A program made the translations under genes and the position numbers. Positions 1 through 40,565 of a DNA stretch of 40,565 nucleotides are shown here, piece after piece. Source of the stretch: an uncultured Candidatus Competibacteraceae bacterium (GTDB taxonomy: Bacteria; Pseudomonadota; Gammaproteobacteria; Competibacterales; Competibacteraceae); the NCBI GenBank assembly GCA_903879705.1, contig CAIRMO010000047.1, forward strand, positions 1-40,565, given 5' to 3'. Position 1 is the first letter of the stretch, and each line of letters starts with the position of its first letter. Below the pieces are notes generated by a model. That model ran no database searches. It was not told where the DNA came from and saw nothing but the letters and a program-made list of their open reading frames with translations.

Positions 1-1011
1 GCCGGCGGTGGCACTGCCGGTGACCGTGTGACCGAGGCGGGCGCTGCAACTGGCGGTGCTGCCGCCATTGCTGCCGGCGCAACTCCACGTCCACGGGCCG
101 CTACCCGTCACGCCGCTGGCAGTTCCGGCGTTGCACAGGTTAGTGCCGGGCGCGCTGGTGAAGGTGCCGCCGTTGCTGCTGCCACAGGCACCGTCGACCA
201 GTGGTGGTGGTGGCGGTGGCGGTGGTGGTGGTGGTGGGGTGCCGACCGTCTGAGTCAGGTTGCCGGTGCTGGTGGTGTAGGTGTTGTCGCCGGAATAGGC
301 GGCGGCGATGGTGCGGCTGCCGACGCTCAGGCTGGCGGTGGCGCAGGTGGTCGCGCCGCTGGTCAATACCTTGGCGGTGCAGCCCGTGATCGCGGTGCCA
401 TCAGCGGTGAAACTGACCGTGCCGGTCGGGGTAGGCGTTCCGGCGACGGTGGCGGTAAAGGTTACGGTTTGGCCGACGGTGCTGGGATTGATGCTGCTGG
501 TCAACGTGGTCGCGCCGCCAATGAGCATCGCGACGCCGTAGGTCGCGGCATCGGTGGCGGTGCCTTTTAGGTGAATCCAGCCGAGGTTTTCGCTCCAGGC
601 ATAGCCGTCAAACTGGCCGGTCGTGGCGTTCAAGGTGACGCCGCCGCCCGTGGGCGCGAAGTTGACCCAGCCGGCGTTTTCGCTCCAGGCATAGCCGCCG
701 AGCGTGCTGCCGGTGCGGTTGACGCCGTAGTCGGTATTGTTGGTGTTGGTGTAGGGGTGAGTGCCGCCACCGCTGAAACTGCCGAGCCGAATCCAGCCGA
801 CATTTTCCGCCCAAAGGTAGCCTTCCAGATGGTCGGTGTAGACCTGGACGCTGGCGCTGTTATTAGTGGAGTTGAAGTTCTGCCAGCCGGCGTTTTCCGC
901 CCAGGCGTATTTATTAACCGGATCAATGCTGGCGGCGAACAGCGGGACGCTGAGGATCAGCCCGGCCAGTAGAATCAGGAATCGGAGTGCAGCGCAGTGG
1001 CGTTGCGGCAT
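1..1011 (-). CDS. Secreted Y-A-W-x-E-N-x-G-W repeat protein with Ig-like domain (3' end beyond window)
   Basis: I read one open frame of 337 codons with no stop before the window edge. The ATG at 1011 follows a GGAG about 10 bases upstream. The protein starts with an Arg/Leu-rich signal peptide ending near LFAAS. Four aromatic repeats follow (YAWAENAGWQNF, YLWAENVGWIRL, YAWSENAGWVNF, YAWSENLGWIHL), spaced about 30-45 residues apart. Next comes a roughly 85-residue Thr/Ser-rich stretch that looks like a bacterial Ig-like domain (TVGQTVTFTATV, AAAYSGDNTYTTS), then a run of about 12 prolines and a Cys-containing Gly/Ser module (DGACGSSNGG, PWTWSCAGSNGG). The layout is that of an exported surface or extracellular protein. 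The function is unknown to me. The start of a second copy lies at 2584-2700. Confidence 0.8.
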   Translation of the reverse strand, partial: MPQRHCAALRFLILLAGLILSVPLFAASIDPVNKYAWAENAGWQNFNSTNNSASVQVYTDHLEGYLWAENVGWIRLGSFSGGGTHPYTNTNNTDYGVNRTGSTLGGYAWSENAGWVNFAPTGGGVTLNATTGQFDGYAWSENLGWIHLKGTATDAATYGVAMLIGGATTLTSSINPSTVGQTVTFTATVAGTPTPTGTVSFTADGTAITGCTAKVLTSGATTCATASLSVGSRTIAAAYSGDNTYTTSTGNLTQTVGTPPPPPPPPPPPPLVDGACGSSNGGTFTSAPGTNLCNAGTASGVTGSGPWTWSCAGSNGGSTASCSARLGHTVTGSATAG

Positions 1012-1052
1012 AAAGGGTTTCTCCAGTGAAGGGACTCTAAATATTGGGTTGT

Positions 1053-1394
1053 TCAAGTGGGCATAAGCGAGTTAGCGAGAGGCAAAGCGCACGAATCCTC
1101 GTTTTTTGCAGCCATAGCGGTCTGTACCCGCAGCCGCAATCCCAACGTCCGCACGGCGTTGAGTACGGTGACCAATTCCAGAATGTTCGGGACGGCGGGC
1201 GAGGGGCGGTGGTGGTCTGGCTCCATCTCCTGCGCCAAGGTCGTCAGGCCCTTGGCCCGGGCGATGTCGCTCAAAGCAGCAGCGATGACTCCGGGATCGC
1301 CATCCTCCAGCGCCGCCTCCAGATAAGCCATCATGGCGGACTCGGTATCGAGATACGCCACCACATCCCACGGCTGGGTTTCGGTCATGCTCAT
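1053..1394 (-). CDS. HigA-like addiction-module antidote protein, probably degenerate and without a toxin
   Basis: The 113-residue reading starts with two close ATGs (1394 and 1388). Its first half, with PWDVVAYLDTESAMMAYLEAALEDGD-type sequence followed by ALSDIARAKGLTTLA, matches the N-terminal half of the 'probable addiction module antidote' family, small helix-turn-helix regulators that pair with a HigB/RelE-type toxin. In that family the next segment is the recognition helix and a conserved S-P-x-G-N-P-x-F turn. Here it reads EMEPDHHRPSPAVPNILEL, and the family pattern returns at TVLNAVRTLGLRL. The DNA-binding part therefore looks damaged. No toxin gene lies on either side: one flank is the repeat protein and the other is a palindrome and a DUF1566 gene. 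Family call is fairly secure; function is doubtful. Confidence 0.6.
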   Translation of the reverse strand: MSMTETQPWDVVAYLDTESAMMAYLEAALEDGDPGVIAAALSDIARAKGLTTLAQEMEPDHHRPSPAVPNILELVTVLNAVRTLGLRLRVQTAMAAKNEDSCALPLANSLMPT

Positions 1395-1434
1395 GGCACC
1401 TGCATAAACGCGCCAAATTGCATCCTCGCCTTTT

Positions 1435-1483
1435 CCCCTCCTTGGACAAGGAGGGGTGGCGACGAAGTCGACGGGGTGGTTCG
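1435..1483. repeat. Partial copy of the palindromic element found at 9038-9211
   Basis: A 22-base near-palindrome (CCCCTCCTT-GGAC-AAGGAGGGG, 1435-1456) is followed by a GGGGTGGTTCG end. The same order, palindrome then GGGGTGGTTCG, forms the right arm of the long inverted repeat at 9133-9182. It lies directly upstream of the antidote gene, where a partner toxin gene might be expected. Confidence 0.7.
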
Positions 1484-1604
1484 ACCAAAGCGCCTGCGCC
1501 GCTCGGTCAAACACGCCATACCTGCGGCCAAAAAATCGCCGGCGGCTGGGGGGCAAGCCCCCCAGACCCCCCAAAGGGTCAAAGGCCCGAATAACCAAAG
1601 CGCC

Positions 1605-2510
1605 TCACAGTCCACCTCGCACCGGCCAAACGTAGTTGCCGTTGGTCTTGCCGTTCAGGTACACGCCGCCGTAGTAGAGGCTCACGCCCCACGCGTAGCT
1701 GGTATCAGAAGCACCGCTCGTCGACGACCAGTAGTAGTAGGACTGGACGCCCGTGAAAGGATGCCCCGTTGTCAAGGCCGGACCCCAATACGCCAAATCA
1801 ATCAAGCTGTATAACTCACGCGCATTGGGCAAGCGCCAGTCGGTCTGGTTGCTATTGCTATTACTGATGTCGCCGCAGTTATTGTCATTCATGGTGCCAG
1901 TACTATTGAGAGACGCGACATCGGTTAGCGCGGTCGTCCAAACACGAATGGCATTGGCGCAATTCGCCTTCCTTAACCAGATCAGCCCGGTCAGGTTGTC
2001 GGTGACGGTGCCATTGGTGTTGTCGGTAAAGCGCGGGATAGGTAAAGCCACACCTTTTTGCAGGGCACCGTCTGATCCAGCCGGCGCGGGATTGAGTGGC
2101 ACTGTCGGGGTCTGGCCGGTTTGGGGGACGGGGGCCGGACTGCCAGTACCGGTCTTCAACCCCCACGCGCCGCTGATCAACCCCCAGAAAGTCTTGTTCG
2201 CCAGCACGTCAGCAACAGCCGCGCCGTTGGTAGCATCGACCGCCGGCATCTTGGCCATAATCTCGTTGAGCGTGTAGCCAGTTACTGCTGGCCCGGCCAC
2301 GGGTTCCACAAACGCGCCCGGACGTGGCAGGCCCGTGGTTCCAGCATTCAGGCGGTTATAGAGATCGGTGAGGGTAAACATCGCGCTAGTGGGGTCGCTC
2401 GGCGGAACGAGGGGGTCAAGCGTGCCGGCGGTCGCACCCGCAGCGGACAGGGCCAGCACCAGGCCGGTCGTCCAGCCCAGACGCCGTGACGGGATAGGGT
2501 TCAGCAGCAT
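1605..2510 (-). CDS. Secreted DUF1566 (Lcl C-terminal domain) protein
   Basis: A 301-residue protein if started at the ATG at 2510, which has GGAG nine bases upstream; a TTG five codons earlier would sit on that ribosome site. The N-terminus is a signal peptide (RRLGWTTGLVLALSAAGATAG). Residues to about 150 are low-complexity and Pro/Gly/Thr-rich. The C-terminal half is a DUF1566/Lcl-like domain: RFTDNTNGTVTDNLTGLIW, then DWRLPNARELYSLIDLA, YYYWSSTSG and a terminal YVWPVRGG. This family is common in secreted or surface proteins and often occurs in multiple copies; its biochemical role is not known. It sits between the intact repeat protein and a broken second copy of it, so the region has probably been rearranged. 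Confidence 0.8.
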   Translation of the reverse strand: MLLNPIPSRRLGWTTGLVLALSAAGATAGTLDPLVPPSDPTSAMFTLTDLYNRLNAGTTGLPRPGAFVEPVAGPAVTGYTLNEIMAKMPAVDATNGAAVADVLANKTFWGLISGAWGLKTGTGSPAPVPQTGQTPTVPLNPAPAGSDGALQKGVALPIPRFTDNTNGTVTDNLTGLIWLRKANCANAIRVWTTALTDVASLNSTGTMNDNNCGDISNSNSNQTDWRLPNARELYSLIDLAYWGPALTTGHPFTGVQSYYYWSSTSGASDTSYAWGVSLYYGGVYLNGKTNGNYVWPVRGGL

Positions 2511-2583
2511 GATGTGAGGCTCCAAGGGTCAACGGGGCAATCGCAGGGTGATTGGGTTTTTCGACATTATGGCGGTTCTAATT

Positions 2584-2700
2584 TTACTTCTCCGTGGGTG
2601 CGAGGTTGACCCAGCCGGCGTTTTCCGCCCAAGTGTATTTATTAACCGGGTCAATGCTGGCGGCGAACAGCGGGACGCTGAGGATCAGGCCGATTACGAT
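2584..2700 (-). pseudogene. Remnant copy of the start of the Y-A-W-x-E-N repeat protein
   Basis: About 85 bases (2605-2689) are nearly identical to 876-963, which encode the end of the signal peptide and the first aromatic repeat of the gene at 1-1011. Read on the minus strand this copy gives LILSVPLFAASIDPVNKY, TWAENAGWVNLAPTEK and then a TAA at 2584-2586. There is no ATG, GTG or TTG between the upstream in-frame TGA and the homology, so the signal-peptide start is lost. It is best read as a truncated duplicate left by recombination. Confidence 0.7.
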
Positions 2701-2809
2701 AAAACGTCAACACCGCCCAGGTGGTGAGCGTCGGGCCAAGGCCAGCGTTCCGGCGAGACCGGTTCTTGCTATTATCCATATCCCCGTCTGTCCACTGATC
2801 CGGCCCGCC

Positions 2810-3610
2810 ATGAACCCAGCTCTGACCATCGCCAAACGCGCCGCCCTGAGCGCCAGCCGCATCCTGCTCCGTCATTTTGAGCAACTGGAGCGGCTGACCG
2901 TCACCGCCAAGCAGCGCAATGATTTTGTTAGCGAAGCCGATATCCAGGCCGAGCAGGACATTATTCAAATCTTGCGCAAGACCTATCCCAATCACGCCAT
3001 TCTGGCCGAAGAAAGCGGCGAAAGCCCCGGTCAGGACGAGTATCAATGGATCATTGACCCGCTCGATGGCACGACCAACTTCCTGCATGGCATCCCCCAT
3101 TTCGCCATTTCCATCGCCTTCCGGCATAAAAACCGGCTGGAAGCGGCGCTGGTTTACGATCCGATCCGGCAGGAAATGTTTGTCGCCTCCCGAGGCGAGG
3201 GTGCCCAAATCAACGACCGGCGGATGCGGGTCAGTGGGGTCAACGGGCTGGAAAATGCCCTGCTCGGCACGGGCTTTCCGTTTCGCCATCCCCCACATCA
3301 GACCGCCTATCTGAGTTTTTTCAACGGTCTATTCGGGCGGTGCATGGAAATCCGCCGGGCCGGAGCCGCTTCCCTGGATTTGTCCTATGTCGCGTCCGGG
3401 CGGCTGGATGGCTACTGGGAGATCGGTCTGAAACCGTGGGACATCGCGGCTGGAGCATTGCTGGTGCAGGAAGCGGGCGGCTTGGTCAGCGATTTTGGCA
3501 GCGGCAATGATTTCATGCAGTCGGGCAACATCGTCGCCGGTAATCCTAAAATCTTTAAGGCGCTGTTGCAGGAAATGCAGCCGCATCTCACCCCGGCGCT
3601 GGCGCGGTAA
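2810..3610 (+). CDS. suhB: Inositol-1-monophosphatase family protein (SuhB-type)
   Basis: A 266-residue protein of the usual family length. It shows the lithium-sensitive Mg-dependent phosphatase motifs in order: the metal ligand pair in LAEESGE (about residues 66-71), WIIDPLDGTTNFLHG (about 80-94, with the metal-binding Asp residues), and PWDIAAGALLVQEAGG near the C-terminus, including its metal-binding Asp. The family hydrolyses myo-inositol monophosphates; the enterobacterial SuhB also joins the ribosomal RNA antitermination complex, and I cannot tell from sequence whether that role holds here. The ATG at 2810 begins MNPALTIAKRAA, which matches the expected N-terminus; the reading frame is open further upstream but crosses the pseudogene. 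It is transcribed alone, with palindromes following it. Confidence 0.92.
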   Translation: MNPALTIAKRAALSASRILLRHFEQLERLTVTAKQRNDFVSEADIQAEQDIIQILRKTYPNHAILAEESGESPGQDEYQWIIDPLDGTTNFLHGIPHFAISIAFRHKNRLEAALVYDPIRQEMFVASRGEGAQINDRRMRVSGVNGLENALLGTGFPFRHPPHQTAYLSFFNGLFGRCMEIRRAGAASLDLSYVASGRLDGYWEIGLKPWDIAAGALLVQEAGGLVSDFGSGNDFMQSGNIVAGNPKIFKALLQEMQPHLTPALAR

Positions 3611-3678
3611 TCCCTCAGCGATCTACCCAGCATCCCCACTGCCATTAAGTTAAGGATTCAGGATGTTGGGTTGTCTAC

Positions 3679-3761
3679 TTTTTCCGTCATGCTCGCGAAA
3701 GCGGGTATCCCGTTTTTTCAGCGAGTGACTGGATTCCCGCATCCGCGGAAATGACGGAAAA
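3679..3761. repeat. Imperfect 83-base inverted repeat (REP-like)
   Basis: The ends TTTTCCGTCAT (3680-3690) and ATGACGGAAAA (3751-3761) are complementary, and an inner pair GCGGGTATCC / GGATTCCCGC also matches with one mismatch. The inner sequence resembles the common 'CGTCATTCCCGCGAAAGCGGGAATCCAG' type of intergenic palindrome. It follows suhB by about 70 bases and has no coding potential that I can see. Confidence 0.7.
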
Positions 3762-3773
3762 CAAAGAACCACA

Positions 3774-3865
3774 CCGGGTAGGGCGGGTTAGGCGTAGCCG
3801 TAACCCGCCTTCAGTGGCACCGGCCAGAACGGCGGATTACGCTTCGCTAATCCGCCCTACTGGGT
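3774..3865. repeat. Double-hairpin intergenic repeat
   Basis: Two hairpins stand side by side: GGCGGGTTA/TAACCCGCC (3782-3790 with 3801-3809) and GGCGGATTA/TAATCCGCC (3831-3839 with 3848-3856). The unit is bracketed by complementary outer ends, GGGTAGGGCGG and CCGCCCTAC plus GGGTACCC. The arrangement is that of a dispersed non-coding palindrome rather than a terminator, since no T-run follows. Confidence 0.65.
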
Positions 3866-4210
3866 ACCCGCTGGGCGGTGTTGGAGTCAGGCGTAGTCGG
3901 GGATATTTATTGCCCCTTGCCTAGAGATGAGTAAGGATAAACGGTCGCTCGCCGTGTATTCGGCGGGCATCGCGTTCCATAACCTCCAGCAAAGCGCCCA
4001 CACGGGCACACGCGATTGATTTTGTTGATCACCAGCTAATCGGAACAGGTGATACCGGGGCTGCCCTTGTGCGGAATTTTGTCGCCGGCGGCTACGTCAA
4101 TCGTGTAGATCGTCAGATCGAACCGCCTGACGCTGGGCATCGCTCATTCAGTTTCAATTAAGGTGCTGCACTCAGACTAAAACTCTCACAAAAACCTAGG
4201 GAGAAATTTT
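3866..4210. other. Intergenic stretch with no recognised gene
   Basis: I find no convincing coding sequence, RNA or repeat between the double-hairpin repeat and the small frameshifted gene. Short readings on either strand lack a ribosome site and family-like motifs. The last 60 bases become AT-richer before the ribosome site at about 4199-4204, so a promoter for the b561 gene may lie there, but I cannot place its boxes. Confidence 0.4.
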
Positions 4211-4340
4211 ATGACGTACAGACCCAGATGGCGAAGTCAAGGATATCACCGTCTTCTTTGGCGCATTGGATGGTCCATTTCCGCAACAAACCATGCCGAT
4301 GCTGCCGCCGACCCCCGGCGATCTGTTGACCGAAAATTGA
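4211..4340 (+). pseudogene. Probable frameshifted small gene upstream of the b561-like cytochrome
   Basis: A good ribosome site (GGGAGAAATTTT) precedes the ATG at 4211. The frame of that ATG gives an unlikely Arg-rich 49-residue peptide ending in an ATGA overlap with the cytochrome gene. Another frame, from 4218 to the TGA at 4338-4340, reads 40 residues of normal composition: TDPDGEVKDITVFFGALDGP, then a Met/Pro-rich end. Removing one base near 4217 would join the ATG to this frame as MTTDPDGEVKD. I do not recognise the peptide. The simplest reading is a small gene with a one-base insertion; the alternative is that the 49-codon overlapping reading is real. Confidence 0.4.
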
Positions 4341-4356
4341 GGTTTAGAGGCGCGCC

Positions 4357-4947
4357 ATGAACCCGTTTAATCGATTTCGGTTGTTTCACGCGCTATTCGT
4401 CGCCGGGTTTTTGGCCGTGTATTTCAGCGGCGACGATGGCGATTTGCTGCATGTCTGGCTGGGCTATGGCTTGGTCGTCCTCGTCGCTATCCGACTGGCG
4501 CTGGCGTTGATCCGGGTCAAGGGCTTTCCTGCACTGCGGCCAGTATTTCGCTCTGGCGCAATATCGATCATGGTCAGTCGGGTGCTGGTGATCGCGCTGT
4601 ACCTGTCCGCCAGTGCCACGCTGACCACCGGCCTGATCATGGTGGATCACGTCCGGGTGCTGGGTTTTGTTGCCGCCCAAGCAATTACACCCGCCTACGC
4701 CGATGATGATGAAGTGTGGGAAAAACCAGGCCGGATGCTTAGTGAATTTGCTTCCCATGATGTTGACGAAATCCATGAGATCACTGCCAATGCTACGTTA
4801 ATTATCGCCGTCATCCATCTCGGATTTCTATTGGCGTTCCGTCGCCGTTTTGCTATCAGCATGATTCCGGGGTTTGGCCCTGCGGCTAAAAATCGTAGCG
4901 ATCCAGCGGTCAAAACCGGGCCGACTGCCAGTACGTCAAGAGTTTAA
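4357..4947 (+). CDS. Cytochrome b561-like membrane protein (Ni,Fe-hydrogenase b-type subunit fold)
   Basis: A 196-residue protein with four likely membrane segments (about residues 9-25, 33-52, 70-95 and 145-161). Histidines at 11 and 32 in the first two helices, and at 98, 140 and 154 later, suit bis-histidine ligation of two b-type hemes. This is the pattern of the Ni,Fe-hydrogenase 1 b-type cytochrome/b561 family, which passes electrons between a periplasmic partner and quinone. No hydrogenase or cytochrome c gene is next to it, so its partner is unknown. A periplasmic-type loop (residues 112-140) is acidic and rich in Asp/Glu. The start overlaps the upstream reading as ATGA. A terminator hairpin begins inside its last codons. 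Confidence 0.8.
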   Translation: MNPFNRFRLFHALFVAGFLAVYFSGDDGDLLHVWLGYGLVVLVAIRLALALIRVKGFPALRPVFRSGAISIMVSRVLVIALYLSASATLTTGLIMVDHVRVLGFVAAQAITPAYADDDEVWEKPGRMLSEFASHDVDEIHEITANATLIIAVIHLGFLLAFRRRFAISMIPGFGPAAKNRSDPAVKTGPTASTSRV

Positions 4948-4966
4948 CTCGGCCCCGGTCTTTTTT
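4915..4966 (+). terminator. Rho-independent terminator after the b561-like gene
   Basis: ACCGGGCCGA (4915-4924) pairs with TCGGCCCCGGT (4949-4959) apart from one bulged or mismatched base, and TTTTTT follows at 4961-4966. The 5' arm lies inside the 3' end of the coding region. Confidence 0.7.
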
Positions 4967-5050
4967 CCGAATGAGTGATTCCAGGTTTTACCACTCAGAT
5001 TGGGTTCCTATTTCATGTTATTCAGGTAGTCCGTTGTGAGGATTTGATTC

Positions 5051-5236
5051 ATGAAAACTATGTTTGCGATTTTTGCGGTCTTAGGCGGAATTGCCATTCT
5101 TTGGCCGTTTCGGGAAAAAATTATCGGTTGGATCAAAAAACCCGATGAACTGGTATCAAAAATTGACGCTCTTATTTCCCCGCCGAAATCCACTTCGGAA
5201 AAGCCGACGGATTCTTCTGACCATCCGCCAAGATAA
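5051..5236 (+). CDS. Small single-span membrane protein of unknown function
   Basis: A 61-residue peptide with AGGA about ten bases upstream of its ATG. Residues 4-19 (MFAIFAVLGGIAILWP) form one membrane segment, followed by a basic stretch (REKIIGWIKK), a short amphipathic part and a hydrophilic Ser/Pro/Lys tail. It stands alone between two clear terminators, one ending at 4966 and the other beginning at 5301, so it is probably its own transcription unit. I recognise no family. The isolated unit, good start signal and membrane segment favour a real gene. Confidence 0.6.
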   Translation: MKTMFAIFAVLGGIAILWPFREKIIGWIKKPDELVSKIDALISPPKSTSEKPTDSSDHPPR

Positions 5237-5300
5237 GGGCTAAGGCGCTTTTCTGCAGGACTTTCGCTTCGGCATCAAGGTCTGTTGAATCGTAACGCGA

Positions 5301-5336
5301 CTTCCAGCCAGTTTAAACGCGGGCTGGAAGTTTTTT
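5301..5336 (+). terminator. Rho-independent terminator after the small membrane protein
   Basis: A perfect nine-base stem, CTTCCAGCC (5301-5309) with GGCTGGAAG (5322-5330), and a 12-base loop are followed at once by TTTTTT (5331-5336). Confidence 0.9.
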
Positions 5337-5374
5337 ATCCATACGTCAGATGAGATTGCATTGGAACCGTTGTT

Positions 5375-6322
5375 ATGAAACATCGTCCTTCAGCCGAAGT
5401 TTGGGAGTGGTTGCAGAAGGAAGCCACGCTTAATGAACTAAGCGCCAACTACCCACAAGAATGGGAAACGGTGCAACGTGAGCTATCGGCGGTTCTGGCT
5501 CGCGGCCAGGTTGAAGCCCTGCGGCAATGCGTAGAGCGTTCATCGGCTTATGCCGCCCTTGCCCTTAATAGCGTCCATAAGAGTTCTGGAACCGCTAAAG
5601 CATGGGAAACCGCCCTACCGCGCCTGATCCGAAACCGGATGATTCAATTAGCGGTGAAAAATCATTGTTTGATCACGGCTACTGGAGTCACTCAAGGCAA
5701 AGTTCGGTTTAATTATCTAAATGGTTATGTCACCCAAAAGCTGCTTTTTTCTCGTGATCTGGATAGAAAGCCGGTTTCTTTGTTCTGGTTTCGGCTGATT
5801 TGGCCATTGATTTGGCAAAAGCGGCTGCTCATGCCATTAGTACAGCCAAAAGGGATTTATTGTTTTTATTCGTGGCCACTGATTGCAGCACTGGCTAAAA
5901 TAATGGCCGAACGAACCTGTCTCGAAATCGCCGCCGGCGATGGAACACTGACCCGGTTTTTAGTGGATCGTGGCATTAACATTATCGCCACAGATAATTA
6001 CAGTTGGCAACAAGCCGTAAAATACCCGGAATCGGTGGTTAATCTCGATGCTCGGGCGGCACTTACTGCTTATTTGCCGGAAATCGTCATTTGTTCATGG
6101 CCACCGGCAGGGAATACTTTTGAGCGGTATGTTTTCAAAACGCCCAGCGTACAATGCTATATCGTGATTAGTAGTCGCCACCGTTTCGCGGCGGGCAACT
6201 GGACTGACTATCAAGCCCAATCCGCGTTTACCATCGAAGAAGACCAGACGCTGAGTCGGCTGGTCTTGCCGCCGGAGCTGGACGCTGCTGTATATCGGTT
6301 TCAGCGACGAAGCTCCTTCTGA
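5375..6322 (+). CDS. SAM-dependent methyltransferase-like protein
   Basis: A 315-residue protein. The last 150 residues hold a class I methyltransferase-like fold: motif I reads CLEIAAGDGTLTRFL, followed by GINIIATDNYSW, where the acidic residue after beta-2 would hold the ribose, and then PEIVICSWPPAGN, which resembles motif IV. The first 150 residues are helical and basic, with no recognised domain. A hydrophobic patch (WFRLIWPLIW) sits about residues 142-151. The substrate is unknown. The gene is clearly AT-richer than suhB, pspA or gltA and sits between single-gene units, which would suit recent acquisition. The ribosome site is weak (GGAAC). A catalytic role is inferred only. Confidence 0.65.
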   Translation: MKHRPSAEVWEWLQKEATLNELSANYPQEWETVQRELSAVLARGQVEALRQCVERSSAYAALALNSVHKSSGTAKAWETALPRLIRNRMIQLAVKNHCLITATGVTQGKVRFNYLNGYVTQKLLFSRDLDRKPVSLFWFRLIWPLIWQKRLLMPLVQPKGIYCFYSWPLIAALAKIMAERTCLEIAAGDGTLTRFLVDRGINIIATDNYSWQQAVKYPESVVNLDARAALTAYLPEIVICSWPPAGNTFERYVFKTPSVQCYIVISSRHRFAAGNWTDYQAQSAFTIEEDQTLSRLVLPPELDAAVYRFQRRSSF

Positions 6323-6485
6323 TCCGTGCAGCTCTTTCGACGGGTGGCTTTTAATCCGGTTAGACGCCAACGCCATGTCATCGCGATTTTTTTGCCTGTG
6401 CGCCAATTAAACACTGCTCAACAAAAAATTTGGCGACTATACTCAAACGATTCCTTCCCCTGCTGCAATCAACCGGAGGTGTCCC

Positions 6486-7160
6486 GTGGCCAATTTATTC
6501 AAGCGTATCAGCGATGTCATATCCGCCAATATCAACGACTTGGTGGATCGAGTGGAAGACCCGGAACGGATGATCAAGCAACTCATCCGCGAGATGGAGG
6601 AGAACATCAGTAGCGCCCGCGAAGGGGTAATCGACGCGGTGGCGAGTGAAAAGCTACTCTCCAGGGAACTGGACAGTCAGCGTCGGCAAGCCGAAGAGTG
6701 GCAGCATCGCGCCCGGCTGGCGCTGGACGCAGGTAATGAATCACTGGCGCGGGAGGCGTTAACCCGCAAGAGGGAACATGACGGCATCGCTGCTAATCTC
6801 GATGCGTCCTGGCTATCGGCCCGCCGGACTGGCGAGCGGCTCAAGTCGCAACTGCGGGCGCTGGAGGCCAAGTTGGAAGAGGCGCGATTGAAAAAAGGCA
6901 GTCTGGTGGCGCGGCAACGGGCCGCCCAAGCCCGGGAACAGATGGATCAAGTGCAGGACCGCTTTCAGACCGGCCTCGATCTCAATCATTCATTTGGACG
7001 GATGGCCGACAAGGTTGGGGAAATGGAAGCGCGGATGGAAGCGCGGGAAGAACTGTATGGCGAATACAGCCAGATCGAGCGGGAGTTTCTGAAAATGGAG
7101 ACCAACAGCGAGATCGAGGCCGATTTGGCGGCACTCAAACGGGAAGTGCGCAAGCCATGA
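6486..7160 (+). CDS. pspA: PspA/IM30 family membrane-stress protein
   Basis: A 224-residue protein with GTG as start; GGAGGTG lies seven bases upstream and no better start exists. It opens with NLFKRISDVISANINDLVDR and EDPERMIKQLIREME, the amphipathic helix and first coiled-coil segment typical of PspA/IM30, and remains almost wholly helical and charged to its end. PspA-family proteins bind the inner face of the cytoplasmic membrane, assemble into ESCRT-III-like polymers, and protect the membrane under stress. The pspB, pspC and pspF genes of enterobacteria are not beside it. It lies between an AT-rich methyltransferase-like gene and a stretch of alternative hairpins. Confidence 0.92.
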   Translation: MANLFKRISDVISANINDLVDRVEDPERMIKQLIREMEENISSAREGVIDAVASEKLLSRELDSQRRQAEEWQHRARLALDAGNESLAREALTRKREHDGIAANLDASWLSARRTGERLKSQLRALEAKLEEARLKKGSLVARQRAAQAREQMDQVQDRFQTGLDLNHSFGRMADKVGEMEARMEAREELYGEYSQIEREFLKMETNSEIEADLAALKREVRKP

Positions 7161-7220
7161 ACGCCGGGTATGCGTTCACCTTTCTGCCATTAAGTTAGAC
7201 TTCACTCCACCATAACCTGT

Positions 7221-7285
7221 GATTCCTTAACAGTCTGAAAATTGAGGGTTAGTAAGGAATCCAGTAACTACTCAGATCCCTCAAT
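7221..7285. repeat. Two overlapping, mutually exclusive hairpins after pspA
   Basis: GATTCCTTA (7221-7229) pairs with TAAGGAATC (7253-7261), while ATTGAGGG (7241-7248) pairs with CCCTCAAT (7278-7285). The two stems interlock, so only one can form unless a pseudoknot is made. No clean T-run follows either. Confidence 0.55.
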
Positions 7286-7335
7286 TCAGTTGCAAATAGA
7301 GTTTGTTTTGTTTATCCCGGCGTAGATCCAAACAG

Positions 7336-7368
7336 GACCAGTAGCGCCTGACTCCACACTACTGGGTC
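7336..7368 (-). terminator. Possible terminator hairpin after gltA
   Basis: CCAGTAG (7338-7344) is complementary to CTACTGG (7359-7365), and GAC/GTC extend the stem with one extra base. It sits about 20 bases past the gltA stop but has no strong T-run on the minus strand, so the call is weak. Confidence 0.35.
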
Positions 7369-7387
7369 ATTAATACCTCCCATCCCC

Positions 7388-8674
7388 TCACCGCAAATGC
7401 TTCGGCACGAAATCCTGGATGGTATTGCCAACATAAACCTGCCGGGGCCGGTAAATGCGCGACTTCGGATCGTCGTGGATTTCTTTCCAGTTGGCGATCC
7501 AGCCCGGCAGGCGGCCCATTGCAAACATGACGGTGAACATACTCACCGGAATGCCCATCGCCCGCAGAATGATGCCGCTGTAGAAATCGACATTCGGATA
7601 CAGCTTGCGCTCGATAAAATATGGATCGCTCAGCGCAGCCCGCTCCAATTCTCCCGCAATCTCCAGTAACGGATCGTTGCTGTTCATTTTCGCCAGCATC
7701 TGGTCCGCCGCGGCCTTAAGAATCTTGGCGCGCGGATCGAAATTTTTGTAGACCCGGTGGCCAAAACCCATTAGCCGCAATTTTGAATCCTTGGCTTTCA
7801 CCCGGCTGACATAGTCGGCGACGCTCATTCCCGACTGCCGAATAAACTCCAGCATCTCGATCACCGCCACATTAGCCCCGCCATGCAACGGCCCCCACAA
7901 CGCACACACCCCGGCGGCGCAACTGGCGAACACATTGGCCCGGCTGGAAGCTACCATTCGCACTGTGCTGGTCGAACAATTCTGCTCATGATCAGCGTGC
8001 AGGATCAGGAACAGGTTCAGGGCGCGGGCTACTTCCGGGGTCGGCTCATAATCCTGATACGGAATCGAGAACATCATGTGCAGAAAGTTCTGGCAGTATT
8101 TGTAATCAGTACGCGGATAGACCAGCGGCTGACCCACCGACATCTTGTAACTGGCGGCAGCGATGGTACGCACCTTGGAGATGATGCGGGCCGCAGCCCG
8201 TTCCAAAGTCTGATCATCATCGATCTCCATCATTTCCGGCTCATAGCAACTCATGGCGTTGAGCATCGCCGACAGAATCGCCATCGGATGGGCATTGGGT
8301 GGAAAGCCATGAAAATGATTGCGCAGGCTCTCGTGCATCATCTGATTTTCGGTGAGCAGCGCGCTGAACCGTCTCCGATCCGCTATGGTCGGCAACTGGC
8401 CCCAGATCACCAACTGGGCGGTTTCTACAAACGAACTGCTTTCCGCCAGTTGTTCAATCGGAATGCCGCGATAGCGCAGGATGCCCTGATCGCCATCAAT
8501 GTAGGTAATCGCCGATTTGCACGACCCGGTATTTCCGTAGCCGTCGTCGAGAGTGATATAGCCGGTGCGGTCGCGCAGGGCGCTGATGTCAATCGCCAGT
8601 TCGTTTTCAGATCCTTCAACCACTGGAAATTCGTGGGACTTTCCATCCAGTTCGATGCAGCAGGTGTGGCTCAT
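7388..8674 (-). CDS. gltA: Citrate synthase, type II
   Basis: A 428-residue protein, the usual length of the NADH-sensitive hexameric class of Gram-negative bacteria. It condenses acetyl-CoA with oxaloacetate to citrate in the TCA cycle. The catalytic triad is visible: His264 in [11 protein letters not shown], His306 in [14 protein letters not shown], and Asp363 in YPNVDFYSG. Residues 310-315 (KNFDPRA) also match the substrate site. The ATG at 8674 has GGAG ten bases upstream. It is read alone from a long AT-rich upstream region. Its presence with PEP carboxykinase in the same window gives both entry and exit points of the cycle. Confidence 0.97.
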
Positions 8675-9037
8675 GGCTTAGGGCTCCGTAGGTCTGAAAA
8701 TACAGTAAAAATAATGGGTTATGGTGCAGAGTCGTGGTCATTTCGCGGGTCGCCAGCCGGCCGGATTCAGACGGGCTGGCGCTGCTTGCCCGGCAGCCCG
8801 TGCGACTTTTTGGGCATCCTGCGCCGCAGATTATATCGTGGTTTATGCGGCGTGGCTTGCATCGCCACCTTATCAGCAATTCTCGGTCTCTTGCTTTATA
8901 GTTGATTTATAAGCGTTTTTTCTCAAAAATTAAGAGGTGTTTAATAAAAAATGCCTTTATAAATCATTTAGATAAAACAACAAGACCGGGAATTGCTGCA
9001 ATATTACCGTCCTGCCTCTATTATAGGAATCCGACCT
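8675..9037. other. AT-rich upstream region of gltA
   Basis: This 363-base stretch has no believable gene on either strand. Its right half (8880-9030) is very AT-rich for this genome and contains several TATAAA- and TTATAA-like hexamers on the minus strand, so the gltA promoter probably lies here. I could not find a -35/-10 pair with good spacing. It ends at the left terminal repeat of the MITE-like element. Confidence 0.4.
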
Positions 9038-9211
9038 GAGTTGTGAAATTGCCGCTTCGAACCACCCCGGCGCTTCGCGCCACCCCTCCTTATCCAAGGA
9101 GGGGAAAAAGCGATGTACCGTGCTGGTTTTATCCCCTCCTTGGATAAGGAGGGGTGGCCCCGTCAGGGGCCGGGGTGGTTCGCTCCTCAGCGAGGGGAAA
9201 TTCCACAACTC
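9038..9211. mobile_element. MITE-like long inverted-repeat element
   Basis: The 174-base element has outer ends GAGTTGTGAAATT (9038-9050) and AATTCCACAACTC (9199-9211), complementary with one mismatch. Inside are two longer arms, 9058-9104 and 9133-9182, sharing CGAACCACCCCGGC/GCCGGGGTGGTTCG and CCCCTCCTTATCCAAGGAGGGG-type sequence, so the RNA or single strand could fold almost end to end. It encodes no transposase and has no obvious target-site duplication. The right half recurs at 1435-1483. This is the structure of a non-autonomous mobile repeat; the name is inference. Confidence 0.65.
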
Positions 9212-9216
9212 CAACC

Positions 9217-9513
9217 GGATGGCTATATAACCTGGCCACCATCAGCGCCGCTCGGGGCCGGCAGACCCGGGTTGTAGATCTGGACCCCCAAGTCAATGCT
9301 TCCCGCTATCTGCTCGGCGCGGCGCTGGATGAGCGGAAGAAAACCCTGGTGCATTTCTTCGACGATATCCTGGCCTACAAGATGTTCGCCGACAAAGTCG
9401 GTGCTTGCGTCGTGGTCACGCCCTTCGCCAAGGCACTGCCGATGATTTATCTCGATCCCCGCCACAAATTGAGCCTGGAGTTCAAGGGGCTTTATAGCCG
9501 GTTAGCCGGTTAA
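9217..9513 (+). pseudogene. ParA-family ATPase remnant truncated by the MITE-like element
   Basis: The reading YNLATISAARGRQTRVVDLDPQ matches the segment of ParA/Soj/MinD-type ATPases just after the Walker A loop, including the DLDPQ (A') motif, and continues NASRYLLGAALDE and LVHFFDDILAYKMF. The KGGVGKT Walker A loop that should precede it is absent; the mobile element's right end (9211) lies in its place. After VVVTPF the protein diverges and stops about 30 residues later, so the Walker B and C-terminal parts are gone too. A GTG at 9154 inside the element could start a 119-residue fusion, but it could not bind ATP normally. Confidence 0.7.
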
Positions 9514-9539
9514 ACCACCGTATCCAGCGAGGTCATGCC

Positions 9540-10310
9540 ATGTCCCATCCTGATTCTGCCGTTGTCGCCCGGATTGTCGGGGAGTTGCGCCACGCCCGGC
9601 GTTTGCTGTTGATCACCGGCGCCGGCATTTCCGCCGATTCCGGCTTACCCACCTATCGCGGCATTGGCGGGCTATACAATGACCAGGCTACCGAGGAAAA
9701 TTTTTCGATCGAAACCGCGCTGTCGGGTTCGATGCTGGAGGCCCATCCGGCCATCACCTGGAAATACCTGGGCCAGATCGAAAGCGCCTGCCGGGGGGCG
9801 CGGTTCAATGACGCTCACACCATTATTGCCGAATGGCAGGATCGCTTTGATGTGTGCGTGTTGACCCAGAACATTGACGGATTTCACCGCGACGCTGGCA
9901 GCCGTAATCTGATCGAGATTCATGGCGATATTCATGATCTGTTTTGCACCCGCTGCGACTACACGGCCACCGTGCCGGACTACAGTGAATTGTCGATGCC
10001 GCCGTCCTGCCCACGCTGCCAGATGTTGGTGCGACCGCGGGTGGTGCTGTTCGGCGAGGCGTTGCCCTCTGCGGCGATCCAGCATCTGTACGCGGAGCTG
10101 GACCGGGGCTTTGATCTGGTGTTCAGCATCGGCACAACCAGCGTGTTTCCGTACATCGCCGGGCCGGTGGCGCAGGCCAGCCAAGCTGGCATTCCCACGG
10201 TGGAAATCAATCCCGGCGATACCCATGTGACCCGGTTGGTGGATTACAAGCTGGCGGCCGGCGCAGCAGTCAGCTTGCGGGCGATCCACGCGGCGCTTGA
10301 GCAGGCTTGA
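9540..10310 (+). CDS. Sir2-family NAD-dependent protein deacylase
   Basis: A 256-residue sirtuin of normal bacterial length. Visible motifs are the NAD-binding GAGISADSGLPTYRG (27-41), TQNIDGFHRDAG (109-120), the catalytic His128 in EIHGDI, four zinc-binding cysteines (CTRC at 136-139 and CPRC at 157-160), RPRVVLFGEALP, and the C-terminal GTTSVFPYIAGP and VEINPGD. Sirtuins remove acyl groups from lysines, using NAD and releasing O-acyl-ADP-ribose. The expected Y-x-x-R of class III desuccinylases is not obvious, so deacetylation is the safer guess. It is a lone gene between the ParA remnant and convergent gshA. Confidence 0.92.
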   Translation: MSHPDSAVVARIVGELRHARRLLLITGAGISADSGLPTYRGIGGLYNDQATEENFSIETALSGSMLEAHPAITWKYLGQIESACRGARFNDAHTIIAEWQDRFDVCVLTQNIDGFHRDAGSRNLIEIHGDIHDLFCTRCDYTATVPDYSELSMPPSCPRCQMLVRPRVVLFGEALPSAAIQHLYAELDRGFDLVFSIGTTSVFPYIAGPVAQASQAGIPTVEINPGDTHVTRLVDYKLAAGAAVSLRAIHAALEQA

Positions 10311-10515
10311 ATCCACTGAACGCCACGCACCAAGCCGCGTGCTAAAGTGGGTTAAATCCCGGTAATCGGGAAATCCAGCGCAGTAATACTCCGGTCGGTG
10401 ATGTACGGACCAGTCAGCGACCGGTTCGCCAAGATCTTGTTTGGAAATTTGGCGTGGGTCATACCCATATCCCATGCGCATTGGCGTCTCCAATCAACCT
10501 TGCCCGCCACGGCGC

Positions 10516-12084
10516 TCAAACCTGGGCAAAGTAGCCGCGCAGAAACTCATCGAATGAAATCGCATCCCCTGCCTCGATCTTCTGCTGTTCAAGCAAGGAT
10601 CGTTTTGCCGCTTCAATGAAAAATTGTTCTCGATCTTCGGCTAAGGGTCGCCCCTCAAAATGGCGGCGGTGTTGCTCCGATAACCGCCTGGCGCAGCAGA
10701 AAAAATTTTCACCACGGGTCTGCATTTCCGCCAGAATCCTGGCGGATGGCGAGCAGTCAGGATTCGCCAATACTTCAGTCTGTTCCGCACACGCCGCCGC
10801 ATAGGGTCGCCCATTTTCGCCGATGTCCAGCAACGCGCTGATGGGCGTTAATTGTTCCAGAATTTCCCCGGCCCAAACTCGTAAACACAATGGCGGATCG
10901 CGCCGACGGTTTAAAACCAGCACCGGATCGCGGCCCGTCAGTGCAACATTCATCTGGTTGTCGTCAATCATGCGTCGTTCCTCGGCATCCAGTGGCGGGG
11001 ACTCATTCAGCAGGCAGAACAGCAGGAAAACTTCCAGAAAACGCAATTGCGGCGCATTGACTCCCAAGGGCTCCAGCGGATTGATATCCACCGAGCGTAA
11101 TTCGACGTACTGGACGCCGCGCCGTTGCAAGGCCAGCGCCGGTTTTTCATTACCGAGTGGCGGCTGTTTGGGCCGCATTGAAGCGTAATACTCGTTCTCA
11201 ATTTGCAGAACATTGGCGTTGAGTTGCCGGTATTCGCCATTCACCTTGACGCCGATGTGTTCATAAGGCGGCCACGGCGTCAGCGTCGCCTGAGTCAGAC
11301 TGGCGACATATTCTGGCAACGAGTTGTAGCAAATGTTGACGCCGCTCTTTTTCTCGGTGCGGTTGGTATAGCCGACATTGCTCATCCGTAACGAAGTCGC
11401 GTAAGGCCCGTAACAGGTGTGGTCGTCAAATTCCTGCAAAGTCGTGGATTTGCCATCCAGAAAGGATTTGCACACCGCGGGCGAAGCGCCAAACAGATAC
11501 AGCATCAGCCAGCCAAACCGTTGCAGGTTACGAATCAAGCCAAAATAGGATTCAGAGCGGAAATCCTGGAGTGAACGGCGGTCGCCTTCCCATTCCTGAA
11601 AGGCTGCCCAGAACGTATCCGATAATGAAAAATTGAAATGAATGCCGGCGATGACCTGCATGATCCGTCCATAGCGCCAAGCCAGTCCGCGCCGGTAAAC
11701 GTGCTTCATTTGGCCCAGATTGGACCGGCCATACGCGGCAATCGGAATGCTGGCTTCTCCCGCGAGAATGCAGGGCATACTGGCCGACCATAGCAGTTCA
11801 TCGCCGATCCGGGGATAGACAAACCGATGAGCGTCATCCAGAAAGCGCAGCGTAGCGTCGGGCGTGGACAGCGGCGGCGTGATCACTTCCAGCAGCGCCT
11901 CGGAATAATCGGTGGTGATATACGGATGAGTCAGCGCCGAACCGAGCGTGGAGGGATGCGGGATTTGGGAAATGTAGCCGTCCGGTGCAACCCGCACCGC
12001 CTCCCGTTCCAGACCGAGCAGACGATCTTTGAAGAGCGAGCGCGGATCGGCATTGAACAGAGGGGTCAAACGCGAATCGAGCAT
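10516..12084 (-). CDS. gshA: Glutamate-cysteine ligase, type 1 (GshA)
   Basis: A 522-residue protein, close to the roughly 520 of gammaproteobacterial GshA. It joins glutamate and cysteine with ATP, the first step of glutathione synthesis. Family signatures include LLGLEREAVRV near the N-terminus (metal and glutamate binding), ITTDYSEALLEVITP, the QVIAGIHFNFS segment, and QYVELRSVDINPLEP near residue 335. The frame is open upstream to 12198, but the family N-terminus aligns with the ATG at 12084 (MLDSRLTPLFNADP). A GTG at 12093 with TGAGAAC before it is a rival start. It converges on the sirtuin gene; gshB is not in the window. Confidence 0.95.
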   Translation of the reverse strand: MLDSRLTPLFNADPRSLFKDRLLGLEREAVRVAPDGYISQIPHPSTLGSALTHPYITTDYSEALLEVITPPLSTPDATLRFLDDAHRFVYPRIGDELLWSASMPCILAGEASIPIAAYGRSNLGQMKHVYRRGLAWRYGRIMQVIAGIHFNFSLSDTFWAAFQEWEGDRRSLQDFRSESYFGLIRNLQRFGWLMLYLFGASPAVCKSFLDGKSTTLQEFDDHTCYGPYATSLRMSNVGYTNRTEKKSGVNICYNSLPEYVASLTQATLTPWPPYEHIGVKVNGEYRQLNANVLQIENEYYASMRPKQPPLGNEKPALALQRRGVQYVELRSVDINPLEPLGVNAPQLRFLEVFLLFCLLNESPPLDAEERRMIDDNQMNVALTGRDPVLVLNRRRDPPLCLRVWAGEILEQLTPISALLDIGENGRPYAAACAEQTEVLANPDCSPSARILAEMQTRGENFFCCARRLSEQHRRHFEGRPLAEDREQFFIEAAKRSLLEQQKIEAGDAISFDEFLRGYFAQV

Positions 12085-12209
12085 TCGGTACACGGCGCGG
12101 TTCTCACAGGTTGGGATTGAAACGCCTAAATTTTGCGCTTTTCGTGGCTGAAAAGCATGGTGTAGCCGTCTGCCCTTGTTTCCATCAATGAGATCCACAT
12201 GAACCCTGG

Positions 12210-12250
12210 GTTACCGTCGCGCTGTTCCTGAAGGAACGACAAGCGGTAAC
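12210..12250. repeat. Imperfect palindrome upstream of gshA
   Basis: GTTACCG (12210-12216) is complementary to CGGTAAC (12244-12250), with an inner GTTCC-TGAA-GGAAC hairpin. It lies in the 319-base divergent gap between gshA and the secreted protein at 12404. It could be an operator or a small structured RNA; nothing else in the gap is recognisable. Confidence 0.45.
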
Positions 12251-12403
12251 AACCTTATGTATGATTACCCATCGGATCGATGAGGACTCGCCCATAACCA
12301 CCGGACGTTCCCTTCCCTGATCCGGTGTTTAATTCCAAATTTCTGACTGCCCATAAAGCAAAAGGCGATCAGACCCGTTAGCGTTTTAATCGCGAGGAGC
12401 AAA

Positions 12404-12862
12404 ATGATGATGCAGAACTATCGCAACATGGCCGGCCAGATTCTGTTGGCCGCGACCCTGCTGGTGGGCAGTTTGGTGATGGCGGCGGATGTCGCCAAGC
12501 AACCCGTTGGCAAAGTCTCGATTACTGAAAAACAGTTCGGGCTGATTGTGGGTGGCAGCACCGGCAGTGGCATACTGACGTTCCAAGGTAAAAAATATCC
12601 GTTCAAGCTTAATGGGTTAAGCGCAGGGATCAACGTGGGTATTTCCAAGATGAGCGCCGTCGGCGAGGTGTACGATCTGAAGGCGGCATCTCAATTTCCC
12701 GGCACCTACACCCAGCTGGCAGCGAGCATCGCTTTGGGCGGTGGCGTGGGTGGCTTGCGGTTGCAGAACGAAAATGGCGTAATCATGAGCCTGCGGTCGC
12801 GAACCAAAGGTCTGGATCTCAATCTGGGCAACGTGACGGGCATGACGGTCACCATGGACTAA
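12404..12862 (+). CDS. Small exported protein of unknown function
   Basis: A 152-residue protein with GAGGAG just upstream; two tandem ATGs (12404, 12407) are equally placed. Residues 1-27 form a clear Sec signal peptide ending in VMAAD. The mature part is Gly-rich and beta-like: FGLIVGGSTGSGILTFQGKK, then INVGISKMSAVGEVYDL, LGGGVGGLRLQNENGVIM and GLDLNLGNVTGMTV. The alternating glycine and hydrophobic pattern suggests a small beta-sheet periplasmic or outer-membrane-associated protein, reminiscent of DUF1134/EipA-type proteins, though I would not assign it. It converges on gcvR with a shared hairpin between them. Confidence 0.7.
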   Translation: MMMQNYRNMAGQILLAATLLVGSLVMAADVAKQPVGKVSITEKQFGLIVGGSTGSGILTFQGKKYPFKLNGLSAGINVGISKMSAVGEVYDLKAASQFPGTYTQLAASIALGGGVGGLRLQNENGVIMSLRSRTKGLDLNLGNVTGMTVTMD

Positions 12863-12928
12863 CCGGTCTAGCGCCGGGTGGTTCTCGCTTCACCCGGCCA
12901 AAGGTTCAGGTCATGGGAAATTTTGTTC

Positions 12929-12963
12929 AATCGCCGCCAGCCGTTCTCAGGATGGCGGCGATT
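12929..12963. terminator. Shared hairpin between convergent genes
   Basis: An 11-base perfect stem, AATCGCCGCCA (12929-12939) with TGGCGGCGATT (12953-12963), lies between the stop codons of the exported protein and gcvR. Neither side has a strong T-run, so it may block read-through in both directions without being a classical terminator. Confidence 0.5.
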
Positions 12964-13006
12964 CTACCCTCGGGAATCCGACGACTCGACCTCACACTGC
13001 ACCGAT

Positions 13007-13537
13007 TTAGCCCTTGATCGGTTCCAGCACCGCATCCAGATTCAATTCATCGCAGAAATCCAGAAATTCCTCGCGCAACATGGCGATGTGCATATTGGCG
13101 GGAATGCCAATCGCCAGGTTGACCGAAAACATCGGGGTACCCGTATGGGGGGCGCTGTAACTGCGGGTCACCATATCCTCGATGTTGATCGAGCGGCTGG
13201 CGAAAAAGCTGGCCAGATGGTGGACGATGCCTGGCTGGTTGACCGCCACCACTTCTACGGCATAAGGCAAGGTATCGCCGGCTGGAACGCGGTGTTCAGT
13301 ACGCTTGGCAACGATGGTCATGCCCAGCGCCTGCTCCAGGCGCTTGAAGTGCATTTCCAGCTTGGTCAGGGTATTCCAGTTGCCCTGCACCAGCAGCAGG
13401 ATAGCGAACTCGCCGCCCAGCACCGTCATGCGGCTATCCAGAATGCTGCAATCACAGTCAAGGATCACGCGGGACAGTTCGTTGACCAGACCAGGACGGT
13501 CTTCGCCCAAGGCGGAAATGACCAGATAGTTTTTCAT
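13007..13537 (-). CDS. gcvR: Glycine cleavage system transcriptional repressor (tandem ACT domains)
   Basis: A 176-residue protein when started at the ATG at 13537 (MKNYLVISALGEDRPGLVNE), which has AGGAAG about ten bases upstream. It has two ACT domains: the first at about residues 5-75 begins with the GEDRPGLVNELSR ligand-site signature; the second at about 90-165 begins VNQPGIVHHLASFFASRSI. This is the GcvR architecture. In E. coli GcvR senses glycine and binds GcvA to repress gcvTHP. It is divergent from dapA, with about 155 bases between the two starts; the same neighbouring gene pair occurs in several gammaproteobacteria, including E. coli. Confidence 0.9.
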   Translation of the reverse strand: MKNYLVISALGEDRPGLVNELSRVILDCDCSILDSRMTVLGGEFAILLLVQGNWNTLTKLEMHFKRLEQALGMTIVAKRTEHRVPAGDTLPYAVEVVAVNQPGIVHHLASFFASRSINIEDMVTRSYSAPHTGTPMFSVNLAIGIPANMHIAMLREEFLDFCDELNLDAVLEPIKG

Positions 13538-13692
13538 CGGGCGGAGCTTCCTGAAGGCGGGGAGACAAAGGATCATGATTAACAGTGTATCAAGGATCCG
13601 GCGAGGGTGAAAACCGCATCGGACGACGCTTGTCAAGCCCGCCCGGTCTTCGTACCATGCGGCGATTGCAGGATAACCGGGAGCAGCAGACT

Positions 13693-14565
13693 ATGTTTCG
13701 TGGCAGCATGGTGGCGGTCGTAACGCCGATGCAGGCGGATGGCACCCTGGATTTCGAGGCGCTGGCGCGATTGGTGGAGTTCCATATCGAGAACGGCACC
13801 GACGCCATTATCGCCGTCGGCACCACCGGCGAATCACCGACGCTCGATTTTGAAGAACACATCACCGTGATTCGCAAGGTGGTGGAATGGGTCAAGAATC
13901 GGATTCCGGTCATTGCCGGCACTGGCGCCAATTCCACCACTGAGGCGCTGCATCTTACCCAGCAGGCGATGGCGGCGGGAGCGGATGCCTGCCTGCTGGT
14001 GACGCCCTACTACAACAAGCCGACCCAGGAAGGGTTGTATCGGCATTACAAGCTGATCGCCGACACGGTGCCAATCCCGCAGATTCTCTACAACGTCCCA
14101 GGCCGGACCGCCTGCGATCTGAAGCCGGAAACCGTCGAGCGACTGGCTGATGTGCCTAACATTATCGGCATCAAGGAAGCCAGCACCCTGGAGCGGATTC
14201 AGGAACTGGTGCGCCGCTGTGGCGACCGGCTGGATGTCTACAGCGGCGATGACGGCATTGCCGCCGGGGCGATTCTCAGCGGGGCCAAGGGCGTGATTTC
14301 GGTGACCGCCAACGTCGCGCCGCGCCTGATGCACGAGATGAGTGTGGCGGCGCTGGCTGGCGACCGCGCCAACACCGAAGCGATCGATCAACAATTGACG
14401 GGGTTGCATCAGGCGCTGTTCCTCGAATCCAACCCGATCCCGGTGAAGTGGGCGGTCAGTCAACTCGGTCTGATTCCGCCGGGCATCCGTTTACCGCTGA
14501 CGCCGCTGTCCGAGTCGTTCCACCTAGCGGTGCGGGCAGCCATGCAGCAGGCGGGAGTGCTTTGA
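13693..14565 (+). CDS. dapA: 4-hydroxy-tetrahydrodipicolinate synthase
   Basis: A 290-residue protein of the expected length. It condenses pyruvate with aspartate semialdehyde, the committed step of diaminopimelate and lysine synthesis. Catalytic residues are all visible: Thr44-Thr45 in GTTGES, Tyr107 in PYYNKP, Tyr133 and Arg138 in LYNVPGRT, and the Schiff-base Lys161 in IIGIKEAS. The ATG at 13693 has GGGAG nine bases upstream. bamC follows within a few bases, the usual dapA-bamC pair of gammaproteobacteria, so the two are probably cotranscribed. Confidence 0.97.
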   Translation: MFRGSMVAVVTPMQADGTLDFEALARLVEFHIENGTDAIIAVGTTGESPTLDFEEHITVIRKVVEWVKNRIPVIAGTGANSTTEALHLTQQAMAAGADACLLVTPYYNKPTQEGLYRHYKLIADTVPIPQILYNVPGRTACDLKPETVERLADVPNIIGIKEASTLERIQELVRRCGDRLDVYSGDDGIAAGAILSGAKGVISVTANVAPRLMHEMSVAALAGDRANTEAIDQQLTGLHQALFLESNPIPVKWAVSQLGLIPPGIRLPLTPLSESFHLAVRAAMQQAGVL

Positions 14566-14570
14566 ACACC

Positions 14571-15752
14571 ATGATGATTCAGCATTCATCTTTCCCGTGG
14601 CGGATGGCGGTGCTGTCTGCCGCCGCGTTGACGACCGTGGCCGGCTGTTCCAAGAACTTTGACACGCTGTTGCCGGATCGGCGGCCCGATTACCGGCAAA
14701 GCACCGTCGCGCAACCGCTGGAAATCCCGCCGGATCTGACTTCATCCACCATCGATGACACGTTGGTAGTGCCGGAAATGAACCCGGCGGGTTCCGCCAA
14801 ACTATCGGCTTACGCCAAGGAACGCGCTGGGGCGCAGCCACAAGCTAAAAAAGCGGAAACCGTGTTGCCGCCGCAGCCGGGCGTCACCGTGTTGCAGGAT
14901 GGCAACCAGCGCTGGCTGGTCGTCACCGCCCCGGCGGATCAGGTCTGGCCCAAAACCCGCGAATTCTGGCTCGGCACTGGGTTTAACCTGAAGCGGGATG
15001 ATCCCACCATTGGCATCATGGAAACCGACTGGGTCGAGAATCGCGCTGATATTCCCGAAGATGGTCTGCGCAACCTCCTGAAAAAATACGCGGACATCCT
15101 GTATTCGGCCCCGACCCGCGACAAATTCCGCACCCGGCTGGAGCGATCGGCGGATGGCAACAGTACCGATATTTATGTGACCCATTATGGGGTTGAAGAA
15201 GTGTCGGTCGGCGGGACCACCGCCAGTTCCAGCAACGCCTATATCTGGCAGCGCCGTCCCTCCAACCCGGAACTGGAAGCCGAAATGCTCAACCGGCTCA
15301 CGGTCTATCTGGGGGCGGCGGAAAAGCGGGCCGAGACGCAACAGGCCAAAGCGGCAACGACGCCCGGGCCGCGGGTGCGGCTGGTTCAGGAAGGCGGCGA
15401 AAGCCAGCTCGTCGTCAGCGAGGATTATTCCCGCGCCTGGCGGCTGGTAGGACTGGCGCTGGATGGCAGCAATTACGCAGTCGAGGAACAGAATCGCAGC
15501 CAGGGCTTGTATGTGGTCGAATACCGCGACCCGGAACTGGAGAATCAGAAATCAGGCGACGATGGCTGGTTTTCCAAACTGGCCTTCTGGCGCGGCAAGC
15601 CGGATGCACCGCCGCCGGGAACCCGTTATCGGGTGCGACTGGCCGGCCAAGGCCAGCAAACCACGGTCCTGGTTCGCAACAACAACGATCAGCCGGATGA
15701 TTCCGCTGGTGCCAAGCAGGTGCTGGATGTGCTGCAACAGACGATCAAGTAA
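14571..15752 (+). CDS. bamC: Outer membrane protein assembly lipoprotein BamC
   Basis: A 393-residue lipoprotein. The signal peptide ends in LTTVAGC, giving a lipidated Cys near residue 26. After an extended segment with RPDYRQSTVAQPLEIPPDLT, the conserved part that contacts BamD, come two helix-grip domains (about residues 110-240 and 260-393), as in E. coli BamC. BamC is an accessory lipoprotein of the BAM complex that inserts beta-barrels into the outer membrane. It is somewhat longer than the E. coli protein (344) because of Gln/Ala/Pro linkers. The ATG at 14571 is five bases past the dapA stop; a TTG at 14562 overlapping that stop has a better-spaced GGGAG and could be used. Confidence 0.92.
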   Translation: MMIQHSSFPWRMAVLSAAALTTVAGCSKNFDTLLPDRRPDYRQSTVAQPLEIPPDLTSSTIDDTLVVPEMNPAGSAKLSAYAKERAGAQPQAKKAETVLPPQPGVTVLQDGNQRWLVVTAPADQVWPKTREFWLGTGFNLKRDDPTIGIMETDWVENRADIPEDGLRNLLKKYADILYSAPTRDKFRTRLERSADGNSTDIYVTHYGVEEVSVGGTTASSSNAYIWQRRPSNPELEAEMLNRLTVYLGAAEKRAETQQAKAATTPGPRVRLVQEGGESQLVVSEDYSRAWRLVGLALDGSNYAVEEQNRSQGLYVVEYRDPELENQKSGDDGWFSKLAFWRGKPDAPPPGTRYRVRLAGQGQQTTVLVRNNNDQPDDSAGAKQVLDVLQQTIK

Positions 15753-15776
15753 CCCTGCCACCCTTTCCCCCAACCC

Positions 15777-15801
15777 CTCTCCTGCCCGCGGGCGCGGGGA
15801 G
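15777..15801. repeat. GC-rich hairpin between bamC and mutL
   Basis: CTCTCCTGCCC / GGGCGCGGGGAG forms a GC-rich imperfect hairpin within CCCCCAACCCCTCTCC context, a type of short intergenic repeat often seen many times in a genome. No T-run follows. Confidence 0.45.
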
Positions 15802-15832
15802 CAAACCACCAATCTTTAGCCTTTAACCGCTC

Positions 15833-17620
15833 TTGACTCCCCGCATCCAGCGTTTGCCGCCGCAACTGATCAGCCAGATCGCCGCCGGCGAAGTGGTGGA
15901 ACGCCCGGCTTCGGTGGTCAAGGAACTGCTGGAAAACAGCCTCGACGCTGGAGCCACCCGCATTGTGGTTGAAGTCGAACAGGCCGGGGTTCGGCTGATT
16001 CGGGTCCGTGATAACGGTTCCGGCATTCCGCCCGACGATCTTGCCTTGGCGCTGACCCGCCACGCTACCAGCAAAATTGCCAGTTTTGATGATCTCCAGC
16101 AAGTCGCCAGCCTCGGTTTTCGCGGTGAGGCGTTGCCCAGCATGGCCTCAGTCTCACGCTTGACCTTGACCTCCCGGGTCGCCGGTCAGGACAGCGGTTG
16201 GCGGATCAGCGGCGATGGCAGCGACACCGTTGACGAACCCATGCCGGCCCCGCACCCGATCGGAACCACCGTTGAAGTCCGCGATCTGTTTTTCAACGTG
16301 CCAGCCCGCCGCAAGTTTTTACACAGCGAACGCACCGAGTTCGGCCATATCGAACAAGGCGTCCGCCGGTTAGCCTTGATCCGGTTCACCGTCGGTTTTA
16401 GCCTGGCGCATCACCAGCGGGCGGTATTGAATCTGGAGCCAGCGACCGATCAGGCGGCTTGGACGCAACGGGTGGCGGAACTGTGCGGGCGGGAATTCAT
16501 CGCTGCCAGCGTGTTTACCGACCGCGAAGATGCCGGGCTACGGTTGTGGGGCTGGATCGGCCTGCCGGAAGCCTCCCGCCCCCAGCCCGACCTGCAACAC
16601 TTCTTCGTCAATGGCCGGCCGGTACGCGACCGGGTGATTAGCCATGCGCTGCGGCAGGCTTATCAGGATGTGTTGTACCGGGATCGCCATCCCGCTGCCG
16701 TGCTGTCGCTGGAACTCGATCCGACTGCTTTGGACGTCAATGCCCATCCGACCAAACAGGAAGTGCGGTTCCGGGAAGCCTCGGTCGTCCACGACTTCGT
16801 TCGCCGCACGGTCCAGACGGCACTGGCGGAAATACGGCCCGGTGCCGCGCCGTCGCCGCTGATTCAAGTCGGGGAGCGTGGTGGGCTGATCAACCGGTTT
16901 AGCCCCGCCAGCCAGTCCGGTTTACCCTTGCGCGGGGTGCAGGAGCGGATGAGCGCTTACGGGCAATTGCATGAAGCAGCGCCTGCGGCATCCGCGCCTG
17001 TGCCTACCGCCAGTGCGGCAGCCGAGCCTGAACCCGAACCGCCGTTGGGTTATGCCATCGGACAGTTGCATGGCTGCTATGTGCTGGCGGAAAACCCGGC
17101 GGGGCTGGCGGTGGTGGACATGCACGCCGCCCATGAGCGTATTCTGTATGAACGGCTGAAAACCGCGTTGGCCGAAGGCGGCCTCGCTATCCAGGCCTTG
17201 CTGGTTCCGGTCACGCTGACGGTCAATCCGGCGGAGCGGCGGCAGGTTGAGGAACAGGGCGATTTATTGACCCAAGCGGGTTTTGATGTGGCGTTGTTGG
17301 GACCGGAAACGGTAGTGGTCCGGCAAATTCCGGCGCTGCTGGGCGGCGCGGACATTGCCGGTCTGGTGCGCGACATGCTGGCCGATCTGGCCGCGCAACA
17401 GACCAGCGACCGTTCCGAAACGGCTATTTTGAACCTGCTGGCCGATCTGGCCTGTCATGGTGCAGTGCGGGCCAACCGGCGACTGAATCTGCTGGAAATG
17501 AACGCCCTTTTGCGCGACCTGGAGCGCACCGATTACGGCGGTCAGTGCAACCACGGTCGACCCACCTGGGCGCAATTGACCTTGGAGGAACTGGATCGGC
17601 TGTTTCGGCGCGGGCGGTGA
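15833..17620 (+). CDS. mutL: DNA mismatch repair protein MutL, endonuclease-type
   Basis: A 595-residue protein. The N-terminal GHKL ATPase has IAAGEVVERPASVVKELLEN, RVRDNGSGI, RHATSKI and GFRGEALPSMASV; the transducer domain follows to about residue 335. A Pro/Ala/Glu linker (about 370-400) leads to the dimerisation domain, which carries the metal-dependent nickase signature DMHAAHERILYE at about residue 429, plus ACHGAVRANRRL and the terminal CNHGRPT. E. coli MutL lacks this nickase motif and depends on MutH, so repair here is probably the MutH-independent kind. The start is a TTG at 15833; a TAA nine bases upstream excludes anything earlier, and no clear ribosome site is seen. Confidence 0.95.
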   Translation: MTPRIQRLPPQLISQIAAGEVVERPASVVKELLENSLDAGATRIVVEVEQAGVRLIRVRDNGSGIPPDDLALALTRHATSKIASFDDLQQVASLGFRGEALPSMASVSRLTLTSRVAGQDSGWRISGDGSDTVDEPMPAPHPIGTTVEVRDLFFNVPARRKFLHSERTEFGHIEQGVRRLALIRFTVGFSLAHHQRAVLNLEPATDQAAWTQRVAELCGREFIAASVFTDREDAGLRLWGWIGLPEASRPQPDLQHFFVNGRPVRDRVISHALRQAYQDVLYRDRHPAAVLSLELDPTALDVNAHPTKQEVRFREASVVHDFVRRTVQTALAEIRPGAAPSPLIQVGERGGLINRFSPASQSGLPLRGVQERMSAYGQLHEAAPAASAPVPTASAAAEPEPEPPLGYAIGQLHGCYVLAENPAGLAVVDMHAAHERILYERLKTALAEGGLAIQALLVPVTLTVNPAERRQVEEQGDLLTQAGFDVALLGPETVVVRQIPALLGGADIAGLVRDMLADLAAQQTSDRSETAILNLLADLACHGAVRANRRLNLLEMNALLRDLERTDYGGQCNHGRPTWAQLTLEELDRLFRRGR

Positions 17621-17797
17621 ACCGATAAACCCAGCTTCCGGGCCGTTGTACACTATCGCCCCCGCGACCCAAGAAAAATTTACAGGAGGAAAATCCCCCT
17701 CATCACTGACAGGAATCTCAAAAACGTCGCTGCCTGTTCCTGTGATCCTGTCTCTCACTAACTCCAACCAACTCCAATTTTCAAGGAGCTTGCAATC

Positions 17798-18547
17798 ATG
17801 CGCAGTCTTTCTTTGCTCGGCGTCGCATCGCTGACCCTTTTGGCGGCGGCTTGCGCGACTGACCCGGCCAGCCAGCAGCCGTCGGGACCAGCCGCTTATG
17901 CCGAGTATCTGACCTATCCCGACCGTCTCCAACCGGTACCTGGCAATGATGGTGCTTACCGGTGGATCGATCCCAGCGCCAAGCTGTCCAGGTACAACCA
18001 AATCCTGCTGGAGCCGATCCGGATTCAGTTAGCCAGCAATGCCGACTACAAGGCGATCGATCCCTCTGAGCTGAAAACCCTGACTGACTATTTTCAGCAG
18101 TCCATCGTGAAAGCGCTGGGCAAGACCTATCCGGTTGTTGCCAAGCCGGGACCGGGGGTGATGCGGGTAAAAATCGTTATCGCCAATCTGGTGCCGACCA
18201 AACCGGAGATGAGCGTTGTGACGCTGGTGGTGCCTTTCGCCGCAATTCCTGATATGGCTTCAGGAGTGGCGACGGGTGGTCCGCCCGGTTCCGCGCCTTA
18301 TCTGGGCCGCACTGGCATCGCCGCGCAGTTTGTCGACAGCCAGACTAACCAGGTGATTGCCGAGTTTGCCGATACCCAAGTGGGTCGGAAATATGTGGTG
18401 GATACCTCGAAAGGCGTTGGCAATGCGATTGACACCGGCGTTTCTGATTATGTGAAAGCCTATTCGACCTGGGCCTATGCCCAAAAGGCCTTTGATGGCT
18501 GGGCGCAACAGTTGCGGGCGTGGCTGGACAAGATTCACGGCCGGTAA
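17798..18547 (+). CDS. DUF3313-type lipoprotein
   Basis: A 249-residue protein with AAGGAG eight bases upstream. The signal peptide ends LLAAACATD, giving a lipoprotein Cys near residue 19. The mature domain begins YAEYLTYPDRLQPVPGNDGA, then YNQILLEPIRIQLASNADYK and a TDYFQQSIVKALGKTYPVV stretch, the pattern of the DUF3313 family of periplasmic lipoproteins, whose role is unknown. It is followed after 79 bases by the SnoaL-like protein and then the W-V-N peptide, all on the same strand, and is the probable first gene of that operon. A 176-base gap after mutL contains a weak GACAGGA/TCCTGTC repeat (17708-17752). Confidence 0.8.
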   Translation: MRSLSLLGVASLTLLAAACATDPASQQPSGPAAYAEYLTYPDRLQPVPGNDGAYRWIDPSAKLSRYNQILLEPIRIQLASNADYKAIDPSELKTLTDYFQQSIVKALGKTYPVVAKPGPGVMRVKIVIANLVPTKPEMSVVTLVVPFAAIPDMASGVATGGPPGSAPYLGRTGIAAQFVDSQTNQVIAEFADTQVGRKYVVDTSKGVGNAIDTGVSDYVKAYSTWAYAQKAFDGWAQQLRAWLDKIHGR

Positions 18548-18626
18548 CCGCCCAATAGACGCCAGGGAGTGGCATGGTGAAGTCCCGGAAGTCCCGTTGA
18601 TAACCTGTGTTTGGAGATTGATTCCG

Positions 18627-19214
18627 ATGAAAAAAAATTATCGACTGTTATTGACTGCGACATTGGGTTGCGCATTAACGCTGTCGGTGCTGGCGGCGGA
18701 AAAGGCCCCGGACGCCGAGAAAGCCAGCGCCGAACTCAAGGCGGTGCTGAATCAGCACCATGAAGCCCTGAACAAGCAGGATATCAAGGCGTTAATGGCG
18801 CTTTATGCTGACAATCCCAACGTCGCGCTGATGGGCACCGGTTCCGGCGAATTCTGGAAAGGCAAGGCGGCGATCGAGGAGACCTACAAGCATTTTTTTG
18901 AGACCTTCAAGGCCGGTTCGCTAAGTCACCAATGTCCAGAGGCGACCGGGGGCGAAGAGGGTAACGATGCTTGGTTAATGGCTTCCTGCGTCATGAAAGA
19001 TAGCGATCCGTCCGGCCAGCCCCGCGAGTTCGAGCTGAATGTGTCGGCGGTGCTGAAGAAGGAAAAGGCTGGCTGGCGCGTCCAGGCCCTGCACACCTCC
19101 AACTTGGCTGAAGATGGCGGTCCGCCGCCAGAAGCGGGGGCGCCAGCAGCAACTCCCGCGCCAGCAGCGACTCCCGCGCCAGCTCCGGCAGCCCCCGCCA
19201 AGAAAGCACCATAA
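18627..19214 (+). CDS. Exported SnoaL/DUF4440-like protein with Ala-Pro tail
   Basis: A 195-residue protein with GGAG eleven bases upstream of its ATG. A Sec signal peptide (residues 1-23, ending SVLAAEK) precedes a cone-shaped NTF2/SnoaL-like domain: LNQHHEALNKQDIKALMALY, MGTGSGEFWKGKAAIEETY, then AWLMASCVMKDSD and GWRVQALHTSNL. Such folds bind small hydrophobic ligands or act as partners; no catalytic set is evident. The last 35 residues are (Ala/Pro/Thr)-rich repeats ending in Lys-Lys-Ala-Pro. Its stop is 13 bases before the start of the W-V-N glycine-rich peptide, so the two are almost surely cotranscribed. A shared task in the periplasm is inference. Confidence 0.8.
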   Translation: MKKNYRLLLTATLGCALTLSVLAAEKAPDAEKASAELKAVLNQHHEALNKQDIKALMALYADNPNVALMGTGSGEFWKGKAAIEETYKHFFETFKAGSLSHQCPEATGGEEGNDAWLMASCVMKDSDPSGQPREFELNVSAVLKKEKAGWRVQALHTSNLAEDGGPPPEAGAPAATPAPAATPAPAPAAPAKKAP

Positions 19215-19227
19215 GTGGAGAACGGTA

Positions 19228-19605
19228 ATGACCGATCAACTTGATGGTAAAACCCGGTCTGAACCGGTCGAGGCGCTGGTTGCCGAGGAGCGGCGGACGT
19301 TTCTGCGCGGCTTGGGCAAATGGTCACAGGCGGTGATCGGCGGTGCGGTGATCGGCGGTGCGCTGACCCACGCTAACCCGGCCCAAGCTTGGGCGGCGGC
19401 TCGTGGCGCGGGCGGCTCGGCTGCCGTTCGCGGGGGCGGCAGTTGGGTTAACCGCTATGGCGGCGGTGGTGGTGGCGGAGGCTGGGTCAACCGGTCTGGT
19501 GGCGGTGGTGGTGCCTGGGTCAACCACGGCGGTGGTGCCTGGGTCAATGGCGGCGGCTGGGTCAATCGTTACGGTGGTGGCGGGTCGGCTTGGATCAACC
19601 GCTGA
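19228..19605 (+). CDS. Tat-type glycine-rich peptide with six W-(V/I)-N motifs; candidate cyclophane RiPP precursor
   Basis: A 125-residue protein with GTGGAG eight bases upstream of its ATG. Residues 21-56 look like a twin-arginine signal (ERRTFLRGLGKWS, then a hydrophobic Gly/Ala/Val core ending NPAQAWA). The mature part is Gly-rich and carries W-V-N at 73-75, 86-88, 97-99, 104-106 and 111-113 and W-I-N at 122-124, each set off by glycines (for example GSWVNRYGG and GGWVNRSGG). Repeated aromatic-x-Asn tripeptides in a Gly-rich tail after an export signal resemble GrrA-type precursors, in which a radical-SAM enzyme links the aromatic ring to the Asn side chain. No radical-SAM gene is in the window. 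Modification is inference. Confidence 0.75.
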   Translation: MTDQLDGKTRSEPVEALVAEERRTFLRGLGKWSQAVIGGAVIGGALTHANPAQAWAAARGAGGSAAVRGGGSWVNRYGGGGGGGGWVNRSGGGGGAWVNHGGGAWVNGGGWVNRYGGGGSAWINR

Positions 19606-19617
19606 TTTTTACGCCAT

Positions 19618-19660
19618 AAAAAACCAAGACCCCACGGCGTGCGCCGCAGGGTCCTGGTTA
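19618..19660 (-). terminator. Terminator after phasin, probably two-way
   Basis: A long stem, AACCAAGACCC (19622-19632) with GGGTCCTGGTT (19649-19659) and an inner CGGCG/CGCCG, is flanked on its left by six As, which read as TTTTTT on the minus strand after the phasin gene. On the plus strand TTAAAATT follows, so it may also stop transcripts from the W-V-N operon. Confidence 0.8.
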
Positions 19661-19687
19661 AAATTCAGCGGGTTTTAAAGCAGTCGC

Positions 19688-20077
19688 TTATTTCTTCAGC
19701 GCCAGAACGCTTTGATTTAACGCCTCAACCTGCTGGGTCAATTCCTGAATGTCATTCTGGCTCGGGACGCCCATCCGGTGCAGCACTTGGGCGACCCGCT
19801 CCTGAAACAATTCTTCCAGGCGGTCGAACTGCTCGTTGGCTTTGCCGCGAAACCCAACCACCTTGCCCTTGGTGCCTTCAAACTGGACTTCGGCGGCGTG
19901 CTTGGCGCGTTTTTCAACCGCCTCGCCTTCCTGCACCAGGGTTTGGAACAGCTTCTCGCTTTCCTCCTGGGTTTTGGCGAAAGCGCCTAACCCCGCCAGC
20001 CAGATGCGATTGGCCGATTCACGGATGTTGGCGACGGCGGGGGTTTCTACGATGGTTTTCAACGCAACGCTTGCCAT
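19688..20077 (-). CDS. Phasin family protein (polyhydroxyalkanoate granule)
   Basis: A 129-residue helical protein with GAGGAG upstream of its ATG. It carries the TIGR01837-type phasin pattern: NRIWLAGLGAFAKTQEESEK near residues 23-42, LFQTLVQEGEAVEKRAK, then a coiled-coil region RLEELFQERVAQVLHRMGVP and a C-terminal leucine-heptad-like QELTQQVEALNQSV. Phasins coat polyhydroxyalkanoate granules, control their size and number, and may bind DNA or regulators. No phaC or phaE is in the window. The gene is read alone with a strong terminator after it. Its presence supports a storage-polymer lifestyle. Confidence 0.92.
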   Translation of the reverse strand: MASVALKTIVETPAVANIRESANRIWLAGLGAFAKTQEESEKLFQTLVQEGEAVEKRAKHAAEVQFEGTKGKVVGFRGKANEQFDRLEELFQERVAQVLHRMGVPSQNDIQELTQQVEALNQSVLALKK

Positions 20078-20214
20078 GATGCTCTCCTCGATGAAAGGTC
20101 TTGATTTAAACGGCCTTGACTCAAAACGCCAGTTTTAATGATTTCCAGCGGGTTTCAAGCCGCGCCGAGGCGCATTTTAGCGATAAAAATTAGAGTGAAA
20201 ACCCTACTCGTAAT

Positions 20215-21249
20215 TCAAGCGATCAACCGCCAGTTCAGCATTTCCCCGGCCCGCAGCGGAATCAGCCGATCATTGCCGAATGGCAGCGTTTCGGGAACAC
20301 GAGCAGGCTGGCGTTGCAAGGTCAGCGTTCCGAGGTTGCGCGGCAAACCATAGAAATTCGGGCCGTGAAAACTGGCGAAGGCTTCCAGCCGCTCCAATGC
20401 TCCGGCGGCGTCAAACGCCTCGGCGTATAGCTCCAGTGCGGCATGAGCGGTATAGCACCCGGCGCAACCACAGGCCGCTTCCTTGTCCTGACGCGGGTGC
20501 GGGGCGCTGTCGGTGCCAAGAAAGAACTTGGGATTGCCGCTGGTCGCCGCCCGGATCAAGGCTTGCCGGTGCCGCTCGCGCTTGAGAATCGGCAGGCAAT
20601 AATAATGGGGCCGGATACCGCCCCGAAAAATGGCGTTGCGGTTATAGAGCAGGTGATGGGCTGTGATGGTGGCCGCGACCGTCACTGGCGCGTCCCGGAC
20701 CCAATCCGCCGCGTCCTGGGTGGTGATATGCTCCAGCACGATCTTCAACCCCGGAAAGTCGCGCAGCAACGGCGTCAACACCCGTTCAATGAACACCGCT
20801 TCCCGGTCGAAAATGTCCACGTCGGAATCGGTGACCTCACCGTGAACCAGCAGCGGCATTCCACACTGTTGCATCGCTTCCAGCGCCGGGTAAAGGTGGT
20901 TGATATCGGTTACGCCAGCATCGGAATGTGTCGTCGCGCCAGCGGGGTAGAGCTTGCCGGCGACGATAGAGCCGGAATTCCTGGCCCGGACAATTTCGGC
21001 AGGCGGCGTTTGATCCGTCAGATACAGCGTCATCAGCGGCTGAAACTCCAGACCCGGCGGCACGGCATCCAGGATTCGCCGCCGATAAGCTAGCGCCTGT
21101 TCCGTCGTCGTGATCGGCGGGCGCACGTTGGGCATGATGATGGCGCGAGCGAACTGGCGGGCGCTGTGTGGAACGATCGCTTGCAAAGCTGCGCCGTCGC
21201 GCAGGTGCAAATGCCAGTCATCGGGGCGGGTTAAGGTCAGGGTATTCAT
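20215..21249 (-). CDS. pyrC: Dihydroorotase
   Basis: A 344-residue protein, the length of the E. coli type II enzyme. It closes carbamoyl aspartate to dihydroorotate in pyrimidine synthesis. The binuclear zinc site is seen as HLHLRDG near residue 13, Lys at about 99 in [14 protein letters not shown] (carbamylated bridge), LLVHGEV (about 139), LEHITT (about 177) and the catalytic Asp in [10 protein letters not shown] (about 248). The ATG at 21249 begins [15 protein letters not shown], as expected for the family. It is flanked by the phasin gene and the terminator at 21381. Confidence 0.97.
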
Positions 21250-21380
21250 GCAGCGGATTCCGGGGCAAGCGTTGGAAAGACAGCAATTCTCATTGCTTAA
21301 CTTCTATGAAATCAACGAGTTCTATCAAAGCCAATGGCCTATGTTTTCAGATCGGACGCCTGATACTGAGAATTTCTGCA

Positions 21381-21415
21381 AAAAAAAACTTAGGCCACTA
21401 GGCCTAAGTTTTTTT
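21381..21415. terminator. Strong two-way terminator between pyrC and tRNA-Pro
   Basis: AAAAAAACTTAGGCC (21381-21395) pairs perfectly with GGCCTAAGTTTTTTT (21401-21415) around a five-base loop. It lies just after the 3' end of the tRNA on the minus strand and ends its transcript; the sequence is symmetric so it works both ways. Confidence 0.9.
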
Positions 21416-21423
21416 GTTTTGTC

Positions 21424-21503
<80 letters not shown>

Positions 21504-21578
21504 GCAACCGATTGGGTGGTCGCGTGAAGGTCGGGTATGCTAATTGAATCCGCCCGGTTTGCCAAGCAGATGTTGAAT

Positions 21579-21881
21579 CTATTGCTGCGCTTCGTCCTTG
21601 AAAGCGTCTACCCGCGCTTTGAGTTTCTGACCAGGCCGGAAGGTGACAACCCGTCGGGCGGTAATGGGAATTTCCTCACCCGTCTTGGGATTGCGACCAG
21701 GACGTTGCTGTTTGTCGCGTAAATCGAAATTGCCAAACCCGGACAGTTTGACGTGCCGGCCCCGCTCCAAAGCGCCGCGAATCTCCTCAAAAAAAATCTC
21801 GACCAGATCTTTAGCCTCCCGCTTGTTGATCCCCAGATCTTCGAACAACCTTTCCGCCATATCGGCTTTCGTCAATGTCAT
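21579..21881 (-). CDS. ihfA: Integration host factor subunit alpha
   Basis: A 100-residue protein of the HU/IHF family. [20 protein letters not shown] at the start, [14 protein letters not shown], then [14 protein letters not shown] (the DNA-intercalating arm with its Pro) and [13 protein letters not shown] are classical IHF-alpha features. With IHF-beta it bends DNA sharply and serves in recombination, replication and promoter architecture. The ATG lies four bases past the pheT stop, so it is translated from the same mRNA, as in E. coli. Confidence 0.97.
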
Positions 21882-21885
21882 GTAC

Positions 21886-24264
21886 CTAGCTCCTCAGCGT
21901 TGCGTCGAACTGTTCCGCCAGTCCCGCGATAATTTCAGACACGGTCTCTTCGACCACACTGTCGGTAAGATTGCGCGATAAATCCTGTAAAATCAAGCCT
22001 AAAGCCAAACTTTTTTGGCCATCGGCAATCCCCTCGCCCCGATAAACGTCAAACAGCCACGCTTCGCGGAGCAATTCGCCACCGTAGCGGCGGATGCAGT
22101 CCTGAAGGGCCTGGGCCGTGATGCGTTCATCGACCACAATAGCAAGATCGCGGCGGCTGGCCGGAAATCGCGATAGCTCATGGAACGCCGGGGTTCGCGC
22201 CGTCTGCACACTTTCCAGCCGCAGTTCAAACACCAAGGCGTCCCCTTCCACATCCAGTTTTCGCGCTACATGTGGATGCAACGCGCCCAGCCAGCCGGCG
22301 ACTACGCCTTTCCGTTCGATGCGGGCGCTCTGACCGGGATGCAGGGCGGGATGACCCGCAGCGACGAAGGTAAACGCTTCCGGTTCCCCGGTCAGCGCCA
22401 GCAAAGCGGCAACGTCGCCCTTGAGATCGAAGAAATCCACCCGCCGGTTCGCCAGTCCCCATTGCTCCGGCCATACCGTTCCGGTGACCACACCGCCGAG
22501 AAAGGACTCCTGGCGCAGTTCACCGGCGGACGGGATGAAATTCAAACCCTGCTCAAACAGCCGCACCCGGGTTTGTTGGCGTTTCTGGTTGTAAATCAGC
22601 GCCTTGATCAGCCCCGGCCACAGGCTGGTCCGCATCACCGCCAGATCGGCGGAAATCGGATTGGCCAGCGCCAGCGGTTCCCGTTCCGGATCAAGCGCTT
22701 TCTGGAACGCCGGATCGACAAAACTGTAGGTAATGGCTTCCTGAAAACCGCGCTGAACCAAAGCCTCCTTGAACCGTTCCGGCGCAACTCGTCCTTCCGG
22801 CTGCGGCGGCATCGCTAGCCGAGTCAGCGGCCGGTTGCCAGGCAGGCGGTGATAGCCGTGAATGCGGACAATTTCTTCAATTAAATCGGCTTCCAAGGCC
22901 AGATCAAAGCGACTACTCGGTGGAATCGCCAGCCAATAATCGGCTTCAGTCGTTACGGCCATCCCCAGCCGCCGCAAAATGTCCTCGACCTCGGCAGCAG
23001 GAATGTCCAGCCCCAGCAACAAGCGCAGCCTGGCGGGCCGCAGCCGAATCGCCGGCGTCACCGGTAAATGCGCGAGCGAAACCGCCTCGCTGATCGGTCC
23101 CGGTTGACCGCCCGCCATGTCGATCAGCAGGCGGGTAGCGCGTTCAGCCGCCCGGCGTTGCAGGTGCGGATCGACGCCGCGTTCATAACGATAGGAAGAA
23201 TCTGTCTGCAACCCATAGCGGCGGGCGCGACCGGCGATACTGGCCGGGGTGAAAAAGGCGCTTTCCAGGAACACGTCACGGGTGGCCTCGGTGCAGGAGC
23301 TGATTTCGCCGCCCATAATCCCGGCCAAGGCCAGCGGGTTCTGCTGGTCGGTAATCAGCAAGGTTTCCCCGTCCGGCTCGACGATTACGCCGTTCAACAA
23401 TTCCAGCCGATCGCCAGGCTGGGCGCGGCGCACCTCGATGCCACCGCGCAACCGGCCCAGATCAAAAGCGTGCATCGGCTGGCCGAGTTCCAGCATCACA
23501 TAATTGGTCACATCCACTAACGGTCCCAGGCTCCGCACCCCGGCCCGGCGCAAGCGTTCCTTCATCCACAGCGGGGTTTCCGCCGCCGGATTAACCCCGC
23601 GAATTACCCGGCCCACATAGCGCGGACAATCGGCGGGATCACGCAGGACTATCGGAAAGGTGACATCAATGACGGGTTCCACCACCGCGACGGGCAACGG
23701 GCGAAATTCGCAACGATTGAGCGCCGCCACTTCACGCGCAACGCCTTCCATTCCCAGGCAATCGCCACGATTCGGCGTCAATTCAATGGTCAATAACGCA
23801 TCGTCGAGTTTTAGCAACTCACGCACACTTTGCCCCGGCGGACTGGCCGGCGGCAACGGCAGCAGCCCGGCGGAACTTTCCGCCAGACCGAGTTCCTTGG
23901 CCGAACACAACATGCCTTGCGATTCGACGCCGCGCAGTCTGGATTTTTTAATAGAGAACCCGCCGGGCAACACTGCGCCGATCAGCGCGGTCGGGGCGCA
24001 CAAACCGATGGCGACATTCGGCGCGCCGCAGACAATTTGCAGTGGTTGAGGACCGCCCACGTCCACGGTCGCTATCCGCAACCGGTCGGCGTCGGGATGT
24101 GGAATTAAATTGACCACCTGCCCGACCACCACCTTTTCAAATGGGGGCGCAGCGGCTTCAACACTATCCACTTCCAGGCCAGCCATCGTTAATTGCGCCG
24201 CCAGTCCGGTGCCGGAAACCGCCGGATCAACCCATTCGCGCAGCCATTGTTCACTGACTTTCAT
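21886..24264 (-). CDS. pheT: Phenylalanine-tRNA ligase beta subunit
   Basis: A 792-residue protein of the expected length. In order: the N-terminal OB/tRNA-binding EMAP-like domain (about 39-148; [20 protein letters not shown]), the B3/B4 editing domain (about 210-380), the B5 domain (about 400-475), the catalytic-like fold (about 490-680) and the C-terminal anticodon-binding FDX-ACB domain (about 700-792; [16 protein letters not shown]). Two alpha and two beta subunits form the enzyme that charges tRNA-Phe. ihfA follows directly. What is odd is that pheS, normally just upstream, is missing: the next gene is a divergent ABC-F ATPase. Confidence 0.97.
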
Positions 24265-24395
24265 TAATTTAACCTTTAGCCCTTAGCATGAAGCCTGCAT
24301 GACTTTAAATCACACCCAGTGCTGACACCCTGGAAGCCGTATTCTAAGGAATAATTTCATATTTTGCCGAAGCCTCTGAACAGGACGCCCCGCAT

Positions 24396-26315
24396 TTGAT
24401 TTCCCTCTCACAGCTTTCTCTGCAACGCGGCGGCAAACCGCTGTTAGAAAACGTCGCCCTGACCGTGCAGCCGGGCTGGAAAGTCGGCTTGATCGGGGCC
24501 AATGGCTGCGGCAAGTCCAGCCTGTTCGCCCTGCTGCTGGCTGAATTGCACCCGGACGCGGGCGATCTGGATCTGCCGCCGCGCTGGGTCATCGCCCATG
24601 TCGCTCAGGAAACCCCGGCCTTGCTGACCCCCGCGCTGGACTTCGTGTTGGATGGCGATGCCGAACTGCGCCAAATTGAGCGAGAGTTGCAAGCCGCCGA
24701 AGCCGCCCATGATGGAACCCGTCAGGCCGAACTTCATGCCCGGTTTGACGCGATTGGCGGTTACAGCGCCCCGGCCCGCGCCGGTAAGCTGATGGCCGGA
24801 CTGGGGTTTACTGCGGAACAACGGGCATCGCCGGTGGCGGAATTTTCGGGTGGCTGGCGGGTGCGGCTGAATCTGGCGAGGGCGCTGATGTGCCGCTCCG
24901 ACCTGCTGCTGCTGGACGAACCGACCAACCATCTTGATCTCGACGCGGTGCTGTGGCTGGAGCAATGGCTGCGGACTTATCCGGGGACTTTGTTGCTGAT
25001 TTCCCACGACCGCGATGTGCTGGACAACGTCGCCGACCACATCGCCCACATCGACCAGCGCGGCATTACCCTTTACCCCGGCAATTACAGCGCGTTTGAA
25101 GATCAACGCGCCGCCCGGCTGGCGCTGCATCAAGCGGCTTTTGCCAAGCAGCAGCGCGAAATCGCCCATCTGGAGAGTTTTATTACCCGCTTTCGCGCCA
25201 AAGCCACCAAGGCACGCCAGGCGCAAAGCCGAATCAAGGCGCTGGAGCGGATGGAGCGGATCGCCGCCGCCCATGTCGATTCCCCGTTTACGTTCAGTTT
25301 TGCCGAACCGGATCGGCTGCCCAATCCGTTGTTGGCGGTCGAAAAAGTGGCAGCGGGTTATGGCGAACGGCGGGTGCTGGACCACGTCAATCTGGTGATC
25401 GGTTCTGGCGCCCGGCTGGGGCTGCTCGGTCCGAACGGCGCGGGTAAATCAACCCTGATCAAGCTGCTGGCTGGGGTATTGCCCCCGCTGGCCGGGCAGA
25501 TCGAAGCCGGCCAAGGCTTGAGCATCGGCTATTTCGCCCAGCACCAACTCGAGCAGTTGCGGCCCGACTGGAGTCCGCTGCGCCATTTACAGCAACCGAA
25601 CGAACGGGCCACTGATCAGCAATTGCGCGATTTTCTCGGCGGGTTCGGCTTTGCTGGCGAACAGGCGCTAGCCCCGGTCGCACCGTTTTCCGGCGGTGAA
25701 AAAGCCCGGCTGGCCTTGGCGCTGCTGATTTGGCAACGACCTAACTTGCTGCTGTTGGACGAACCGACCAACCATCTTGACCTCGACATGCGTCACGCCC
25801 TGACCCTGGCTTTGCAGGATTATTCCGGGGCGTTGATCGTGGTTTCCCATGACCGGCATTTGCTCCGCACCGTTACCGACGAGTTGTTGCTGGTAGCTGA
25901 AGGTCAGGCGCAACCGTTTGATGGCGATCTGGACGACTACCGCGACTGGTTGAATGCCCGGCAACGTGCTGCCGATCCGCGTAATACCGGCAACGGCAAC
26001 AACGCGGTTGACCGCCGCGATCAGAAACGTCAGGACGCCGAGCGCCGCCAGCAATTGGCGCTCCAGCGCAAACCGCTGGAGCAACAGATTCGGAAAATCG
26101 AGCAGTGCATGGAGCAACTGCATGGTGAACAGCGAACCTTAAATGTCGCTCTCGCTGATCCGGCCAGTTACGACGACGCCAATAAAGCCCGGCTCAAGGA
26201 ATGGCTATTGCAAAAAGGCGAAACCGATCGGCAACTGACCGAACGGGAAGAGGAATGGCTGGCCTTGCACGAGGCATGGGAAGCGGTCGCTCCGGTGGCA
26301 ACCCGGCCTGCTTAA
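24396..26315 (+). CDS. ABC-F family ATPase (YheS-like)
   Basis: A 639-residue protein with two ABC domains and no membrane segments. Domain 1 has GANGCGKSS, FSGGWRVRLNLARAL and LLLLDEPTNHLDLDA; domain 2 has GPNGAGKST, FSGGEKARLALALL and LLLLDEPTNHLDLDM. Between them is the ABC-F linker with its basic, helical RFRAKATKARQAQSRIKALE. The C-terminus (about 540-639) is a charged coiled coil. ABC-F proteins act on ribosomes to resolve stalled states or to regulate translation. The start is a TTG (MISLSQLSLQRGGK), which aligns with the family N-terminus; no ATG fits. It is divergent from pheT across a 131-base gap. Confidence 0.93.
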   Translation: MISLSQLSLQRGGKPLLENVALTVQPGWKVGLIGANGCGKSSLFALLLAELHPDAGDLDLPPRWVIAHVAQETPALLTPALDFVLDGDAELRQIERELQAAEAAHDGTRQAELHARFDAIGGYSAPARAGKLMAGLGFTAEQRASPVAEFSGGWRVRLNLARALMCRSDLLLLDEPTNHLDLDAVLWLEQWLRTYPGTLLLISHDRDVLDNVADHIAHIDQRGITLYPGNYSAFEDQRAARLALHQAAFAKQQREIAHLESFITRFRAKATKARQAQSRIKALERMERIAAAHVDSPFTFSFAEPDRLPNPLLAVEKVAAGYGERRVLDHVNLVIGSGARLGLLGPNGAGKSTLIKLLAGVLPPLAGQIEAGQGLSIGYFAQHQLEQLRPDWSPLRHLQQPNERATDQQLRDFLGGFGFAGEQALAPVAPFSGGEKARLALALLIWQRPNLLLLDEPTNHLDLDMRHALTLALQDYSGALIVVSHDRHLLRTVTDELLLVAEGQAQPFDGDLDDYRDWLNARQRAADPRNTGNGNNAVDRRDQKRQDAERRQQLALQRKPLEQQIRKIEQCMEQLHGEQRTLNVALADPASYDDANKARLKEWLLQKGETDRQLTEREEEWLALHEAWEAVAPVATRPA

Positions 26316-26479
26316 TGATAACCTTAGCTCCCGTGATGAAACCGGCTTCGCAATGGCTAATCCAATACAACAAGGATTGAAACCCGCATCAAGTTAACCT
26401 CGGCGCGGACCTCGCTCCCCCACTCCGTTTAACCCGTCTTAACCCACGATCACAGTCAATCACAGAGGAGAGTCCATCG

Positions 26480-28333
26480 ATGGCAATTACTCACGACGGC
26501 GCAACCCGGACCAGCAACGCCAAATTGCTGAGTTGGGTCGATGAAATTGCGGCCCTGACCCAGCCGGATCATGTGGTCTGGTGCGACGGTTCGGAAGAAG
26601 AATATCAACGTTTGTGCGCCGAAATGGTCGCCGCCGGCACCTTCGTCAAGCTGAACCCGGAAAAGCGGCCCAATTCCTATCTGGCCTGCTCGCACCCGTC
26701 CGATGTGGCGCGGGTTGAAGACCGCACCTTCATTTGCAGCCTAAACAAAGAGGATGCCGGCCCGACCAACAACTGGGCACCGCCGGAGGAAATGCGGGCA
26801 CAGTTGAAAGAACTGATGAGCGGCTGCATGAAGGGCCGCACGATGTACGTCATTCCCTTCAGCATGGGGCCGATTGGCAGTCCGATTGCCCAGATCGGGA
26901 TCGAGATCACCGATTCGGCTTATGTCGTGGTCAACATGAAGATCATGACCCGCATGGGCAGCAAAGTGCTGGAGGCGCTGGGCAGTGACGGGTTCTTTGT
27001 GCCGTGCGTCCACTCGGTCGGCGCGCCGCTGGCCCCCGGTCAGAAAGACGTGCCGTGGCCGTGCGAACCGGTCATCGCCCGCAAAGCCATTGTTCATTTC
27101 CCGGAAACCCGCGAAATCTGGTCCTATGGTTCCGGTTACGGCGGCAACGCCTTGCTCGGCAAGAAGTGTCTGGCGCTACGCATCGCTTCGTCAATGGCCC
27201 GCGATGAAGGCTGGCTGGCCGAACACATGCTGATTCTGGGTCTGGAAGATCCCAAGGGCGAAAAGACCTACGTCGCGGCGGCATTCCCCAGTGCTTGCGG
27301 CAAGACCAACCTGGCCATGATCGTGCCACCCAAGGGCTTCGGCAACTGGAAAGCGCTGACGGTCGGTGATGACATTGCCTGGATCAAGCCAGCGGCTGAC
27401 GGCACCCTGCGAGCGATCAATCCCGAAGCCGGTTTCTTTGGCGTCGCCCCCGGCACCTCCTATGATTCCAACCCGATGGCGATGGAATCCTGCAAAAAGA
27501 ACTCCATCTTCACCAATGTCGTGCTGACCGACGATGGCGATGTGTGGTGGGAAGGGATGGGCGTAGAGCCGCCGGCGCATGGTATCGATTGGCAGGGCAA
27601 CGACTGGACCCCGAATTGCGGGCGAGTCGGCGCACACGCCAACTCCCGCTTTACCGCTCCTGCCGGGCAATGTCCGACCATTGATCCGGCTTGGGAAGAC
27701 CCGGCTGGCGTACCGATTTCCGCCTTCATCTTCGGCGGTCGCCTGTCCAAGACCTTCCCGCTGGTCTATCAGGCGTTCGACTGGAACCACGGCGTTTTTA
27801 TGGCGGCCACGATGGGTTCGGAAGCCACCGCAGCAGCGATTGGCGTTACCGGCATCCGCCGCGATCCATTCGCCATGCTGCCGTTCTGCGGCTACAACAT
27901 GGCGGCCTACTGGGGTCACTGGGTCAAGATGGGGCAGAAGTCCGGGCTAAAACTGCCCATGATTTTCCGCACCAACTGGTTCCGCAAAGGCCCGGATGGC
28001 AAGTTCGTCTGGCCGGGTTACGGGCAGAATATGCGGGTGCTGAAATGGATCGTGGAGCGCGTTAATAGTCAGGTCGGCGCGGTGGAAAGCCCGTTCGGCC
28101 TAATGCCGCGTTATGAAGATCTGGACTTGGCCGGTCTGGATTTCTCCAAGGCCCAGTTCGAGACCATCACCAATATCAGTCGCGCCGAAGCGCTCAGCGA
28201 AATCGAGGAGATCAAGACCTTCTTCGAGAAGTTCGGTGCCCAATTGCCGCCAGAACTTGAAATCCAGCGCCAAGAGTTTGGTCAACGGGCTGAGAAAGCG
28301 CCAGAAGTCTGGAGCGTTGCTACAGCAGCTTAA
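26480..28333 (+). CDS. pckG: Phosphoenolpyruvate carboxykinase (GTP)
   Basis: A 617-residue protein of the GTP-dependent class. It converts oxaloacetate and GTP to PEP, CO2 and GDP, opening gluconeogenesis and controlling the anaplerotic node. Seen motifs: [20 protein letters not shown] near the N-terminus, [15 protein letters not shown], the kinase-type P-loop [12 protein letters not shown], the metal site [19 protein letters not shown] and [26 protein letters not shown] stands eleven bases upstream of the ATG. It is read alone and ends in tandem hairpins. Storage-polymer bacteria depend on this node, which suits the phasin nearby. Confidence 0.97.
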
Positions 28334-28340
28334 AGTCCAA

Positions 28341-28410
28341 GGGCGCGGCACTGATTAACACCGCGCCCAGTGACTTGCTTTATGGAAAGGCCGGCGCAAG
28401 CCGGCTTTTT
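28341..28410 (+). terminator. Tandem hairpins ending in a T-run after pckG
   Basis: The first stem is GGGCGCGG (28341-28348) with CCGCGCCC (28361-28368). The second is GCCGGC (28390-28395), loop GCAA, GCCGGC (28400-28405), followed directly by TTTTT and CTTT. The second is a standard rho-independent terminator. Confidence 0.85.
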
Positions 28411-28587
28411 CTTTGTGTAGCGCATCACCGGGAAATGGACAGGAGATTCCTTGTTTACAGGAGTGATTTTTTCTCGTCTTTTTCATCGCTAGTTCTTCCA
28501 TGTTGACTCTGCCAAAGGCCGGTGATTAGAACAGAAACCTCACTTGAGGCGATGTCCAGTTTTCCGGGGCCAGATTCTGTCTCTTGG

Positions 28588-30117
28588 TCAACTTTGGAGG
28601 TTATCCCAAAGCGATTGTTGAGAATCTGGTTTTTTGGTGGTTTCGAGCCGCAGTACGGCTTCCGATTTTCCCTCTTTTCCCTCTTTTTCGTCTTGTCCGG
28701 GCCTTCCATGCCCAACATTCCGCCGCCGTTCCGCGACCTGTTCCTCGCGGGTTTCGCGGGCGATGATTTCGTACAGCACTGCCTTTTTACCCTCGCCGCG
28801 CCGCAGAATCCGTCCCAACCGCTGTACAAACTCGCGCACGGAGGCGCTACCCGACAAGATAACGCCAATCGAAGCATCCGGCACGTCCACACCCTCATTC
28901 AGCACATTGCTGGCGACAATAGCCGTATACCCGCTGGACTTGAACAGATCGAGAATCGTCTGCCGTTCCTTGACGGCGGTTTGATAGGTCAGGCAGGGAA
29001 TCAGAAACCGCTGCGAGACTTCATAGGCGGTGGCGTTGTCTTCAGTGAAAATCACCGTTTTCGCCCCCGGATGGTTGGCCAGAATCATCCCCAGCGTCCG
29101 CAGTTTGGCCGGGGTGGCGTGAGCGATCCGCCGGGCCGCACGGTGGGCCAGCATCGCACGCCGACCTTCGCTGCTACGCGCCGAGCGCATGACAAACCGG
29201 TTCCAGCCATCTAGCGTACTTAGCGAAATCTGCTGCGCCTGCAAAAAGGCGTTGCGTTCATCCAGCGCCTGTTGATAGGCGGTACGTTCAGCGGGCGACA
29301 GATCGACGTGAATCGTCCGTATCTGAAACTCGGCCAGTACATCGCCGGCCAGTTGTTCCGGGCGTTTGCGATAAACAATCGGGCCGATCAACTCCGGCAA
29401 GTCAGCATCACGACCGTCGCTGCGTTCCGGTGTGGCGGTCAAGCCCAGCCGGTAGGGCGCGAGCGAAAATTCGGCAATAACCCGGTAGAACTCGGAAGGC
29501 AGGTGATGGGCTTCATCGAAAATCAGCAGGCCAAACCGGTCGCCGAGCCGTTCGATATGACGGGCAGCCGAATCGTAAGTGGCAATGGTCAGCGGTTGGG
29601 GTTCGTGATAGCCGCCGCCGATCAGGCCAATCTCCTGATCCGGGAATGCCGCCCGCAATAGCGCGTACCACTGGTGCATCAAATCCAGAGTCGGGACCAG
29701 CACCAGCCCGTCCCGTCGTGCCCACGCCAAGGCCAGCAACCCGACCAGGGTTTTGCCGGCCCCGGTCGGCAACGCCACCACTCCCCGCCCGTGCGCCGCC
29801 TGCCAGGCCGCCAGCGCCTCAATCTGGTGCGGATAAGGTGTCATCTCCAGCGCGCAGACCAGTTCCCGGCGCTGATAGCGCGGGGCGCGATTACCCGCCA
29901 GTCGCCCCTTGAGCGGGCCGATGATCGCGCTGTAGCAATGCGCCGGAGCGCGATAGGCGTCTACCCGTGGGTCATACTGAAACCAGGCGTCCAGCCCGGC
30001 GGGCAGTTCGGCTACGCCCTCCAGCAGCAAGGTGCCCCGGTCAAAGCGCAGCCGGCGCTCCGCGTCATCGTGGCCGGTGTGATAAACGCCCGGCGTGTCT
30101 TGAGTGCGGTGGTTCAT
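28588..30117 (-). CDS. XPB/UvsW-like superfamily 2 DNA helicase
   Basis: A 509-residue protein. An N-terminal XPB-type damage-recognition-like part (about 1-90) precedes the helicase core: LPTGAGKTLVG (motif I), IFDEAHH (II), GLTATPER (III), then VIFTEDN (IV), ASNVLNEGVDVPDASIGV (V) and FVQRLGRILRRG (VI). It should translocate on double-stranded DNA using ATP, probably for repair or recombination. The C-terminal 50 residues are charged and low-complexity. I chose the ATG at 30117, which has GGAGGTG six bases upstream; an ATG at 30135 overlaps the acetyltransferase stop as ATGA and is a rival. The Bax1 nuclease that accompanies archaeal XPB is absent. Confidence 0.85.
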   Translation of the reverse strand: MNHRTQDTPGVYHTGHDDAERRLRFDRGTLLLEGVAELPAGLDAWFQYDPRVDAYRAPAHCYSAIIGPLKGRLAGNRAPRYQRRELVCALEMTPYPHQIEALAAWQAAHGRGVVALPTGAGKTLVGLLALAWARRDGLVLVPTLDLMHQWYALLRAAFPDQEIGLIGGGYHEPQPLTIATYDSAARHIERLGDRFGLLIFDEAHHLPSEFYRVIAEFSLAPYRLGLTATPERSDGRDADLPELIGPIVYRKRPEQLAGDVLAEFQIRTIHVDLSPAERTAYQQALDERNAFLQAQQISLSTLDGWNRFVMRSARSSEGRRAMLAHRAARRIAHATPAKLRTLGMILANHPGAKTVIFTEDNATAYEVSQRFLIPCLTYQTAVKERQTILDLFKSSGYTAIVASNVLNEGVDVPDASIGVILSGSASVREFVQRLGRILRRGEGKKAVLYEIIARETREEQVAERRRNVGHGRPGQDEKEGKEGKSEAVLRLETTKKPDSQQSLWDNLQS

Positions 30118-30131
30118 CGCGCCACCTCCGG

Positions 30132-30983
30132 TCATCCCAGTTCAAAACTGGTCACGCCAAACAGCCGGCTGATCGGCAATTCCGGGACTTGCCCTCGATA
30201 CATGCGGGCGGTTTCAAACACGACGGTCATGCCATGCCGTTCAGCCAGCGCGACCGCCGCGGGATTCACTTCGGGTATATCCAGATACAGCGGAGCGCCG
30301 GCGGGAGCCTGAGCTTTCAGCGCCAGAAACAGGGTTTCCGCCCATTCAGCACGATCCGCGAACAAGGGGCCAATCTTGAATCCCGAACGGCAAGCGCGCA
30401 GCACCCCATACCCGACGAATTGACCTTGGTGCTGAATGCCCAGGGCTATGCGGTGCGGCGGCGCAACCCAGCATTGGAGAAATTGCCGCCGGTCACCGGG
30501 AAAAAACGGTTGGTCGTAGGCGCAAAGGACATCGAATCCAAGCGCCGACAACGGAATAATTTCCGCACCGCCCGGAACTGGCCCGCCGCCGCTGCCCTGA
30601 TAGCGGATGTTGCGATAAGCCAATTGGAAGCCGGATTTTTGGTAGTTGCTCTGTTGCGCCAGTACCCCGTCCAGGCCAATCGTGCGGCTTTCAAGACGTG
30701 CCAGGCCGGCGTCCCAAAGTTGAAGGCCATAGCCTTGACCGCGATACTCAGGCCGGACCAGATAAAAACCGAGGAAGCCGAAGCGGTCGCCATAGCGCAC
30801 GGCGGACAGCGCCGCAATCGGCTCCTCGTCCAGTACCCCGATCAGAAATCCATCAGGATCGGCGACATGAAAACAATCCGCATCGGTTAAACCCGGATTC
30901 CAGCCTTCTGCCGCCGCCCAGTCGATGGCGAAATCGACGTGCTGCCGGGTCATGGCTCTGATGATAAAGCGATGGTTTGGCAT
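30132..30983 (-). CDS. GNAT-family N-acetyltransferase, two-domain (YitH-type C-terminus)
   Basis: A 283-residue protein with AGGGGGAATA before its ATG. The N-terminal GNAT domain has FLGFYLVRPEYRGQGYGLQL, the acetyl-CoA-binding motif A with R-x-x-G-x-G. The C-terminal half (about 150-283) is a second GNAT-like fold (QGQFVGYGVLRACRSGFKIG, PLYLDIPEVNPAAVALAERH), as in the Acetyltransf_18/YitH group. The acceptor is unknown. The helicase gene begins at or right after its stop, so both are translated from the same mRNA; any functional link is inference. Confidence 0.85.
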   Translation of the reverse strand: MPNHRFIIRAMTRQHVDFAIDWAAAEGWNPGLTDADCFHVADPDGFLIGVLDEEPIAALSAVRYGDRFGFLGFYLVRPEYRGQGYGLQLWDAGLARLESRTIGLDGVLAQQSNYQKSGFQLAYRNIRYQGSGGGPVPGGAEIIPLSALGFDVLCAYDQPFFPGDRRQFLQCWVAPPHRIALGIQHQGQFVGYGVLRACRSGFKIGPLFADRAEWAETLFLALKAQAPAGAPLYLDIPEVNPAAVALAERHGMTVVFETARMYRGQVPELPISRLFGVTSFELG

Positions 30984-31139
30984 TATTCCCCCTGCTGATC
31001 TCTATATGCGGTTAGCAATCCTTGGGTTAAAGCACCAACGAGCCGCTGTTCAAGGCGAACGATTATAGAGATGGGTTTGGACAGCCTCTCAGCCTTGCTG
31101 GCGATGAGGTCAACGGTTAGGGTTGTTGGAGACCGAGAC

Positions 31140-31320
31140 GCTCAAGCGCAACGCGACAGTTTGCAGTCCACGATAGCACAGGGCGCAGATCGGTCGTCAG
31201 TCGGTAGCCCTTCGTCGACAAAGCGTTGGCGAATACGAAGCATACTTACAATGCCGAGGTGGAGGATCACAGCGATCTCCGTGTCGGCAGCCCCTCATCC
31301 GGTCAGCAAGCGCTCTTGTC
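31140..31320 (-). pseudogene. IS630-like transposase remnant
   Basis: On the minus strand I read ERLLTG, an in-frame TGA, then GAADTEIAVILHLGIVSMLR and IRQRFVDEGLP before another stop. The D-x-E-I-A-x-x-L ... V-R-Q-R-F-V-x-E-G-L pattern is that of the helix-turn-helix near the N-terminus of IS630-family transposases. Both flanks have lost any recognisable sequence. The rest of the 404-base gap between the acetyltransferase (30983) and the next gene (31406) holds nothing else I can identify. Confidence 0.5.
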
Positions 31321-31405
31321 ATGTTGAACGTGAAAGGAGACACTGCGAAAAACAGCAATGAAACTTTGTGAGATCATTTTTTAATTTTTGGCGGAGGGTA
31401 GCAAG

Positions 31406-32290
31406 GTGAAGCAGTGGATCAATGAAGGCATCTTTAAAACCTGGACCGACGCCCAGAAACGCTTATGGGAAAGCCTGTGTGCGGCAGTGCCGTTCCAGCC
31501 ACCCGCCGGTATTGAAACCTGGCGCGAGACCTACCTCAAGAATCTGAGAACCTGGGAGACTACGGTCAAAAAAACCCTGCTTCAGGAAGAGGACTGGGTG
31601 AAGCAATGGGTCCATCAAATCGCCCAGGAAAAGGGCACACCGGAAATGATGAACGCCTGGGTGCTACAAATGGAGGATGTGCTGCAACGCTGGATTCAGA
31701 CGCAGAACCAGTGGTGGGATGACTACTTCACCATCTTGCGCCAAGGCGAATTGGTCGCCGCTCCTGAAGCAGCCCGCATCAACCCCGCTTCGGTCATTCC
31801 AAAACCGACCGTTGTAGCGGAACCCGTCGCTGAGCCGGACCCCATCGTGACTGCAGAACCGGCTGCGGTCGCCGTGCCTGAACCTGTGGTCATCGTGGAA
31901 CCGGAACCGGCTGCGGTCGCCGTGCCTGAACCTGTGGTCATCGTGGAACCGGAACCGGCTGCGGTCGCCGTGCCTGAACCTGTGGTCATCGTGGAACCGG
32001 AACCGGCTGCGGTCGCCGTGCCGGTTGTTGTAGCTGAACCCGTGATTAAGGTTGCTGCACCGACTCCGTTTCAGCCCGACGATCTGAAACTCATTTCCGG
32101 GATCGGCCAGACGTTGGAAAAGAAACTGCGTAAACAGGGCATCTCCAGTTACCGGCAGTTGGGTACCCTGAATGATGCGGACATTGCCCGGCTCGAAGCC
32201 GCGATGAAGTCGGTCGGTCGGATTCGCCGCGAAAACTGGGTCGGTCAGGCTAAGACCTTGCATTTCCACAAATATCAGGAATCGCTCTAA
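31406..32290 (+). CDS. Trp-rich helical / EP-repeat / helix-hairpin-helix protein
   Basis: A 294-residue protein starting at a GTG with GGAGG eight bases upstream. Residues 1-115 are helical with many regularly spaced tryptophans ([35 protein letters not shown]), rather like phasin/PhaE-type granule proteins. Residues about 135-220 are a Glu/Pro/Val tether with a 16-residue unit ([16 protein letters not shown]) repeated three times. The last 65 residues are a double helix-hairpin-helix domain ([40 protein letters not shown]), like those appended to respiratory and ribosome-associated proteins. I cannot name a function. It is the first gene of the plus-strand run leading to the kinase cluster. 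Confidence 0.75.
31862..32022 (+). repeat. 48-base tandem repeat inside the EP-rich protein
   Basis: Three identical 48-base units (31862-31909, 31910-31957, 31958-32005) are followed by the first 17 bases of a fourth. Each encodes [16 protein letters not shown]. The lack of any base change between units argues for recent copying or gene conversion, so copy number is likely to vary between strains. Confidence 0.95.
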
Positions 32291-32313
32291 TCCTCTTGGG
32301 AGCTGACCCGGTC

Positions 32314-32469
32314 ATGGATGTTCCTTCCATCGCTGCCATTCTCAGCGGTCAGCTTCCGCTGGGCAGTCAACCCACGGCTCAGGGTTGGGTACACACCCGC
32401 CGCGATTCCAATGCTGGCTTGTCCTTCATCACGGTTCACGACGGATCGTGTTTCGAGCCGCCGCCATGA
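32314..32469 (+). pseudogene. asnS: N-terminal stub of asparaginyl-tRNA synthetase (asnS), 51 codons
   Basis: The reading [20 protein letters not shown] continues [20 protein letters not shown] and [11 protein letters not shown], then TGA. It matches the start of AsnS, in particular the OB-fold signature GWV-x-TRRDS-x-AG-(I/L)-SF and V-x-DGSCF-(D/E)-P, up to about residue 49. Everything after that is gone: the rest of the anticodon-binding domain and all class II catalytic motifs. GGGAG lies nine bases before the ATG, so the stub may still be translated. Its TGA overlaps the ATG of the kinase gene (ATGA at 32466-32469). Confidence 0.8.
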
Positions 32470-34352
32470 CCACCAACCCGAATCCAACTTCCCCACCCAG
32501 AAGCGGTTCCCGCCGCGCCAACGCCCTGCCGTCCGGCTGTATGCTGGATGAGTACCGGATTGACGCCATTCTCGGTGCCGGCGGCTTTGGGGTGACTTAC
32601 AAAGCGCTGGATACCCATCTGCAAAACTGGACCGCCATCAAGGAATATTTTCCGGTTGAATGGTCGTTCCGCGATTCCAACGGGGTGACGGTTCATCCTA
32701 ATACCCAAGGCCAGGCCAGCAATAACGAGGGCCAGCCTTCCGACTATGTCTGGGGGCTGGAGCGGTTTCTCGATGAGGCGCGAGTGCTGGCGCGGGTGCA
32801 GCATCCCTTTGTAGTACGAATCAAACGCTATTTCCGCGCCCATGGCACCGCCTATATCGTCATGGATTACGAGGAAGGCGAGCCACTTAGCGCGATTCTG
32901 CAGGACGGCGAGACTCTCGGTGAGGACGAGGTGCGCGGCCTGCTGGAGGACGTGTTGCCGGCCTTGCAGGCGGTTCACGATCAGGGTTTCCTGCATCGCG
33001 ACATCAAGCCCTCCAACCTGTATGTGCGATCCAGCGACCATCGGGTGATCCTGATCGACTTTGGCGCGGCGAGGGAGGCGATTGGCCGGCACAGCAAGAG
33101 CGTTACCAGCCTGGTCACCCCCGGCTATTCACCGCCGGAGCAGTACACCACCCGCAATGACCGCTACGGCACCTGGACCGACATTTACGCCCTGGGCGCG
33201 GTGCTGTACCGCTGCATTGCCGGCCATACCCCGGCGGAAGCCGCCGAGCGGTTGCTGGACGATACGCTGGAGCCGGCGGCCAGGGTGGGCGCTGGGCGTT
33301 ACAGCACCAATCTGCTTCACAGCATCGACCGGGCGCTGGCCGTGCGACCGGAACACCGGTTTCGCACCGTCGCCGAGATGCAGGCGGCATTGGTCAGTTC
33401 ACCGGACGAAGACAGCAACGATACCGTGATCATGATGCCGCTGCACAAGCCCAGCAAGGCGGTGATTCCGCCGATCGCGTTGCAACTGACCGAGCGGCCC
33501 GATCAGGCCACGATGATTCAGATGGCGGAGCAGGCGTCTGGTGAAGGGCCGAACATCACGCATCTGCCGATCGTCGATCCGCAGGTGGCCAAACCACGAC
33601 ACAGTGTTTTGCAGTCGTCTTTCAACCAGAGTGCCTCCCGGCGACGGTTGCTGGGCGTTCTGGCCGGCAGCGGGGTTCTGGTGGCGTTGGCGGCAACCGT
33701 TATCTGGCTGTGGCCGTCAGCGCCCGGGAACTCTTCGCCGCCGGACGACCCGACCACTACACGCTCTCCGGCGGTAACGACCCCGGCAGCGTTGTCCCCA
33801 CCGCCAGTCGCTGATGCAGCGCCGCCGCCATCGCCGGTAGCGGAACCCGTCGCAACGACCCCACCCTCCCCGGCGGCAGAAGCGGCGGAACCGGTTGCAA
33901 CGACCCCACCCTCCCCGGCGGTAGAAGCGGCGGAACCGGTTGCAACGACCCCACGGTCACCTCCTGATGCCCAGGCAGAACCGCCGCTGCCGTCGCCGGG
34001 GATGGCCCCGGAATCCACCTCCGGCATAACGGAGGAGCGAGCGGAACCAGTAACTGCCGTTTCCGGGACACCGCCCGTCGTGACCGAAAATCCCGATGCG
34101 CTCCCAATACCGCGCCCAACGCATCAGCTTCCGCCCAGGCTTCCGACGGAATCCACATCGAGGAAGTCATCAGGTAAAACCGTTGTGGACAAACCGCCAT
34201 CCCGTGTCCAGCAACACACTGAGCGCCGGCGAAGAAATAAGCCCGAGATTGAATCAGCGCCGCTGCCGGTTCATACGCGACCAGCGCCAGCCTCATCCAA
34301 GCGTCCTGGTTACTGGGATAACCCTACTGATACCGGATTCAATAACAAATGA
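32466..34352 (+). CDS. Membrane-anchored Ser/Thr protein kinase (PknB/Hanks type)
   Basis: A 628-residue protein. The kinase domain (about 27-300) has the Gly loop [13 protein letters not shown], Lys59 in TAIKEYFP, the catalytic loop [12 protein letters not shown] (Asp179, Lys181, Asn184), DFG at 198-200, [10 protein letters not shown] and [14 protein letters not shown] linker rich in acidic and Thr residues leads to one membrane span (about 395-416, [20 protein letters not shown]), then a long Pro/Thr/Ala tail outside with a 15-residue repeat. It phosphorylates Ser/Thr on partners, plausibly the FHA proteins that follow. The ATG at 32466 overlaps the asnS stub stop; the ribosome site is weak, which suggests translational coupling. 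Confidence 0.92.
33841..33960 (+). repeat. 45-base tandem repeat in the kinase tail
   Basis: Units at 33841-33885 and 33886-33930 differ at few positions and a third is cut after 30 bases. Each encodes [12 protein letters not shown]-type sequence in the extracytoplasmic Pro/Thr-rich tail. Confidence 0.85.
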
Positions 34353-34705
34353 ACTTCAATTTCTGGCCTTTTTCGCGCTGGTGCCGCAGTCTGCCAGACC
34401 CAACGCGGGTCCGGGCGCGGTTTATCCGCACCGATACGCCGGGTAAAGGCGATTTACGGTTGTCCTCACCGCTATGCCGGCTGGGCCGGGCGTCGGACAA
34501 CGATATTTGTCTGGATAACGACTCGGTTTCGGGTTGCCATGCGGAGATTTACCATTTGCCTGATGGTGTATTCCAGATCTGCGATCTGGACTCGACTAAC
34601 GGCACTTGGGTTAATGGCAAGCGCACCCGGGTCCAGATTCTGAATAACAGCGACATCGTGGAACTGGGCGAAGTGCGCCTGCATTTCCGGATCGGCGATG
34701 CCTGA
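34349..34705 (+). CDS. FHA-domain protein
   Basis: A 118-residue protein whose ATG overlaps the kinase stop (ATGA at 34349-34352). Almost the whole chain is one forkhead-associated domain: LCRLGRASDNDICLDNDSVS holds the GR and S of the phosphothreonine pocket (with Cys where the usual Arg/His follows), then GCHAEIYH and DLDSTNGTWVNGKR. FHA domains bind phosphothreonine peptides, so this is a likely reader of marks made by the kinase. The basic, aromatic N-terminus ([14 protein letters not shown]) could touch the membrane. The ATGA overlap implies matched synthesis with the kinase. Confidence 0.9.
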   Translation: MNFNFWPFSRWCRSLPDPTRVRARFIRTDTPGKGDLRLSSPLCRLGRASDNDICLDNDSVSGCHAEIYHLPDGVFQICDLDSTNGTWVNGKRTRVQILNNSDIVELGEVRLHFRIGDA

Positions 34706-34745
34706 GCAACGCCGCCCGTGCGGTTGATGCCAAAGAGGAAAACTT

Positions 34746-35258
34746 ATGCCCCTGTATCGTGGTTTGAAGAAAGGAACATCGGAGACACCGCCACCGCTCG
34801 ATCCGACCCGGCGGGTAGCCCGGGCTGACGGCAAACCTCGACCCGGTTCGTCGCCTGCCGCTGCTGCTGTCGCTGCTGCTACCGCCGCTCCGGTAGTAGC
34901 CACGGATGCTCTGACCAACCCGGTGGTTGGCTGGCTGGTGATTATTGCCGGGCCGGGGCGAGGCACAGTGTTGCCGTTGGGCTATGGCGTCAACGATATC
35001 GGTCGTGGGGTGGGCGCCAAGGTCCGGCTGGACTTCGGCGATGCCGCGGTCGCCCTTGAGAATCAGGCGGCGATTATCTATACCGCACGTTCCCGCCACT
35101 TCTATTTGCAATCGGTCGCGGCGGAAACCTTGCTCAATGGTGAACCCGCGTCGAAATCGCTGGAACTGACCAACGGCGACCTCCTGCAACTGGGACAGAC
35201 CCGGTTAAGATTCGTCCCCTTGTGCGGGACGGGTTTTGACTGGCGCGACAACAACTGA
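34746..35258 (+). CDS. Second FHA-like protein, divergent
   Basis: A 170-residue protein with AGAGGAAAACTT before its ATG. The N-terminal 55 residues are a Pro/Ala-rich linker. The rest has an FHA-like fold: VVGWLVIIAGPGRGTVLPLG, YGVNDIGRGVGAKVRLDFGD, then SRHFYLQSVAAETLLNGEPA and LTNGDLLQLGQTRLRFVPL. The GRG..., NGEP and DLLQLG elements are conserved, but the SxxH phosphopeptide motif is replaced by AVALENQAAI, so phosphothreonine binding is doubtful. It might act as a scaffold. It starts 40 bases after the first FHA gene, with the phosphatase 15 bases after it. Confidence 0.75.
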   Translation: MPLYRGLKKGTSETPPPLDPTRRVARADGKPRPGSSPAAAAVAAATAAPVVATDALTNPVVGWLVIIAGPGRGTVLPLGYGVNDIGRGVGAKVRLDFGDAAVALENQAAIIYTARSRHFYLQSVAAETLLNGEPASKSLELTNGDLLQLGQTRLRFVPLCGTGFDWRDNN

Positions 35259-35273
35259 CGTTGGGGACGCAGC

Positions 35274-36107
35274 ATGGCGGCCTGGGTTCACGATGAAGAT
35301 ATGGCGCAAGGTAGTCGGTCCCGGCAGGAGGATGATTACGGGGTGTTCGAGCTGCCGCCGGAACTGGAAGCCGGAGATTTGCTCCTGGTGCTGGCCGACG
35401 GCATGGGCGGCGAGCGGGGTGGAGCCAGGGCCAGCACCCTGGCGGTTCAGGCGTTCGTGGAAACCTATGACATAGCGCTAGGATCTACCATTCCTGAGCG
35501 GCTGGAGCGCACCTTGGCCCATGTCAATGAGCGGATGGGCTGGGAGGCGGCAACCGACCCGGACGGTCTGGACGGGATGGGTTGCACGCTGCTGGCGGTA
35601 GTGCTGGCCGGCGCGGGGCTGTACTGGATCAGCGTGGGCGACTCACCGCTGTGGTTGTGGCGGGCGGGGCGGCTGCACCGGCTAAATCAGGATCACGCCT
35701 ATCGCAGCATCCTGGCGCAGCGGGTTCACGAGGGGGAAATAAGCGCCACCGACGCCGCCCATCATCCTGACCGCAATGCCTTGATCAGCGCCGTCACCGG
35801 CCATGAGATGGAACTGGTGGATTTGCCGCGCCAGGCTCATGCACTGGAGCGCGATGATCAGATTCTGCTGGCCAGCGATGGGATGTTGACATTGAGCGAG
35901 GCCGAAATCGCCGGCGTCCTTAGCAGTGTTCACCGCGGGGAGTTGCCCTGCGGGCGGTTGCTGGCGGCAGTAGCGGCTTGCCAGCGTCCCCACCAGGACA
36001 ACGTCACCGTGTTATGGGCGCGGTCGGCGGCATTCCGGTTTCCGCCGTGGTGGCATCGACTGTGGCGGCGGTGGCCGGGATCAGCGCCGCCGCGCCCAGC
36101 CAGTTGA
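35274..36107 (+). CDS. PP2C-family protein phosphatase
   Basis: A 277-residue protein. It begins near the family N-terminus: RSRQEDDYGVFELP (metal-binding Glu-Asp-Asp region), LADGMGGERGGARAS (second metal site), GMGCTLLAVVLAGAGLYWIS, VGDSPLWLWRAGRL, LISAVTGHE, LLASDGMLTLSE and a terminal QDNVTVLWA. It removes phosphate from Ser/Thr and would reverse the kinase, giving a closed kinase/reader/phosphatase set. The C-terminal 30 residues past the fold are Trp/Arg/Pro-rich and their codons overlap the 3' end of the convergent gph gene by 104 bases. Confidence 0.9.
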   Translation: MAAWVHDEDMAQGSRSRQEDDYGVFELPPELEAGDLLLVLADGMGGERGGARASTLAVQAFVETYDIALGSTIPERLERTLAHVNERMGWEAATDPDGLDGMGCTLLAVVLAGAGLYWISVGDSPLWLWRAGRLHRLNQDHAYRSILAQRVHEGEISATDAAHHPDRNALISAVTGHEMELVDLPRQAHALERDDQILLASDGMLTLSEAEIAGVLSSVHRGELPCGRLLAAVAACQRPHQDNVTVLWARSAAFRFPPWWHRLWRRWPGSAPPRPAS

Positions 36108-36768
36108 ACAAATCGACTGGCTGTCTGAGTACCCCGGCAGCGCCCCATTCCTGCGGGCGGTCTTCCACGGCCAGATAGCCAAACGCCGCGGCCAGCGCGA
36201 TCATTCCGGCCCGGTTGCCGGCTTGCACATCGCGTTCGGCATCGCCCACATACAGTGACCGGCCCGGATCAACTCCCACCTGCTCGCAGGCGTACCACAA
36301 CGGCTCCGGATCGGGCTTGCGCTTGTCCAGGGTATCGCCGCTGACTACGCACACTGCTCGCGTCCACAATCCCAGCGCTTTTAGCAGCGGTTCGGTTAGA
36401 AACCCCGGCTTGTTGGTCACGATCCCCCAGGGAATTGCCTGAGCCTCCAGGTGGGCCAGCACCTCGGCCATGCCGGGAAACAGCGCGGTCTCAACGGCGA
36501 TGAATTCCTGGTACAGCGCCAGAAACCGCTGGTTGAGTTCGGCATAACCCGCGTCTTCCGCCTCGATCCCAAAGCTGGCTTTGAGCATCCCCGGCGAGCC
36601 GTGCGAAACCGTCGGGCGGATCAGGGCAAACGGCAACTCAGGCTCGCCCCGTTCCCGCCGCAACCGGTTCAACGCCGCCGCCAGATCCGGCGCGGTATCC
36701 AGCAACGTCCCGTCCAGATCGAACAAGACGCAGGCTGGCGGATCGGTGTGGTGGATCAGTGGTTTCAT
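36004..36768 (-). CDS. gph: HAD-family phosphatase (Gph phosphoglycolate phosphatase or MupP)
   Basis: A 254-residue HAD hydrolase. Motif [18 protein letters not shown] (nucleophile Asp), motif II IVTNKP, motif III with KRKPDPEPL and motif [15 protein letters not shown] are intact, with a helical cap between. The ATG at 36768 overlaps the ubiG stop as ATGA and has CGGAGACGG upstream. The mtaD-ubiG-HAD order matches the pseudomonad locus whose HAD enzyme is MupP, N-acetylmuramic acid 6-phosphate phosphatase of peptidoglycan recycling, so that substrate is as likely as phosphoglycolate. The last 30 residues (Ala/Thr-rich) are an extension coded across the tail of the PP2C gene. Confidence 0.88.
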
Positions 36769-37484
36769 GCTGCCGTCTCCGGTTGGCAATAAACCATGTA
36801 ATTGACGGCTACTCCCGGCCCTAGCCAATAGCGCCGGGTCAGCGGGTTGTAGTGCAGACCGGTCAAATCACCAAGACTTAGCCCTGCCGCTCGTGCCCAG
36901 CCATCCAGTTCCGACGGACGGACAAATTTACGGTAGTCGTGGGTGCCTTTGGGCAGCAGCCGCAGCACATATTCCGCGCCGATAATGGCGAACAGATAGG
37001 ATTTCGGGTTGCGGTTGATAGTCGAGAAGAAGAGGTGGCCGCCGGGCTTGACCAAGCGGGCGCAGGCCTGAATGGTCGAAGCCGGATCGGGAACGTGTTC
37101 CAGCATCTCCATGCAGGTTACGACCTCGAAACCAGCCGGTTCACTGTCGGCCAGTTCCTCGGCGGTGATCCGGCGATAATCCAGCGCCACGCCTGATTCC
37201 ATCTGATGCAGACGCGCCACCGCCAGCGGCGCTTCGCCCATGTCGATGCCGAGGACCTGCGCCCCGCGCTGGGCCATGCTTTCGGCCAGAATGCCGCCGC
37301 CGCACCCGACATCCAGCGCCCGTTTCCCGGCTAGACCACCAACCCGCTGGTCGATGTAGTCCAGCCGCAACGGATTCAAATCGTGCAGCGGTTTAAATTC
37401 GCTATCCGGGTCCCACCAGCGGCTGGCGAATTCCTCAAATTTGGCGATTTCCTCAGCGTCTACGTTGAGCTTAGCCGTTGTCAT
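36765..37484 (-). CDS. ubiG: 3-demethylubiquinol 3-O-methyltransferase UbiG
   Basis: A 239-residue protein of the expected length. It makes both O-methylations of ubiquinone synthesis. It begins with the UbiG signature [20 protein letters not shown], followed by [13 protein letters not shown], the SAM site [28 protein letters not shown] and [19 protein letters not shown]. The gene sits between mtaD and gph with gaps of about 40 bases and an ATGA overlap, so the three are probably one operon. Confidence 0.96.
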
Positions 37485-37523
37485 GTGCGGTTTTCCTGTG
37501 AGTCGGGTTTGATCATCATCCAG

Positions 37524-38870
37524 TCAGGCGACGATCCGGTTTCGCCAGTTCCGCGCCTTGCGGATGATTTCGTCCGGGTCCATGGTTATCAACCGGCGCT
37601 CGGCCAGCACCCGCCGGCCAGCCACCCAGACATCGCTGACCTGCCGGCGGCTGACTGCGTACACCAGTTGCGAAAGCGGATGGTAAACCGGTTCGGTTTC
37701 CAGTTCACCGAGATCGATTGCGATCACGTCGGCGGCTTTGCCCGGTTCCAGCGAACCGGTTTCGTGCGCCAGTCCCAGCGCTCTGGCCCCGTTGAGAGTC
37801 GCCATCCGCAATGCCCGCGCCGCGGGTAGTGCGCTGGCATCGCCGGCGACGCCCTTGCCGAGCAGCGCGGCGGTGCGCAACTCGCCAAACAGGTCGAGAT
37901 CATTGTTACTGGCCGCCCCGTCGGTGCCGATGGCTACATTCACCCCGGCAGCGTCCAGCCGGGCCACCGGACAAAACCCGCTGGCCAGCTTGAGATTCGA
38001 TTCCGGGCAATGGGCGACGTGAACCCCGGTAGCCGCGAGCCGTTCAATCTCGGCGGACTCAAGCTGGGTCATGTGAACCGCCAGCAGTCGGGGCGACAAC
38101 AAACCGATATCGTCCAGTCGTTGCAGTGGCCGGCAGCCGTGCCGGGCCTGAAATTCAGCTATTTCCGCCGCCGTTTCGTGGACGTGGGTATGCACCTGGA
38201 GGTTCAACTCCGCCGCCAGTCGCCCAATCCGCTCCAGCGCCGGGGCTGATACCGTGTAGGTCGCGTGCGGGGCAAACGCGGTGTGCAGCAACGGTTCGTC
38301 CCGCAACACTTCATGCAGGGCCAGGCCCTTGCTCAGATACTCGTCCAGACTGCCGGCGTAGGCGGTCGGAAAATCCACCGCGATCAAGCCAATGCAGGCG
38401 CGAATCCCGGCTTCGCGGGCGACTGCGGCAGTGACTTCCGGGAAGAAATACATATCGTTGAAACAAGTCGTGCCGCCGCGCAGCAGTTCGGCCACCGCCA
38501 GTTGGGTTCCATCGCGGACAAAATCCGGGTCCACCCAGCGCGCCTCGGCCGGCCAAATATGATCCTGTAGCCAGCGCATCAGCGGCAGATCATCGGCCAG
38601 TCCGCGCAATAAAGTCATGCTGGCATGGGTGTGAGCGTTGATCAGGCCGGGCATCAGCACATGCCGGTCGAACGTCAGGCAGGTATCCGCCAGATAGCGA
38701 GCAGCGGCTTCAGCTTGGGGCAGAATGGCGAGAATGCGCCCGCTGTCTATAGCGAGGGCGTGGTGTTCCAACACTTGGCCTTCCGGTTCGACCGGAACGA
38801 TCCAGCGAGCGTTGATCAGGGTGGCGATGGCTTGGGTCATGCGGGGTTCGGTCATGCAGGGTTCGGTCAT
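37524..38870 (-). CDS. mtaD: 5-methylthioadenosine/S-adenosylhomocysteine deaminase (TRZ/ATZ amidohydrolase)
   Basis: A 448-residue amidohydrolase. Metal and catalytic residues are visible in LMPGLINAHTHASMTLLRGL (HxH), LQVHTHVHET, the E-containing HCPESNLKLASGF and AIGTDGAASNNDLDLFGE (Asp). The family deaminates methylthioadenosine and SAH to the inosine forms. The start at 38870 has GGAGGA six bases upstream. The first 13 codons contain a 15-base unit repeated about three times (MTEPC, MTEPR, MTQ), each beginning with an ATG, so start sites at 38855 and 38840 are also possible. It heads the mtaD-ubiG-gph operon and lies near divergent mtnA, an enzyme of the same salvage chemistry. Confidence 0.93.
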   Translation of the reverse strand: MTEPCMTEPRMTQAIATLINARWIVPVEPEGQVLEHHALAIDSGRILAILPQAEAAARYLADTCLTFDRHVLMPGLINAHTHASMTLLRGLADDLPLMRWLQDHIWPAEARWVDPDFVRDGTQLAVAELLRGGTTCFNDMYFFPEVTAAVAREAGIRACIGLIAVDFPTAYAGSLDEYLSKGLALHEVLRDEPLLHTAFAPHATYTVSAPALERIGRLAAELNLQVHTHVHETAAEIAEFQARHGCRPLQRLDDIGLLSPRLLAVHMTQLESAEIERLAATGVHVAHCPESNLKLASGFCPVARLDAAGVNVAIGTDGAASNNDLDLFGELRTAALLGKGVAGDASALPAARALRMATLNGARALGLAHETGSLEPGKAADVIAIDLGELETEPVYHPLSQLVYAVSRRQVSDVWVAGRRVLAERRLITMDPDEIIRKARNWRNRIVA

Positions 38871-38922
38871 GCGGGGTCCTCCGGGGGAATGCCGGATGCC
38901 AGCGGCAGGCGCATTCCGGGCG

Positions 38923-38948
38923 AAAAAACGCCCCGGGGGACCGGGGCG
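38923..38948 (-). terminator. Terminator after the OmpA-like gene
   Basis: On the minus strand CGCCCCGG-TCCC-CCGGGGCG is followed at once by TTTTTT (complement of 38923-38928), a standard rho-independent terminator. It separates the OmpA-like transcript from mtaD. Confidence 0.9.
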
Positions 38949-38976
38949 CAGAGGATACGGGGGAAACGCCAGCCGC

Positions 38977-39603
38977 TTACTGGCTGATGACGTGTTCCTG
39001 GGCGGTTACGGTGATGACCACGCGGCGGTTCAGAGCGCGGCCAGCCGGATTATCCTTGCCGTTAGGCAGAGTGTTGGACGCAACCGGATCGGCCTTGCCC
39101 ATGCTCCGGGTGCTGATCAGCGAGCCAGAAACGCCCTTGGCGGTCAGGTAGCTGGCGACCGAATCAGCGCGGCGCTGGCCGAGGTGCAGGTTATAGGCAT
39201 CGGTACCCTTGCTGTCGGTGTAGCCGACCACCAGGATCGAGGAAACCGACGGTACCCGGCGCAGATCGGACGCCAGCTTGTCCAGCTTGGTGCGGCCTGC
39301 CGGCTTGAGTGAGGCCTTGTCGAAATCAAAGTAGGCATCAGCGCCCAAAGTGAGAATGTCGGTCACGGGCGCAGCCGGAGGCGGCTCGACCGCCGCCACA
39401 AGGCCACCGCACTCAGGAACATTCTTCTCGGCAGACCAATACGGAGTGCGAATGCAATTGCCGTAGGGATCCTTGACGATCTTGTCGTAGGGGTCTACGG
39501 CATAGATGCAGCCGTACTTGTTGATCGCGTGCGCCGGCAGCGCAGCGAACAGCATGATCGAAGCAGCCAAGCCAAGGCTGAGCTTATTCAGGTTTACTTT
39601 CAT
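38977..39603 (-). CDS. OmpA-family outer membrane/peptidoglycan-binding protein
   Basis: A 208-residue protein from the ATG at 39603, with GGGAGAG nine bases upstream. A Sec signal peptide (residues 1-25, ending PAHAIN) is followed by a short Cys-containing segment (YGCIYAVDPYDKIVK, DPYGNCIRTPYWS, VPECGG) and a Pro linker. The OmpA C-terminal domain (about 85-200) has YFDFDKASLKPAGRTKLDKL, VVGYTDSKGTDAYNLHLGQR, ADSVASYL and RALNRRVVI, including the Asp and Arg that bind diaminopimelate in peptidoglycan. There is no beta-barrel, so it probably tethers an unknown partner or the outer membrane to the cell wall. It has its own promoter and terminator. Confidence 0.92.
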   Translation of the reverse strand: MKVNLNKLSLGLAASIMLFAALPAHAINKYGCIYAVDPYDKIVKDPYGNCIRTPYWSAEKNVPECGGLVAAVEPPPAAPVTDILTLGADAYFDFDKASLKPAGRTKLDKLASDLRRVPSVSSILVVGYTDSKGTDAYNLHLGQRRADSVASYLTAKGVSGSLISTRSMGKADPVASNTLPNGKDNPAGRALNRRVVITVTAQEHVISQ

Positions 39604-39742
39604 CGCTATACTCTCCCAACAGGTATTAAGAATTTCGGTGCATGACGCCGACACATCAGGTCGCGAGAACCGGGTTGGTTGAACCGCCATCATCCTTTCT
39701 CAACCAGCATACCCGAACGGCAACCACCGGTCATGGTGTGTA

Positions 39743-39770
39743 ATGATACAACACTGTGTCAGAATTGCAA
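39743..39770 (-). promoter_or_regulatory. Sigma-70-like promoter of the OmpA-like gene
   Basis: On the minus strand TTGCAA (39765-39770) and TATCAT (39743-39748) stand 16 bases apart in an AT-rich part of the gap between the OmpA-like gene and mtnA. The start codon is about 140 bases further. The remainder of that 346-base gap shows no gene. Confidence 0.5.
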
Positions 39771-39949
39771 AATAATTGTTGTTCCAACAATAAATGCCGA
39801 CATTCTGCCCACTATCCCGGTATTTTGGCAAGCGGTTTTTTGCGATAATCGCCGGTCAGCCTGCTTTTGTCGTAAAAATACAACAGCCGAAATGGGCTGT
39901 CGTTCCCGATAATTTTTGACTGGCGATATTTTGCCTGGATTGAACCCTG

Positions 39950-40565
39950 ATGTCTGACGCCTCTGACCGGGTGTGTGCAATGGCCTGGCGCGACGACGCC
40001 CTGGAGCTGCTGGACCAGCGGCTGCTGCCCGGAGCGGTGCGCTATCAGCGCCTGACCACTGTGGACGCGGTGGCTTGCGCCATCACCGCCATGGTGGTGC
40101 GCGGCGCACCAGCCATTGGCATCGCCGCTGGTTATGGCGTGGTGCTGGCAGCGCGCGCGCGCTATGCCGAAGCCCTGGCGGCCTGGCAAACCCGAATCGG
40201 CCTCGATCTGGCGATCTTAGCCAGTTCTCGCCCGACCGCGGTCAATCTGTGCTGGGCTTTGCGGCGGATGGAACGACGGATGGCGGGACTGGCCGGCGAC
40301 CCGGAAGCAGCGTTGCTGACCGAGGCGCGGGCGATCCATGCCGAAGATATCGCCGCCAATCGCCGGATGGGCCAGTTGGGCGCGGCGTTGCTGGGCGAGC
40401 GCGGATCAGTGCTGACCCATTGCAATGCCGGGGCGCTGGCGACCGGCGGCTATGGCACTGCGCTGGGGGTGATTCGCGCCGGTTATGCCGCTGGACTGAT
40501 TGATCGGGTCTACGCGGATGAAACCCGGCCCTGGCTGCAAGGAGCGCGGCTGACCGCCTGGGAAC
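39950..40565 (+). CDS. mtnA: Methylthioribose-1-phosphate isomerase, 5' part (cut by window end)
   Basis: 205 codons run from the ATG at 39950 to the window edge without a stop. The enzyme turns 5-methylthioribose 1-phosphate into methylthioribulose 1-phosphate in methionine salvage. Family motifs: [65 protein letters not shown] with the catalytic Cys, and [17 protein letters not shown] at the edge. The catalytic Asp lies beyond the window. An in-frame ATG at 39980 is a second possible start. Its placement opposite mtaD matches the shared substrate pool of methylthioadenosine. Confidence 0.93.

Follow-up and report, generated by a model that had tools for sequence, protein, structure and literature searches.

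The window, by which we mean the whole stretch of 40,565 nucleotides of Competibacteraceae DNA that was analysed, encodes a glycine-rich protein that is probably one of four Tat-exported precursors in its genome; the Trp-Asn rings of these precursors would be installed in trans by the one maturase of a dispersed system. This reading is based on gene content, conservation, linkage and co-occurrence, from which we infer modification, export and role. It suggests a family of peptide-modifying systems that has not been described before.

The leader sequence of the window precursor, from translation of 19228-19605, is ERRTFLRGLGKWSQAVIGG. The parts of the precursor are:

19228 to 19605, + strand: precursor protein of 125 residues, ATG to stop, by translation; one of four homologues in the genome
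19228 to 19389, + strand: leader, residues 1-54; Tat-like signal with RR at residues 22-23, ending in AQA (predicted cleavage site)
19312 to 19326, + strand: LGKWS, residues 29-33, near-invariant in the leader; candidate maturase docking site, judged from its conservation
19390 to 19602, + strand: putative mature glycine-rich tail of 71 residues, with 29 Gly and no Cys
19444 to 19452, + strand: W-V-N motif 1, residues 73-75
19483 to 19491, + strand: W-V-N motif 2, residues 86-88
19516 to 19524, + strand: W-V-N motif 3, residues 97-99
19540 to 19548, + strand: W-V-N motif 4, residues 105-107
19558 to 19566, + strand: W-V-N motif 5, residues 111-113
19591 to 19599, + strand: W-I-N motif 6, residues 122-124, at the C-terminus

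An earlier note on this DNA described a 125-residue reading frame with a twin-arginine-like leader, and a glycine-rich tail with five W-V-N motifs and one C-terminal W-I-N. Translation bears out both descriptions and shows RR-x-F-L in the leader; against the Tat model TIGR01409 the precursor scores 14.7 bits, under the cut-off of 16.7. This model is matched at all by two of ten precursors, and RR-x-F-L is found in 77 of the 78 leaders counted (the pattern was partly used for their selection). TatC is encoded in the same genome. All six Asn of the tail are at Trp+2, and six of its seven Trp lie within W-x-N; six W-x-N were reached in none of 100,000 residue shuffles of the 71-residue tail.

The precursor gene follows two genes on the same strand. 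The earlier note had called them SnoaL-like and DUF3313, and profile scores confirm these names:

17798 to 18547, + strand: DUF3313 putative lipoprotein, which starts the gene string of the precursor (PF11769, 126.5 bits)
18627 to 19214, + strand: SnoaL-like protein, Sec-type signal peptide judged by eye (SnoaL_3 PF13474, 50.6 bits; cut-off 22)
19622 to 19659, no strand assigned: 17-pair hairpin in the gap between the precursor gene and the convergent phasin gene, from a terminator scan

Since its T-run is on the - strand, the hairpin is primarily a terminator candidate for the phasin gene. Terminator-like sites in the whole window number three, against 4.0 expected from shuffles; a promoter scan of 17600-20200 gave no sigma-70-like sites, with 0.7 expected from shuffles. 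DUF3313 was considered as a core part of the system and dropped, as it is present at nine precursor loci and is not a constant partner. Elsewhere in the window, 12404-12862 encodes an exported-looking protein of 152 residues which is weakly similar to the envelope integrity protein EipA (22.6 bits; cut-off 30.8).

CX3CX2C is absent from all window frames of at least 120 codons, so no radical-SAM gene is evident there. The lack of a radical-SAM gene remarked on in the earlier note thus stands for the 40 kb window; it does not hold genome-wide, as a radical-SAM/SPASM gene is present on contig C40.

The genome searched comprises 3.62 Mb in 148 contigs and is given as 100% complete; the window is contig C47. 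Three homologues of the window precursor are located elsewhere in this genome, on C40 (59% identity over the match), C34 (45%) and C37 (54%). In an alignment of the four precursors, R22, R23, F25, L26, L29, G30, W32, S33, V36 and I37 are all kept, as are several W-x-N positions. The C40 paralogue starts at about C40:2217 on the minus strand, some 250 bases past the stop codon of the radical-SAM/SPASM gene and on the same strand; the C37 paralogue adjoins a gene for a pseudo-radical-SAM/SPASM-like protein. These two genes are:

C40:2474-3613, - strand: radical-SAM/SPASM gene, 380 residues (PF04055, 34.3 bits over 29.5; TIGR04085, 52 over 27)
L009:7641-8456 (genome C37; L156), - strand: putative pseudo-radical-SAM protein, 272 residues, with SPASM-like Cys at the C-terminus, beside the C37 precursor

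The genome search that the earlier note had suggested therefore yields a plausible enzyme. At E<=0.001, the C40 protein matches no gene of this genome but its own; against PF13186 alone it scores 15.2 bits, under 21.5. CX3CX2C and the SPASM cysteines are invariant in all eight aligned enzymes. Several dispersed precursors probably share this one gene, which is on a different contig from the window.

A second SPASM protein over the cut-off is encoded on C145 (L005, G000:C145:44031; 484 residues, followed by a 254-residue open reading frame). It scores highest with heme b synthase (95.2 bits) and is under the cut-off in its best 25 NCBIfam rows; a further radical-SAM protein is encoded on C16. 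At the C40 enzyme locus, a SpoIIAA-like (STAS) gene (L007:1438-1797, - strand) is located downstream of the precursor. An SBP_bac_3 gene upstream of the enzyme (L007:3922-4755, - strand) was rejected as a core part, as it is found at no other precursor locus within flanks of about 1.5 kb.

Motif conservation was determined from 79 distinct precursor copies fitting the leader pattern, which have 638 tail Trp. Asn is at +2 of 523 of these Trp, against 81.5 expected when each tail is shuffled; W-x-N is thus conserved among homologues, a point on which the earlier note had made its proposal depend. The other 115 lack Asn at +2, where the next most common residues are G (35 of 638) and D (29). Entropy is 3.04 bits at +1 (Y, V, G, I, A, H, N) and 1.12 bits at +2, and Arg is at +3 of 387 of the 638. 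The pattern used to select leaders took in RR, F/L, L, K/R and W. W is present in 78 of 78 leaders, having been selected for; outside the pattern, Gly is kept in 77 of 78, Ser in 78 of 78 and Val in 78 of 78.

Same-genus orthologues of the window copy keep all six W-x-N. The middle residues are V,V,V,V,V,I in the window, V,V,V,I,I,V in G027, and V,A,I,L,V,I in G026 and in one G028 copy; the second of the two G028 copies is cut by the contig end. Fixed W and N around a changing middle residue is the pattern that a Trp-Asn cross-link would require. Compared with G027, the window copy has 38 identical, 13 synonymous and 3 non-synonymous codons in the leader and 40, 22 and 6 in the tail; compared with G026, these numbers are 25, 13 and 15 in the leader and 31, 23 and 10 in the tail.

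When cut and visibly broken copies are set aside, the number of W-x-N in the tail ranges from 2 (L052) to 17 (L040), which suggests repeat expansion and contraction. Two copies next to the enzyme have few motifs: L043:3330-3776 (G016) has a normal leader, a changed tail and one W-x-N, and L052 (G015) has two.

The distribution of the system was examined in 39 genomes of the GTDB family, with E<1e-30 as a strict enzyme match. Precursors are found in 30 genomes and the enzyme in 28; both are present in 26, precursors only in four, the enzyme only in two, and neither in seven (Fisher p 6e-4, uncorrected for relatedness). In the 25 genomes which are at least 90% complete, the corresponding numbers are 18, three, zero and four (p 0.003, also uncorrected for relatedness). 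The co-occurrence of homologues with a radical-SAM/SPASM gene, which the earlier note had advised looking for, is therefore seen in 26 of the 30 precursor-bearing genomes. All but one of these 30 have two to five precursor rows each; the strict enzyme is a single gene per family genome (two pieces in G038).

Precursors occur without a strict enzyme match in G002, G006, G009 and G025. In G025, a contig of 6,169 bases ends in a match to enzyme residues 351-378; in G006, a precursor is at a contig start with a STAS gene behind it, as at the enzyme locus of the window's own genome. No such explanation was seen for the lack of a strict match in G002 (94% complete) and G009 (82%). The genomes with an enzyme and no precursors, G010 and G035, are 73% and 58% complete.

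The system is rare outside the family. The enzyme profile finds 28 of the 40 genomes of its own order and is absent from the one non-family genome among them; it also finds 2 of 141 genomes of the Geobacter order and 1 of 396 Acidobacteriota genomes drawn. The pseudo-radical-SAM profile finds 1 of 398 Pseudomonadota genomes drawn, which is the window's own. Precursors are present in two of the three distant enzyme-bearing genomes. The third, Geobacter sp. UBA5735 (G436), has the enzyme and the pseudo-radical-SAM gene, and no precursor was found in it; the contig in question begins shortly before the pseudo-radical-SAM gene.

In named genomes, enzyme matches comprise 27 loci, 24 of them at 81-95% identity; 17 are labelled Competibacteraceae or Contendobacter, and seven have broader or odd labels. 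By its named relatives, the genome is placed in Candidatus Competibacteraceae, and it probably belongs to a wastewater bacterium. The distant matches are two Geobacter bins (58 and 54%; the latter is Geobacter sp. GAC1) and one Acidobacteria gp4 bin (55%). Two bins labelled Synechococcaceae and Phycisphaerales (L070, L071) have enzymes that are 87 and 85% identical; these bins are perhaps mislabelled Competibacteraceae.

The settings of the 79 precursor copies were scored by the genes within 350 bases. Upstream, a SnoaL-like gene is present at 34 copies, the enzyme directly at nine and a coiled-coil gene at five; downstream, a pseudo-radical-SAM gene is present at 24 and a STAS gene at seven. 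Nine copies have none of these settings, three of them near a contig end. The order enzyme, SnoaL-like, precursor is found in six family loci (L042, L043, L046, L049, L054, L056). As SnoaL-like homologues precede precursors in other genomes, the SnoaL-like gene in the window is a recurrent partner. Most SnoaL-like frames of the family, a few of which are truncated, start with an apparent Sec signal as judged by eye; a periplasmic location is therefore probable for these proteins.

In Geobacter sp. GAC1 (L090), SnoaL-like, precursor, pseudo-radical-SAM and radical-SAM/SPASM enzyme genes are clustered in that order, and a second radical-SAM/SPASM gene stands directly before them:

L090:1862-3142: second, anSME-like radical-SAM/SPASM gene, directly before the cluster
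L090:3238-3669: SnoaL-like protein, no signal peptide at its start
L090:3769-4113: precursor with seven WAN/WVN
L090, read from 4162 to 4995: pseudo-radical-SAM protein
L090, read from 4992 to 6176: enzyme, 54% identical to the C40 enzyme

In the acidobacterium, genes for a SnoaL-like protein, a precursor (four W-x-N) and a pseudo-radical-SAM protein run in that order up to a contig end; another contig begins with an enzyme fragment of 55% identity. In G001, a precursor, a pseudo-radical-SAM gene and the start of an enzyme gene are found at a contig end. These shared gene orders make the SnoaL-precursor pair in the window one part of a cassette that is found in three phyla.

The pseudo-radical-SAM protein has C-x2-C-x5-C-x-GYFKWP near its C-terminus in ten aligned members; no CX3CX2C was seen in these ten. 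Two of the proteins tested gave no Pfam match. NCBIfam matches of the members are weak: HxsC for seven of ten, the SPASM domain for five, and TIGR04084 and an unrelated receptor for one each. A structural model (mean pLDDT 67.7) finds radical-SAM/SPASM enzymes in its first eight VIA rows, with Z from 10.5 to 8.6 at 4.4-5.8 A over 193-227 residues; these rows include anSMEcpe (Z 10.5, 4.4 A, 212 residues), ChlB (10.0), TigE (9.2), SkfB (9.2) and 5why (8.6). Designed proteins and ordinary barrels appear from Z 8.4 down, and the lower radical-SAM rows are therefore tied with them. Foldseek alone gave nothing for this model at E<=1e-3. The profile of the protein matches the enzyme in the C-terminal Cys region only, with a probability of 19%, and the only rows from a PDB sequence search with it were two for adenylate kinase (E 0.14 and 0.65). 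With moderate confidence, the protein can be considered a degenerate radical-SAM/SPASM protein, probably an adaptor.

The best NCBIfam rows of the C40 enzyme are sulfatase maturase TIGR03942 (138 bits), DynA (129.9) and DarW (105.5), followed by TIGR04083 (96.7), DarE (89.5) and GrrM/OscB (86.9); AmcB scores 59.5. All of these scores are far below their cut-offs, so homology does not fix the reaction. A PDB sequence search with the single enzyme finds only anSMEcpe (4k36, E 6e-17), and a profile search adds ChlB (3e-5) and 8vpo (1e-3). Three core and eight SPASM-region Cys of anSMEcpe, which we take to be its Fe-S ligands, all face Cys in the C40 enzyme. The Asp after the third SPASM Cys of anSME is also kept and is invariant in eight of eight enzymes. 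Foldseek returns 4k36 (E 2e-10, TM 0.65) for a model of the C40 enzyme which is weak (mean pLDDT 64.2) and unreliable in its SPASM half (pLDDT <50 at 248-349).

A mechanism can be proposed from these features. The precursor would be made in the cytoplasm, where the leader (RRxFLRxLGKWSQAVIGG) may serve both as a Tat signal and as a docking site for the enzyme. Judging from the motif and the enzyme class, the C40:2474-3613 enzyme would act in trans and join a Trp ring carbon to the C-beta of the Asn at i+2; as many as six rings could be formed, with 2.016 Da lost per ring. The pseudo-radical-SAM/SPASM-like protein, which is without CX3CX2C, may act as an adaptor or chaperone. Tat would then export the stiffened protein and signal peptidase would presumably cut after AQA; the product of about 71 residues would function in the envelope or extracellularly, with the probably periplasmic SnoaL-like protein as a possible binding or processing partner.

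A wider proposal is held more tentatively, with a little less than even confidence. An ancestral cassette of SnoaL-like protein, Tat-leader W-x-N precursor, pseudo-radical-SAM/SPASM adaptor and maturase would have become dispersed in Competibacteraceae, with one maturase acting in trans on two to five precursors and the leader combining Tat signal and docking site. The product would be a large, multiply ring-stapled, Tat-exported envelope or matrix protein and not a small natural product, and the whole an undescribed RiPP-like system. Cross-linking before folded export would explain the use of Tat in such a system. An envelope or matrix role rather than an antibiotic one is our guess; it is preferred because the partners look periplasmic or lipid-linked and because an unsystematic look beside the loci revealed no protease, ABC exporter or immunity gene.

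Other explanations can be weighed against the proposed Trp-Asn rings. It is unlikely, in our estimate, that the enzyme modifies the precursors by another chemistry, such as oxidation or epimerisation at Asn or a Trp-Arg link, and forms no Trp-Asn cyclophane. Such a chemistry would suit the closest solved relative, the sulfatase maturase anSME, which oxidises a side chain and whose Asp is invariant in the enzymes here; Arg at +3 of most tail Trp would suit a Trp-Arg link. However, Arg at +3 is missing in two of the six window motifs, and the window precursor has no Cys and hence no thioether. Trp and Asn are a fixed pair, and their i/i+2 spacing is that of known triceptides, including the Trp-Asn link of OscB as given in passages of PMC11002830. 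A quite improbable alternative is that only the C40 copy is a substrate, the window copy being an unmodified structural glycine-rich exported protein or a decaying duplicate. The window has no radical-SAM motif in its 40 kb, and G002, in which no enzyme was found, contains a SnoaL-linked precursor with a frame-shifted tail (L142 / L181, G002:C26). In contrast, the window copy keeps its leader and W-x-N within the genus with mostly synonymous change relative to G027; the SnoaL-precursor pair also occurs inside the six enzyme loci and in other phyla; and several precursors per genome alongside one enzyme gene is the rule in the family.

Gly-rich repeat proteins arise easily, and the W-x-N/Gly repeats could be ordinary low-complexity sequence whose link with radical SAM is a coincidence; the co-occurrence test is uncorrected for phylogeny, and one of the three distant enzyme genomes showed no precursor. 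The shuffles of the window tail argue against low complexity. Coincidence would also have to account for the clustering, in Geobacter sp. GAC1, of the same leader and motif with an enzyme of 54% identity, and for their presence beside a pseudo-radical-SAM gene in the acidobacterium, which has its enzyme fragment on another contig; we regard this explanation as extremely improbable.

Competibacteraceae are glycogen accumulators of wastewater, and if the preferred reading of trans-acting Trp-Asn ring formation is true, a set of cross-linked exported proteins is suggested in this family. Tat would be added as an export route for cyclophane peptides, and the pseudo-radical-SAM partner would gain a testable role. 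Maturase and substrate genes would be apart, so gene-neighbourhood mining would miss most substrates. The six-motif tail gives a clear mass prediction: with all six rings, the putative mature tail would lose 12.09 Da, going from 6753.20 to 6741.10 Da (monoisotopic).

A search of the open-access literature found no paper combining cyclophane, radical SAM and twin-arginine, nor one combining Tat signal, RiPP, radical SAM and precursor. Among the matches listed, there was none for Competibacter with radical SAM or RiPP, and none for SnoaL with RiPP, radical SAM or precursor peptide.

Among known systems, anSME is the best family and the closest solved structure for the C40 enzyme, and its Cys are aligned; the enzyme differs in falling below the family cut-off of 349.45 and in that C40-type genes are linked to Gly-rich precursors. 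Triceptides fit in spacing (i/i+2) and residues (Trp, Asn), the ring bond here being putative. According to passages of the review PMC11002830, both OscB and XncB form a bond between Trp and the C-beta of an Asn at i+2; the former, which also accepts Asp, makes its link from Trp C7 to the C-beta of either residue. The same passages describe a Trp to Asn C-beta bond in dynobactin, a small BamA-binding antibiotic, at i/i+3, with a further His-Tyr link. DynA (NF041298), named DynE in those passages, resembles the C40 enzyme as its second-best family and in this Trp-Asn bond, and differs in its cut-off of 450 and in the i/i+3 spacing given there. AmcA/AmcB (NF041721/NF041718) form several cyclophanes per precursor according to the family name, and two of ten precursors match AmcA weakly (best 0.018); the C40 enzyme is far below the AmcB cut-off of 425. 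XyeB is not among the best 25 of 55 families for the C40 enzyme, and nothing seen makes the system Xye.

GrrA/OscA with GrrM/OscB is similar in having a Gly-rich precursor, an export-type leader, repeated aromatic-x-Asn and a radical-SAM/SPASM enzyme. The earlier note had proposed a substrate of GrrA or Xye type, or a structural mimic of one. Part of this stands: a radical-SAM/SPASM precursor is likely, given W-x-N, the shared leader and co-occurrence. Membership of GrrA/GrrM is rejected on profile scores. The C40 enzyme has 86.9 bits against a TIGR04261 cut-off of 310, which none of the 39 family genomes passes; the window precursor has no match to TIGR04260 (GrrA) up to E 10, and two of ten precursors match it weakly (best E 4e-4). 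The SBP_bac_3 protein upstream of the C40 enzyme, compared with GrrP, scores 30.5 bits against a TIGR04262 cut-off of 190. Unlike GrrA/GrrM, the system described here has a Tat-type LGKWS leader, SnoaL-like and pseudo-radical-SAM partners, and substrates which are scattered over the genome.
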